Shown here: piece by piece, positions 1-55,213 of the stretch | Layout of the letters: the number at the start of each line of letters is the position of its first letter | Numbering within the stretch: the first letter of the stretch is position 1 | Assembly (NCBI GenBank): GCA_938009755.1 | Contig: CALLIL010000103.1 | Span: 1 to 55,213 of the forward strand | Direction of reading: 5' to 3' | Origin: an uncultured Marinomonas sp. | GTDB lineage: Bacteria; Pseudomonadota; Gammaproteobacteria; Pseudomonadales; Marinomonadaceae | DNA length: 55,213 nucleotides | Made by a program: the position numbers and the translations under genes | Notes under the pieces: generated by a model | The model's input: only the letters and a program-made list of their open reading frames with translations | Told to the model about the DNA's origin: nothing | Databases searched by the model: none

Positions 1-73
1 AAAATTATGGTTTGGAAATAAAAAGCGCCAGAGAAGCCATCAAAATTATGGTTTGGAAATAAAAAGCGCCAGA
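1..73. repeat. Two direct copies of a 32-bp repeat at the window edge
   Basis: Positions 1-32 and 42-73 are identical over 32 bases, beginning AAAATTATGGTTTGGAAATA and ending AAAAGCGCCAGA. They are separated by 9 bases, so the period is 41. The period is not a multiple of three, which argues against a coding repeat. The first copy starts at the first base of the window, so more copies could lie to the left. No function is assigned. Confidence 0.9.
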
Positions 74-228
74 ACGAATAAGATTTATGTTCCATGTTAA
101 TTTTTCTAATAACCTGATAGGGGTTCATCAATTTATTAGCCCAAAACCTTATCATTTTTTAAAAATAGAATAATTACCGTCATAAAGTTCTCATAAACGT
201 TCCTTTCGCGTCTTGTGGAAACATCTCT
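74..228. other. Non-coding stretch upstream of the bet promoter
   Basis: AT-rich sequence with no open frame that resembles a protein, no clear terminator hairpin and no RNA gene that I recognise. Together with the edge repeats and the promoter it fills the 360 bases before betB. Confidence 0.5.
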
Positions 229-285
229 CTGACATCGCACCTTAAATATGTGTACAATTATTTTTATTAAACGCCTGTTTAATAA
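229..285 (+). promoter_or_regulatory. betBA promoter with palindromic operator (BetI-like)
   Basis: A sigma-70 promoter is visible: CTGACA at 229-234, an 18-base spacer, and TACAAT at 253-258. A perfect inverted repeat follows at 264-285, with arms TTATTAAAC and GTTTAATAA around a 4-base centre. It sits on the expected transcription start, which is where a repressor would block initiation. In enterobacteria the TetR-family repressor BetI controls bet genes from a palindrome between betT and betI. No betI lies in this window, so the link to BetI is an inference from position and symmetry. Confidence 0.7.
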
Positions 286-360
286 CGGCGAGAAAAGAAA
301 CGAACTCTAACAGTTTTAGAGAACAAGACTTCCATTGATATGCGAATAAGAGGTTCAACC

Positions 361-1818
361 ATGGCACATCAGCAGCAATACATTCACGGTCGTTATCATG
401 CTTCAACAAGCGGAGAACATTTTGAAACCATTAACCCAGCGAACGGTGAAGTCATTGCGACGGTTGAACACGCAGGTCAAGCTGAGTTAGATGCCGCCGT
501 AGAATCGGCTAAGAAAGGCCAGCAAGTGTGGGCAGCAATGACGCCTGTTGAACGTGGTCGCATTCTTAAAAAAGCGGCAGAATTACTTCGTGAAAACAAC
601 GAAGAGCTTGCTCGTCTAGAAGTTTTGGACACTGGTAAGCCTTTACAAGAAGCTATTTGTGTAGACATTGAAACGGGCGCTGATGTCATTGAATATTACG
701 CTGGTCTGACTGACAAAATCCAAGGTGAATATCAAGATCTTGGTAATGGCAATTTCTTTTATACACGCCGTGAGCCGCTAGGCATTTGTGCTGGTATCGG
801 TGCATGGAATTACCCAATTCAAATCGCTATGTGGAAATCTGGCCCTGCCTTGGCGGCTGGTAACGCAATGATTTTCAAACCTTCTGAAGAAACACCATTA
901 ACAGCACTTAAGCTGGCTGAAATATACACGCAAGCAGGATTGCCTGATGGTGTTTTCAATGTCATTCAAGGTGATGGCCGCACTGGTCAAATGATCACTG
1001 CACACCCAGAAATCGACAAAGTGTCTTTCACTGGTGAAGTAGGCACAGGCAAAAAAGTCATGGCCGCTTCCGCTCAAACATTAAAAGACGTGACAATGGA
1101 ATTAGGTGGTAAATCGCCTATGATTATTTTTCCTGACATGCCCGTTGATCAAGCAGTTTCGGCAGCGATGTTGGCAAACTTCTACACACAAGGCGAAGTG
1201 TGTACAAACGGCACGCGAGTTTTTGTTCACGCCGATATGATGGACGCCTTCACCAAAGAATTAAAAACACGCACCGAAGCCATGATCATTGGCGACCCAA
1301 TGGATATGAATACACAAGTTGGCGCGTTGATCTCAAAAGATCATATGGGCAAGGTATTGGGCTATATTGAAGCTGCGAAAAACGCAGGTGCAACCTTGTT
1401 ATGCGGTGGTTATCAAGTGACAGAAAATGGTTTAGATAAAGGTGCCTTTGTCGCGCCGACTGTTTTCACAAATTGCACCGACGATATGCCACAAGTGCAA
1501 GATGAAATTTTTGGCCCTGTGATGTCTGTATTGAGCTTCACTGATGAAGACGAAGTAATCAAACGCGCCAATGACACTAAGTTAGGCTTGGCCGCTGGTG
1601 TTTTCACAAAAGACTTTGCTCGTGCGCACCGCGTAATCAACCAAATGCAAGCGGGTATTTGTTGGATCAATGCGTGGGGCGCATCACCTGCTGAAATGCC
1701 AGTAGGTGGTTACAAAGAGTCTGGTATTGGCCGTGAAAATGGTATTGATACCTTATATCACTACACACAGAACAAGAGTGTGTTTGTTGATCTTAACGAT
1801 ATTGAAAGCGCTTACTAA
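361..1818 (+). CDS. betB: Betaine aldehyde dehydrogenase
   Basis: Cytoplasmic NAD(P)-dependent enzyme of the aldehyde dehydrogenase superfamily that oxidises betaine aldehyde to the osmoprotectant glycine betaine. The product has 485 residues (E. coli BetB has 490). The catalytic cysteine is Cys281 in EVCTNG and the general base is Glu247 in MELGGK; the cofactor-loop motif FTGEVGTGK and the substrate-side WNYP segment are present. An upstream in-frame ATG at 340 exists, but the ATG at 361 is preceded by AAGAGG at good spacing and gives the family's usual N-terminus, so 361 is preferred. betA follows after 28 bases with the same orientation, which indicates one osmoregulated operon under the palindromic operator upstream. 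Confidence 0.95.
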
Positions 1819-1846
1819 GTAAGGCTCGCATCAAAAGGAATAAGTT

Positions 1847-3514
1847 ATGACAAACGAAACATACGATTACGTCATCGTTGGCGCTGGTTCCGCCGGTTGC
1901 GTACTCGCTGACCGATTAACAGAAAGTGGCGAGCATAACGTCTTGTTGCTTGAAATGGGCGGCACAGACAAAAGCATTTTCATTCAAATGCCAACCGCCT
2001 TGTCTTACCCAATGAACACAGAAAAATACGCTTGGCAGTTCCATACTGACAAGGAACCTGGGTTAGATGGACGAGAAATGCATTGTCCACGAGGCAAAGT
2101 ATTAGGCGGCTCTTCTTCTATCAACGGCATGGTTTATGTTCGCGGCCACGCGTGTGACTTTGATCAATGGGAAGAAAACGGTGCAAAAGGCTGGAACTAC
2201 CAAACTTGCCTACCTTACTTCAAAAAAGCAGAGTCTTGGAAAGGCGGTGCTGATACGTATCGCGGTGGTGACGGTCCATTGTCTACCAATAACGGCAACG
2301 ACATGACCTACAATCCACTTTATCAAGCCTTTATTGATGCGGGCAACGAAGCCGGATATGGTGAAACGGCGGATTATAACGGTCATCGCCAAGAAGGCTT
2401 TGGTCCGATGCACATGACAGTGAAAAATGGTGTTCGTGCATCTACGTCAAACGCTTATTTACGTCGCGCTATGACACGCTCAAACCTGACATTAAAAACA
2501 GGCGTATTGAGCCATAAAGTCATTTTTGAGGGCAAGAAAGCGATCGGCATTGAGTTCAGTAAAAAAGGCCAAACTCAGCAAGTAAACGCCCGTAAAGAGG
2601 TCATTCTTTCGGCGGGTTCAGTCGGTTCTCCTCAGTTGCTGCAATTATCTGGTGTGGGCCCAAAAGACGTATTAGAAAAAGCTGGTGTACCTGTGATTCA
2701 CGAACTACCAGGTGTGGGCGAAAACTTACAAGACCACTTGGAAGTCTACTTCCAATATAAGTGTAAGTCTCCTGTCACGCTAAACGGTAAGTTAGACTTG
2801 ATTAGCAAAGGCTTGATTGGGACGCGCTGGATTCTATTCAAATCAGGCTTAGGCGCAACAAACCATTTTGAATCGTGCGGTTTTATTCGTTCTCGTGCGG
2901 GTTTGAAGTGGCCAAATATTCAATATCACTTTTTGCCAGCGGCGATGCGCTACGACGGTCAAGCCGCCTTTGAAGGTCATGGTTTCCAAGTGCATGTTGG
3001 CCCAAATAAACCAGAAAGTCGTGGTAAATTATGGATTGAATCCGCTGATCCTGCTGCCAAGCCGCGCATCTTGTTCAACTACATTTCTACTGAACAAGAC
3101 AAGCAAGATTGGCGCGATACCATTCGCTTGACTCGCGAAGTGCTTCAGCAATCCGCTTTAGACGCTTACCGAGGCGATGAAATCCAGCCAGGCATGAATG
3201 TTCAAAGCGATGAAGAAATCGATCAGTGGGTGAAAGAAAACGTAGAAAGTGCGTATCACCCATCTTGTACCTGTAAGATGGGTGACGATAACGACCCAAT
3301 GGCGGTATTGGATGAAACTTGCCAAGTACGAGGCCTTGAAGGCTTACGTGTCGTAGATTCTTCTATTTTCCCAACGATCACAAACGGTAACTTGAACGCA
3401 CCAACCATTATGGTTGCTGAAAAAGCCGCAGATATGATTTTAGGAAAAGAAGCGTTACCAAGCTTAGACGCCCCTGTTTGGATTCACCCTGAGTACGAAA
3501 CCAAACAACGTTAG
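1847..3514 (+). CDS. betA: Choline dehydrogenase
   Basis: FAD-dependent GMC-family oxidoreductase that oxidises choline to betaine aldehyde at the inner membrane; BetB then completes the route to glycine betaine. The 555-residue length matches E. coli BetA. The Rossmann FAD motif VGAGSAGC is at residues 11-18, the GMC signature with [18 protein letters not shown] follows near residue 85, and the active-site His471 lies in [10 protein letters not shown]. The C-terminal [19 protein letters not shown] block is typical of GMC enzymes. A Shine-Dalgarno AAGGAA lies before the ATG. A strong terminator hairpin 22 bases after the stop ends the operon. No betT or betI transporter/regulator gene is present on this side. 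Confidence 0.95.
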
Positions 3515-3535
3515 TCGCAACAGACACTGTCTTTA

Positions 3536-3575
3536 GACATAAAAAAACCAAGCAGTTTGCTTGGTTTTTTATGTC
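3536..3575. terminator. Bidirectional terminator between betA and the DUF6515 gene
   Basis: Long inverted repeat with AACCAAGC and GCTTGGTT around the loop AGTTT, flanked by A and T runs and then GACAT/ATGTC. The T run on each strand lets it serve betBA (plus) and the convergent lipoprotein gene (minus). Confidence 0.9.
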
Positions 3576-3587
3576 AGGATCTAAGGC

Positions 3588-3974
3588 TTATGTTTCGCCA
3601 TTTTCCAATGGTTCGGCAATCACGCGATATTGGTCACGATCAGGATCAAAGCGATACCAAACACCTTTCGATGTATAGTAATCACGCTGATGCCGACGCA
3701 TCACTTTATAATCTCTTGGTAACTCATCAACCCAAAGCCCCGGTCTTGGATTCACAACCACGTAACCTCTAGGCGTATCTCGATAATAGACACCATCGGC
3801 ATAATAAATATGATCGTCTATTCGAGCATGGCGATGAGGCAAATCAGTAAAAATAGAACCGATAGCAACACCGGTTCCAAACATCGCCAATCCGAGTGGA
3901 AAACCGCCCCTCGGGCCTGCACAGCCAGATAAAGTCAAACAAAAACTCAGCACTAGAACAGAACGTGATGCCAT
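3588..3974 (-). CDS. DUF6515-like lipoprotein
   Basis: Predicted lipoprotein of 128 residues. It opens with MASRSVLVLSFCLTLSGCAG, a lipoprotein signal peptide with lipobox LSGC. The mature part is rich in repeated Tyr-Tyr/Gly units (IYYADGVYYRDTPRGYVVV, then DYYTSKGVWYRF) and a Pro-Gly-Leu segment, the pattern I associate with the DUF6515 family, whose biochemical role is unknown. The frame could open 10 codons earlier, but the ATG at 3974 has GAGGG upstream and starts directly on the signal peptide. It lies 10 bases after the EF-hand gene and is probably co-transcribed with it under BaeR control, which suggests an envelope-stress role. Confidence 0.7.
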   Translation of the reverse strand: MASRSVLVLSFCLTLSGCAGPRGGFPLGLAMFGTGVAIGSIFTDLPHRHARIDDHIYYADGVYYRDTPRGYVVVNPRPGLWVDELPRDYKVMRRHQRDYYTSKGVWYRFDPDRDQYRVIAEPLENGET

Positions 3975-3984
3975 TACACATCCC

Positions 3985-4263
3985 TCACTTCTCTCTAGAT
4001 TCATCTCTTGGTGGATGATTCGGAGGCTCAGGCAATTCGTCTTCTGTTAATGAGCCACTGCTGTCTTTATCAAAGCGATCAAAGTCATTTTCTAATGGCC
4101 CTCTCACTTCGTCTTTCGTTAAAACGCCATCGCCATTTATATCAAGTTGTTCAAAAGATGGCGGCTCTCTTGGCGGTTGTTCTGCCAAACTTTGAGCAGA
4201 AAAAAGTGCCAAGGTTACCGTCGTGATAAGAGGTAAACACAGAGTGGATAACACTGCTTTCAT
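3985..4263 (-). CDS. Secreted EF-hand calcium-binding protein
   Basis: Small exported protein of 92 residues. The first 26 or so residues form a signal peptide ending in SLA-EQ. Two EF-hand loops follow: DINGDGVLTKDE and DKDSSGSLTEDE, each with the acidic residues at loop positions 1, 3, 5 and 12 expected for calcium coordination. The start at 4263 is chosen because GGAAGGAC precedes it and because an earlier in-frame ATG adds only non-signal residues. It is the first gene after baeR and has its own promoter with a BaeR-like box. The role is not known; calcium sensing or envelope protection is inference. Confidence 0.75.
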   Translation of the reverse strand: MKAVLSTLCLPLITTVTLALFSAQSLAEQPPREPPSFEQLDINGDGVLTKDEVRGPLENDFDRFDKDSSGSLTEDELPEPPNHPPRDESREK

Positions 4264-4314
4264 ATTGTCCTTCCTTACGCATAAACACATTTAAGTAACA
4301 TGATTTAGACTCAA

Positions 4315-4351
4315 AGTATAAAAGGGCAATTTGTATTCAATATGGAGAAAA
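4315..4351 (-). promoter_or_regulatory. BaeR-like box and promoter for the EF-hand/DUF6515 pair
   Basis: Read on the minus strand, TTTTCTCCATATTGAA occupies 4351-4336, followed by a TATACT -10 element at 4320-4315. The E. coli BaeR box described by Nishino and colleagues is TTTTTCTCCATDATTGGC; ten consecutive bases (TTTTCTCCAT) match. There is no good -35 hexamer, as expected for an activated promoter. The box begins just past the baeR stop codon. Confidence 0.65.
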
Positions 4352-4354
4352 CGC

Positions 4355-5035
4355 TTACACAGCGTCAAACTTATAGCCCACTCCATAGACAGATTTGATG
4401 CAATCTAAAGCCGGTTCGATCTCCATGAGTTTACGACGCAAATTTTTCACATGACTGTCGATTGCGCGATCGGCCACAACGCGATGATCTGAATAAACAT
4501 GATTCATCAACTGATCACGGCTGTAGATCTTGCCACTGTTTTTGTACAAAAACGCTAGGATACGAAACTCTGTCGCGGTAAGAGAAACACGTTCTCTTTG
4601 ATATGTAACCGCCATTGCCAATTCATCGACCACCAAACCACTGTGATGAACATCCAAGGCTTTATCATTACGACGCAAGATATTTTTCGCTCTCACAATC
4701 ACTTCTCGAGTGCTGTATGGCTTACAAATATAATCGTCTGCGCCCAGTTCCAGTCCAATTAAACGGTCGATCTCTTCTATCTTTGCCGTGGCCATCATCA
4801 CAGGCACTGCACTAAAAGTACGGATTTCACGATAAATATCCAAACCATTTTTATTCGGTAACATCAGGTCCAAGATAATCAGATCCGGTTGCACTTCTTT
4901 TACGAAGTTCACCACCAGCGCGCCATCACTGAGACTGTGTGCAGTAAAGCCTGCGTGCTCGATGTACTCACACAAAATGGCGGATAATGTTGGCTCATCT
5001 TCCACCACCAATATGGATTTTTTAATGTCTGTCAT
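4355..5035 (-). CDS. baeR: OmpR-family response regulator, BaeR-like
   Basis: DNA-binding response regulator of 226 residues. The receiver domain (residues 7-120) has the acidic pair Glu12-Asp13, phospho-acceptor Asp56 in LIILDLMLP, and Lys in DDYICKPYS. The C-terminal half is a winged helix of the Trans_Reg_C type. The segments MATAKIEEIDRLIGLELGADDYICKPYS and DRAIDSHVKNLRRKL are very close to what I recall for E. coli BaeR. It overlaps baeS by 4 bases (ATGA), so the two are translationally coupled. BaeR activates efflux and envelope-protection genes in enterobacteria; here the adjacent EF-hand gene looks like a target. Positions of long motifs are given from memory of the family. Confidence 0.85.
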   Translation of the reverse strand: MTDIKKSILVVEDEPTLSAILCEYIEHAGFTAHSLSDGALVVNFVKEVQPDLIILDLMLPNKNGLDIYREIRTFSAVPVMMATAKIEEIDRLIGLELGADDYICKPYSTREVIVRAKNILRRNDKALDVHHSGLVVDELAMAVTYQRERVSLTATEFRILAFLYKNSGKIYSRDQLMNHVYSDHRVVADRAIDSHVKNLRRKLMEIEPALDCIKSVYGVGYKFDAV

Positions 5036-6591
5036 ACTCTGCTCTTCTTTAATCTAACTTCAATCGCCAAGCCACCTAAGGCCGACACTTCTGCGACAAT
5101 GTCACCGCCATGCATGACGACGATATTTTTACCGATCGACAACCCCAAACCTGAGCCGCCATGCTCTCTACTACGGGATTGATCTACACGATACAAACGC
5201 TCAAAGAGCTTAGGAAGATGCTCTTCGTCTACACTTGGTGCCGAGTCTTCCACTCGAAGTACGGCGTCATCACCTTCCTCTGTGATCGACACTAATATGT
5301 CACCTGGTGCATCGGTATAACGCAAGCTGTTTTCTAGCAAGTTTAGAAGCAATTGCCCTAGAGTTTTCTCATCCCCTTCAATCAACAAAGGCGTCGCTTG
5401 TTTGTTAAACACAAAGCCTAAGCCTTTTTGCTCCATTCTGTGCTCACATTGATTAATCACCATTTCTACAAGCGGTATAAGATCCAATGTTTGAATGTCT
5501 GTCTGATACACGCCAGAATCAGTTTTAGACAATAGATACAAATCATCCACCAGCCTTCCCAGCCCCATTACTTGATGATGCATCGCGTCGACTCTTTCAT
5601 CACTGGCTTGGCGAACGCCATCTTGTATGGCTTCGAGTTCGCTGCGCAATACCGCAATCGGCGTACGTAACTCATGGGAGATATCAACCAACCACTGCTC
5701 ACGGCTATTTTTCTGTTGCTTTAAACTGCTAACTAAAGATTGAAACGTGTCAGAAAGTTCACTGAATTCGTCATTACTTTTCACTTCAAAAGTAACGTCA
5801 TAGTTGCCTTCTGATAACGCCGCCGCGCCTTTTTTCAGTTGTTTTAACGGCAACAAAAAATGCCTTACCAAAAACAAAGCCACTAACAATGACGCTAAAC
5901 CAGACAAACACACAAACCACAAAATGTTCGATTGCTGCTGCGCGTAAAATTGCGTCACAATTGGGCCTTGCAATAAGTTCTTCTGCTGAAAAACAAGCCA
6001 ACCGACAAGCGCATCATTCTGCATGATTGGCGTTTCATGCCATTCATCAAGGTCACTGTCTTTATCGATTGGACGAGAACCAATCACCCAATGATGCTCT
6101 GTATCGGCCAAATAAATACGATGGCTAATCGGTGCCAATTCTTCGCGGTTTCGAATGCTGTCTTGCGATGGCCAGCTGTCGAAGTTTGGCTTTTCTCTTT
6201 CATCAAATCGACGATCAAAAGTCGGTCGTTCGCCTTCTCTTGATCTACTATCTATGTCAAGTCGTCGATCAAAATTAAATTGCTCTAGATTGGGCCGCCG
6301 AAAGCCAGCTGGCCCCAGGTTTTCAGGCAAAGGAAACGCCATACCCGCTTCTTCAAAGGCGTCTCGCCATATTACTGGATCTTGTTGTACCGCCTGCCAA
6401 CCATGTTGATCTGAATAATATTCCGACACGATAGAAGACAATTGCGTGATTTTTTCTCGCTCTTGTTGATTCAAATATTCCTGAAAGCCAGATTTAAAAC
6501 TGTAACCAATCGACAGTGCCATGCTGGCCACCAGCACAATGCTGGTGACAAAAAGAGAGACAAATAACTTGGTAAAAATAGGAATACGCAC
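5032..6591 (-). CDS. baeS: Sensor histidine kinase, BaeS-like
   Basis: Inner-membrane sensor kinase of 519 residues, about 50 longer than E. coli BaeS. It has a first membrane segment (about 8-28), a large periplasmic domain, a second membrane segment (about 225-246), a HAMP domain, a HisKA domain with phospho-acceptor His306 in DISHELRTP, and an ATPase domain with the N-box NLLENSLRY and G2 motif GGSGLGLSI. The HisKA segment ELEAIQDGVR is characteristic of BaeS. The periplasmic part contains an unusual Arg/Asp/Phe-rich stretch (roughly residues 97-150) with repeated FDRR units, which may account for the extra length. A BaeR-like box lies in its promoter, suggesting autoregulation. Confidence 0.85.
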   Translation of the reverse strand: MRIPIFTKLFVSLFVTSIVLVASMALSIGYSFKSGFQEYLNQQEREKITQLSSIVSEYYSDQHGWQAVQQDPVIWRDAFEEAGMAFPLPENLGPAGFRRPNLEQFNFDRRLDIDSRSREGERPTFDRRFDEREKPNFDSWPSQDSIRNREELAPISHRIYLADTEHHWVIGSRPIDKDSDLDEWHETPIMQNDALVGWLVFQQKNLLQGPIVTQFYAQQQSNILWFVCLSGLASLLVALFLVRHFLLPLKQLKKGAAALSEGNYDVTFEVKSNDEFSELSDTFQSLVSSLKQQKNSREQWLVDISHELRTPIAVLRSELEAIQDGVRQASDERVDAMHHQVMGLGRLVDDLYLLSKTDSGVYQTDIQTLDLIPLVEMVINQCEHRMEQKGLGFVFNKQATPLLIEGDEKTLGQLLLNLLENSLRYTDAPGDILVSITEEGDDAVLRVEDSAPSVDEEHLPKLFERLYRVDQSRSREHGGSGLGLSIGKNIVVMHGGDIVAEVSALGGLAIEVRLKKSRV

Positions 6592-6656
6592 GGTTCGTCC
6601 TTCCGCTTATTCAAACAAAGACGTGATCACGACAACCAAGCCGAATAAAAAGACAC

Positions 6657-6682
6657 ATAATACCGATGGATTATGGAGAAAA
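6657..6682 (-). promoter_or_regulatory. BaeR-like box and -10 element upstream of baeS
   Basis: On the minus strand TTTTCTCCATAAT occupies 6682-6670, matching 13 bases of the published BaeR box (TTTTTCTCCATDATTGGC). A possible -10 element TATTAT follows at 6662-6657. Compared with the EF-hand promoter, the box is 11 bases closer to the -10, about one helical turn. It lies 25 bases past the stop codon of the zinc peptidase gene. Confidence 0.65.
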
Positions 6683-6707
6683 TATGGTGTTTCAAGTCAA
6701 TACGCCG

Positions 6708-7385
6708 TTAACGTCGAAACCAGCGCCACACAAACAACACCTTAATCAAAGCAGCCGCCACGTAAGTTAACGCAGCGGCCGTTAAAATACGCTTAACCTT
6801 AGGTAAATCTTCCTTAGGCACATAATCACCTTGCGCTAAAATAGGTAAGGCTTTATTAAAACTGGCATCCCACTCTTCAGGCAAAATCGCCACTTGTACC
6901 AATACCGCTAATACCCCAGACAAGCCCACTACAAGAGCGTGCAACGCCACAGCGTAAGGCAAATGTAACACCATAGAAATCACCGGCCACCCAACCAATA
7001 AACCACCAGTAATGCGCTGTAAAATACGTCCTAAGGGCAGATATCGAGAACTTAAACGAGACACAGATTCTTGCTTTTCATGCGCAATAGCATGACCCAC
7101 TTCATGTGCAGCTACCGCGACGGCCGTCAAAGAGCGTCCATTCATGACACTTGGACTCAGACGTACAGCATGATGCCTAAAGTCAAAATGGTCTCTGCCT
7201 TCCTGAGTACTTTCCACTTCAACTTGCTCCAGTTCAAATCGAGTCACTAAATGGCGCGCCAGTTCGCCACCTGTTCCCGCTAAATCAGAGCGCTCTGTTG
7301 CGTATCGTTTTAAGGTAAATTTTACCCAAGCGCTTGGTCCTACGATTAACACCACAACAAGCATAACGACCAAAATCCACAGCAT
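6708..7385 (-). CDS. YugP-type zinc metallopeptidase
   Basis: Predicted membrane-bound metalloprotease of the Zn_peptidase_2 (YugP) family, 225 residues, the usual family length. An N-terminal membrane segment (residues 2-20) is followed by a soluble part with the zincin motif HEVGH in AAHEVGHAIAH near residue 95, then two or three hydrophobic segments in the second half. The substrate is not known for the family. It is co-directional with baeS, with 116 bases between them including a separate promoter, so it need not belong to the same operon. A start further upstream is not available. Confidence 0.8.
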   Translation of the reverse strand: MLWILVVMLVVVLIVGPSAWVKFTLKRYATERSDLAGTGGELARHLVTRFELEQVEVESTQEGRDHFDFRHHAVRLSPSVMNGRSLTAVAVAAHEVGHAIAHEKQESVSRLSSRYLPLGRILQRITGGLLVGWPVISMVLHLPYAVALHALVVGLSGVLAVLVQVAILPEEWDASFNKALPILAQGDYVPKEDLPKVKRILTAAALTYVAAALIKVLFVWRWFRR

Positions 7386-7560
7386 AATGTCAATTTTCTT
7401 CTATATTCATAAATAGTCTTGTCTATCTTATACAAAATAAGGTCTTTGCACTAAATTGAAAACGAAGCCTAAAACACGGCAAAAAGAAATGGTCGATTTT
7501 TTGACCCTGATCCATTTCATCACATACACTGTTATTCATACTTCAAAATAAGAGCGAACA

Positions 7561-8142
7561 ATGAAGAACCCTTTAGTTGGCGTTATTTTAAGCATTTTAA
7601 AAAAGCAGCCCGATGGCATTAGTGAATTCGATATTTTGACTGAGCTAAAACAGAGGTTACCTGAATTCTCTCAGCTCTCAGACGGCCAAAACTTGCAGTT
7701 GTTTCGCCAACACTTCTTGATTATGAATGCCTTGTATCAACTGCAAACCCGTTTATGGCAAGAAGAAAATCTCACCTTAAGTATTTTATCCACTCGCATA
7801 ACCTTATCCCACACTTCTCAAGCCATTCGTTCTGACAGCACCACTTTAAGTGACAGTGTGGACGCCAAACTGGCGGCCTATTACCTCGACTGGAATGAAT
7901 ACGAACACACCGGCACAGAGCAAGTGAAAGAAATGCTGGACGGTTTCTATAAAGGCATCAGTTTAACCGGCGATCGAGACGCCGCTCTGAGCACCTTGGA
8001 GTTTGAATCAAATAACAACCCAAGCAAAACAGACATTAAGCAGCAATATCGCAAGCTGGCTCAACAACATCATCCTGATAGAGGCGGTGACCAAGAAGCG
8101 TTTATCAGCTTAAGAGAGGCTTACGAATATTTAATGCTTTAA
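7561..8142 (+). CDS. DnaJ-related protein with C-terminal J domain
   Basis: Protein of 193 residues with two parts. The N-terminal 130 residues resemble the DNAJ_related domain, a helical region found in marine gammaproteobacteria. The C-terminal part, from about residue 145, is a short J domain with the diagnostic HPD tripeptide in QQHHPDRGGD, followed by the FISLREAYEYL helix. The HPD loop is what stimulates DnaK ATPase, so it is probably a specialised co-chaperone. The J domain ends the protein; no zinc-finger or substrate-binding domains of full DnaJ are present. The start has GAGCGAAC upstream and no competing start nearby. Confidence 0.8.
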   Translation: MKNPLVGVILSILKKQPDGISEFDILTELKQRLPEFSQLSDGQNLQLFRQHFLIMNALYQLQTRLWQEENLTLSILSTRITLSHTSQAIRSDSTTLSDSVDAKLAAYYLDWNEYEHTGTEQVKEMLDGFYKGISLTGDRDAALSTLEFESNNNPSKTDIKQQYRKLAQQHHPDRGGDQEAFISLREAYEYLML

Positions 8143-8147
8143 ACAGT

Positions 8148-8165
8148 AAAGCCTTACAGGCCTTT
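8148..8165 (+). terminator. Weak possible terminator after the DnaJ-related gene
   Basis: AAAGCCT and AGGCCTTT can pair around a 3-base loop with one bulged C, followed only by TTTCTCC. The stem is short, so this is tentative. Confidence 0.35.
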
Positions 8166-8380
8166 CTCCACATACTGCAAAAACCTTTGTTATAAAATGT
8201 AAAATCGCCTCTTTAGCCGTTGCTTTCCCTCCTATAAATACCCAAGATAAATCATCTTCTTTTTTCGTACTTATTCCTAAGCAAAACATCGCAAACAGTA
8301 CGTTTAAGAGTCCGTTTTTATCGTATTAATCGACTGTCACCGTCGACTTCATTTTCAGTATTTTTACAACACGAGCCTTT

Positions 8381-9556
8381 ATGATTTTTACATCTTTATT
8401 TCGTCACCTTGCTCCTACATCCAAGCACACTATTGCCATGCTTCGTCCACTTTGCCTTGTTTCCCTCAGCGCGTTCACCATTAGCTGTAGCCTAAACGAA
8501 GTCGATCACTCGAATGATTTTGAAAACAATGGCCGAGACGAAACCGCCCTTAAGCGCGACACACTTTATCTACAAGAGAGCCTTCCACCTGGACTACCTT
8601 ACCCTGACGCAGAATTTGAAGCGGGCTTACAGCAACAACTTCGCTATTTGAACCGAATTTCTGACAAGCAATACTCACTTGAAGGTACAAAAACCAATAC
8701 TGCCGAGCTCAGAATCGTCGCCAACGAAATCCAACAATGGCTACAAGACCCAACTTACCAGCCTAACCTGATCGCTCATCAACTCGCAGGACAAGACCAA
8801 AGAGGCAATGTTCAGATTACCGGTTATTACGTTCCGATTTTACCGGTTCGTCATTTACCTAATGAAGTCTTCCGCTACCCGCTTTATCGAAAACCAAAAC
8901 AGCGAGACGCGCAAGGTAACCTGCCTTCTCGAGAACAAATTGATTTTGAAAGTGCCCTTGCTGGGCAAGGTTTAGAAATTGCTTATACTGCGAGTTTAGT
9001 CGATAACTTCTTTTTGCATGTTCAAGGTTCTGGCGTTGTGGAATACGAAGATGGCGAGCGAAAACTGCTGTCTTGGGGCGGCGTCAACGGCCACCCTTAC
9101 CGCAGCATAGGAAAGGTACTCATTGAAAAAGGTGAGATTGATCGCGCCGACATTTCAGCCCAAAGCATTCGTCAATGGTTAGCCGATCATCCAGAAAGAA
9201 ACCAAGAAATATTGTCGACCAATCCTAGTTACTTGTTCTTCAGTGAAGGACCTGAGAAACCGGTTGGTGCCGCCAATGTTCCATTAACGCCTTTGTACTC
9301 GGCGGCAGTAGACCCAAAAGTCATTCCGCTAGGCGCCATCTTGCTCTCAAAAGCCCCAAAGCTGGACTTCGAAGGCAACTTGGTTGGACATGAATTTCGC
9401 CTCTTGCTAGCACAAGATAAAGGCGGCGCGATTAAAGGCTCAGGTCATATAGATTGGTATCAAGGCATTGGCGCAGAAGCCCGCTTTCACGCAGGACAAC
9501 TGAAACACTTCGGCAAGGTTTGGTTACTGTTACCGCCAAAAAATGGGACACAATAG
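8381..9556 (+). CDS. mltA: Membrane-bound lytic murein transglycosylase A
   Basis: Lytic transglycosylase that cleaves the glycan strands of peptidoglycan to 1,6-anhydro products at the outer membrane. 391 residues; the MltA beta-barrel domain spans about 100-280 (GYYVPILPV, LHVQGSGVV) and the C-terminal 3D domain carries the catalytic Asp region in DKGGAIKG...DWYQG. The N-terminus is a signal sequence ending in SAFTISCS, a poor but possible lipobox. A second in-frame ATG at 8438 would start nearer the hydrophobic core; neither start has a strong ribosome-binding site, so the start is uncertain. The gene converges on tonB with only 12 bases between stops. Confidence 0.85.
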   Translation: MIFTSLFRHLAPTSKHTIAMLRPLCLVSLSAFTISCSLNEVDHSNDFENNGRDETALKRDTLYLQESLPPGLPYPDAEFEAGLQQQLRYLNRISDKQYSLEGTKTNTAELRIVANEIQQWLQDPTYQPNLIAHQLAGQDQRGNVQITGYYVPILPVRHLPNEVFRYPLYRKPKQRDAQGNLPSREQIDFESALAGQGLEIAYTASLVDNFFLHVQGSGVVEYEDGERKLLSWGGVNGHPYRSIGKVLIEKGEIDRADISAQSIRQWLADHPERNQEILSTNPSYLFFSEGPEKPVGAANVPLTPLYSAAVDPKVIPLGAILLSKAPKLDFEGNLVGHEFRLLLAQDKGGAIKGSGHIDWYQGIGAEARFHAGQLKHFGKVWLLLPPKNGTQ

Positions 9557-9568
9557 TTGGGCGTTTTT

Positions 9569-10453
9569 TTAACGGTAATCGCTCAACTTAAAAGACACAG
9601 GCAAATTAATCAGCATTTCCGTTTCCGTCATGTCTTCATGAAACTTCGGTAATGGCGTCGATTTTTTCACTGTGTCTAGTGCGGCCTTATCTAAACGCTT
9701 ATAGCCAGAGCTTTTGGTGATTTTAAGATCCGACACAGAACCATCGGCATAAGCAATAAACGAGAGATGCACAACGCCTTCTTCATTGCGTCGACGTGAT
9801 GCTCTTGGGTAACGCTGATTGCTCGCTAATAGTGCATTTAGTTCTGTGTAATAGCTGATTTTGGCGCCCGGATTACCACCTGTACTGGCCGTATTTCCTG
9901 TGCCTGTTGTGACTTTTTGATTCGCTGCTGATGGCGCTGAAACAGGTTTTACTGTTTCTTTTACGATAGGCTTTTCAATAGGTTCAGGCTCTTCAATTGG
10001 CTCTGGTTCAACCACAGGTTCTGGTTTAGGCTCGACTTTAGGAGTCGGCTCTGGTGCGACAATCTCCACAGGCGACTCCTGTTTAACTTCAACAGGCTCA
10101 GGAATGTCCACCACTTCTGGCTCGACAATCGGTTCAGGCTCCACAACCTCAGGTTCAATAATTTCTGGTTCAATTGGTTCAGGCTCTTTAACCACTTCAG
10201 GCTCAACTTCCGGCGGTGTTTCCACTACCTCTTCTGTCGGCTCTTTGGCCTCAAGAACCTCTTCTTGAGCGACGGTTGTTTCTTCAGCCACACCAAGATC
10301 ACCCACCATTCCGAGGCCAAATTCGATGCCTTGGAAACCTGCATTCTGACTGCCTTCAATCGGCTTAGGATCATAAAAAGCCACATAAAAAGCGCCCGCA
10401 TGAAGGGACACAGCCAAACCAATCGCAACAAGCCAATGACGAATACCCATCAT
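9569..10453 (-). CDS. tonB: TonB energy-transducing protein
   Basis: Inner-membrane protein that spans the periplasm and transmits proton-motive force to outer-membrane siderophore and vitamin receptors. 294 residues: an N-terminal anchor (HWLVAIGLAVSLHAGAFYVA) with the conserved His in SLHAG, a very long Pro/Glu/Val-rich linker (about 65-180), and a C-terminal TonB domain (about 205-294) with the YP motif in NQRYPRASRRR. The linker's Pro-Glu/Pro-Val repeats are typical of a rigid rod. It is the last gene of exbB-exbD-exbD-tonB and starts at an ATGA overlap with the second exbD. Fur control is expected from the operon promoter. Confidence 0.9.
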   Translation of the reverse strand: MMGIRHWLVAIGLAVSLHAGAFYVAFYDPKPIEGSQNAGFQGIEFGLGMVGDLGVAEETTVAQEEVLEAKEPTEEVVETPPEVEPEVVKEPEPIEPEIIEPEVVEPEPIVEPEVVDIPEPVEVKQESPVEIVAPEPTPKVEPKPEPVVEPEPIEEPEPIEKPIVKETVKPVSAPSAANQKVTTGTGNTASTGGNPGAKISYYTELNALLASNQRYPRASRRRNEEGVVHLSFIAYADGSVSDLKITKSSGYKRLDKAALDTVKKSTPLPKFHEDMTETEMLINLPVSFKLSDYR

Positions 10454-10881
10454 GGTGTTTCTCGCTCAAGTTGTGTGGCTAAGCTCACTTTGGTCAACCC
10501 AGCCAAACGAATTTGATCAAAAATCGGACGCAATTTTTCCAATGGAATATCACCATCGGCTTTCACCTGCACCCAGAATGAAGTTGGATTCGGATCAGAC
10601 GAGAACGCCTGCTCCAGATAGTCCTGCGCGTCTTCTACGGGCATTTCAATATCATCTATATAGAGGCTTTCATCGACACCAACGACGATCTCAACATTTG
10701 GATCGCTTGCGGCGCGCGTATCGTTAATCGAATGGGGCGGCACCACAGGAATAGGGTCTGCTTTGCGAATCTGACCGGCGACCATAAAAAACACCAACAT
10801 CAAGAAAACGATGTTGATCAAAGGCACCATGTTGTCATCGTCACCCGCTTTTCTGGCGGCGTATTTTTCCCCTATGTTCAT
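10450..10881 (-). CDS. ExbD-family protein lacking the proton-carrying Asp
   Basis: Second ExbD/TolR-family subunit of the operon, 143 residues: a short cytoplasmic head, one membrane helix (about 19-40) and a periplasmic domain. In ExbD and TolR the helix begins PLIDVVF and the Asp carries protons. Here it reads VPLINIVFLMLVFFMV, with Asn23 encoded by AAC, so the key residue is lost. The protein is otherwise intact and overlaps both neighbours by ATGA, so it looks expressed. A mixed ExbD pair with one active Asp is a reasonable inference; a regulatory or structural subunit is the alternative. Confidence 0.85.
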   Translation of the reverse strand: MNIGEKYAARKAGDDDNMVPLINIVFLMLVFFMVAGQIRKADPIPVVPPHSINDTRAASDPNVEIVVGVDESLYIDDIEMPVEDAQDYLEQAFSSDPNPTSFWVQVKADGDIPLEKLRPIFDQIRLAGLTKVSLATQLERETP

Positions 10882-11318
10882 TTGGACTCCGCTGTCGAGT
10901 TCTCAGACGTAGCAAACGCGTTAGCAATGGAAACGGACTCTGCGCCGTGTAGTTTTAGCTGATCCGCCAGACGCAATAAGGTTTGAAGCGTGACGCCGTC
11001 TTCCGCTTTGATGATGAAAACACCGTCATTATGATCGCTTACCAGCTGCTGAAAACGCGCTTGATCTGAAAACGAAACAGCGCCATCTTCCAACCAAACT
11101 TGGTCGTCATTAAGCTTGAGCGTAAGAATGAGATTGTCTTTTTCTTCTGTGTCTTTTGGCTGCTCATTCGTTGTCACAGACAAGGGCGTATCAATAATAC
11201 GCCAAGGCACAAAACTTGAGGTAAGCATGAAAAACAACAAAAGAATAAACACCACATCGATCAGTGGCGTTAGAGTAATGGCATTTTTGCGCTTGGGTTG
11301 AGACAGGTTAAGCGACAT
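10878..11318 (-). CDS. exbD: ExbD biopolymer transport protein
   Basis: Proton-channel partner of ExbB in the TonB energising complex, 146 residues from the chosen start. The start at 11318 (MSLNLSQPKRKN) gives the normal short basic head; an upstream in-frame ATG lies inside exbB and gives an atypical extension. The single membrane helix has the canonical TPLIDVVFILLLFFMLTSSF with Asp21, equivalent to Asp25 of E. coli ExbD. The periplasmic domain follows. It overlaps exbB by 11 bases and the second exbD by 4, so translation is coupled. Confidence 0.9.
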   Translation of the reverse strand: MSLNLSQPKRKNAITLTPLIDVVFILLLFFMLTSSFVPWRIIDTPLSVTTNEQPKDTEEKDNLILTLKLNDDQVWLEDGAVSFSDQARFQQLVSDHNDGVFIIKAEDGVTLQTLLRLADQLKLHGAESVSIANAFATSENSTAESK

Positions 11319-12009
11319 GCAAGGTCTCTTGCACCGCTTCCACTTCAACCATTTCAGCTAAGGCTTTTGCTTCTTTACTGGTAAACACCTGCGTAACCGC
11401 ATCGTTCATATTGTGTGCAATACGCTCTACTTTACGTTCTAGCCAGCTTTGCAATGTCACCACAGGAATCGCCACAGCCAAACCCACGGCTGTCGTCAAC
11501 AAGGCTTGCCAAATACCACCAGATAACACAGAAGGATCAACCTGACTGCCTGCGCCTTCCATTTGTTGGAACGCGGTAATCATCCCCAAAACGGTGCCCA
11601 GCAAACCCAATAACGGGCTTAATGTGGCGATGATTTCTAAAGGACGCAGAAAAGAACGTAATTGGCTCAACTGATTCATCGCGAGACGCTCGGACTCTTC
11701 ACGAATTAATTCTACTGTTGAATTAGCGGCTAAAAGCGCGTCCATCGTATAAGCGACGACGGCATCAATTGGGCGTTTTGGCTTCAATTTTTCAAGGGAT
11801 TTTTCCGCCGCGCCATTGCGCCATTCTGTTAGTGCTTGTTCAGATGTTTTCATGCTTTCGGCTTGTAATGATGCGAACTGCCATAGCTTTAAAAGCACGA
11901 TGGTTAGGGCAATCACTGAGAAAACCATTAGAATCCAAACAACCGGCCCACCGACTATTAAAAAATCGATTATCTTCTGCTGTACTGAATCTACTGCAAC
12001 GTCTTCCAT
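11308..12009 (-). CDS. exbB: ExbB/TolQ-family proton channel protein
   Basis: Pentameric inner-membrane channel subunit of the TonB system, 233 residues. Three membrane helices are seen at about 17-40, 125-150 and 165-190; the helix 2-loop-helix 3 region PLLGLLGTVLGMITAFQQM and the TAVGLAVAIPVV segment are diagnostic of the MotA/TolQ/ExbB family. AGGAGT precedes the ATG. Being followed by two exbD genes and tonB, rather than tolR-tolA, identifies it as ExbB. It is the first gene after a promoter with a Fur box. Confidence 0.9.
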   Translation of the reverse strand: MEDVAVDSVQQKIIDFLIVGGPVVWILMVFSVIALTIVLLKLWQFASLQAESMKTSEQALTEWRNGAAEKSLEKLKPKRPIDAVVAYTMDALLAANSTVELIREESERLAMNQLSQLRSFLRPLEIIATLSPLLGLLGTVLGMITAFQQMEGAGSQVDPSVLSGGIWQALLTTAVGLAVAIPVVTLQSWLERKVERIAHNMNDAVTQVFTSKEAKALAEMVEVEAVQETLHVA

Positions 12010-12061
12010 TGAATACTCCTACCGAATGCTGGTATCAAATAATTTTGATAATAAATCATGC

Positions 12062-12094
12062 GGCAATGATAGTTATTCTCAACTTTGTTTTCAA
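12062..12094 (-). promoter_or_regulatory. Fur-box promoter of the exbB-exbD-exbD-tonB operon
   Basis: On the minus strand, TTGAAA (12094-12089), a 17-base spacer and TATCAT (12071-12066) form a promoter. GAGAATAACTATCATTGCC at 12080-12062 matches 13 of 19 bases of the classical Fur consensus and covers the -10 element, so iron-dependent repression is expected. Confidence 0.75.
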
Positions 12095-12128
12095 TAGATA
12101 GAGCAGATATCCGTCATTAAAATGGCTT

Positions 12129-13469
12129 TTAAACTAAGCTGAGCTCAACCTTCTTCATTACATTTCGGTACATGCTCCACGCACATAAACCTGCAAGTAA
12201 ATTACCGATAAGCACACCAATGAATAGGCCATTCAAACCGCCTAATTCGGAGCCAATCCACAAGCAAGGCAAAAAGAAAACGAATAGACGCAAAGCTGAA
12301 ATGGTTAAGCCCGTGTAGGATTTGCCTAACGCATTTGCAACCGACACCATGAGCATGCAAACGCCAAGCGAACCAAGGCTGATTGGCACCAGCGTCAAAT
12401 GCCACGCCAAAATGTCTGAAATCGCCTGTTCACTGCTCATCAGCTCCGCTAGAAAACCTGAAGCGAAGAAGGTAACGGCAGCAATCACACTTTGAGAAAT
12501 AAGAATAAATCGACACGCAATGGCAACAAGAGAGCGGATGTCTTGAGTATTTTTTGCGCCTAATAAGCGTCCAACCATTGGCGGTATCGACATCGTCAGC
12601 GCCAACACTGCGACGATCGAAAGAAATTCAAAGCGGGAGCCCAGCGCCCAAGAAGCCACCGCCGCCGCGCCAAACCCTGCGATCAGTTTTGTCGCCAACA
12701 TAGAAGACAAAGAAGGCAACAATTGACTCACCATGGCAGGCCCCATGATGTGGCCAATCGCAGCGAGGCTTTGCCTAAGATGCAAGTCTTGCCAATCAAA
12801 GCTTGTCCAGTGTTTACGCATCACAATCGGCATTACAATCGACGTACCAACAGCAAACGAGATCGACGTCGCGATGGCTGCGCCGTTCAAGCCTAAATCT
12901 AAGGCAAAGATAAAAATCGGATCCAATATTAGGTTTAACATGCTGGTGACGACCATCATGATTCCCGGCAAAAATGTATTGCCGTTGGCTCGACAAATGC
13001 TGTAGAAAAAATACGCCTGAGCACCAACCCACGCGCTCAATAACCAATGTGGCCAGTAATCGTCTATGACGGGAAACACGTCATCTGACGCGCTTAACAA
13101 GATCAAAATAGGCTGACGTAAAAGCCATATCAAAACACAAAACACCGCAACGCCAACACCGCCAATTAACAACACCAAGCCGCCTAATTGTTTGGCATAT
13201 CGCACATTATTGGCTCCTAAAGCGCGCGCAATAATGGCCGTTGTTGCGATCCCCAAACCCACCTGCAAACCAATCACTAACATTTGCAGTGGCAAGGTAA
13301 AACCTTGAGTCGCCAAAGGCAAAACGCCCAATTGACCAATAAAAGCACTGTCTACCATTTGGAAACTCATGAGTGACAAAATGCCGAACAGCATAGGCCA
13401 CGTCATGGTAAAAAGCTGTTTCGCCAAAGAAGGCGTCGTTGAAGAAGATGCAGAGGCGCTAGAAGACAT
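12129..13469 (-). CDS. MATE-family efflux transporter (DinF/NorM type)
   Basis: Inner-membrane multidrug/toxin extrusion transporter of 446 residues with twelve hydrophobic segments in two homologous halves. The N-terminal half starts LFTMTWPMLFGILSLMSFQMVD followed by a GQLG motif (AFIGQLGVLPLA), a hallmark of MATE proteins. Such proteins export cationic compounds in exchange for sodium or protons. The substrate cannot be read from sequence. It stands alone, between the exb operon and an MFS exporter in the same direction with a 115-base gap, and may be transcribed separately. Confidence 0.85.
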   Translation of the reverse strand: MSSSASASSSTTPSLAKQLFTMTWPMLFGILSLMSFQMVDSAFIGQLGVLPLATQGFTLPLQMLVIGLQVGLGIATTAIIARALGANNVRYAKQLGGLVLLIGGVGVAVFCVLIWLLRQPILILLSASDDVFPVIDDYWPHWLLSAWVGAQAYFFYSICRANGNTFLPGIMMVVTSMLNLILDPIFIFALDLGLNGAAIATSISFAVGTSIVMPIVMRKHWTSFDWQDLHLRQSLAAIGHIMGPAMVSQLLPSLSSMLATKLIAGFGAAAVASWALGSRFEFLSIVAVLALTMSIPPMVGRLLGAKNTQDIRSLVAIACRFILISQSVIAAVTFFASGFLAELMSSEQAISDILAWHLTLVPISLGSLGVCMLMVSVANALGKSYTGLTISALRLFVFFLPCLWIGSELGGLNGLFIGVLIGNLLAGLCAWSMYRNVMKKVELSLV

Positions 13470-13584
13470 ACGTTTGTGAAACCTATTTTTGGTTCGTAAG
13501 AAAATACGCGAAATTCTACCTTATTTTCATGACAGTGAGTGACGAGGTTTGTTCTTTCGCTCCTTAATTACCATGAAATGCGCC

Positions 13585-14817
13585 TTACTCTGTGTCTCGA
13601 TATCGATTGCCATAAACCAATGACACTAAGGCAATAAGCGTCAACACGACAAAACCACTCGCCAATGGCATCACGGTAAAATCATAAAATTGGCCAATTA
13701 GGGTAGAAAAAACAATGGCGATTAAACTGGATAAAGACGAAATAAGAGAAGCGCCTAAGCCTGCGGTTTTGCCTAATGGCTCCATTGCCATGGCATTTAC
13801 ATTACCAAAAATCATACCGAGACAAGAAAACATCACCATGCCCAATGCCATGAACAGAATGAATGGTGGAACACCATTATAGAAAAAAGACAAACCTAGC
13901 AATAAGCAAGATGCGGTTAATAAAATAGTCAGCGCCATGGTGACACAAGCTAGCATGCCCACTCTTTGGACAATTTTGCCATTGGAAAAACTGATAACTG
14001 AAGAGCCAATGGCGAGCATGGCAAAAAATAGCGGGAAGCGGTCGCCCGTGTCGTACACATCTTGAAATAAAGATTGTGCCGTACTGATATGCAACATCAA
14101 TCCACCAAAGATGGCCCCTAACAACAGCGTAAATGCCATCACGTCGCGACGACTTATTATGAGTATTACGTCCTTTATCAGTCGTTTTCGATTCAGCGCA
14201 ATACGGTTTTCTTTGGTCAGTGTTTCAGGCTGTCGTAACATTAACCAAAGGCCCGCGAGGGAAGCCTGCACGATCAATAACACAAAGATCCAGCGCCAAT
14301 CCGCCACTTGCAAAACCAACAATCCTATCGATGGCGCCAACAAGGGCACCAGCATAAACACCATCATCACAAAGGACATAATGCGCGCCATGGCAGCGCC
14401 TTTGTACATGTCACGAATCAAGGCTCGCGAGGCAATTTTCGGCCCAGCCACACCAAAACCCTGAATCATACGACCGACTAAAAACATGGTAATAGACGTT
14501 GCAGATAATGCGATGACCGAGCCAATAATATAAATCCCAATGCCCAGAATAATGCTTTTCTTGCGACCAATGGCATCTGATAAAGGTCCAAAAACAATCT
14601 CACCAAACACCATACCAAGGATCATCGCCGAGACGATCCATTGCGTTTTCTGATAATCCGTTATGGCTAAGGATTCCGCAATATTCGGAAATGCAGGCAA
14701 CATGGCGTCCAAACTCAACGCCGTCAATGACGTTAGTAACGCAAACAGCGCCACCAGCTCTCGCTCAGATAAACGCTTAATAGTTTGTCCTATACTAGAA
14801 GAGGAAGGAGTCGACAT
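13585..14817 (-). CDS. Bcr/CflA-family MFS drug exporter
   Basis: Major facilitator superfamily transporter, DHA1 type, 410 residues with twelve predicted membrane segments. The loop 2-3 motif GPLSDAIGRKKSIILG and motif C-like GFGVAGPKIASRALIRDMY point to the Bcr/CflA subfamily, which exports bicyclomycin, chloramphenicol or related small molecules. The specific substrate is unknown. It is divergent from the CPA2 antiporter with 154 bases between the starts, enough for two promoters. Confidence 0.85.
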   Translation of the reverse strand: MSTPSSSSIGQTIKRLSERELVALFALLTSLTALSLDAMLPAFPNIAESLAITDYQKTQWIVSAMILGMVFGEIVFGPLSDAIGRKKSIILGIGIYIIGSVIALSATSITMFLVGRMIQGFGVAGPKIASRALIRDMYKGAAMARIMSFVMMVFMLVPLLAPSIGLLVLQVADWRWIFVLLIVQASLAGLWLMLRQPETLTKENRIALNRKRLIKDVILIISRRDVMAFTLLLGAIFGGLMLHISTAQSLFQDVYDTGDRFPLFFAMLAIGSSVISFSNGKIVQRVGMLACVTMALTILLTASCLLLGLSFFYNGVPPFILFMALGMVMFSCLGMIFGNVNAMAMEPLGKTAGLGASLISSLSSLIAIVFSTLIGQFYDFTVMPLASGFVVLTLIALVSLVYGNRYRDTE

Positions 14818-14971
14818 GCATAACCTTATCGCAGTGAAAAATGGCCTTCAGTCTACGCGCTGAAGGAGATCTAGGCAAAATACCAGCTGCGCATTATGAA
14901 CTATTTTCGTATGATGACTCTTGGTTAATTTACTTTGCTTTTCATTTACCTTGACCACTTAGAAGGACTGT

Positions 14972-16555
14972 ATGGAATTTACTTGGATTTTATTCGCGTT
15001 TGTTTGTGGTCTCGCTGTTAAATTAATTAATTTACCTCCTTTAATTGGCTTTTTATCCGCTGGTTTTTTACTGAATTATTTGGGCTACCAAGCCAGTAGC
15101 GTATTGGATTCATTGGCCGACATTGGCATCACCTTGATGCTGTTCAGCATCGGTTTGAAACTGCACGTCAAAGATTTACTTAAACGAGAAGTCTGGGTGT
15201 CGACGCTCAGTCACATGAGTATTTGGACACTGCTTTTTGGCGGCATTGCCTTATTACTTGGCGTATTGAGCTTGCCTTACTTTGATGTATTGGATATTAG
15301 AACCGCCGCATTGCTAGGCTTTGCGTTGAGTTTTTCCAGTACGGTTTGTGTCATGAAGCTCTTGGAAGAAAGCGGTGAGCTGAAAACCCGTCACGGCCAA
15401 TTAGCGCTTGGTATCTTGGTTATGCAAGACATTGTCGCCGTGATTTTTCTTGTTGCCGCAACGGGACACATCCCTTCTATTTGGGCCTTGGGTTTATTTG
15501 GGTTATTGCTGATTCGCCCGGTTATCAACAAAATCGTAGACAACGTTGGTCATGGAGAAATGCTGCCTTTAACCGGCATTGTTCTCGCCTTAGGCGGCTA
15601 TGAATTATTTTATTTGGTCGGTGTGAAAGGCGACCTTGGTGCACTGATTCTGGGGATTTTATTAGCTTCTCACTCCAAAGCATCCGAAATGAATAAGTCA
15701 CTGATGAACTTTAAAGATTTATTCTTAATCGGATTTTTCTTGTCGATCGGCTTTACCGCATTACCGACACTCGAAATGATTGGCATGAGCTTACTGATTA
15801 CTTTAGTCATCTTGCTGAAGTTCACACTCTTCTTTGTTTTCCTCACCAAACTCAAGCTGCGTGGTCGAACGTCTTTTCTTTCCGCGTTAATTTTATCGAA
15901 CTACAGTGAGTTTGGCCTAATCGTCGTTGCCTTGAGTGTCAGCAATGGTTGGCTTCATAAAGAATGGCTTGTGGTTCTCGCTCTCGCGGTGTCTTTTTCT
16001 TTCGTTATTACCAGCATTATTTACCGTCAATCCCATCGCTTATATCGTAATAATAAAGAGACAATTCGCGGCTTTGAAACAGCGGATTGCCTACCAGAAG
16101 ATGTCTTCACTCAACCTAAAAACGCAGAAGTGTTGATCGTTGGTTTAGGTCGAGTCGGTCGCGGTGCATTCGATTCAGTCAAAGCCCTTATTGATCATCG
16201 AGTCGCAGGAATGGACGCAGACAGGAATCGCATAAAATTAATGCAGGAAAGCGATGACAACGTCTTTTATGGTGACGGTGAAGACGCGGATTTATGGGAG
16301 CGTTTTGATACCTCAAAAATTCAGTTAATCATGTTGGCGTTACCGATTGCAGAAGACAGCATCAATGTCTCCATTCAATTACGCAAAGCCAATTATCAAG
16401 GCCACATCGCCGCCATCGCTCGTTATCAGGATGAACGAGACATATTGCTTGCCTCTGGTATAGACAATGTTTTCAATGTTTATACCGAAGCAGGTACTGG
16501 TTTCGCCGAAGAGAGCTTGACGCTTATTAGAACAACAGAAAATACAATGGCTTGA
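14972..16555 (+). CDS. CPA2-family cation/proton antiporter with TrkA-N domain
   Basis: Monovalent cation:proton antiporter, 527 residues. The first 370 residues hold about twelve membrane helices with the Na_H_Exchanger fold (SFSSTVCVMKLLEE is the unwound-helix region). The cytoplasmic tail, about 385-500, is an RCK/TrkA-N nucleotide-binding domain with VLIVGLGRVGRG and the acidic end of the second strand. The lack of a TrkA-C domain and the order resemble the YbaL/KefB group. The substrate is probably K+ or Na+; sequence alone does not decide. AAGGA precedes the ATG. Confidence 0.85.
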   Translation: MEFTWILFAFVCGLAVKLINLPPLIGFLSAGFLLNYLGYQASSVLDSLADIGITLMLFSIGLKLHVKDLLKREVWVSTLSHMSIWTLLFGGIALLLGVLSLPYFDVLDIRTAALLGFALSFSSTVCVMKLLEESGELKTRHGQLALGILVMQDIVAVIFLVAATGHIPSIWALGLFGLLLIRPVINKIVDNVGHGEMLPLTGIVLALGGYELFYLVGVKGDLGALILGILLASHSKASEMNKSLMNFKDLFLIGFFLSIGFTALPTLEMIGMSLLITLVILLKFTLFFVFLTKLKLRGRTSFLSALILSNYSEFGLIVVALSVSNGWLHKEWLVVLALAVSFSFVITSIIYRQSHRLYRNNKETIRGFETADCLPEDVFTQPKNAEVLIVGLGRVGRGAFDSVKALIDHRVAGMDADRNRIKLMQESDDNVFYGDGEDADLWERFDTSKIQLIMLALPIAEDSINVSIQLRKANYQGHIAAIARYQDERDILLASGIDNVFNVYTEAGTGFAEESLTLIRTTENTMA

Positions 16556-16689
16556 TAAACCACCCTATACAAAACATTACTGCCGAATGATGAAAAAGCT
16601 GTACAATTTATAACCTTAATTCGCGTTATAATATGGAAAAACCATTTAAAAACTAAAGCAGCAATAGACGTACGCTTTAGGGAGAGCAG

Positions 16690-19053
16690 GTGACAAAACA
16701 CATTAACAATGGACGTATTGTGACGTTTTTTTCTAAATGGACTCGCCGCTTGTTGGGTGAATCTCACATACCTTCAGAATATCAAACTGCCTATCGATCA
16801 CGTCAATTCCGCACCATCGCGCAATTGTTGCCAATGGCGAGCGTTGCCACTTACTGCGCGAATCTTTTGGGCGTATTTTTTACTTGGTCGCAAGGGAACC
16901 ATCTATTCCTTATTGTATGGTCTGCTGCTTTATGCTTCATTGCCACTTATGAATTAGTCCTTTGGTGGCGATATACCGTTCGAGACAAACAAAAAGAAGT
17001 AAGCTCTTTTATGGTGTATGTATTAGCCTTCAATATTGGGCTAGCAGGCATTCTCTATGCGCTTTTAGTAAACCATTTATTCAATATATTTTCTGATTAT
17101 CATCGGATATTTCTTCTATCCATTGTTGCCGCCTTTATTTCAAGTGGCGGATGGCTGTTTGCCAGCCTTCCTCTAGTCGGTTTAATTTGGATTGCAACTA
17201 TGGGTGGCGGCTTGATATTTGGGCTTATATCTTTCGGTGAATCCTTCTGGCTACTGGCATTATTAACCGCTGCTTATTGCACTTTTCTTTACCTTGTCAT
17301 TCTCATATTTTCTCGCCAGTATGTAGCTGGGTTGATGGCAGAAACCGAGATTGCAAAACAGCATCAAACCGTTAGTTTATTGCTGAATGATTTTGAAGAA
17401 AAAGCCAGTGACTGGCTTTGGGAGGTAGACAAAAAAGATCACTTGAGACACCTCTCTCAAAAGTTAATTGAAGCAACAGAAAACAATACCGAAGCATTGC
17501 TGTCCGTTCCCTATATTTACATCATTGAAAGCTTATTAGATACCAAAGAAAGCTCGGCACTGAGCCAATTCAACAGATTAACAAACGCCTTTAGAAGTTA
17601 TTCTGATTTTAGCGATATCACATTACCGGTAATCGTTAAGGGCGAAACACGTTGGTGGTCCTTTTCGGCTAAGACGCTACGCGACCAGAATAACAAGCAC
17701 AACGGTTGGCGTGGTGTTACCTCAGATGTCAGCAGTGCAATCATTCGTGAAAAAGAAATGATTACACAGGCAAATACAGACACTCTAACTAACATAGGCA
17801 ACCGCTATTTTTTTAATCAAAAATTAGCGCAATTATGCTCAGAATCCAAAAGTAACAAAGATCGATCTTGCGCTTTAATGCTATTGGATTTGGATAATTT
17901 TAAGTTTATTAATGATGCATTTGGCCATGCTGCAGGCGACAGTTTATTAATTGAAGTCAGCAAACGTTTGAAAGAAAACATCCCCAGCGAGGCCATTCTT
18001 GCTCGCTTAGGTGGAGATGAATTTGCCGTCATTATTCCCCATTCAGCAACCACTGAAAAAATGACGCGATTAAGTACGCAGCTAAAATCCATTATTTCCC
18101 AGCCTTGGTATTACGGTGATAACCAAATAGAAATACACGTCAGTATCGGAATCGCTTTCACTAACAACACGATCAACTCTATTAAATCATTTTTAAGAGC
18201 AAGTGATTTAGCACTTTACGCAGCAAAAGAAGCTGGCCGTGACGCCATACGTTTCTTTAAATTAGAGATGGAAGAAGCCGCGAATAGAAAAAGTAAAATT
18301 CTCAGTGAAATGAGACAATCCATTGCCAATAACGAATTTATTCTGCATTACCAACCTCAATTCAACTTACAAACAGGCAAGCTCATAGGCTTTGAAGCCT
18401 TGGTTCGTTGGCAACATCCCATTCAAGGCATGATTTCTCCTGCGGATTTCATTCCTATTGCAGAAGAAAGTGGCTTAATCGTTCCATTAGGCGCTTGGGT
18501 ATTAGAACAGGCTTGCTTAGAAGCCGCTAAATGGCCTAGCGATCTTAGTGTGGCTGTTAATGTGTCTATTATCCAAATTGAAAGGACTGACCTTTTAGCA
18601 GAGATCAAAGAGGTTTTAGCACGTACTCAGCTTCCGATCAGTCAATTAGAAATTGAAATAACAGAGTCTGTGCTCATGACAGAACAGTCTCCAGCTTTTG
18701 ACTTTCTAATTGGTTTAAAAGAGGCGGGAATACGCATCGCGTTAGATGATTTTGGAACAGGCTTTTCTTCCTTGTCTTATTTGCAAAACTTGCCATTGGA
18801 TAAAATTAAAATTGATCAATCGTTTATTAATTTATCGGACATGGACAGTAAAACATGCGCCATTATTCGCTCAATCACGCAATTGGCAAGTGCCCTCAAA
18901 CTCAACACGATTGCAGAAGGTATTGAACGAGAAGGTCAATGTGAATTGTTGTTTGATTTAGGCGTCAATTCTGGACAAGGGTATTTGTATAGTCAACCCA
19001 TGCCTGCTGAAAACGCCCTCGCCTTTATAAAAACAAAAGCTGAAGGTTTTTAA
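16690..19053 (+). CDS. Membrane PAS-GGDEF-EAL cyclic-di-GMP protein
   Basis: 787-residue c-di-GMP turnover protein starting at GTG with AGGGAGAG upstream. Six hydrophobic segments (about 35-210) form a membrane sensor; a PAS-like domain (about 230-350, with DWLWEVDKKDHL) follows. The GGDEF domain has an intact RLGGDEF at 439-445, so diguanylate cyclase activity is possible; the upstream position for an RxxD inhibitory site is not conserved. The EAL domain keeps FEALVRW (about 568), NVS, EITES, DDFGTGFSS, KIDQSFI and EGIE, so the phosphodiesterase site is complete. A TATAAT -10 lies at 16627-16632. Which activity dominates cannot be read. Confidence 0.9.
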   Translation: MTKHINNGRIVTFFSKWTRRLLGESHIPSEYQTAYRSRQFRTIAQLLPMASVATYCANLLGVFFTWSQGNHLFLIVWSAALCFIATYELVLWWRYTVRDKQKEVSSFMVYVLAFNIGLAGILYALLVNHLFNIFSDYHRIFLLSIVAAFISSGGWLFASLPLVGLIWIATMGGGLIFGLISFGESFWLLALLTAAYCTFLYLVILIFSRQYVAGLMAETEIAKQHQTVSLLLNDFEEKASDWLWEVDKKDHLRHLSQKLIEATENNTEALLSVPYIYIIESLLDTKESSALSQFNRLTNAFRSYSDFSDITLPVIVKGETRWWSFSAKTLRDQNNKHNGWRGVTSDVSSAIIREKEMITQANTDTLTNIGNRYFFNQKLAQLCSESKSNKDRSCALMLLDLDNFKFINDAFGHAAGDSLLIEVSKRLKENIPSEAILARLGGDEFAVIIPHSATTEKMTRLSTQLKSIISQPWYYGDNQIEIHVSIGIAFTNNTINSIKSFLRASDLALYAAKEAGRDAIRFFKLEMEEAANRKSKILSEMRQSIANNEFILHYQPQFNLQTGKLIGFEALVRWQHPIQGMISPADFIPIAEESGLIVPLGAWVLEQACLEAAKWPSDLSVAVNVSIIQIERTDLLAEIKEVLARTQLPISQLEIEITESVLMTEQSPAFDFLIGLKEAGIRIALDDFGTGFSSLSYLQNLPLDKIKIDQSFINLSDMDSKTCAIIRSITQLASALKLNTIAEGIEREGQCELLFDLGVNSGQGYLYSQPMPAENALAFIKTKAEGF

Positions 19054-19059
19054 CGGAAG

Positions 19060-19236
19060 CTACTCAGCTTGTGCTTTTAGCGCCTCAAGCTTTTCTCTAA
19101 TCGCTTCTGCTTGCTCGGTCAGTTTAGCGTAGCCTTCTATGTCGCCGTTGCGCTGCGCTTGCATGGCTTTTTCCAGTAACACACCGTATTCTTTATCGAG
19201 TTTTTTGATCGGGTCTGACTTGAGAAAACCGAACAT
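19060..19236 (-). CDS. Small DUF6435-type protein
   Basis: 58-residue protein starting MFGFLKSDPIKKLDKEYG, with AGGTG upstream. The MFGxxKSDPxKKL start and the AMQAQRNGDIEGYAKL segment are what I recall for the DUF6435 family of small cytoplasmic proteins in gammaproteobacteria; a helical hairpin is likely. Its role is unknown. It is convergent with the GGDEF-EAL gene (6 bases between stops) and lies downstream of gltD on the same strand, beyond the gltD terminator, so it needs its own promoter. Confidence 0.8.
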   Translation of the reverse strand: MFGFLKSDPIKKLDKEYGVLLEKAMQAQRNGDIEGYAKLTEQAEAIREKLEALKAQAE

Positions 19237-19323
19237 AATACACCTGCTACTTTATGGCTTTAGTTTCAACATTAACTGAACATGTTACGTGCAGATACAG
19301 AAAGTAGATCACTTTAAATAATA

Positions 19324-19361
19324 AAAAAGCACCAACCAGAATCCTCTGTTTGGTGCTTTTT
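19324..19361 (-). terminator. Terminator of the gltBD genes
   Basis: AAAAAGCACCAA and TTGGTGCTTTTT pair around a 14-base loop 23 bases past the gltD stop, with a T run on the minus strand. Confidence 0.85.
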
Positions 19362-19383
19362 AATCAGAATGTCTAAGAAGTGC

Positions 19384-20811
<1,428 letters not shown>

Positions 20812-20822
20812 CTATCTCCTTG

Positions 20823-20898
20823 GCTGCTTGTTCACAAGCAGCGCTTCTCTCAAATGGGTCAGACTGATTCGTACATGACGCTGAGTTCAACCTCAGCG
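20823..20898. repeat. Two hairpins between gltB and gltD
   Basis: GCTGCTTG and CAAGCAGC around TTCA (20823-20842), and CGCTGAG and CTCAGCG around TTCAAC (20879-20898). Both are perfect stems in the gltB-gltD spacer. Neither is followed by a T run, so they are more likely mRNA stabilising or processing elements than terminators. Confidence 0.7.
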
Positions 20899-20913
20899 CC
20901 ACAACAGCGTGTT

Positions 20914-23900
20914 TTATTCCGGACGTTGACGAGTACTTGCCAAAAGCGCGCCTAAGCTTGCTGCCTTTGGTTTCACTAGCCAGAATTTACCAATGTAATC
21001 GTAGAAATTTTCTAGGAGTTCATGGCCCCATTCGCTGTCAGTTTCACGGACATATTCTTCGATTACTGAACGAAGATGCGAACGATATTCTTCCGTTAAT
21101 TCGGTACCAATTCGGTGAATTTCCACCAATTCATGGTTGTACTTATCAACAAAGGTACGATCCAAATCCAGTACGTAAGCGAAACCGCCCGTCATACCTG
21201 CACCAAAGTTATAACCCGTACTGCCTAGTACCGTTACCATGCCGCCTGTCATGTATTCACAACAGTGATCACCTGCCCCTTCAATAACCGTATGCGTACC
21301 AGAGTTACGTACCGCAAAACGCTCACCAGCAGTACCTGCCGCAAACAATTTACCGCCCGTTGCACCATACAAACAGGTGTTACCAATGATCGCAGAATCT
21401 TGAGATTCAAACAGCGACCCTTTTGGTGGACGAATCACCAACTTACCGCCAGTCATGCCTTTGCCGACATAATCGTTGGCGTCGCCTTCTAGGTGCATGT
21501 TTAAGCCACCCGCGTTCCAAACACCAAAACTTTGCCCTGCCGTTCCTTTCAATTTCAAAGTAAGCGGCGCATCAACCATGCCTTGGTTACCGTAGCGTTT
21601 GGCAATTTCACCGGACAAACGAGCACCGATTGAGCGGTCACAGTTCGTGACGTTAAATTCAAACTCGCCACCTTCTTTCTCTTCAACCACATCTTTCACT
21701 GTGTCCCACATTTTAATGGCTAATAAGCCTTTATCATGTGGCGGGTTAAATGGCATATCACAGTATTGTGGTTTGTCTGCAGGAATCAGGTCGTTATTCA
21801 AGATAGGCGACAGATCCAAGTTACGCTGCTTGTCTGTTTCACCTGGAAGCAAGGCTAACAAGTCAGTACGACCAATCAAATCACGCAAACTTGCAACGCC
21901 CAATTTGGCCAACCAGAGACGAGTGTCCTGCGCCATGAATAAGAAGAAGTTCTTAATCATATCAACCGTGCCAAGGAAATGATCGTCACGCAGACCTTGG
22001 TCTTGTGTCGCCACACCTGTCGCACAGTTATTCAGGTGACAAATTCGTAGGAACTTACAGCCCATCGCGATCATTGGCGTGGTACCAAAACCGAAGCTTT
22101 CCGCACCAAGAATCGCCGCTTTCACAACGTCTAGACCTGTTTTTAAACCACCGTCTGTTTGAAGACGAATCTTGCCACGTAAGTCGTTTGAACGAAGCGC
22201 TTGTTGCGCTTCTGCCAAGCCAAGTTCCCAAGGAGAACCCGCATGACGAATCGACGTAATTGGTGACGCAGCGGTACCGCCGTCATAACCAGAAATCGTG
22301 ATCAAATCCGCATAAGCCTTCGCAACGCCCGCCGCAATTGTTCCCACTCCTGGTTCAGAAACCAGTTTGACAGAAACCAAGGCGTCAGGATTCACTTGCT
22401 TCAAATCGAAGATAAGTTGAGCCAAATCTTCAATCGAATAAATATCGTGGTGTGGCGGCGGTGAAATCAAGGTCACACCCGGAACCGCGTAACGTAAACG
22501 GGCAATTAAGCCGTTCACTTTACCACCAGGTAACTGACCACCTTCACCCGGTTTCGCGCCTTGCGCTACTTTGATCTGCAACACTTCTGCATTCACCAAA
22601 TATTCTGGTGTGACACCAAAGCGACCAGAAGCAATTTGCTTGATCTTAGAGCGACGCTCTGTGCCATGACGAGCAGGGTCTTCACCACCTTCACCTGAGT
22701 TAGAGCGGCAACCCAATTCATTCATAGCTTGCGCTAACGCTTCATGAGCTTCTGGAGACAAGGCGCCTAACGACATACCGGCAGAGTCAAAGCGAGGCAA
22801 AATGTCTTTGACCGATTCGACTTCATCAATAGAAATCGCTTTCGCTTTGTCTGATAACGTAAACAAATCACGCAACATAGACGCTGGACGCGAGTTAACC
22901 AATTCTGCGTATTTGCTGAAATCCTCAAACTTACCTGAACCCACGGCTGTTTGTAGATTACGCACCACATCTGGGTTAAACGCATGGTATTCTGCATCAT
23001 GAACGTATTTTAAGTATCCACCATGTTGAATAGGCTTACGCAGTTTCCAAGCATTGTTGGCAATGGATGCTTGCTCGCGTTGGAAGTCTTCAAATTTCGC
23101 GCCTTGAATACGACTTGATACGCCTTTGAAACACAAATCAATCACGTTGGAATCCAAACCAACCGCTTCAAACAATTGCGCACCACGGTAAGAAGCCATG
23201 GTTGAAATACCCATTTTTGACAGGATTTTCATCAAGCCTTTATTAATGCCTTTACGGTATTTCCCGTGACAAGCGATTGGGTCGCCCATCACTTCGCCTT
23301 TGTCTACCATGTCGTTAATCAAACGATAAGAAAGGTATGGATACACCGCTGTCGCACCAAAGCCAAGCAATACGGCGAATTGATGAGGATCACGGGCAAA
23401 GCCAGTGTCCGCAATGATGTTAGAATCACAACGTAACCCAGCTTTCGTTAAATGGTGATGCACTGCACCAACCGCCATTGGCGCTGGAATAGGCAAATAC
23501 CCTTTCTTCAGATCACGATCGGTTAACACTAGGATCACCGCACCGTTTCTCACTTCTTCTTCCGATTTCTCTTTCAGCGTTTTGATAGCGTCTTCTAATG
23601 ATGTTTCAGCAGGATTGTAGTTGGTGTCTAAACGCACCAAACGGAATCTGTGATCATTCATCGCCAACAAACGAGTAAATTTACGCGCCGAAAAAATCGG
23701 TGACGATAAGATAATACGGTTCGCGTGTTTTGGCGTTTCTTCGAATAAGTTACGTTCAACACCGATACAAGTTTCAAGCGACATCACAACCGATTCACGT
23801 AATGGATCGATTGGTGGATTCGTTACCTGTGCGAACTTTTGGCGGAAGTAATCTGTCACCGGACGCGTTTGGCTAGACATAACAGCCATCGGCGTATCAT

Positions 23901-25365
23901 CACCCATAGAACCTACGGCTTCGTGTCCGCTTTCTGCTAATGGACGGAAAATTTGCTCACGTTCTTCAAAAGACACTTGGAACATTTTCTGGTAGGTCGA
24001 CATTTCTTCTGCGGTGAACGCCGTAAATTCTTGAGTCGATTCCACCAAAATGGTTTCGATACGAATCGCTTCTTGCTTCAACCATTTTTTGTATGGGTGC
24101 ATTTTCTTCAAACGATTGTCGATGTCATTCGTATGAAGAATTTGACCTGTTTGAGTATCAACCACTAGCATTTGACCTGGCCCGACACGACCTTTGGCCA
24201 CCACATCTTCAGGCTTGTAATCGTAAGTCCCAATTTCAGACGCTAAGGTGATAAAACCGTTTTTAGTGATCACCCAGCGAGAAGGACGCAAGCCGTTACG
24301 GTCAAGCATACAAACCGCATGGCGACCATCTGTCATTACCAAGCCTGCTGGGCCATCCCAAGGTTCCATATGCATGGAGTTGTATTCATAAAAAGCACGA
24401 ATTTCTGGGTCCATGTTCTCGACGTTTTGCCATGCTGGCGGAATGATCAAACGCGCTGCACGGAAAATGTCCATACCGCCCGTCACCAACACTTCCAACA
24501 TGTTATCCATAGAAGAAGAGTCAGAACCCGTTAAGTTTACGAGTGGCTGTAAATCTTGTAATTCAGGAATCAAAGGAGAACGTAGTTTATTCGTACGCGC
24601 TAGTGCCCAGTTACGGTTACCTTCGATTGTGTTGATTTCACCGTTGTGAGCCAACATGCGGAATGGCTGAGCCAAAGGCCAGCGTGGTAATGTGTTGGTA
24701 GAGAAACGTTGGTGGAATACACAAATAGCGGTTTGCAGTTTTTCATTGCCCAAGTCTTTATAAAAAGAAGGCAAATCCACTGGCATCATTAAGCCTTTAT
24801 AAGACAGCACTTTGTCTGACAAAGAACAAACATAGAAATTGTCATACTGTGCCAATGCGATTTCTGTTTGACGACGAGCAACGAACAATCGAGTCGCAAA
24901 CGTGCGTGCGTCCATACGGTTACTGTCAATGAAAACCTGTTCAATACGAGGCAAGCATTCTTCTGCAATGCGACCTAAACAAGAAGGATCGGTTGGAACG
25001 TCTCGCCAACCCACTACGTTTAACCCTTGGTTTTCTAACTCTTTATTCAGAACATCACGCTGTTTCGCCGCTAACTCGTCATCTTGATCTAAGAAAACCA
25101 TACCAATGCCGTATAAGTCCGACAAAGTATGTTGGAAAAGTGCCTCTGCTTCTGCTCGTAGAAACGTATCTGGTTTTTGAATCAATAAACCACAACCATC
25201 ACCTGTTTTGCCATCCGCTGCGATACCGCCGCGGTGAGTCATACAGGTTAATGATTCAATCGCTGTTTTAAGCAACTCATGACTTGTGTTGCCTTCCATG
25301 TGAGCAATAAGTCCAAAGCCACAGTTGTCTTTGAACTCGCCAGGACGATAAAGGCCTGCATTCAT
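20914..25365 (-). CDS. gltB: Glutamate synthase (NADPH) large subunit
   Basis: Catalytic subunit that makes two glutamates from glutamine and 2-oxoglutarate. 1483 residues. The amidotransferase nucleophile is Cys15 in NCGFGLIAH after a short propeptide; an Ntn-type glutaminase domain (to about 420) is followed by the central domain, the FMN-binding synthase domain ([11 protein letters not shown], about 1045) with the 3Fe-4S cysteines in [15 protein letters not shown], and the C-terminal beta-helix GXGXG domain with repeated Gly motifs such as [11 protein letters not shown]. All are complete. The long upstream region suggests nitrogen-dependent control, which is inference. Confidence 0.97.
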
Positions 25366-25715
25366 ACACCAACTCCCACAGTTGAAACGTAAATATTAAT
25401 AACTAGGTATCAAGTCGAATATCAATAATAAGATTTAAAGAAGCGTGAAGTGTGTTGTTGCGCTTCGAGAATGACTCTCATCTACCTAATAGACTGACCA
25501 AAAGGACGCTCATACTAGCTCGCAAACAGGTACTATTCAAACCGAGGGTGAGTTACTTTATGTTATTTTGGCGCTTTTTATAGGGTGTTTAGCGGCAAAT
25601 AAGGGGGAGTTAGAGAATTATCTATTGTATGCGTTTTCTCAAACAGAAAATTCCACTGTTCCATCACGTTTTTCAGTAGATTACAGTGAATTTTACTTAA
25701 TTTGATCTTTCCTTA
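25366..25715. other. Long intergenic region upstream of gltB
   Basis: 350 bases without a gene. GAAGCG/CGCTTC can pair across a 15-base loop at 25440-25466. AAAATTCCACTGT (25647-25659) and ACAGTGAATTTT (25683-25694) form an imperfect inverted repeat with one bulge. Probably the gltB regulatory region; I could not place a convincing -35/-10 pair. Confidence 0.5.
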
Positions 25716-25746
25716 CACAAAAGCCCCTTCGTCAGGGGCTTTTGTG
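25716..25746 (-). terminator. Terminator of damX
   Basis: CACAAAAGCCCC and GGGGCTTTTGTG form a perfect 12-bp stem around TTCGTCA, 15 bases past the damX stop. The T run inside the minus-strand arm supports factor-independent termination. Confidence 0.85.
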
Positions 25747-25761
25747 ATTTCGACTGGTATT

Positions 25762-27387
25762 CTACTGAGACTTTTTAATATCGTCTTGAATACCTCGAGC
25801 ACTGCGTGCCCAAGGGTTTAAGTCACGAATGTCTTTTGGTAATGACTCCGCAGCGGCAATCGCTTCACTGCGATTTCGATAAGAGCCATACACGACAACA
25901 TACCAATCTTTATCATTGTGTTTAGATTTAAAATAACCAAAGGCGTCTATGCTACCTTGCTCACGAATAAAGTCTTGCACGGCACCGATATTGTGAGTGC
26001 CAAGCAGCTGCAAAGTGTAACGATTAGGGTTTTGCGACAGCCACCATTGTGTTTTATCAAACGGATCCTCTCTCACAGGCTCCGAGCTTCCTGTCACGAT
26101 ACTGCCAGAAACGGTGCTTTCAGACGACGTGGATGCAGCAGATTCGTTTGTACCCACTATGGAAGGTGATAAAGGCGCAGTCGCAAGTGGCGCAGGCTGT
26201 AAATCAGAAGCCGATCTAATGGGCGCAGTTGGAATGGCAGAATCAATAATACTTTGAGTCGATTGTTGTCCCGTTCCTGACACGCTGATCGGCGGCAATG
26301 CACCACTGTCACTGTTGGCTACAATGTCATCGGTGGAAAGCGCTGGCCCAGTTTCTGTAGAAATAGGCGGAAGCGCTACGCCTTCAGATTGCCCTATGCT
26401 GCGCTGCATCGCTTCCATTCGAGCAATGGTTTCGGCAGACGATTGACCTTGCCTAGGACTCAATGGAATCACATTATTTGATGTCGTCGCTGCCTCTTCT
26501 GCAGGGTCAGAAAAAAGCACCGCCACCAAAATACCCAGCATAATCGTTGATAACAACGCCATGTGAACCAAAGGAAACCCCATGGAAAGGCTAAAGCCTT
26601 TACCGCTGCCTTTGCTGTCCATTCCCATAATCTTTTGTGCAACTTGGTTGATGCGCCCAGGATAACCAGAAGATTCTAAGAAGATCTGTGTTACTTGCTT
26701 TTCGTCGAAGGGAAGTTCAATCGCACCACCAACTGCACGAATACGATGCAGAAGATACGCTCGGGTTTGGTCCAATGTATAAGGCGCCAACGACAATGAA
26801 TGAGTTAATTCCTCATAACGCGATCGTTGATAGCTGTCCAAGTTTTTAGACAACGAATATTCGCTAAATAACACCACATGCGGCACGGTTTGATTGTCCG
26901 TCGCCAGAGACATCATATCCAACAACATGGTCACGGCATCGGTATTCAATTCTTGGGCGTTGTCGATCAAGATAAGCGCCGCCTGACCTCTCTCTTCTAG
27001 GTCATGAGCAAACTTCAACAAAGGCCCAAACGTGGTTTCATTGGCTGGCTGTGAGAAATGTGGAGCAAAACCAGAGTAAGCCGCTTGTAATAGCTGACTT
27101 GCTGTCATCAGCATACTGGCTTTTACGTGACTGATAATCGTAGAGTCGTCCTGATGACGAGAGAACTCCATCAAGAAGCGGCTTTTACCACTTCCTTCAG
27201 GACCTTGTACAACAGACAGTAAACTGCTGTAGCGGCTTAAGTGTTCTAGTAAAGCGAGTTGCTGATTGCCTTCTTCAGAAGCAAAGTAAACGGACGTGTC
27301 TTTTGAGCCAAACGGATCCCTCAGCGTCGCTTTTGGGGGCTGATTCAGCGCATCCTCTAGATCAAACTGAAAGTCTGGCTTAGCCAT
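25762..27387 (-). CDS. damX: DamX-like protein with AAA ATPase and SPOR domains
   Basis: Cell-division associated inner-membrane protein of 541 residues. An N-terminal AAA/GspA-type ATPase domain (about 40-250) has Walker A GPEGSGKSR and Walker B ALILIDNAQEL. A membrane segment (about 272-293) separates it from a Ser/Pro-rich periplasmic linker and a C-terminal SPOR domain (about 455-535, YTLQLLGTHN...DWYVVVYGSY). SPOR domains bind denuded glycan at the septum. The neighbouring aroB and the aroK-aroB-damX order are those of enterobacteria. AAGGAC precedes the ATG. Confidence 0.85.
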   Translation of the reverse strand: MAKPDFQFDLEDALNQPPKATLRDPFGSKDTSVYFASEEGNQQLALLEHLSRYSSLLSVVQGPEGSGKSRFLMEFSRHQDDSTIISHVKASMLMTASQLLQAAYSGFAPHFSQPANETTFGPLLKFAHDLEERGQAALILIDNAQELNTDAVTMLLDMMSLATDNQTVPHVVLFSEYSLSKNLDSYQRSRYEELTHSLSLAPYTLDQTRAYLLHRIRAVGGAIELPFDEKQVTQIFLESSGYPGRINQVAQKIMGMDSKGSGKGFSLSMGFPLVHMALLSTIMLGILVAVLFSDPAEEAATTSNNVIPLSPRQGQSSAETIARMEAMQRSIGQSEGVALPPISTETGPALSTDDIVANSDSGALPPISVSGTGQQSTQSIIDSAIPTAPIRSASDLQPAPLATAPLSPSIVGTNESAASTSSESTVSGSIVTGSSEPVREDPFDKTQWWLSQNPNRYTLQLLGTHNIGAVQDFIREQGSIDAFGYFKSKHNDKDWYVVVYGSYRNRSEAIAAAESLPKDIRDLNPWARSARGIQDDIKKSQ

Positions 27388-27421
27388 AATCGTCCTTCAA
27401 CATTACTAATCAAAAAAAGGT

Positions 27422-28528
27422 TTAATGTAAGTTTGCCTGTTTACTGGCTTCAAGAGCATCTAAAAGGCACTCGTTAAAATATGCCATTGGGAAATCAGAT
27501 GTCACTATAGCGTCACCCAATGCCGCCAGCAAAACCAGTCGTAAACTGCCGTCTAATACTTTTTTGTCTAACGCCATACGTTCTACAAAACTGTCTAGCG
27601 TCATGGATTCCGGAGGTAAAACAGGCAGATTCGCCGCTTTAAACAGTGCGATAGACCGGCTCATGTCTTCATCTGTCATATTACCCATGCGCCACGACAG
27701 ATCAAGAGCCAAAACACTGCCCGCTGCAACCGCTTCACCATGAAGCCAGTTTCCATAACCCATTTCAGTTTCTATGGCATGACCAAAGGTGTGGCCTAAA
27801 TTGAGAATAGCACGAATGCCGCCTTCTCTCTCATCTTGAGCAACCACATTGGCTTTGGCCAAACAAGAACGGTAAATCGCATCACTGATTTTATCCTTGT
27901 CTAGCGTCATCAAATCCGTCATTTCTTGTTCAAGCCAGTCAAAGAAAGGTGCATCGCAAATTAAGCCGTATTTAATCACTTCCGCCATGCCTGCTGACAA
28001 CTCTCGTTGCGGCAAGCTTTCTAAAGTTTCAGTATCGATGATGACCGCTTGAGGCTGATAAAACGCGCCTATCATGTTTTTTCCAAGCGGATGATTCACG
28101 CCTGTTTTACCACCGACAGAGGAATCAACCTGAGACAAAAGAGTGGTTGGCACCTGAATAAAAGGTACGCCTCGTTGATAGGTTGCGGCTGCAAATCCCG
28201 CCATATCACCGACTACGCCACCACCAAGAGCAATAATGGTGGTCGTGCGATTGTGTTTGGCTTCTAACAAACGAGTCATAATCATGCCGTAGGTATCTAG
28301 CGTTTTATACACTTCACCGTCAGGCAGAATACAAGTGTCTACTTTGTAGTCTGCAGATAACATAGACACCATGGCATCTAAATACAAAGGCGCGATGGTG
28401 TCGTTTGTCACTATCATCACTTGTTTGCCATGAATCGCTTCATCAAACAGTGCTTTCTGCTGACGAATACCATGTCCAATAAATATAGGGTAACTACGAT
28501 CACCAAGATCAACGGTTAGCGTACGCAT
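27422..28528 (-). CDS. aroB: 3-dehydroquinate synthase
   Basis: Second step of the shikimate pathway: converts DAHP to 3-dehydroquinate using NAD+ and a divalent metal. 368 residues (E. coli 362). The NAD-binding [19 protein letters not shown] lies near residue 100 and metal ligands lie in the AEVIKYGLI and [12 protein letters not shown] segments. The start codon overlaps the aroK stop (TAATG), so translation is coupled. Sits between aroK and damX as in E. coli. Confidence 0.95.
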
Positions 28529-29076
28529 TAAGATACAGATGTCTCCATGTCGAGATGTCGCTTAATCGCATCCAATACCTTGTTGGCAACGGCTTTTGGA
28601 TGGCGCGCATCAGTTTCAATCACTAGGGTGGCAACCTCTCGGTATAACGGGTCACGCACTTCAAATAGTTTTCTTAAGGTGGCTTTGGGGTCGCTATTTT
28701 GTAGAAGCGGTCGGTGCGAGCTCTTAGACGTTCGATAAAGCTGTTGAGAAACCGAAGCGTATAAATACACCACCAAGGCACCTTCTCGTAAAATCGCTCG
28801 ATTTTCCTCTCTCATTACAATACCACCACCTGTTGCCAAAACAGATTCACTGGTATCGGATTCAATAATGGAAGTTAATGCCTGCGTTTCTCTTTTACGA
28901 AAACCGTCTTCACCTTCTTTTTCAAATATCCAAGGAATGTCTGCACCAGCGTTGTCTTCTATGACTTTATCAAGGTCATAAAAATGCTTGCCCATCGATT
29001 GTGAAATCAAACGGCCTATGGTGGTTTTTCCTGCGCCCATCGGGCCTACTAAAATAATATTGGGGGCTTTTTTCAT
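28528..29076 (-). CDS. aroK: Shikimate kinase
   Basis: Phosphorylates shikimate at the 3-hydroxyl with ATP. 182 residues from the chosen start. The P-loop [12 protein letters not shown] begins near residue 10 and the substrate-binding GGGIV segment is near residue 78. An in-frame ATG 15 bases upstream exists, but starting at 29076 ([11 protein letters not shown]) places the P-loop at the same distance from the start as in E. coli AroK. No strong ribosome-binding site is seen for either start. Confidence 0.93.
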
Positions 29077-29118
29077 TGTATTCTGTTGCATCGGAATTAA
29101 GCAGAATTAAACTGCGGC

Positions 29119-30300
29119 CTAGTTACCTGACATTTGTAGCAGCTTTGGCGTAATAAATACAAGTAATTCAACCTTTTCTTGCTGTTGTAGGCGTCTTTTA
29201 AAGAGTTCTCCAAGCCAAGGAATGTCACTCAAAAAAGGCACTCGGCTCTCGGACTCAAAATTTTCTTCCCGGAAAATCCCCCCTAACACTAAGGTTTCTT
29301 CATTGTTCACCACGACTTGCGTCTGCAAACGATTGGTTTCTAAACTCGGCACGCCATTGATTAAATCGCCAACGGAATCTTGATGAATATTTAAAGACAG
29401 CAAAATGCGATCGCCGTCCTTTACAAACGGCGTCACTTCCAACACTAAAGACGCTTGACGAAACTCCACGCTGACATCATCGTCCGTGACTGTTTGATAA
29501 GGCACTTCTGTTCCAGATTCAATTCTCGCGATTTGTCCTTCTGAGGTCACAATCTTTGGCTTTGAGACCACATTCGCCAACCCTTCACTTTCCATTAGAT
29601 CAAGCGTTAGGTTTAGCAAACTGGAACCACCGACACTCGACGCACTCAACGTCGTCGTCGGCACCAAAGCGGCCAAATCAATCGCGCCACCCAATGAAGA
29701 CTGAACACCATCTGACAATTGCGTTTGCCAATTCACACCAAATTGAGATTGCGCCGTACGGCTCACCTGAGCAATTTGCGCACTAATTTCTATTTGCCTG
29801 AGCGGCGTATCCAGCCACGCCAAGGTTTCCTGCAAACCATCTGGTGACGCACAATCATGGGCAATAATAGAATTTGTGCGCAGATCAACCACCAAAGACA
29901 AAGAAGGATACAAAGCGCGTAAATGAATTCCCACTTGCTCCGCTTTCGCATGCTTTAACGTCCAATAATACCGCTGACACTGTTTAGGGTGAAAACCTCC
30001 GAGCGGCTCTTCTGCTATCTCATTTTGATGCATCAACACAGCCACATCACCTTGCCACTCTAAATGAATGGTCGGTTGCTTAGCCACGGCCGCCATGACG
30101 TCTTGCCAGCTCGCATCTTTTATCGACAAAGTCAGAACCTCTTGTATATCTGGACTTAGTATCAAGCTTTCATTCATTTGCGATGCCAACCAAGGCAACA
30201 CCTCTTGCAATGAACGAGATTCAAAATACACATCCATGGCAAACACATTGGACAGCGACAAAGACCAAATGAGCACCCCTGTTTTCACTTGTTTAATCAT
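29119..30300 (-). CDS. Short secretin, HofQ/PilQ type
   Basis: Outer-membrane secretin of 393 residues, close in length to E. coli HofQ (about 410) and shorter than type IV pilus PilQ (about 700). A signal peptide (to about 21) is followed by an N-domain (about 22-90), a secretin_N-like region, and the C-terminal secretin core with VPFLSDIPWLGELFKRR and ELLVFITPKLL. In this locus it probably forms the DNA-uptake/type IV pilus pore of a competence apparatus. It overlaps the upstream gene by 8 bases and has GGAGGG before its start. The missing AMIN domains of full PilQ suggest HofQ. Confidence 0.85.
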   Translation of the reverse strand: MIKQVKTGVLIWSLSLSNVFAMDVYFESRSLQEVLPWLASQMNESLILSPDIQEVLTLSIKDASWQDVMAAVAKQPTIHLEWQGDVAVLMHQNEIAEEPLGGFHPKQCQRYYWTLKHAKAEQVGIHLRALYPSLSLVVDLRTNSIIAHDCASPDGLQETLAWLDTPLRQIEISAQIAQVSRTAQSQFGVNWQTQLSDGVQSSLGGAIDLAALVPTTTLSASSVGGSSLLNLTLDLMESEGLANVVSKPKIVTSEGQIARIESGTEVPYQTVTDDDVSVEFRQASLVLEVTPFVKDGDRILLSLNIHQDSVGDLINGVPSLETNRLQTQVVVNNEETLVLGGIFREENFESESRVPFLSDIPWLGELFKRRLQQQEKVELLVFITPKLLQMSGN

Positions 30301-31003
30301 GATTCCCTCCCACCTTATTGATTGGCAACGTCACTGCTGCACCGTCTTTTGTCATCAGTGTCACCTGATTCAAAGACACTGAGCTAACGGTTAAATCCGC
30401 GCTAGGAAGCCAGCTTCCTGCCTGCACTTGAAACACGTCATTCTTGTATTTCAATAATGCAAACGCCGCATTATTTGCTTGCATGGTAGACAAAACGCGC
30501 CAGTCTTTTTCAACAAAAGGCACCATTTTTCGCTTGGTGGGCAGCCAGTTTTTGTATATCCGATTGATTTGAGGAGCTTCGATATCAAACACATGACGCC
30601 CAAACCAATCGCCATTATTTTCTCGCTTCCAATAGGACGACATCACCGCCAAAGCGATGTGGTTTTGAGTCTGCTCAAATACAGTGTGCCATTTTGATAG
30701 TGGCGCACGGCCTTCGATTTGCCATTGAGTGGGCAGGTTATCCTTTCTTTGTGTCACTGTAAACGTCGCCCAATCTTTTGATAATGCACTCTGTTGATCA
30801 AGCCATTTGAGTTGCTGCTCCAGAGCTTTCCATTGAGCCTTGCTCCGAGCCTCCAATTGCCACTGCTGCGCTCTTGCTTCATGAGCTTCTGATAAAAGTG
30901 GATACCAAACGGCCATTTGAAAAAACAACAAAAGCACCACTGAAGTACCTGAAATCGAACCCAAAGACACGTTATTTTGTTGGATGTATCGAGATAAAAA
31001 CAT
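30293..31003 (-). CDS. Condensed PilO/PilP-like pilus assembly protein
   Basis: 236-residue protein in the position of pilO and pilP. One membrane segment (about 16-36) is followed by a helical coiled part (about 40-70), a PilO-like alpha/beta region, and, from about residue 165, a small beta-rich segment (VLSTMQANNAAFALLKYKN, then SWLPSADLTVSSVSLNQVTL) that looks like the PilP C-terminal domain. It may be a natural fusion; this is inference from order and pattern, not a family hit. Its ATG at 31003 lies 32 bases inside the upstream gene, but GAGGTGG precedes it. Confidence 0.55.
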   Translation of the reverse strand: MFLSRYIQQNNVSLGSISGTSVVLLLFFQMAVWYPLLSEAHEARAQQWQLEARSKAQWKALEQQLKWLDQQSALSKDWATFTVTQRKDNLPTQWQIEGRAPLSKWHTVFEQTQNHIALAVMSSYWKRENNGDWFGRHVFDIEAPQINRIYKNWLPTKRKMVPFVEKDWRVLSTMQANNAAFALLKYKNDVFQVQAGSWLPSADLTVSSVSLNQVTLMTKDGAAVTLPINKVGGNHD

Positions 31004-31949
31004 CTACCACCTCATCTTCCTTAATCAAAGAAAAAGACCGTGGTTCGACCTTCGTGACCTCCCACTGCCAGGAAGGCTGTTGCTGCTGCCAGCGCTCTAA
31101 CAGCGCGTCTTTTTCACTACTTAACAAAGTAACTTGGAAAGACGTTGTTTGTTCCGCGCCATCAAACACAAGCAAACGTGTTTTTTTAGGAAGCGCTTGA
31201 ATAAACGTTAGAGCAGACGCCACAAACGCATTCGCCTGTTGATCATTTTCCCAAGCCGAACTTTTATCAAGCAAAGCCTGTCGCGTCACTTTAGATTGAT
31301 GTGATTGTTCATGAAGAAGAGACAAATAGAGGTAAGCAGAAGTGTGTAATACCACACTCAATAAGATAAGCTGTACCCAAAGACGCTTGTGTTTCAAGCG
31401 TTTTTGAGAGTCTGGCTGATAGAAACAAAGCGCATTACGTTTTAAATACGACCAAGACTTCGCGCCTGTTTTCAAATGCGCCCACTGACTAAACGGCATA
31501 ATCAGATACCTCACGCCACCATTAATAAAAGGTTTTGCCAAGGCATTTGCCAAACTGGAAGTGCAGGCGACAATATCAAGTGTTATTGCGTCAGAGGGCA
31601 AAGTTCTTGTGCGATATAAAAAAAGCACATTGTCTGGTGATGAAAATGTGGTTTGCGCCGCAGAACTTAGCGCCGCCAACGGCAACAATGCATCAGGCGT
31701 TTTGGCTTCAATCGTTTGCGTAGAAAAGGATAACCAAACGTCAGGAACAAGAATCAATACTTGTGAGGTGAAAACTATATCACCAGAAATAAGTACCGAT
31801 TGGAGTCTATCTAGTTGAGTATTTGCGGGGAGCGCCTCTGCATTATTTGCAGAAGAAGCGATGACATTTGCGACATCGTCCATTTCGCAAAGTGTGCATT
31901 TTTCTGTCGTATAAACGACCACAGAACAGGTTGTTGTTCGCTTCATCAT
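30972..31949 (-). CDS. Condensed PilM/PilN-like pilus assembly protein
   Basis: 325 residues in the position of pilM and pilN, just divergent from mrcA as hofM is in E. coli. Residues 1-160 are a soluble part of uncertain fold with no obvious PilM actin-like nucleotide motifs (a CTLCEM Cys pair near residue 18 is seen). A membrane segment (about 187-205, LWVQLILLSVVLHTSAYLYL) and a following periplasmic ferredoxin-like region resemble PilN or GspL. CAAGGATGA precedes the ATG. The fusion or degenerate PilM reading is inference. Confidence 0.55.
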   Translation of the reverse strand: MMKRTTTCSVVVYTTEKCTLCEMDDVANVIASSANNAEALPANTQLDRLQSVLISGDIVFTSQVLILVPDVWLSFSTQTIEAKTPDALLPLAALSSAAQTTFSSPDNVLFLYRTRTLPSDAITLDIVACTSSLANALAKPFINGGVRYLIMPFSQWAHLKTGAKSWSYLKRNALCFYQPDSQKRLKHKRLWVQLILLSVVLHTSAYLYLSLLHEQSHQSKVTRQALLDKSSAWENDQQANAFVASALTFIQALPKKTRLLVFDGAEQTTSFQVTLLSSEKDALLERWQQQQPSWQWEVTKVEPRSFSLIKEDEVVDVFISIHPTK

Positions 31950-32066
31950 TCATCCTTGAAGTAGTAAGCTGTAGAACCAAGTTATAAAACCGACATCCTT
32001 GCCAATTTTTCTCAACATAACACGAATTGGTGCAAAGTTAACCGCCAATTTTACAAGAATCTTAGG

Positions 32067-32072
32067 TATAAT
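32067..32072 (+). promoter_or_regulatory. -10 element upstream of mrcA
   Basis: A consensus TATAAT lies 34 bases before the mrcA start in the divergent gap. No good -35 hexamer is at 16-18 bases; the region above it is AT-rich. AGGTT lies shortly before the ATG. Confidence 0.55.
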
Positions 32073-32106
32073 GTTTTTTCCTACACTGGTCGTAAATTAG
32101 GTTCTC

Positions 32107-34551
32107 ATGGCTAAGACATTTAAAATTTTGTTTATTCTAGGTCTTATCGGTGGTCTTTGTGCTGCAGGCTTGACGATTGGAATTTATTACAGTGTTAGAG
32201 ACAAAATACCAACGGTTGAAGAACTCAAAGACACCGAACTCAGTATTCCTTTACGAATTTTTACGGCGGACAACCAACTGATTGGTGAATTTGGTGCGCA
32301 ACGCCGTACACCAATCGATTACGCAGACATTCCTCCGCACTTAGAACACGCAATTCTCGCAGCAGAAGACACGAATTTTTACAGCCATCCAGGTGTGGAT
32401 ATTTTCGGTTTAGGTCGCGCCGTTGTTCAATTAATCACCACAGGCGAGAAGCAAGGTGGCGGTAGTACCATTACCATGCAGGTTGCGCGAAACTACTTCT
32501 TATCTTTTGAGCAAACCTACACGCGAAAATTCACCGAAATCTTCATTTCCTTAAAAATGGAGCGCGAACTCAGCAAGCATGAAATTCTCGAGCTTTACGT
32601 CAACAAAATTTACCTCGGTAATCGCGCTTACGGATTCGAAGCCGCTGCTCAAGTGTATTACGGTAAAAACCTTGCAGACCTTACCTTAGCCGAATTGGCG
32701 ATGATCGCGGGCCTACCGAAGGCACCCTCTCGCTATAACCCTGTGGTCAATCCATCCCGTGCACTTATTCGTCGAAATTGGATATTACAGCGCATGCTTT
32801 CTCTTGGCATGATTGATAAAGAGTCGTATCAAACCGCTGTTGAAGCTGAAATCACTGCAACCAATCATGGTGTTTCTCCTGATATTGAAGCGGGCTACAT
32901 TGCTGAAATGGTGCGTTCCGAGCTTTACGATACTTTTGGCGATGAGCTTTACACGACTGGATTAAGTGTTTACACCACGATTGATGCAGGTCGTCAAAAA
33001 GCCGCCAATAAAGCCATATACGACGGTGTAATCAATTACGATATGCGCCATGGCTACAAAGGCACATTAGAAACTCGCGTAGACCTTATCGACGCACCAG
33101 TAGAAGAACAAGAAGCCGCTTTGCAAGACATCAGCCGCTTCGAAGGCTGGCAAACCGCATTGGTTCTATCCGTTGACGGCATCACGGCGAATGTACGTTT
33201 ATCAAACGGCGAACTCATTGTGTTGCCATGGGAATCGGTTTTGTGGGCAAAACCTTACATCGACGAAAACTCTCAGGGCGCAGCGCCTGCTATGATCGCG
33301 GACGTGATTGTTCCTGGAGACATTATTCGTCTACGTCCAGATGAAAAACTCGGCTGGATCTTGACTCAGAAACCAGCGGTGCAAAGTGCTCTTATTTCTT
33401 TAAACAGTAAAAACGGTGCGATTCAAGCGTTGGTCGGTGGTTTCAATTTTTACGAAAACAAATTCAATAGAATCACCCAATCTAAACGCCAGCCTGGCTC
33501 AAACTTCAAGCCTTTCGTTTACTCCAGCGCATTAAGCCGTGGCTACACAGCGGCCAGCATTATTAACGATGCGCCCGTTGTATTTAATGACGATAACCTA
33601 GCCACAGCATGGCGACCAACCAACGATGGAGGTCGTTTCTACGGCCCGACCCGTTTACGCCAAGCACTATATCGTTCACAAAATATTGTGTCTGTTCGCT
33701 TGTTAGATGAATTAGGCATTCGACCAACATTAAACTTCTTACGCCGCTTTGGGTTTGATCCTGACGAATTACCACATAACTTGTCTTTGTCTTTAGGCAG
33801 CGCAAATTTATCGCCTCTACAAATCGCCACAGGTTATGCCGTATTCTCAAACGGTGGTTACCAAGTTCAACCTTACTTGATCGATAAAGTAGTAGACCGC
33901 AATAACGAAGTGTTATTTGAAGCCAACCCTGTGACGGTCTGTATTACGTGTACAGCATTAGAAAAAACGTCTGACGACGAACCTCAGGTTGGATTGTTTG
34001 AAACCGACGAAGGTATTCGCAGCTTCCCTATTGCACCGCAAGTGCTTGACCCTGAAGTCAATTACATCATTTACGATATGATGCGCGACGTTATCAAATA
34101 CGGTACAGGTCGACGTGCTTTAGTACTTAGAAGAGATGATATTGCGGGCAAAACAGGGACAACCAATGACGGCCGTGACGCTTGGTTCTCAGGTTTCAAT
34201 GGCGACATAGTCACATCGGTATGGAGTGGGTTCGATAACTCTTCTCCTCTTGGTCGTGGCGAATGGGGTGGCTCAGTGTCTTTGCCTTCTTGGATTGATT
34301 ATATGCGCTACGCTTTAAATGGCACCAACCCTTCGTATGTCACCAAACCTTCAACCTTGGTCACCGTTCGTATTGACCCAAAAACCGGTGAACGCGCGTT
34401 GCCAGGACAAAAAGACGCTATCTTCGAGATATTCAGACGAGCAAATGTACCACCTGAGCGTGAAATCACCAGTTCTTCAGTACAAAACAATGCAGGCAGT
34501 GAAACACAAGAAGCGAAGCAAGAAGACAATGCCTTAGAAAATTTGTTCTAA
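32107..34551 (+). CDS. mrcA: Penicillin-binding protein 1A
   Basis: Bifunctional class A PBP that polymerises and cross-links peptidoglycan at the inner membrane. 814 residues (E. coli 850). One N-terminal membrane segment (about 6-28) is followed by the glycosyltransferase domain (catalytic Glu in AAEDTNFYSHPG and GGSTITMQVARN), an OB-like insert, and the transpeptidase with active Ser in RQPGSNFKPF, SQN, and KTG in GKTGTTNDGRDAWF. A CxxC pair in VCITCTA, late in the transpeptidase part, is an extra feature. The neighbours mrcA and the divergent pilus genes mirror E. coli. Confidence 0.95.
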   Translation: MAKTFKILFILGLIGGLCAAGLTIGIYYSVRDKIPTVEELKDTELSIPLRIFTADNQLIGEFGAQRRTPIDYADIPPHLEHAILAAEDTNFYSHPGVDIFGLGRAVVQLITTGEKQGGGSTITMQVARNYFLSFEQTYTRKFTEIFISLKMERELSKHEILELYVNKIYLGNRAYGFEAAAQVYYGKNLADLTLAELAMIAGLPKAPSRYNPVVNPSRALIRRNWILQRMLSLGMIDKESYQTAVEAEITATNHGVSPDIEAGYIAEMVRSELYDTFGDELYTTGLSVYTTIDAGRQKAANKAIYDGVINYDMRHGYKGTLETRVDLIDAPVEEQEAALQDISRFEGWQTALVLSVDGITANVRLSNGELIVLPWESVLWAKPYIDENSQGAAPAMIADVIVPGDIIRLRPDEKLGWILTQKPAVQSALISLNSKNGAIQALVGGFNFYENKFNRITQSKRQPGSNFKPFVYSSALSRGYTAASIINDAPVVFNDDNLATAWRPTNDGGRFYGPTRLRQALYRSQNIVSVRLLDELGIRPTLNFLRRFGFDPDELPHNLSLSLGSANLSPLQIATGYAVFSNGGYQVQPYLIDKVVDRNNEVLFEANPVTVCITCTALEKTSDDEPQVGLFETDEGIRSFPIAPQVLDPEVNYIIYDMMRDVIKYGTGRRALVLRRDDIAGKTGTTNDGRDAWFSGFNGDIVTSVWSGFDNSSPLGRGEWGGSVSLPSWIDYMRYALNGTNPSYVTKPSTLVTVRIDPKTGERALPGQKDAIFEIFRRANVPPEREITSSSVQNNAGSETQEAKQEDNALENLF

Positions 34552-34572
34552 GAAAAAAAGAGTAGAATAAAA

Positions 34573-34609
34573 ATGACTACCGATAATGAGAGACATAATC
34601 GGTAGTCAT
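34573..34609. terminator. Hairpin between mrcA and the convergent unknown operon
   Basis: ATGACTACCGAT and ATCGGTAGTCAT form a perfect 12-bp stem. A T run on the minus strand (TTTTTATT) suggests it terminates the unknown operon; it may act for mrcA also. Confidence 0.75.
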
Positions 34610-34619
34610 AATTTCTAAA

Positions 34620-35051
34620 CTAGCTTGGTAGATTGCATATCTTCTTGTATGGCCCTTTGATAAACAAGCCTAGAATAACAACCAGTAACGCCAAAGAAAT
34701 ATAACAAGTCGGAATAACAACACTCAAATCAGAGCCGCCTCTCATTCCTGCTTGAGCCGTTGGGCATACTGCACCAGCCGAAAAGAACTCTGCAATGGAC
34801 GCCAGCAACGCAATAATAAAAGCCACTCCCCAACCGATACTAAAAAAATGATGTTTACAGCCTTTATATGGAACCAGAAGCGACATCAACATAAGACTGT
34901 AAGCCGCCAGAACAACATAACATACCGGAATGGAAAACAAATGCGGGCAAGCATTGCTTTGAAAATTCTGATAACTTATGGCTAAAGCACCAAAAAAACC
35001 ATATAACACCAGCAATAATAAGCTGATAAAAATCGTTCTACTTGTATTCAT
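34620..35051 (-). CDS. Four-segment membrane protein with paired Cys-Pro/Pro-x-Cys-Tyr units
   Basis: 143 residues with four hydrophobic segments (about 7-26, 43-62, 73-92, 110-130). I do not recognise the family. Two similar units face the same side: CPHLFSIPVCY in the first half and CP...VIPTCY in the second, giving four Cys in matched positions and suggesting internal duplication or a disulfide pair on each unit. It is the last gene of the three-gene operon, 32 bases after the FG-GAP protein, with AGAGAGCAG upstream of the start. A redox or structural membrane role is only speculation. Confidence 0.6.
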   Translation of the reverse strand: MNTSRTIFISLLLLVLYGFFGALAISYQNFQSNACPHLFSIPVCYVVLAAYSLMLMSLLVPYKGCKHHFFSIGWGVAFIIALLASIAEFFSAGAVCPTAQAGMRGGSDLSVVIPTCYISLALLVVILGLFIKGPYKKICNLPS

Positions 35052-35083
35052 ACTGCTCTCTACTCATTCTCTATTTTTATTAC

Positions 35084-36697
35084 TTAAGATGCTGGAGTGT
35101 AAATTTCATTACGGTAATTTCCGCTCACTTTTGACTGACGACCATCTAAGTAATCAATTTGAATCTCTGTTGCTACAGACTGAGACAAACCAAACACCAT
35201 GGTATGACTTTGGTCTGAGCATAACCCTTCACCCACAATATAGGCCTGCTTAACGACACTGCCATCAGCCAAAGTGACGGTCACTTTTGCACCAATAGAC
35301 TCAACCGTGTTTGCTAATTTTACTTTTAGGAAATTATTGCGAGGCGCATGACTCAAAAAGACCTTCTGTTCGCCCAATAAATTAATATGAACCAAGTCTG
35401 GCGCACCGTCTTGGTTAAAGTCAGCGGTTAAAGGCGAAATGCCAAAAAAGCGATTTTGTACACCCGACTTATCACCCACTTCGCTGAATTCACCAGAACC
35501 TGTTTGCAATAGGAAGCGGCCATCTAAACGCCAGAAAGGAATCGCATGAGTTGGAAAGCCAACATAGTTTTCAGACACGACCAAATCATCTTTTCCATCA
35601 AGATTAAAGTCTTCAAAAATCGCTCCCCATGAAAACTCATAATCAGCAAGTTTGCGTTTTTGAGCCGTGTCTTCAAATTCAAATCCGCCTTGGTTTTCAA
35701 ACATCAACCACTTTTTGTGTAGCACTTGATCGTCTCTCAAATCACCACGAACAATGGCATCTGGTGTTGTTGAACCCACATTAGAAAAGAAGAAATCGGG
35801 CAAGCTATTATTACCTAAGTCGCTCACCGCAATTCCCATTGGATAAGAGAAGTAATCGCTGGTCGGGTTTGGCATATTTTCAAATTTAAGATCGCCCAAA
35901 TTTTTCCAAGTACGCACTTGGCCGGTATCATGGGCAACAACCAAGTCTTCTAAACTGTCATTATCAACGTCAATGAAAATGGCCTGAAACGTATTATGTT
36001 GATACTCCAAGCCTGATTCTTTCGTGATGTTCTCAAAGCCAGCTCCTGTGTTTAGAAACAAGCCACTGACACCGCCATAAACTTGGTTAAAGATGGTTTC
36101 CCCTTCGACATATTCACGAGCAATATAGCCAGACACATACATATCGAACAAACCATCGCGATTCAAATCCGCAATCGCAACAGAAAGTGGTACTGTCTTT
36201 CTATCGAGATCCAAATCCAGCTTAACACCCGTAAAAACACCTGCATTATTGGTGTATTGCCACACCCCCGATTGACGAGCAATCAGCATATCTGTGTCAC
36301 CATCGTGATCTAAATCCATTGTCACAGCGCCATATGTGTCATCGGATGCATTCTTACGCCATTGTGTAGACGTCGTCACATCGACAAATTCGCCCTTTTT
36401 ATAAGCGTAAAAGACATCGTTCTGATCCATGCCTCCGCCAATAAACAGTTCTTCCACGCCATCGTTATCAATGTCGATGATGGCACTTGCTGTGAATGGC
36501 AGCGTCAATGTTTCATCATAGCTAGGTACAAAGGGGAGAGTTTTCTCTGTAAACGTTGGGATATCCAAACCATCACTCGAAATACCATAATCATCCGCTC
36601 TATCGTGAACGCTTAACCAAGTAAGCGCACCAAACAAAAGCGCAATAGCAAGAAAGGCATAACAAAGAATCGAGGTTAATAGTTTTTTTATGCTCAT
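35084..36697 (-). CDS. Exported FG-GAP/VCBS-repeat protein with ASPIC/UnbV-like end
   Basis: 537 residues. One N-terminal hydrophobic segment (about 7-28) acts as signal or anchor. At least seven repeats carry calcium-binding-like loops such as DIDNDGVEELFIG, DLDHDGDTDMLIA, DLNRDGLFDMYVSG, DFNLDGKDDLVVS and DFNQDGAPDLVHI, so a beta-propeller is expected. The last 90 residues (NNFLKVKLANTVESIGAKV...) look like the ASPIC/UnbV domain that follows such repeats in CRTAC1-type proteins. The ligand is unknown. It overlaps the upstream gene by 4 bases, with GGAGAAG before the ATG. Confidence 0.75.
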   Translation of the reverse strand: MSIKKLLTSILCYAFLAIALLFGALTWLSVHDRADDYGISSDGLDIPTFTEKTLPFVPSYDETLTLPFTASAIIDIDNDGVEELFIGGGMDQNDVFYAYKKGEFVDVTTSTQWRKNASDDTYGAVTMDLDHDGDTDMLIARQSGVWQYTNNAGVFTGVKLDLDLDRKTVPLSVAIADLNRDGLFDMYVSGYIAREYVEGETIFNQVYGGVSGLFLNTGAGFENITKESGLEYQHNTFQAIFIDVDNDSLEDLVVAHDTGQVRTWKNLGDLKFENMPNPTSDYFSYPMGIAVSDLGNNSLPDFFFSNVGSTTPDAIVRGDLRDDQVLHKKWLMFENQGGFEFEDTAQKRKLADYEFSWGAIFEDFNLDGKDDLVVSENYVGFPTHAIPFWRLDGRFLLQTGSGEFSEVGDKSGVQNRFFGISPLTADFNQDGAPDLVHINLLGEQKVFLSHAPRNNFLKVKLANTVESIGAKVTVTLADGSVVKQAYIVGEGLCSDQSHTMVFGLSQSVATEIQIDYLDGRQSKVSGNYRNEIYTPAS

Positions 36698-37368
36698 AAT
36701 GTCGCTTCTCCATTGGCTAAGACAATTGTTGATTGGTTTTTTAACGTCACAAAAAGGGATAAAGTAAACACAATAAAAAACGCAACATTGAGCGCAATTG
36801 GCATCACATGCTTACCAATTTGAGGGGCGGCGAGATACACTAAGAAGCTACCGATGATAAGCAGGATTGGGTTAAAAACCGCCATCCACTTAGGATAATG
36901 AGTCTTACCTTTCAGAATTAAAACAATGAAAACAACTGACAAAAATAATGTCGTCAACCGAATGACTTGCAATAACGTTTCATAACGTAAATCGTATAAT
37001 GCCACCAGCGCGTCTATCTCTGGGCTTTCCGGCAATTGCATCAAGGCAGAAACACTGGCTCTTGAACCAATCCACACAACCCCGACCATAAAACCCATTG
37101 AACCAACGATAAAGGCACTGAACGCCCATTTATTTGAAGCGGGTTTCAACATCAGATATAAGTGATAACAACCCACTGGATAAAGCAAAGCGCCGAACAC
37201 ACCTAGAAAGTGCCCGAGGCTTGTCCGTTCAGCACCGATGCCTTGCATAAAACCAAAACCGCCTTCGGCAAAACGAGCTAAAGGGTCATAGTGCAGTAAA
37301 TATTCCCCTGCTCCAACCAAGATTGAAGCAAGTACTCCCAACATTCCTGTTAATATAAACACATTCAT
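36694..37368 (-). CDS. Seven-segment membrane protein, family not recognised
   Basis: 224 residues from MNVFILTGMLGV, with GAGACG upstream; an in-frame ATG 63 bases earlier adds a poor N-terminus. About seven hydrophobic segments. Conserved-looking polar features inside the membrane region include GAGEYLLHYDP, GFMQGIGAERTSLGHFLGVFG and YHLYL. The gene opens a unit with the FG-GAP protein and the four-segment Cys protein. I cannot assign a function. No cofactor or transport motif is obvious. Confidence 0.6.
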   Translation of the reverse strand: MNVFILTGMLGVLASILVGAGEYLLHYDPLARFAEGGFGFMQGIGAERTSLGHFLGVFGALLYPVGCYHLYLMLKPASNKWAFSAFIVGSMGFMVGVVWIGSRASVSALMQLPESPEIDALVALYDLRYETLLQVIRLTTLFLSVVFIVLILKGKTHYPKWMAVFNPILLIIGSFLVYLAAPQIGKHVMPIALNVAFFIVFTLSLFVTLKNQSTIVLANGEATL

Positions 37369-37493
37369 AGACGTCTCATTTACTACTGAATTAAAAATAC
37401 ATAAATAATTAGTGTAGAGGTCTATGAGCAATAAAAGTTCCTAATATCCAATTATATGTAGGGAAACAGCTAAATTCTTTTAAATTTCCAACA

Positions 37494-37530
37494 AAAAAAA
37501 GCGATACCCACATTAGGTATCGCTTTTTTT
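37494..37530 (-). terminator. Terminator of maeB
   Basis: AAAAAAAGCGATACC and GGTATCGCTTTTTTT pair around CACATTA, 16 bases past the maeB stop, with a long T run on the minus strand. Confidence 0.9.
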
Positions 37531-37546
37531 GAAGCGTATTTTTTAC

Positions 37547-38815
37547 TTAAGCACCAAAATGATCAAGACTCTCTAGCGGGTAAAAGTCTGGATATGGCAA
37601 CATGGCCACTCCGGAATCCACCGCCGCTTTAGCAACCGCTGCAGATACTGCAGTTAGCAAACGAGAATCCATTGGCTTCGGTAAAATGTACTCTTTACCA
37701 AAACTTAAGTCCGCGCCGCCATAAGCGGTAATGACATCCGCAGGAACCGCCTCTTTCGCTAAATCTTTTAAAGCATGTACGGCCGCCACTTTCATTTCTT
37801 CGTTAATTTTAGTCGCACGGACATCCAATGCACCACGGAAGATAAAAGGAAAACCCAACACGTTATTTACTTGGTTTGGATAATCCGAGCGGCCTGTTGC
37901 CATGATCAAATCATCACGCGTATTACGTGCTAATTCATAGTTAATTTCTGGGTCAGGATTAGAGCATGCAAACACAACTGGGTTCGCGGCCATTTTTTTC
38001 AACTGCTCTGCAGAGAAAAGGTCTGGGCCAGATACGCCGATAAACACATCTGCGCCATCAATGGCATCATCTAAAGTACGCTTATCCGTATCAATCGCAA
38101 ACATGGATTTAAACTGGTTCAAATCCTCTCGGCCAGAATGAATCACGCCTTTACGATCCAAGACAAAAATATTCTCTCGTTGCGCACCACAAGCAATAAT
38201 CAGCTTCATACAAGCAGTTGCCGCAGCGCCAGCGCCTAGGCAAACGATTTTCGCCGTTGCAATATCTTTGCCTTGCAGTTCAAGCGCATTCAGCAAACCA
38301 GCAGCAGTCACAATCGCCGTACCGTGTTGATCATCATGGAAGACAGGAATAGAACAACGCTCAATCAACTGGCGCTCAATTTCAAAGCACTCAGGCGCTT
38401 TAATATCTTCTAAATTAATGCCGCCATACGTATTGGCAATTCGAGCAACGGTATCGATGAAAGCTTGTGGGCTTTCCGCTTCCACTTCCACATCCACAGA
38501 ATTGATGCCAGCAAAGCGCTTGAACAACAAACCTTTGCCTTCCATAACTGGCTTACTCGCCAGTGGCCCAAGGTTTCCCAACCCTAAAATGGCAGAGCCA
38601 TCAGAAATAACAGCCACTAAATTGCCTTTACCTGTGTAACGGTAAGCGTTTTCTGGGTCTTTTGCGATTTCACGGCAAGGTTCAGCTACACCAGGGCTAT
38701 AAGCTAAAGCAAGGTCGCGGGCGGTCTCGGTCGGTGTGGTAATGGTAACGCTTAATTTTCCTGGAACTGGGTGCTCGTGGTAGTGTAGTGCAGCTTGCTT
38801 GATGTCTTCAGCCAT
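37547..38815 (-). CDS. maeB: NADP-dependent malic enzyme, short form
   Basis: Oxidatively decarboxylates malate to pyruvate, giving NADPH. 422 residues from the chosen start: the malic N domain (YSPGVAEPCREIA, near 40) and NAD-binding C domain (GAGAAATACM, near 190) are complete. The phosphotransacetylase-like C-terminal domain of the long E. coli MaeB is absent. An ATG 30 bases upstream is in frame, but MAEDIKQAALHYHEHP is the usual family N-terminus and GGA lies before the ATG. A Lys in EDIKAPECFE and FHDDQHGTAI are active-site elements. Confidence 0.93.
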   Translation of the reverse strand: MAEDIKQAALHYHEHPVPGKLSVTITTPTETARDLALAYSPGVAEPCREIAKDPENAYRYTGKGNLVAVISDGSAILGLGNLGPLASKPVMEGKGLLFKRFAGINSVDVEVEAESPQAFIDTVARIANTYGGINLEDIKAPECFEIERQLIERCSIPVFHDDQHGTAIVTAAGLLNALELQGKDIATAKIVCLGAGAAATACMKLIIACGAQRENIFVLDRKGVIHSGREDLNQFKSMFAIDTDKRTLDDAIDGADVFIGVSGPDLFSAEQLKKMAANPVVFACSNPDPEINYELARNTRDDLIMATGRSDYPNQVNNVLGFPFIFRGALDVRATKINEEMKVAAVHALKDLAKEAVPADVITAYGGADLSFGKEYILPKPMDSRLLTAVSAAVAKAAVDSGVAMLPYPDFYPLESLDHFGA

Positions 38816-38854
38816 GGTGATTTTTCCGTTATTGATGTCATTCATTATTTTTAT

Positions 38855-38909
38855 TGTGCCACACTAAAAAATATTTGCTGTCTAACTCATTCTATTAACA
38901 GGTGGCACA
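38855..38909. repeat. Inverted repeat upstream of maeB
   Basis: TGTGCCAC (38855-38862) and GTGGCACA (38902-38909) are exact reverse complements 39 bases apart, in the promoter region of maeB. They may be half-sites for a regulator; nothing else supports a function. Confidence 0.5.
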
Positions 38910-38981
38910 TTTTTTCTTTGAATGTTGAGAATAATCTATCTAGACACGACTTGAAAGCGTAAAGAGGCAAGAAAGCATAAC

Positions 38982-39809
38982 TTACTGCTTAGAAAGTACC
39001 TTTATTTGTACCAAATCATTAGGGTGCCTCACGCTCAACACCCAAGATTTAAAATTCGCATTCCAGTTTTTTCGTTGATGTTGCCAACCTCGAACTTCTA
39101 CTTCTTTGCCTTCAAGGTAAAATACCTTTTGTGCAGGCCAATAATCCATGGCGCTGGGCGGTAGATTAACCACCAAATCATGATTAGTCTCTAGCCACCA
39201 GCCGCCTCTGTTTTTTGTCACCGACATCACTGTGACGCGAGAAAGCGTAAAGCCACCTTTCGGCTGCCAGTCTAATGAATGTTGTTGCCAAAGGCCTTTT
39301 TTAAGCTGACGAGCAGATGTTTCCACCGCTTGGAAGCAAGCTTGATAAGCTAAGTTTGGTGGATAAGCGATTCGATAACCTAAGCCTTGCGCTAAAAGTT
39401 GCCCCGCTAATGACTGGTGTTTTTCGTCAAAAAGATAATATAAATAACGCCCGTATCTGTCTTGCTGGCTTTTGGAGGTTTGGATATAAACAAATTCACC
39501 AAGCAATGAATCCAAATACTCTGTCGCTTCTACAGCATAAGCGTCGTGTTTTCCGTCTTTATGATCAAGCTCTGGTGTATTAATACCAACAAAACGTACT
39601 TTTCGACCGTCCGTTAGATGCAATGTATCGCCATCGACAATACGTTTGATTTTGGCTTTTTCAAGCTCGCCTGTCGCTCTGCAATCGGCAAGTGAAAACG
39701 TATGTTGAGAAAGAGAAGGAAGAGTCTGATCGCCGTACGCAATATGAAAAACACTAAAAAAAAACAAAAAAAGCGCCAAGATAGCTTGGCGCTTTTTTAA
39801 TAGATTCAC
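38982..39809 (-). CDS. Secreted thermonuclease-like protein
   Basis: 275-residue exported nuclease of the staphylococcal nuclease fold. The start is GTG at 39809, with TAGGAAA upstream, 14 bases after the rpmE stop; no better start lies downstream before the signal peptide. A signal peptide (MNLLKKRQAILALFLFFF, cleaved near residue 26) is followed by the SNase domain (about 50-165): IKRIVDGDTLHL, the Arg/Glu active-site segments VRFVGINTPELDH, and the second Arg in DRYGRYLYYL. A roughly 100-residue C-terminal domain of unknown role follows. The first codons coincide with the rpmE terminator, so transcription may be limited. Confidence 0.8.
   Translation of the reverse strand: MNLLKKRQAILALFLFFFSVFHIAYGDQTLPSLSQHTFSLADCRATGELEKAKIKRIVDGDTLHLTDGRKVRFVGINTPELDHKDGKHDAYAVEATEYLDSLLGEFVYIQTSKSQQDRYGRYLYYLFDEKHQSLAGQLLAQGLGYRIAYPPNLAYQACFQAVETSARQLKKGLWQQHSLDWQPKGGFTLSRVTVMSVTKNRGGWWLETNHDLVVNLPPSAMDYWPAQKVFYLEGKEVEVRGWQHQRKNWNANFKSWVLSVRHPNDLVQIKVLSKQ
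39767..39798 (-). terminator. rpmE terminator inside the nuclease signal-peptide codons
   Basis: AAAAAAGCGCCAAG and CTTGGCGCTTTTTT form a perfect stem around ATAG. On the minus strand it is followed by a G, then nine T. It lies 26 bases past the rpmE stop and within codons 4-15 of the nuclease gene. Confidence 0.85.
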
Positions 39810-39823
39810 TTTCCTACCACCAA

Positions 39824-40039
39824 TTACTTAGCAGTACGACGTGCTCCGAAACGCTTATTAAAGCGATCAACACGACCACCAGTATCCAACATTTTTTGTT
39901 GGCCTGTGTAGAATGGGTGACAGTTGCTGCATACGTCGATGTGCATGTCTTTACCAGCAGTTGAGTTAAGACTCAAAGTGTTACCACAAGTACAAGTTGC
40001 AGTAAGCGGAGCGTAATTTGGGTGGATATTGTTTTTCAT
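39824..40039 (-). CDS. rpmE: Large ribosomal subunit protein bL31
   Basis: 71-residue ribosomal protein of the 50S subunit, forming a bridge to 30S. The zinc-binding pattern is present: CTCG near residue 16 and CSNC near residue 37, so this is the C+ (zinc-binding) type, and the family signature [14 protein letters not shown] is intact. It is divergent from priA with 272 bases between, as in E. coli. Confidence 0.97.
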
Positions 40040-40311
40040 TTTCAGTTACCTTATTTTGGTGTGCCGCCACTCGCTCAAAATTAATGGGCTAATTAAATAG
40101 CCGAGCCAGCACCGCACGTTTCACTGTACAGACATTGTACAATGGGTCTACGAACGCGCTATTCTAGAGGCCAATCATGCAATCAGCAACCTTTTTATTC
40201 CGCTTTCTATATAAAATTGCCGCTCGCACCAACCTACCACTCTGACGTACACTTGAATTTTGATCCTGTTCTTCCATTTTTGCGTTAATAAACAAGGCCT
40301 AAATCTCCCGT

Positions 40312-42543
40312 ATGCAAGAAGCGCTTCTTACTCCTTATCCTTTCATCAAAGTCGCATTACCGGTGCCAATGCGGACTTTGTTTGATTATAAAGTGCCTAA
40401 AGCGCTGGCATTAAGGCATGAGCTCAAGCCTGGTATGCGCATTAAAGTGCCTTTCGGTAAGAGCAGTCGCCTTGGGGTGATTGTTGCATTAAGTGACACC
40501 AGTGATTGGGATCCTGAACAGGTAAAACCTTTCACATCATTGGTCGATGAAAGCCCTGTTATCAGCGAAGAGTTAATGGCTTTATGCAATTGGGCCGCGC
40601 GCTATTATCACCATCCGATTGGCGATGTAATTTTTCATGCCCTGCCCGTTTTATTGCGTAAAGGGGAAAACGCCGAGTTTCGCACCGAAAACTGGTGGTT
40701 CACTACGCCACAAGGCCAAGCACTTCCTCTTGAACAATTGAAACGCGCACCGCGCCAACAAGATTTCTTAAAAGCTGTCCAGGAACACCCAAATGGCATT
40801 AGCCAACAAGCCATCTCCGTCTTAGACCTTGCTGTGTCAGCAGGCAAAGCTTTGGAGGATAAAGGTCTTGTTCGACGAGAGCCTCGCTCTTTCAATAAAG
40901 GCGGTGAAAAACACGCTCACCAAATGCAAGTGCCGCCGACATTGAATCCTGAACAAGCCATTGCAACAGAAGAACTGCTCGACAACCGACATCATTTCAA
41001 TGTCGCTTTATTAGATGGTGTAACAGGCAGCGGTAAAACCGAAGTCTTCTTACGCGTCATGGAGCGACTGATTGATGAAGGCAAACAAATTCTAGTTATG
41101 GTGCCAGAGATTGGTTTAACGCCTCAAACCATGAAACGCTTTGAAGTGCGTTTCAATACTGACATTGTGCTGATGCATTCTAATATGAGCGACCGAGAGC
41201 GTTTAGACGCTTGGTTATTGGCGGCAAGTGGTCACGCCAGAATCATTATCGGCACGCGCTCTGCGGCGTTTATTCCTGCACCCAACCTTGGTTTGATCGT
41301 CATAGACGAAGAACATGACACCTCTTATAAGCAGCATGAAGGCTTTCGTTATCATGCGCGAGATTTAGCGATTAAACGCGCTCAAGCTTTAGACATTCCG
41401 GTGTTATTGGCTTCTGCAACGCCTTCCTATGAAAGCTTAACGAACGCACTGCAAAAGCGTTTCGCTTGGCTCAAATTGCGCCAACGAGCCGGCAATGCAC
41501 ACATTCCAGAGATGGAGCGAGTCGATTTGCGAGGCAAAACCTTGGTTCACGGTTTCAGTGAATACGCTTTAGCCTCGATGAAGCAATGCTTAGATCGTAA
41601 AGAACAAGTGTTGATTTTTCTGAATCGACGAGGTTATGCGCCCACTTTAATGTGTCATCAATGTGGCTGGATCGCAGCCTGCGACCATTGTGATGTGAAT
41701 TTAACAGTTCATAAACGCGCCAATAAGCTGCATTGCCATCATTGTGATACGCAAAAAGCCTTGTTGCATACGTGTCCTGAATGTCATTCAGATGAGCTGT
41801 TTACCGTCGGGGAAGGCACAGAGCAAATCGAAACCCAACTCAGCACCTTGTTTAAAGACACGCCCATTTTAAGAATCGACAGAGACAGCACACAACGAAA
41901 ATCCGCCATGGAAAAGCTCACACAGAAAATCCATGAGCACGACCAAGCTATTCTCGTGGGAACACAAATGCTCGCAAAAGGGCACCATTTTCCCAATGTC
42001 ACCTTGGTGGTGATCATGGACGCGGACGCTGGCCTTTTCTCCTCAGACTTTCGCGGCATGGAACGCACCGCGCAATTAATTACGCAAGTGGCTGGCCGAG
42101 CGGGCCGCGCTAAAAAACCAGGTCATGTGCTACTGCAAACCTATCATCCGGATCATACTGCAATTGAATGCTTATGCAATCTTGGTTACGAACACTTCGC
42201 CATCGACGGCTTGGCCGAACGTAAATCTTTGTCGCTGCCGCCTTTTTATCATCAAGTTATCGTTCGTGCAGAATCCAGCAATGAACAAGAAGCCATGCAA
42301 CTTTTGGCGGCCATGCGAAACGATTTGGAACCTTACTTTGCACAAGATCTTTATCTCGTTGGCCCTTATGCTGCCATCATAGTGCGTAAGGCAGGCCAGC
42401 ATCGCGCTTTGATTTCTATCAAGTCTTCTCAACGCGGCCCACTGCATCAGGCGACTCAAATGATCAGTCAATGGCTAGAGCAAGCCACACGCCAACATAA
42501 AATTCGTTTCGCAATTGACGTCGACCCACTGGAAACTTACTGA
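40312..42543 (+). CDS. priA: Primosomal replication-restart helicase PriA
   Basis: 3'-to-5' DNA helicase that reloads DnaB at stalled forks. 743 residues (E. coli 732). An N-terminal DNA-binding domain, the DEAD/SF2 motor with GVTGSGKTEVFLR (about 240) and DEEHDTSYKQ, a paired zinc-binding module with CHQC, CDHC, CHHC and CPEC (about 445-485), and the helicase C part GTQMLAKGHHFPNVTLV and QLITQVAGRAGRAKKPG are all present. The start has no strong Shine-Dalgarno. Confidence 0.95.
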   Translation: MQEALLTPYPFIKVALPVPMRTLFDYKVPKALALRHELKPGMRIKVPFGKSSRLGVIVALSDTSDWDPEQVKPFTSLVDESPVISEELMALCNWAARYYHHPIGDVIFHALPVLLRKGENAEFRTENWWFTTPQGQALPLEQLKRAPRQQDFLKAVQEHPNGISQQAISVLDLAVSAGKALEDKGLVRREPRSFNKGGEKHAHQMQVPPTLNPEQAIATEELLDNRHHFNVALLDGVTGSGKTEVFLRVMERLIDEGKQILVMVPEIGLTPQTMKRFEVRFNTDIVLMHSNMSDRERLDAWLLAASGHARIIIGTRSAAFIPAPNLGLIVIDEEHDTSYKQHEGFRYHARDLAIKRAQALDIPVLLASATPSYESLTNALQKRFAWLKLRQRAGNAHIPEMERVDLRGKTLVHGFSEYALASMKQCLDRKEQVLIFLNRRGYAPTLMCHQCGWIAACDHCDVNLTVHKRANKLHCHHCDTQKALLHTCPECHSDELFTVGEGTEQIETQLSTLFKDTPILRIDRDSTQRKSAMEKLTQKIHEHDQAILVGTQMLAKGHHFPNVTLVVIMDADAGLFSSDFRGMERTAQLITQVAGRAGRAKKPGHVLLQTYHPDHTAIECLCNLGYEHFAIDGLAERKSLSLPPFYHQVIVRAESSNEQEAMQLLAAMRNDLEPYFAQDLYLVGPYAAIIVRKAGQHRALISIKSSQRGPLHQATQMISQWLEQATRQHKIRFAIDVDPLETY

Positions 42544-42599
42544 TCGAGCAAGCATAATGTGCCCAACACTCGGTACATCAACTTTTAAAAGCCAACATT

Positions 42600-43220
42600 A
42601 TGTTTAATCCGATTCAAATCGCAGCAAAAGGCAGTCGCCCAAGAAAAGGCGCAACGCGTCGCAGCACGCCTCCGCCAAAGAAAAATACGCCTTGGTGGCT
42701 TTGGCTTCTTGTTCCAGCCATTCTTATTATTTTTATTTATGGGTTAATGCAACTCGATCAAGTTGCACCAAAAACAGCGCCAGCGCAAAAAACCTCAACT
42801 ACGCCAGCGCCTACTACAAAACCAAAAGCAGAACCTAAGCCAAAACCTGTAGAAGTCAAAAAAGACACAGCGCCTAAGAAAGATGATTTTGAGTTTTATC
42901 AGATTCTACAAGACAGCAAAGTCGATACCAGTCACGTAGACGCCTACCAATCGACACCTCGTGGCGAGCAAGATTTTTACTACATGTTGCAAGCTGCTTC
43001 TTTTAGAAATTCAGAAGACGCAGACCGCTTACGCGCCAAGTTAATTATTTCTGGCCTCGTGGAAGCCGCGATTCGAAAAACCATTGGTGACAATGGCGAA
43101 CCTTGGTATCGCGTGGTTCTTGGTCCTTATACTTCTCGTTCCAAAATGAACCGAGCAGAAGACAAACTGGTTTCCATGGAGATTTCTCCGTTTTCTTACC
43201 GAGTAAAAAAAGAGCAATAA
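42600..43220 (+). CDS. ftsN: SPOR-domain cell division protein FtsN
   Basis: Late divisome protein that triggers septal peptidoglycan synthesis. 206 residues: cytoplasmic basic head, one membrane segment (about 33-52), Ala/Lys/Pro-rich linker, and a C-terminal SPOR domain (about 125-203, DFYYMLQAASFRN...YRVVLGPYTSR). Position between priA and hslV matches E. coli ftsN. It is shorter than E. coli FtsN (319), mainly in the linker. Identity with other SPOR proteins is possible but the neighbourhood supports FtsN. Confidence 0.8.
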   Translation: MFNPIQIAAKGSRPRKGATRRSTPPPKKNTPWWLWLLVPAILIIFIYGLMQLDQVAPKTAPAQKTSTTPAPTTKPKAEPKPKPVEVKKDTAPKKDDFEFYQILQDSKVDTSHVDAYQSTPRGEQDFYYMLQAASFRNSEDADRLRAKLIISGLVEAAIRKTIGDNGEPWYRVVLGPYTSRSKMNRAEDKLVSMEISPFSYRVKKEQ

Positions 43221-43275
43221 GTTCGTCTAGATTGCACACAGATCATGTAAAGCCATGACTGTGTGCAAACCTTTC

Positions 43276-43303
43276 CTTGAAATCCTCCCTTGCGTCCCCA
43301 TTT
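43276..43303 (+). promoter_or_regulatory. Sigma-32 heat-shock promoter of hslVU
   Basis: CTTGAA at 43276-43281, a 14-base spacer, then CCCCATTT at 43296-43303. This matches the sigma-32 consensus (CTTGAA, 13-17 bases, CCCCATNT), placing the transcript start about 20 bases before hslV. Confidence 0.85.
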
Positions 43304-43329
43304 CGTTAATATCGAAACTGGAGTAGACC

Positions 43330-43881
43330 ATGACAACAATTCTCACTGTACGTAAAGGCAACCAAGTCGTCGTAGGCGGCGATGGACAAGTCTCTTTAGG
43401 CAACACCGTAATGAAAGGCAATGCACGAAAAGTGCGTCGTTTATATCATGGCGAAGTCATTGCTGGGTTCGCTGGCGGCACAGCGGACGCTTTCACTTTA
43501 TTCGAGCGTTTTGAAGGCCAACTTGAAAAACACCAAGGCCAATTAGTTCGCGCCGCCGTTGATTTAGCAAAAGATTGGCGCTCCGATCGCGCCTTACGCA
43601 AATTAGAAGCTATGCTGATTGTCGCAAACAAAGAAAGTACCTTAATCATTACCGGCACAGGCGATGTGGTTGAACCACAACACGGCGCGTTAGCCATTGG
43701 TTCTGGCGGCAATTACGCTGAAGCCGCAGCTCGTGCTTTAATCGACAACACAGATTTAACCGCCAAAGACATTGTTCAAAAAAGCTTAGACATTGCGGCA
43801 GACATTTGTGTCTTCACCAATCACAGCTTAACCATTGAAGAGATCACGATTGATCCTCAACTGGAAGACAAATCCGCTTAA
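43330..43881 (+). CDS. hslV: ATP-dependent protease subunit HslV
   Basis: Threonine protease subunit of the HslUV heat-shock complex. 183 residues. After loss of Met the catalytic nucleophile is Thr2 (TTILTVRK), with the family segments [33 protein letters not shown] and AIGSGGNYA. Length and order follow E. coli HslV (176). hslU follows after 47 bases, under the same sigma-32 promoter. Confidence 0.97.
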
Positions 43882-43928
43882 ACATTGGCTCGCCAATACT
43901 TAATTAAAGAATATTAAAGAGAATCACT

Positions 43929-45251
43929 ATGAGCAGCATGACCCCAAGAGAGACGGTTAACGCCTTAGACAACCACATTATTGGTCAACAAAAAGCCAAA
44001 CGCGCCGTCGCCATCGCTTTGCGTAACCGCTGGCGTCGTATGCAATTACCAGAAGAAATGCGCGCTGAAGTCACGCCAAAAAACATCTTGATGATCGGAC
44101 CAACGGGTGTCGGTAAAACTGAAATTGCTCGTCGTTTGGCGAAGCTTTCCAATGCCCCTTTTATCAAAATCGAAGCCACTAAATTCACCGAAGTGGGTTA
44201 TGTGGGTCGCGATGTTGAGTCGATCATTCGTGATCTTGTGGAAATGGCTATCAAAATGTTGCGCGAACAAGAAACTGCACGATTGAGCCATAAAGCAGAA
44301 GACGCCGCCGAAGACCGAATCCTAGATGTATTGCTTCCACCAGCCCGTGGCGGCGACCCAGAATTAGAAGACAACAGCACTCGCCAAGCTTTCCGCAAGA
44401 AGCTTCGCGAAGGTCAGTTGGATGACAAAGACATCGATATTGAAGTCTCTGATGCGCCCGTTGGCGTGGAAATCATGACGCCGCCAGGCATGGAAGAAAT
44501 GACGAGCCAGTTGCAAAACATGTTTTCTAGCTTTGGTGCTGATAAAAAAACCAAACGCAAAATGAAAGTAAAAGAAGCGTTACGCCAAGTTCGTGACGAA
44601 GAAGCCGCAAAACTGGTTAATGAAGACGAATTGAAAGCCCGTGCCGTTGAAGCGGTCGAGCAGAACGGTATCGTTTTCTTAGACGAAATAGACAAGGTAG
44701 CAAAAAGCTCTGAGCGCTCAAGTGGTGACGTTTCCCGTGAAGGTGTGCAACGAGACTTATTGCCTTTGGTGGAAGGTTGTACTGTCACAACCAAATACGG
44801 CATGATCAAAACCGATCACATCTTATTTATCGCTTCAGGCGCCTTTCATTTATCAAAGCCATCGGACTTGATTCCAGAACTGCAAGGTCGCTTACCTATT
44901 CGCGTAGAATTAGACGCGCTAACAGTGGAAGATTTCAAACGCATTCTGGTCGAGCCAAACGCTTCTTTGACAAAACAATACGTTGCCTTAGCAAAAACGG
45001 AAAACATCAACATTAACTTCACAGAAGAAGGCATTCATCGCATTGCGGAAATCGCGTTTAAAGTGAACGAAAGCACAGAAAACATCGGCGCACGTCGTTT
45101 GCATACTGTGTTAGAACGTTTGTTAGAAGAAGTGTCTTACTCTGCCAGTGACATGCCAGACAACCAAACGGTGGACATCACCGCCGCTTACGTTGATGAG
45201 CAATTGGGCGAAATCGCAGAAAACGAAGACCTAAGCCAATACATTCTTTAA
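43929..45251 (+). CDS. hslU: HslU ATPase subunit of the HslUV protease
   Basis: AAA+ unfoldase that feeds substrates to HslV. 440 residues (E. coli 443). Walker [14 protein letters not shown] near residue 58, pore motif GYVGRDVE near 92, Walker [12 protein letters not shown] near 252, and the C-terminal tail EDLSQYIL that inserts into HslV are all present; the I domain with Glu/Arg-rich helices lies between about 110 and 240. The short gap to the DUF971 gene (9 bases) suggests co-transcription. Confidence 0.97.
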
Positions 45252-45260
45252 GGAATTATC

Positions 45261-45644
45261 ATGGCAAACGTAACGCCAACACACATTCATTACCATAAAC
45301 AGTCTCGTGAGTTGGCGTTGACCTTTTCTGACGGTCAATCTTTTCGCCTTAGTGCCGAGTATTTACGTGTTCACTCGCCTTCTGCGGAAGTGCGAGGCCA
45401 CGGAATGCAAATGCCCATTTTGCAATACGGCAAAAAAGACGTGAGAGTGAACAACATCGAAGGCGCAGGCAATTATGCGCTAAAAATCGTCTTTGATGAC
45501 GGTCACGACACGGGACTCTACACGTGGGAATATTTATACAACCTCGGTAAAAACCATGATGAACTCTGGCAAATGTATCTAGATCGCCTTGAAAAAGAAG
45601 GCCAGAAACGAGAAACTGCCACTATTCAAATTCATCAGCTTTAA
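45261..45644 (+). CDS. DUF971-family protein
   Basis: 127-residue protein with the DUF971 (gamma-butyrobetaine hydroxylase-like N-terminal) fold, seen in HIHYHKQSRELALTFSDG, LRVHSPSAEVRGHG and NNIEGAGNYALKIVFDDGH...TWEYLYNLG. Some DUF971 relatives act in iron-sulfur cluster handling; role here is unknown. AAGGA precedes the ATG. The link with hslVU is common in Pseudomonas-like genomes. Confidence 0.8.
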   Translation: MANVTPTHIHYHKQSRELALTFSDGQSFRLSAEYLRVHSPSAEVRGHGMQMPILQYGKKDVRVNNIEGAGNYALKIVFDDGHDTGLYTWEYLYNLGKNHDELWQMYLDRLEKEGQKRETATIQIHQL

Positions 45645-45673
45645 ACCTGCCACAACGCATCGGGAAGACTCTT

Positions 45674-46300
45674 ATGAGCTCACTTAGTTTGTCTGCTATC
45701 AGCGCCATCGAACACGCGATTAACCTCGCACTCAAACAAGACACGCCTTCCCAAGCACGCCTCAGCAAGCTCGCAGGACAGCAAGTATTCCTTTTCATCG
45801 AAGACTTTTCTTTCATTCTGCAAGTTCATATCCTTGAACAAGGCGTCATGCTGAATAAACCGGAAAGCTTAGACGAGATCGAATTAGACCCAAAACTCGA
45901 CACACTGGTACAAGGCCCAAGTTCTGCCTACAGAAAGCTGCTTGAAGGTGACGGATTCTTTGACGGCGACTTACGCATTCAAGGCAACGCACAAGCCTTA
46001 ATGACATTACATAAAGTCATGGAAAACTTTGAATTCGATTGGGAAGGTTTATTGGCCGACTACATCGGAGATTTACCCGCGTCCGCTTTGGCTCGATTAC
46101 TGCGCGCCAAATGGTCATGGAGCAAAGAGCTTTCCACCGCGGCACGCATTCAACTGGTTCAACACCTACAAAGCAACAGCCAACTTCTACCGAGCAAAAT
46201 CGAAGTCGAACACCACATCGACAACTTGGAGAAATTCGGCACGCAACTTGATCGCTTTGACGCTAGATTGAGAATGACAGAAAAGAAAATAACGGGTTAA
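45674..46300 (+). CDS. ubiJ: UbiJ-like SCP2-domain protein
   Basis: 208 residues with an N-terminal SCP2-type domain (about 10-115, VQGPSSAYRKLLEGDG and GDLRIQGNAQALMTLHK) and a C-terminal helical coiled-coil end (EVEHHIDNLEKFGTQLDRFDARL). This order fits UbiJ, an accessory factor of the ubiquinone biosynthetic complex that binds lipids. No ubiE or ubiB lies next to it in this window, so it is set apart from its usual neighbours. The stop codon overlaps the convergent EamA stop. Confidence 0.7.
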   Translation: MSSLSLSAISAIEHAINLALKQDTPSQARLSKLAGQQVFLFIEDFSFILQVHILEQGVMLNKPESLDEIELDPKLDTLVQGPSSAYRKLLEGDGFFDGDLRIQGNAQALMTLHKVMENFEFDWEGLLADYIGDLPASALARLLRAKWSWSKELSTAARIQLVQHLQSNSQLLPSKIEVEHHIDNLEKFGTQLDRFDARLRMTEKKITG

Positions 46301-47163
46301 GTCTTAGCTTTCGCCCGGCTCAAGTAAACACCCGCAATGGTAATCACGAAGCCTGCAATTTGAATCATGCTCATGGATTCGTTGAATAGAAAATAGCTTT
46401 CTACTGCGGCTAAAGGTGGTGCCAGTAATAACATGGTTGAGACTTGGGAAGCTTTGGATTTTCTTAGCAACCAAACCATTAAAAACACACCACCGCCTGA
46501 CAATACGAAAATCCCCCACGCAACCAGCGCGAAAGATTCCCACTGCATAACGAACAAACGTTCCCCAAGGAAGAATACAAAACCAAAGGAAACCAGGCTG
46601 CCCGCAAGGTTTTGTATCGCTAAAGAACTGAAAATATCAGACGAGGAAATGGAGGTTTTTTGGTAAGTGACGCCGAGAGAAAGAACCAATATTGCGCTGC
46701 ATCCCAATATCAAGGTCAGCAATGATACGCCGCCATTTCCCATATCGAGATCCAAAGCAGGGCTCACTACAAGAACCAAACCAAACATGCCGATGACAAT
46801 GCCGATAATGCCTTTGAAAGAGGTTTTCTCTTTAATCCACAAAAAGGCCAACAGCGTGACTAACGCAGGTTGCAGCGCGCCAATAAGCGCCATGATGCCG
46901 GCGGGCAATCCTTTCGCGATCGCCACATAGGCCAAACCAAGATACAATCCGTTGAGCAACATGCCTGCAAAAATGTGCTTAGGCACTTCTTTCCATTGAG
47001 GAAAAGGTCGACGTAATAGTAAGGCAATCGCCAGAAACACTAAGCCTGCACACAAAAAACGGATACTCAAATACACGTTCGGATCAATAAGGCCAACAAT
47101 AAACTTGCCGGTTATAAATCCCATCGACCAGATCAAAACCAAGAGTACGGAGAAAACCGCCAT
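46297..47163 (-). CDS. EamA-family (DMT) transporter
   Basis: Drug/metabolite transporter with ten predicted membrane segments in two EamA repeats, 288 residues. Features include FITGKFIVGLIDP and the first repeat's GLPAGIMALIGALQPAL and second repeat's APPLAAVESYFLFNE. Members export amino acids or metabolites; no substrate is indicated. Convergent with ubiJ, with both stops in one TTAA. Confidence 0.85.
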   Translation of the reverse strand: MAVFSVLLVLIWSMGFITGKFIVGLIDPNVYLSIRFLCAGLVFLAIALLLRRPFPQWKEVPKHIFAGMLLNGLYLGLAYVAIAKGLPAGIMALIGALQPALVTLLAFLWIKEKTSFKGIIGIVIGMFGLVLVVSPALDLDMGNGGVSLLTLILGCSAILVLSLGVTYQKTSISSSDIFSSLAIQNLAGSLVSFGFVFFLGERLFVMQWESFALVAWGIFVLSGGGVFLMVWLLRKSKASQVSTMLLLAPPLAAVESYFLFNESMSMIQIAGFVITIAGVYLSRAKAKT

Positions 47164-47201
47164 GCATTTTCCTTATGGTTACACTCAAATCACTAACGCG
47201 T

Positions 47202-48185
47202 TTATCGGTTAAAAATGCCTTTAATCTCTCGACTGTCCATGCCCAAACCGATCAACATATGCAGCCTTACAAAAGCCGCTTCGTAGGTTGAATCTTTACC
47301 TGAGACAACGCCCGCATCTGTCAGTGCAGATCCAGCGGCATACGCGCCTTCGGCCACACTACCCGAGCCACATTGACTGACATTAACAATCACTACACCA
47401 CGATCACTCGCGGCTTTTAATAGCTCAAGAAGCGCTGGATTTTTATCTGGAGCATTGCCTGCGCCATAACTCAATAACACGGCGCCTTTCACTTTATCGT
47501 TTAATAAACCTTGCCAATGCTCCGCTTGAACACCTGGAAAAACAGGTAAGATAGTCACAGCGTCTTCCATCATATCTGGAATTTGAACGGTCATAGGAAG
47601 CGCTGTTTGAAGCTTTTCTTGCCAGCGCCAATCAATCCCTAATTCACCACACACAGGCGCATTCACTGAGCTGAATGCCTGCCAATCGCTGGAGTGTGAT
47701 TTATGTGCTCTGTCTCCTTCGATAAGACGATCCGCAAAGAACAAGAACACGCCTTGTCTCTTCATGGCAATCAATTGCTCACACGCCGAGATCGCTCCAA
47801 AAACATTACTCATCGCGTCTGTCCGCGCTTTGAACATTGGTACTTGTGAACCTGTGACGATGATTGGCTTATCACTATTAACAAACATAAAAGATAAAGC
47901 TGCCGATGTATAAGCCATCGTATCTGTGCCGTGCAATACGACAAAAGCGTCGTATTTCTGCCATTTACTCTCAATGTCACGAGCAATCGTTACCCAATCT
48001 TTTGGTGTCGCATTAGAAGAATCAATCAGCGTGTCGTAACTTTCGATGACAAACTCATGTTCTATTTCTGAGTGTTGTCCAAGCTTCGTAGAAAGTTGCT
48101 CGGCAAATGCGGCATCAGGAACAAGTCCATTATCAGATGGCACCATACCAATCGTGCCACCAGTGTAAGCGATATAAATTTTCAT
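47202..48185 (-). CDS. ansA: Type I L-asparaginase
   Basis: Cytoplasmic hydrolase converting L-asparagine to aspartate and ammonia. 327 residues, no signal peptide. The first active-site Thr lies in YTGGTIGM (residues 7-14) and the second in VLHGTDTMAYTSAAL (near 88); the C-terminal half contains the GSGSVAEGAYAAG segment. Lack of a secretion signal separates it from periplasmic type II enzymes. Same strand as argS downstream of it in transcription order but separated by the argS terminator. Confidence 0.9.
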   Translation of the reverse strand: MKIYIAYTGGTIGMVPSDNGLVPDAAFAEQLSTKLGQHSEIEHEFVIESYDTLIDSSNATPKDWVTIARDIESKWQKYDAFVVLHGTDTMAYTSAALSFMFVNSDKPIIVTGSQVPMFKARTDAMSNVFGAISACEQLIAMKRQGVFLFFADRLIEGDRAHKSHSSDWQAFSSVNAPVCGELGIDWRWQEKLQTALPMTVQIPDMMEDAVTILPVFPGVQAEHWQGLLNDKVKGAVLLSYGAGNAPDKNPALLELLKAASDRGVVIVNVSQCGSGSVAEGAYAAGSALTDAGVVSGKDSTYEAAFVRLHMLIGLGMDSREIKGIFNR

Positions 48186-48250
48186 CTAATTCTCTTCCTA
48201 ACTCTTTGCTTCTCTTCTCAATCACAGATTGGGTGCTGAATGATGATTAA

Positions 48251-48283
48251 AAAAGGCGCTTATCAAAAAGAAGAAGCGCCTTT
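48251..48283 (-). terminator. Terminator of argS
   Basis: AAAAGGCGCTT and AAGCGCCTTT pair around a 12-base loop, about 25 bases past the argS stop, with T-run on the minus strand. Confidence 0.8.
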
Positions 48284-48307
48284 CGTTTATCCATCTATAA
48301 ACACCTA

Positions 48308-50041
48308 TTACATGCGTTCTAGGGTTTCGATACCTAATAATGACAAACCGAGCTTCAAGGTCGACGCGGTATTCAATGCCAATTGAAGACGACTGTTTTT
48401 AGTCTCATCTTCTGCATTCAAAATTGGACACGCTTCGTAAAACGTCATGAAAGTTCCAGCCAAGTCATACAAATAAGCACATAAGAAATGCGGCATGCCA
48501 TCGTTGACTACTTGCTGAATCGCTTCTTCGAATTGACACAGTTTAACGGCCAAAGCACGCTCTTGTGCTTCGATAATATTAATGTCGCCCGTTAAGCTCG
48601 CTACATCAATCTCAGAGCGCTTAACAATACTTGCAACACGAGAATAAGCGTATAACAAGTAAGGCGCTGTGTTGCCTTCAAAACTCAACATGGTGTCCCA
48701 GTTGAACACATAATCACTGGTACGGTTTTTCGAAAGATCCGCATATTTCACAGAAGAAATACCAACAACACGAGCAATGTTACGCAGCTCTTCTTCGTCC
48801 ATATCTTCGTTTTTAGACGCGACTAATTTATAAGCGCGTTCTTGTGCTTCTTCCAATAATGCAGATAATTTCGCGACACCACCAGAACGTGTTTTGAAAG
48901 GCTTACCATCGCTGCCCATTACCGTACCAAATGGCATATGTTCCAACTGTGTCTCTGGTTTCACAAAGCCCGCTTTACGGGACAAGGTAAAGATTTGCTG
49001 GAAGTGCAAAGACTGACGCGCATCGACAAAATACAAAACACGATCCGCATTTAATGTGTGCTGACGGAAACGTACCGCCGCTAAATCGGTGGTAGCGTAT
49101 AAGAAACCGCCGCCTGTTTTCTGCACGATAATCGGCGTAATTTCGCCTTCTTTGTTGGCAAACTCTTCCATGAAGACACATTGCGCACCGTTGGATTCTT
49201 TTAATAAACCTTGCTCTGTTAACTCATTCACGACGTTTTGTAGATCATCGTTATAAGCACTTTCTGGCATCACATGCTGACGCTCTAAAGAAACACCCAA
49301 CATGGCATAAGTCTCTTCACAGTGGCGCAAGGAAATCTCGATAAATTCATCCCAAAGTTTCAAACATTCTGCATCGCCAGATTGCAAAGCCACAACCAAT
49401 TCACGCGCACGTGTGGCAAAGGCTTCATCATCGTCAAAACAAGTTTTTGCAGCGCGGTAGAAGGTTTCTAGATCAGACAAAACCATACTGATTTCAGTAG
49501 ACTCTTCACGCAAACGCTCCATGTACGCCAATAGCATACCGAACTGAGTTCCCCAATCGCCCACATGATTTTGACGAACCACATTATGACCAAGAAATTC
49601 TAACGTGCGCACTACCGCATCACCAATTACCGTAGAGCGTAAATGGCCTACGTGCATTTCTTTGGCAAGGTTTGGTGCGGAGTAATCAACCACCACGGTT
49701 TCAGGCTTAGACACTTCGCCAATATCCAGACGGTCGCTTGTGCGTAACTGAGCCAACTCTTTACCTAACCAAAGGTCTTTCAAAAAGATATTGATAAAAC
49801 CCGGTCCTGCAATTTCCACCTTGTCCGCAACATCAGACAAATCAAGCTTTTCTAATGTCGCTTGAGCAAATTCACGCGGGTTCATTTTCAAGGCTTTCGC
49901 TGCGCCCATAATACCGTTGGCTTGGTAATCACCAAATTGGACTTTGGCTGATTGACGCACCAATGCTGGCGCAGTTTCTGCAGCGCCGGCGGCGGTCATT
50001 GCCGCTTGAATACGTTGGTTTAGAAGAGTTTGAATATTCAC
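48308..50041 (-). CDS. argS: Arginyl-tRNA synthetase
   Basis: Class I synthetase that charges tRNA-Arg. Start is GTG at 50041 ([10 protein letters not shown]), with AAAGG upstream, giving 577 residues, the same length as E. coli ArgS; longer ATG-initiated frames to 50095 give a non-family extension. HIGH-like HVGH is in [10 protein letters not shown] (near 124). The C-terminal helical anticodon domain ends with [10 protein letters not shown]. The KMSKS loop is replaced by [12 protein letters not shown], as in many ArgS. Confidence 0.95.
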
Positions 50042-50096
50042 AAAATAAGCCTTTAAACTGTGTGCACTGTTGCTAGAACAGCACATCAAAATCACA

Positions 50097-50130
50097 CAAC
50101 CCTCTGACCGAATAAACAGTCAGAGGGTTG
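50097..50130. promoter_or_regulatory. Stem-loop in the ilvA-argS spacer
   Basis: CAACCCTCTGAC and GTCAGAGGGTTG form a perfect 12-bp stem with a 10-base loop. It is 46 bases past the ilvA stop and 56 bases before the argS start. No strong T run follows on the minus strand, so it may be a weak terminator or argS leader element. Confidence 0.65.
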
Positions 50131-50175
50131 AATTCGAAAAAATAATGGCGCTAATGATAACCGATTTTCAAGCCT

Positions 50176-51681
50176 TTAGCGAAAGAACAACTTGCAGGCT
50201 TCGTTGTTATTTTCGTCTTGATACGGATACCCTAACTCGTCCAGATAATGGGTCACATCGGTTTCTTCTCCAACCGCCTGTAAGCCAACCAACACACGCC
50301 CATAAGCGTCACCGTGGTTACGATAATGGAACATGGAAATATTCCATTGTCCGCCCAGCATATTTAAGAATTTCAGCAAAGCACCTGGACGTTCAGGGAA
50401 TTCGAAACTGTATAGCAACTCGCCTTTTTCACTGCGTAAATGTCCGCCAATCATGTGACGAACATGCACTTTCGCCGTTTCATCGTCGGTCAGATCGGTG
50501 ATTTCATAGTCTTTTAAGTCCGCTAACAATTCTTCACGGCTGTTCGGGCTGCCACCCAATGCAACGCCAACAAAGATCACGGCTTCTTTGTCATCACCAT
50601 AACGATAGTTAAACTCTGTAATGCTTCTTCCCACAAGCGCTTGGCAAAAGTCTTGAAAACTGCCTGGCGATTCTGGGATTTTAACCGCAATAATGGCTTC
50701 GCGTTTTTCGCCTAATTCTGCTCGTTCAGACACATGGCGAAGGCGATCAAAATTCACATTGGCACCACTGTTGATCGCAATTAAGGTTTGACCCTTAGCG
50801 TCTTCTCGCTCAATGTATTTTTTCAATCCAGCCAAGGCGCAGGCGCCAGCAGGTTCTGTGATCGCGCGCGTGTCATCGTAAATATCTTTAATGGCTGCAC
50901 ACATTTCATCCGTGGTAACGGTGATCACTTCATCTACTGTGTCTTTGGCTATGTTAAAAGTGTTTTGACCAATTTCAGCCACAGCAACACCTTCCGCGAA
51001 AATGCCCACTTGCGCCAAACGTGTTGGCTTGCCATTTTCCAAGGCAACTTTTAAACAAGCGGCGTCTTGCGGTTCCACACCAATGATTTTGATTTCTGGA
51101 CGTAAATATTTGATGTAAGCAGACACCCCCGCGATCAAACCGCCACCACCAACAGGAATAAAAATCGCATCAATGTCACCTTCCAGCTGACGAAGGATTT
51201 CCATACCAATGGTACCTTGGCCAGCAATCGTGTCTAAATCATCAAACGGGTGAACGTAGACTTGCCCTGTTTTTTCCATGATTTCACGGGATTTTGCTGA
51301 GGCTTCGTCAAAAGCATCACCAAATAAAACCACGTCAGCTCCGTGATTTCGAACGGCACTGACTTTAACTTCCGGTGTGGTCGCAGGCATCACAATCGTC
51401 GCTTGTATGCCCATTTTTTTCGCCGCTAGCGCTAAACCTTGAGCGTGATTCCCCGCCGACGCAGCGATCACCCCTTTTGCACGTTCTTCTGCGGTGAGCT
51501 GAGAAATTTTATTGTATGCCCCACGAATCTTGAAAGAGAAAACAGGCTGTAGATCTTCTCTCTTCAAAATAATCTCGTTGCCTAATCGATTCGATAATTG
51601 ATTGGCGCGAGACAGTGGTGTTTCTACGGCAACGTCATAAACGTTCGCCTGTAGAATTTTTTTGATCATGGTGTGAGGCAT
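50176..51681 (-). CDS. ilvA: Threonine dehydratase, biosynthetic
   Basis: PLP enzyme that deaminates threonine to 2-oxobutanoate, first step to isoleucine. 501 residues from the chosen ATG (E. coli 514). PLP lysine in FSFKIRGAYNKI near 52; SAGNHAQGLALAAKKMG and GGGGLIAGVSAYI follow. Two C-terminal ACT-like regulatory domains (about 325-500) predict isoleucine/valine feedback. The start at 51681 is preceded by GGAAAC; an ATG 54 bases further up adds no family sequence. Confidence 0.95.
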   Translation of the reverse strand: MPHTMIKKILQANVYDVAVETPLSRANQLSNRLGNEIILKREDLQPVFSFKIRGAYNKISQLTAEERAKGVIAASAGNHAQGLALAAKKMGIQATIVMPATTPEVKVSAVRNHGADVVLFGDAFDEASAKSREIMEKTGQVYVHPFDDLDTIAGQGTIGMEILRQLEGDIDAIFIPVGGGGLIAGVSAYIKYLRPEIKIIGVEPQDAACLKVALENGKPTRLAQVGIFAEGVAVAEIGQNTFNIAKDTVDEVITVTTDEMCAAIKDIYDDTRAITEPAGACALAGLKKYIEREDAKGQTLIAINSGANVNFDRLRHVSERAELGEKREAIIAVKIPESPGSFQDFCQALVGRSITEFNYRYGDDKEAVIFVGVALGGSPNSREELLADLKDYEITDLTDDETAKVHVRHMIGGHLRSEKGELLYSFEFPERPGALLKFLNMLGGQWNISMFHYRNHGDAYGRVLVGLQAVGEETDVTHYLDELGYPYQDENNNEACKLFFR

Positions 51682-51887
51682 AGTGTTTCCTAAACGAAAT
51701 AAAGTCGACAGTACGATGCATAATAAGGCGTCCATACTGACTTGATTGGCCGTAAAAAACCGAACATGAAATATACTCTTTCACCACCTTTCACGCAAAG
51801 GCAGATCCTATTTTATCTAAGAGAAAACAGATCAAAATACTGACAAGAGAATGATAAAACAGGGTAACAATCACAAAATGAAGCGCC

Positions 51888-51893
51888 TATAAT
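51888..51893 (+). promoter_or_regulatory. -10 element upstream of rpiA
   Basis: Consensus TATAAT, 31 bases before the rpiA start. TAACAA at 17-base spacing is a poor -35. AGAGGAGG lies 11 bases before the ATG. Confidence 0.5.
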
Positions 51894-51923
51894 ATCGCCA
51901 CCATCAGAGGAGGCACTTTCCCC

Positions 51924-52595
51924 ATGACGCAAGACGAACTCAAACAAGCCGTTGCAGAAGCTGCGGTCAAATACATCCTTCCAATGCTAGAAGACGACAC
52001 CATTGTTGGCGTTGGCACAGGTTCCACGGCCAATCTATTTATTGATGAACTGGCGAAATATAAAAACGACTTTGATGGCACGGTAGCAAGCTCGGAAGCG
52101 TCTGCAGAGCGATTAAAAAAACACGGCATTCCAGTTTATGAGTTAAACAGTGTGGGGAACATTCGTGTCTATGTTGACGGCGCGGACGAAAGTAACGAAT
52201 ACCTACATCTTATAAAAGGCGGTGGCGCAGCATTAACTCGCGAAAAAATCGTCGCCGCATGCAGCGAAGAGTTTGTCTGTATTGCTGACGAATCCAAAAT
52301 GGTCAAAGTATTAGGTGACTTTCCCTTGCCCGTTGAAGTGATTCCTATGGCACGCGGCTATGTGGCACGAGAGTTGGTCAAACTTGGCGGTGATCCCGTT
52401 TACCGTGAAGGTGTTATAACAGATAATGGCAACCAGATTCTTGATGTATACAACTTGGATATTTTAAATCCAGCGGAATTAGAAAAAAGCATCGATGGCA
52501 TCGTCGGCGTTGTCACAAATGGCTTGTTTGCGAAACGCCCTGCGGATGTTTTATTACTGGCGACAAAAGAAGGTGTGAAAACACTTAAACGATAA
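51924..52595 (+). CDS. rpiA: Ribose-5-phosphate isomerase A
   Basis: Pentose phosphate enzyme interconverting ribose-5-phosphate and ribulose-5-phosphate. 223 residues (E. coli 219). Phosphate-binding [13 protein letters not shown] near 30 and active-site DGADE (near 86) with [12 protein letters not shown] and DESKMV. AGAGGAGG precedes ATG. Convergent with zntB. Confidence 0.96.
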
Positions 52596-52610
52596 ATGTT
52601 CCCTTTCAAA

Positions 52611-52640
52611 ATAGACGGTCAAAACCATTTGACCGTCTAT
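52611..52640. terminator. Bidirectional terminator between rpiA and zntB
   Basis: ATAGACGGTCAAA and TTTGACCGTCTAT form a perfect 13-bp stem with loop ACCA, 16 bases past the rpiA stop and 10 bases past the zntB stop. A TTTT run follows on the minus strand. Confidence 0.85.
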
Positions 52641-52649
52641 TATATCTCA

Positions 52650-53618
52650 TTAGAACCAGCGACTGCGCCTCATCAGAAGAAACTGACTCGCGCCTAATAC
52701 AAATAAAGCGCCACAAAATAACCAGAAAGCCATACTGTTTTCTGTTCCCGGCATACCGCCAATATTGATACCAAATAATCCTGTCAGAAAGCCCAATGGC
52801 ATAAAAATTCCCGACAAAATAGACAACACATACATACGGGCGTTCATCTTCTCGCTTTGCAAATTGGCAAACTCTTCTTGCATTAACAAACAACGTTCAC
52901 GTAAAGATTCTAAGCCTTCCACATAACGTGTAATATCATTCGCCGCCTCTTGTACTTGAGACAGCTGGAGCGGTGACATCCAAGTTGAAGACTCTTGCCA
53001 TAGCTTATGAATCGCTTCCTTTTGCGGCACTAAGAATCGCCTTAAACGAATAATTTCAAGCCGTCTTTTACGAAGAAAGTGACGCTGATCCTTTTCAGCG
53101 TCTTCTCCAATGCTTTCCTCCAAATCCGCTAATGTCTCTTCTAAATTCGCCATCACATTGGCCATGCGATCCGTTAATGTCTCCGTCAGAGTCGAGACAA
53201 TATCCGCCGTACTCGTCGGCCCTTCGTTATTGACAAGATTTTCCACCACATCTTGCACAGACAACAGACGTCGCCTTCTGCTCGACACAATGAAATGCGG
53301 AGTGACCCAAAAACGTAAAGAAACCATATCGGAGGGATTCGATTCAGGGTTTAGATTCACTCCGCGAAGCGTCACTAATAAACCTTGTCCCATTTTGACC
53401 GTTCGTGGACGAGTCTCCTCTTCAAACAACGCCTCAACAACCGACTCTGGAACCTGCTCTAAATCCGCCAGCCAACTTCTCGACTCATTGTCTAATCCAT
53501 CCAAATGCACCCAACGACATCCTTCATTTGGCACTTTTATTGGCAAGTCACAAGTATCAAGCTCGCGGGCACCGCCTTTTCCGTCCAGCTCTAAATGGTA
53601 AACAACAAATTCAGACAT
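52650..53618 (-). CDS. zntB: CorA-family divalent cation transporter, ZntB-like
   Basis: 322 residues with a large N-terminal cytoplasmic domain and two C-terminal membrane helices joined by a GxN loop: FGINIGGMPG, as in ZntB (GVN-type) and unlike the GMN of CorA. Charged tail RRSRWF matches the family. ZntB handles zinc; direction is debated in the literature. Divergent from fbp, with a 146-base gap before the fbp start. Confidence 0.85.
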   Translation of the reverse strand: MSEFVVYHLELDGKGGARELDTCDLPIKVPNEGCRWVHLDGLDNESRSWLADLEQVPESVVEALFEEETRPRTVKMGQGLLVTLRGVNLNPESNPSDMVSLRFWVTPHFIVSSRRRRLLSVQDVVENLVNNEGPTSTADIVSTLTETLTDRMANVMANLEETLADLEESIGEDAEKDQRHFLRKRRLEIIRLRRFLVPQKEAIHKLWQESSTWMSPLQLSQVQEAANDITRYVEGLESLRERCLLMQEEFANLQSEKMNARMYVLSILSGIFMPLGFLTGLFGINIGGMPGTENSMAFWLFCGALFVLGASQFLLMRRSRWF

Positions 53619-53701
53619 AAAAGTTTCCTCTTAACATTGTCGGTAGAATATCCGAAAAGTTATATTTGCCCTATTTATTTTATTTGCCATCACAACCTTG
53701 G

Positions 53702-53730
53702 CTGACACTGACAGGAGAGAGTGGCATAAT
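53702..53730 (+). promoter_or_regulatory. Promoter of fbp
   Basis: CTGACA (53702-53707), 17-base spacer, CATAAT (53725-53730), placing the start about 30 bases before fbp. Confidence 0.7.
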
Positions 53731-53764
53731 TTCAGCACTACAAATAAAAAGGAAGTGTTACACC

Positions 53765-54724
53765 ATGCAAAACCTATCTGATGTTTTAGCAGCAAGCTCA
53801 ACTCCGGAAAAGCTCAACACAGTTTTAACAGTAACCACTGACACCTGCATCGCCATTTCTGACGCTCTGAAACAAGGCTCACTTGCAGGTATTCTTGGCA
53901 TGGCCGGTAATGAAAACGTTCAAGGAGAAGAACAAAAGAAATTAGATGTGATCTCTAATGACATGCTAAAAAGCGCTTTGTCAGAATGCTCTGCCGTTAG
54001 AGCCATTGCATCAGAAGAAGAAGATTATATTGTTCCTGCAAACACTGATGGCGAGTATTTCATTGCTTTTGACCCTCTAGATGGCTCATCAAATATCGAT
54101 ATCAACGCTATGGTTGGCACTATTTTTTCGATTTACCACCAAACAGGCGATAAGCCAGCCACAGAAGCGGATTTTCTGATTCCGGGAAAAGAACAAGTTG
54201 CTGCAGGCTACGTACTTTACGGCCCATCAACCATGCTTGTGCTGACAACAGGCAAAGGCGTAAATATGTTTACTTACGACCCGACGAAGCAAGTTTTTAC
54301 CCTGACTCATGAAAACGTTCAAATCCCAAAAGAAACTCAAGAGTTCGCTATTAATATGTCTAATCAACGCTTTTGGTCAGACAGTATTCAGAACTATGTG
54401 AATGATTTAGTAAAAGGCAAAGACGGCGCTCGTGATAAAAACTTCAATATGCGCTGGGTAGCCGCTATGGTTGGCGATGTACATCGTATTCTTTGTCGTG
54501 GTGGCGTCTTCCTTTACCCTTGGGATAATAAAGACCCTTCTAAAGCCGGCAAATTGCGCCTAATGTACGAAGCAAACCCAATGGCGATGTTACTCGAACA
54601 AGCTGGCGGTAAAGCTTATACACACACACAACGCATATTAGACATCCAACCAGAAGCGATTCACCAACGCGTCGCCGTCATTCTTGGCGCAGCAAACGAA
54701 GTGGATAAGTGCCTAAGTTATTAA
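53765..54724 (+). CDS. fbp: Fructose-1,6-bisphosphatase, class 1
   Basis: Gluconeogenic phosphatase converting fructose-1,6-bisphosphate to fructose-6-phosphate. 319 residues from the ATG at 53765, which has AAGGAAGTG upstream; an earlier in-frame ATG at 53666 runs through the promoter and is rejected. Metal-binding [13 protein letters not shown] near 103 and [13 protein letters not shown] near 244 are intact. Slightly shorter than E. coli Fbp (332). Confidence 0.95.
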
Positions 54725-54780
54725 CACTTAAAAGCACACGCTCTTCCTGAGTCGTTTTGTGGATAAATAGACGATTCACC

Positions 54781-54806
54781 AAAAGGAGCCAAACGGCTCC
54801 TTTTTT
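54781..54806 (+). terminator. Terminator of fbp
   Basis: AAAAGGAGCC and GGCTCCTTTTTT around AAAC, 57 bases past the fbp stop, with a T run on the plus strand. Confidence 0.92.
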
Positions 54807-54880
54807 GTATTGAAGAAGCAAATCGCTTCTTGCTTCGTATTTGAGCAAACGTATTTAAAGAGAAGGCTTACGAGGTAATA

Positions 54881-54956
54881 GAGTGTCTTTGTAGCCATTT
54901 ACGCAGACGCGTTGAGCTCGCGAAACAGGCGCAAGTAAATGGCAACCAAGACACTC
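54881..54956. repeat. Long imperfect inverted repeat
   Basis: Left arm 54881-54902 (GAGTGTCTTTGTAGCCATTT followed by AC) and right arm 54935-54956 are reverse complements at 20 of 22 positions. The 32-base centre contains CGCG...CGCG and a GAGCTC palindrome. No gene lies within. A smaller hairpin, AAGAAGC/GCTTCTT, is at 54813-54831. The element could fold as a long hairpin in DNA or RNA. Confidence 0.75.
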
Positions 54957-54992
54957 GCATTTCCAAATTAAACCTTCCATTTCCTACAGACG

Positions 54993-55026
54993 AAAAAAAG
55001 CCCAACAGCTTAGCTATCAGGGCTTT
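54993..55026 (-). terminator. Minus-strand terminator near the right edge
   Basis: AAAGCCC and GGGCTTT pair around TGATAGCTAAGCTGTT as read on the minus strand, followed by seven T. It would end a transcript entering from beyond the right edge of the window. Confidence 0.8.
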
Positions 55027-55044
55027 CTTAATTATAAGTTTGAC

Positions 55045-55210
55045 GATGCTTATCCCCTTTGCGGGACGACCTACAATGATCTAAAGCGATGCTTTATCCT
55101 GCTTCACAGCGCCATTCGGCGTCCTGAGCTGGTTCCTTCGGAACATCGCTCAGTCACATGGGATCTCCCACACTACCATCGGCGATGGCGAGCGCCTGCG
55201 GCGGATAAAG
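55045..55210. repeat. Multi-hairpin structured element with a 5S rRNA-like segment
   Basis: An 8-bp closing stem (CTTTATCC 55092-55099, GGATAAAG 55203-55210) encloses five hairpins: 55109-55122, 55124-55153 (CTGAGC/GCTCAG with inner GTTCC/GGAAC), 55159-55170, 55176-55188 and 55193-55203. On the minus strand CGCCGATGGTAGTGTGGG (55184-55167) is identical over 18 bases to what I recall of the helix IV-V part of 5S rRNA, but sequence on both sides diverges, so this is not a normal 5S gene. A near-copy of its left end, GATGCTTATCC, is at 55045-55055. Confidence 0.6.
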
Positions 55211-55213
55211 AGT

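Follow-up and report, generated by a model that had tools for sequence, protein, structure and literature searches.

What kind of element lies at the right-hand edge of this Marinomonas contig, where an earlier note had seen a run of hairpins that borrows a piece of 5S rRNA? The window, meaning the whole stretch of 55,213 nt that was analyzed, is contig C103 of an incomplete genome (G000; 2.52 Mb in 122 contigs, 77.9% complete). An rRNA operon tail, read on the minus strand, occupies its right edge. The element found there is probably a 5S-hosted relative of RtT RNA, compact, dependent on its structure and likely to be mobile, that makes use of the 3' parts of stable RNA genes.

Followed from the contig end along the minus strand, the tail consists of a 23-nt module (m1), a 37-nt piece of 5S rRNA, a chain of hairpins of about 80 nt, resumed 5S sequence, a second module (m2), the final 5S bases, and a terminator-like hairpin. 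Module m1 (positions 55191 to 55213) stands in place of the AAAG of 5S loop B, as judged by eye against the canonical 5S, and reaches the contig end. The 5S piece (55154 to 55190) comprises helices IV-V and the loop E side and matches the genome's canonical 5S genes (contigs C17, C35, and C98) at all 37 nt; the 5S identity reported in the earlier note is real but extends beyond the 18 bases given there. Covariance-model matches place the chain core, with short 5S flanks, at 55067 to 55161. Helix 1 (outer; 55148 to 55153 with 55124 to 55129) and helix 2 (inner; 55140 to 55144 with 55132 to 55136) together span 55124 to 55153, followed by helix 3 (55110 to 55121; 55118 to 55121 with 55110 to 55113), helix 4 (55099 to 55109; 55106 to 55109 with 55099 to 55102), and helix 5 (55082 to 55096; 55091 to 55096 with 55082 to 55087). 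All five are supported by covariation, and the arms of helices 1 and 5 were also located in the sequence. The 5S sequence resumes as GTAGGTCGT (55066 to 55074), module m2 is a 20-nt hairpin unit within the 3' strand of 5S helix I (55046 to 55065), and the minus-strand terminator of the earlier note corresponds to a terminator-like hairpin with a T run behind the 5S remnant (55001 to 55021). The convergent neighbor on the plus strand (open reading frame at 53765 to 54724) is, judging by its sequence, presumably fbp, encoding fructose-1,6-bisphosphatase. No tRNA was found in the window.

The hairpins themselves withstand scrutiny on the minus strand, where the predicted fold reaches -65.9 kcal/mol (z score of -2.55, with 3 of 200 shuffles equally good); a plus-strand fold was rejected, being no better than shuffles (z score of -0.58, 60 of 200). 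The 8-bp stem that was thought to close the five hairpins exists as a pair, CTTTATCC with GGATAAAG, at 55092 to 55099 and 55203 to 55210. As an organizing helix it was rejected, because it is not conserved and lies outside the conserved fold, which is made of the five helices within 55082 to 55153. By-eye counts gave about 7, 6, and 5 of its 8 pairs kept in three longer relatives (G012_C29, G012_C40, and G005_C49), and copies without the first arm, that on C17 for example, cannot form it. Nor did the consensus fold show a conserved stem closing the 5' part of C17-like copies. The element is, as first supposed, neither a normal 5S gene nor a known repeat in terms of Rfam: no family matched at its curated cutoff in the window or at an E value of ≤1 in locus L004. 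Neither the element nor two of its relatives had a match in the plasmid collection.

A genome-wide count gave three copies of the chain, in the window and on contigs C17 and C56. The window stops within the element, so that its 5' part and the operon proper lie beyond the contig end; the C56 copy displays that 5' part. On C17, the chain starts approximately 86 nt behind the canonical 5S gene of a complete 23S-5S pair, with a terminator between them. Because this sister copy follows 23S and 5S genes, the window element can be placed where a transcript that comes in from the right ends, and the earlier suggestion of a structured RNA in that position agrees with what was found. The C56 copy is 94% identical to the window copy and has much of a 5S body around the chain, but it has lost the 5' strand of helix I (a part that, in the window copy, falls beyond the contig end) and scores 34.9 bits against the RF00001 cutoff of 38. 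Both the C56 and C17 copies lack terminal 5S parts and contain a large insertion in the core, and the window copy and the C17 remnant are absent from the list of RF00001 5S matches in the genome. Canonical 5S genes are present elsewhere in the genome. From the C17 and C56 settings, the window edge is therefore an rRNA operon tail with a defective second copy of 5S. Instead of an element that simply borrowed a 5S piece, there is a 5S remnant with a hairpin chain inside it, and the same chain layout occurs in tRNA 3' pieces. The plainer alternative, a truncated 5S gene of an adjacent rRNA operon with no other copies and no compensatory changes, is half true: the 5S gene is defective and does lie in an operon tail, but other copies exist and compensatory changes are many. 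Pieces of the fbp 3' end are visible behind other rRNA tails of this genome (L001, positions 1341 to 1379; L008, about 358 to 400; by eye) and behind an rRNA tail of G009 (L211, G009:C1:3573050-3573265); it looks as though a copied rRNA operon had taken its flank along.

Relatives carry the chain in their rRNA operon tails, and its structure is conserved and covaries. A covariance model (R1) built from ten Marinomonas copies matched 16 of 48 Marinomonas genomes, that of the window included, with 30 of the 37 listed matches in the genus at E values below 1e-8; 32 of the 48 had no match at an E value of ≤0.1 under strict filters. Among relatives, 34 of 292 genomes (again including the window's own) in 12 of 114 genera were matched. 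Twenty stretches were fetched from R1 matches, 19 of them outside Marinomonas and one from a weak match in G009; 14 contain a 5S match, one of these below its cutoff. The flanks in the order-level alignment are mostly 5S, with CATGTGA before the chain and TAGGTC after it. The alignment of 33 copies, which was fitted to R1 and leans towards the structure, has 94.3% paired cells and both-side changes at 20 of 25 base pairs; all helices covary, and the covariation score is 0.561, against 0.189 for shuffles and no more than 0.103 when partners are slid. The one alignment that was not model fitted, a plain MAFFT alignment of ten copies (A1), has 97.0% paired cells and a covariation score of 0.146 versus 0.092, which none of 500 shuffles reached, and three pairs changed on both sides, a count reached by 103 of the 500 shuffles. 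At fourfold (neutral) sites of fbp, G000 is 31 to 46% identical to 11 other Marinomonas carriers of tail elements, and its chain is 91% identical to those of G009 and G013. Such chain identity beside near-saturated fbp sites reflects constraint or exchange between species, and the data do not separate the two.

Canonical 5S was in view at 30 of the 31 rRNA tail sites examined; the chain starts 78 to 100 nt after the approximate end of 5S at 22 of the 30 and 126 to 328 nt after it at the others. A terminator-like site lies between 5S and chain at 26 of the 30 sites, C17 among them, and another within 160 nt after the chain at 12. The strong Marinomonas matches that were inspected are located in rRNA tails, as are nearly all inspected copies in Marinomonas and its order, a distribution that also fits vertical descent. 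The tail in G281 (L246) has a tandem arrangement of 5S, terminator, chain with a 5S 3' end, terminator, and chain.

Chains with the same helix order are found in the tails of tRNA genes. A second model (R2), trained on 5S-type copies only and without a T-loop flank, gave 20 matches outside the window's own genome, in 13 of 369 gammaproteobacterial genomes. Nine follow a same-strand tRNA gene at a distance of no more than 300 nt, three fall in tRNA-Arg-like 3' ends, and one falls in a 5S-like frame (L262). Seven (L263, L266, L270, L272, L273, L274, and L278) are without an ARAGORN tRNA or a recognized tRNA- or 5S-like frame; these may be chance matches and were left out of the next model. Inspection revealed partial tRNA copies in which the T-loop is interrupted after TTCGA by the chain, whereupon the tRNA 3' end resumes. 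In 17 R2-selected sites from 12 loci, 93.1% of cells pair and 20 of 25 pairs have changed on both sides. These sites, aligned by R2, were used to build a third model (R3), which contains the T-loop flank and leans towards tRNA settings. R3 gave 36 matches in 34 of 35 5S-type loci, missing L249, and in the 55-kb window the element was its only match at an E value of ≤10 (60.6 bits). At an E value of ≤1e-4, R3 matched 100 of the 369 gammaproteobacterial genomes, that of the window included, in 83 of 272 genera, and tandem matches 160 to 180 bp apart occur in several genomes among the matches listed.

A tRNA gene is present in 21 of the 26 R3 loci examined first. Together with 20 hand-chosen stretches, dispersed copies among them, these loci provide 62 R3 sites in 46 loci: a tRNA gene precedes 32 of them by no more than 300 nt and another 3 by no more than 700 nt, 43 begin in TTCGA, and 15 show neither feature. 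The 62 sites (56 distinct) have both-side changes at 21 of 24 pairs and a covariation score of 0.541 versus 0.121. The junction is clean in a tRNA-Ser copy (L323), which reads GGTTCGA, chain, and ATCCCTCC, to be compared with GGTTCGAATCCCTCC. Both host types, 5S and tRNA, occur within the taxonomic order to which the window belongs, where the tail of a tRNA-Arg gene in G155 contains two chain units in tandem (L258, positions 780 to 1051). Across the family as defined by the models, the hosts of the chain are 5S, several tRNAs, dispersed places (G412), and an open reading frame (G415). In genome G412, the chain is part of a dispersed repeat: six copies, their flanks nearly identical, are scattered over the chromosome (L308 to L313), and these loci had no tRNA and no Rfam match at cutoff. 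In G415, the chain (L321, positions 712 to 801; L322, 669 to 754) is embedded in an open reading frame that runs through it without a stop (137 amino acids in L321), and by eye the predicted protein looks recombinase-like. A further copy (L320, positions 746 to 827; G597) is flanked by the palindromic repeat GGGAATCC/GGATTCCC rather than by an RNA gene.

The tRNA-hosted chains lead to RtT RNA, which in Escherichia coli has been claimed to be a stable small RNA acting in trans or in maturation. At the tyrTV locus of E. coli K-12, R3 has four matches of 23.3 to 25.2 bits, the next best being 5.6, and the four overlap the four copies of RtT RNA that Rfam RF00391 recognizes at 132.9 to 137.5 bits. 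RF00391 itself had no match in the window at its cutoff, none in L004 at an E value of ≤1, and no chain match at that value in L242, L246, L275, L276, L282, L285, or L286. With RF00391 silent and R3 recognizing both, the window element is therefore RtT-like and not a member of RF00391 as currently defined. Each consists of a partial 3' copy of a stable RNA gene interrupted by a chain of short GAA-type hairpins. The E. coli layout is GGTTCGA, chain, and ATCCTTCCCCCACCACCA, in tandem units of about 178 bp, similar to the 160- to 180-bp units of several R3 genomes. The two differ in their hosts, which are loop E of 5S for the window element and the T-loop of a tRNA for RtT; RtT also sits behind a tRNA gene and has a tRNA 3' end, whereas the window element has neither. 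A strong claim of common descent is weakened because R2 scores RtT at only 8.7 bits and R3 derives from sites that R2 selected and aligned. For the same reason, and because the larger counts come from model-fitted alignments, the likeness of 5S-type and tRNA-type chains is partly built in. Convergence of chains of GAA-loop hairpins may also be a source of likeness. Full-text searches of a literature with few subscription journals turned up no account of RtT from species other than E. coli, none of 5S hosts, and no link between 5S remnants, RtT, and tRNA tails; the text of PMC5217627 describes a Methanopyrus motif behind tRNA genes.

From structure and setting, which are observed, we infer common descent, mobility, and function. 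Judged by sequence, the chances are about even that the copies form one family of compact, nonautonomous elements occupying the spare 3' ends of stable RNA genes. Somewhat less probable is a wider version, a single and hitherto unrecognized mobile structured family on stable RNA 3' ends throughout the Gammaproteobacteria, of which RtT would be a member; the folded chain would be under selection while the host copy decays, and the point of entry would lie behind a GA, either in loop E of duplicated 5S ends or in the T-loop of duplicated tRNA ends, and occasionally elsewhere. A mobile family is favored because of the variety of hosts, the clean tRNA-Ser junction, and the decay of host copies around an intact chain. 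In the sister copy on C17, the true 5S gene of the operon and a terminator precede a partial second copy of 5S, with the chain of about 80 nt and five helices set into its loop E after CATGTGA. Settling in spare 3' parts of stable RNA genes would leave the working upstream gene unharmed, and the elements could multiply there through tandem duplication and through recombination of one rRNA or tRNA locus with another. Moving or persisting would require the fold, whether of RNA or of single-stranded DNA, and only transcription that passes the first terminator would expose the chain as RNA in this genome. If the link holds, insertion-bearing 5S remnants and the E. coli RtT repeats would belong to one testable family with a conserved fold, and a so-called pseudogene would bear a strongly covarying structure. 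The analysis also provides models that match 100 of the 369 gammaproteobacterial genomes sampled, together with a simple rule for where the chain sits (following GA, either in a T-loop or in loop E), and it raises the question of whether the chain is a functional tail RNA or a selfish hairpin element.

The main rival to a mobile family is the former, a stable small RNA that would be released by readthrough past rRNA or tRNA genes and act in trans or in maturation, with its fold kept by selection. Judged from the sequences, this is a tentative alternative, less probable than either version of the mobile family. Strong covariation is what it would predict (20 of 25 pairs in the 33 copies and 21 of 24 in the 56), the chain is co-oriented with a stable RNA gene, the E. 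coli RtT copies are annotated as noncoding RNA (rttR), and a terminator-like site follows the chain closely in 12 of 30 rRNA tails. Against it stand the terminator-like site that separates 5S from chain at 26 of those 30, the 32 Marinomonas genomes without an R1 match, and the hosts outside RNA tails. In addition, a simple scan of 55000 to 55213 found no promoter-like site on the minus strand.

A less likely explanation is that the element is an inert remnant, in which tandem slippage left partial 5S and tRNA copies where hairpins accumulated and paired changes arose by templated repair of imperfect palindromes. This is close to the interpretation of similar 5S remnants in the main text of Stepanov and Fox (2021; PMC7812874), which describes remnants with large insertions behind the rRNA operons of Pseudoalteromonas and Peptococcaceae as possible pseudogenes that are likely not transcribed. 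Those remnants resemble the present ones in lying behind a normal 5S at the distal end of the operon, with a terminator before them, missing 5S ends, and an insertion in the core; compared with that account, the insertion here is recurrent, covarying, and linked to tRNA tails. The word Marinomonas is absent from the main text of that paper. The damaged 5S body, with C56 below the 5S cutoff and without the 5' strand of helix I, and the buildup of m1 and m2 modules in the same tails also agree with an inert remnant. Nevertheless, all five helices covary and keep their order in different genera and hosts, which is hard to reconcile with inertness even though palindrome-correcting mutation could mimic part of it, and the chain is 91% identical between species with near-saturated neutral sites, for which interspecies exchange would also account. 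Finally, a role for the chain as an expansion segment in a 5S rRNA that enters the ribosome is very improbable: much 5S body does surround the chain in C56 and in copies from G012 and G005, and the main text of PMC7812874 reports genuine expanded 5S rRNAs in Halococcus and Thermoanaerobacterium with structured insertions at defined 5S places, but those lie in complete 5S genes that are the only 5S of some species, whereas here a defective copy sits beside a normal one, the inspected copies with fuller bodies lack the 5' strand of helix I, most others retain mainly the 3' part, and canonical 5S is present in this genome and at most loci with upstream DNA in view.

Searches of plasmid collection records with R1 and R2 gave no match in rRNA tails of Halomonas, Amphritea, and three Pseudoalteromonas. 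One stretch from Pseudoalteromonas piscicida 2515 (L198, about 1940 to 2250) shows a 5S-like gene followed by repeated 5S pieces with terminators; one of the pieces carries an insertion, and neither R1 nor R2 had a match there.

The short modules were followed as patterns of their own. The longer m1 pattern, with up to 3 mismatches, occurred in 12 of 48 Marinomonas genomes and its reversed control in none; the m2 control likewise gave 0 matches, and the reversed control of the short m1 pattern matched in several genomes. The m1 motif was present in 17 named stretches, 15 of them from Marinomonas; two m1 pattern matches from outside the genus (L110 and L114) were dropped because no 5S surrounds them. 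The possibility that m1 and m2 are genome-wide repeats was rejected, since 60 of the 95 sites in the fetched loci, for which short m1 matches were fetched in part, have canonical 5S upstream on the same strand; 30 lack 5S but lie within 700 nt of a contig edge, and 5 are in neither situation, one being a 5S-like copy in G004. Both are short hairpin modules that recur in the 5S remnants of Marinomonas and accumulate in the same tails. Module m2 (approximately CCCRCAAGGGGATAAGCAT) is cleanly set in at three or more 5S positions, following a T in the 5S cases inspected, and it occurs in tandem with a period of 19 in G024, G018, and G011.
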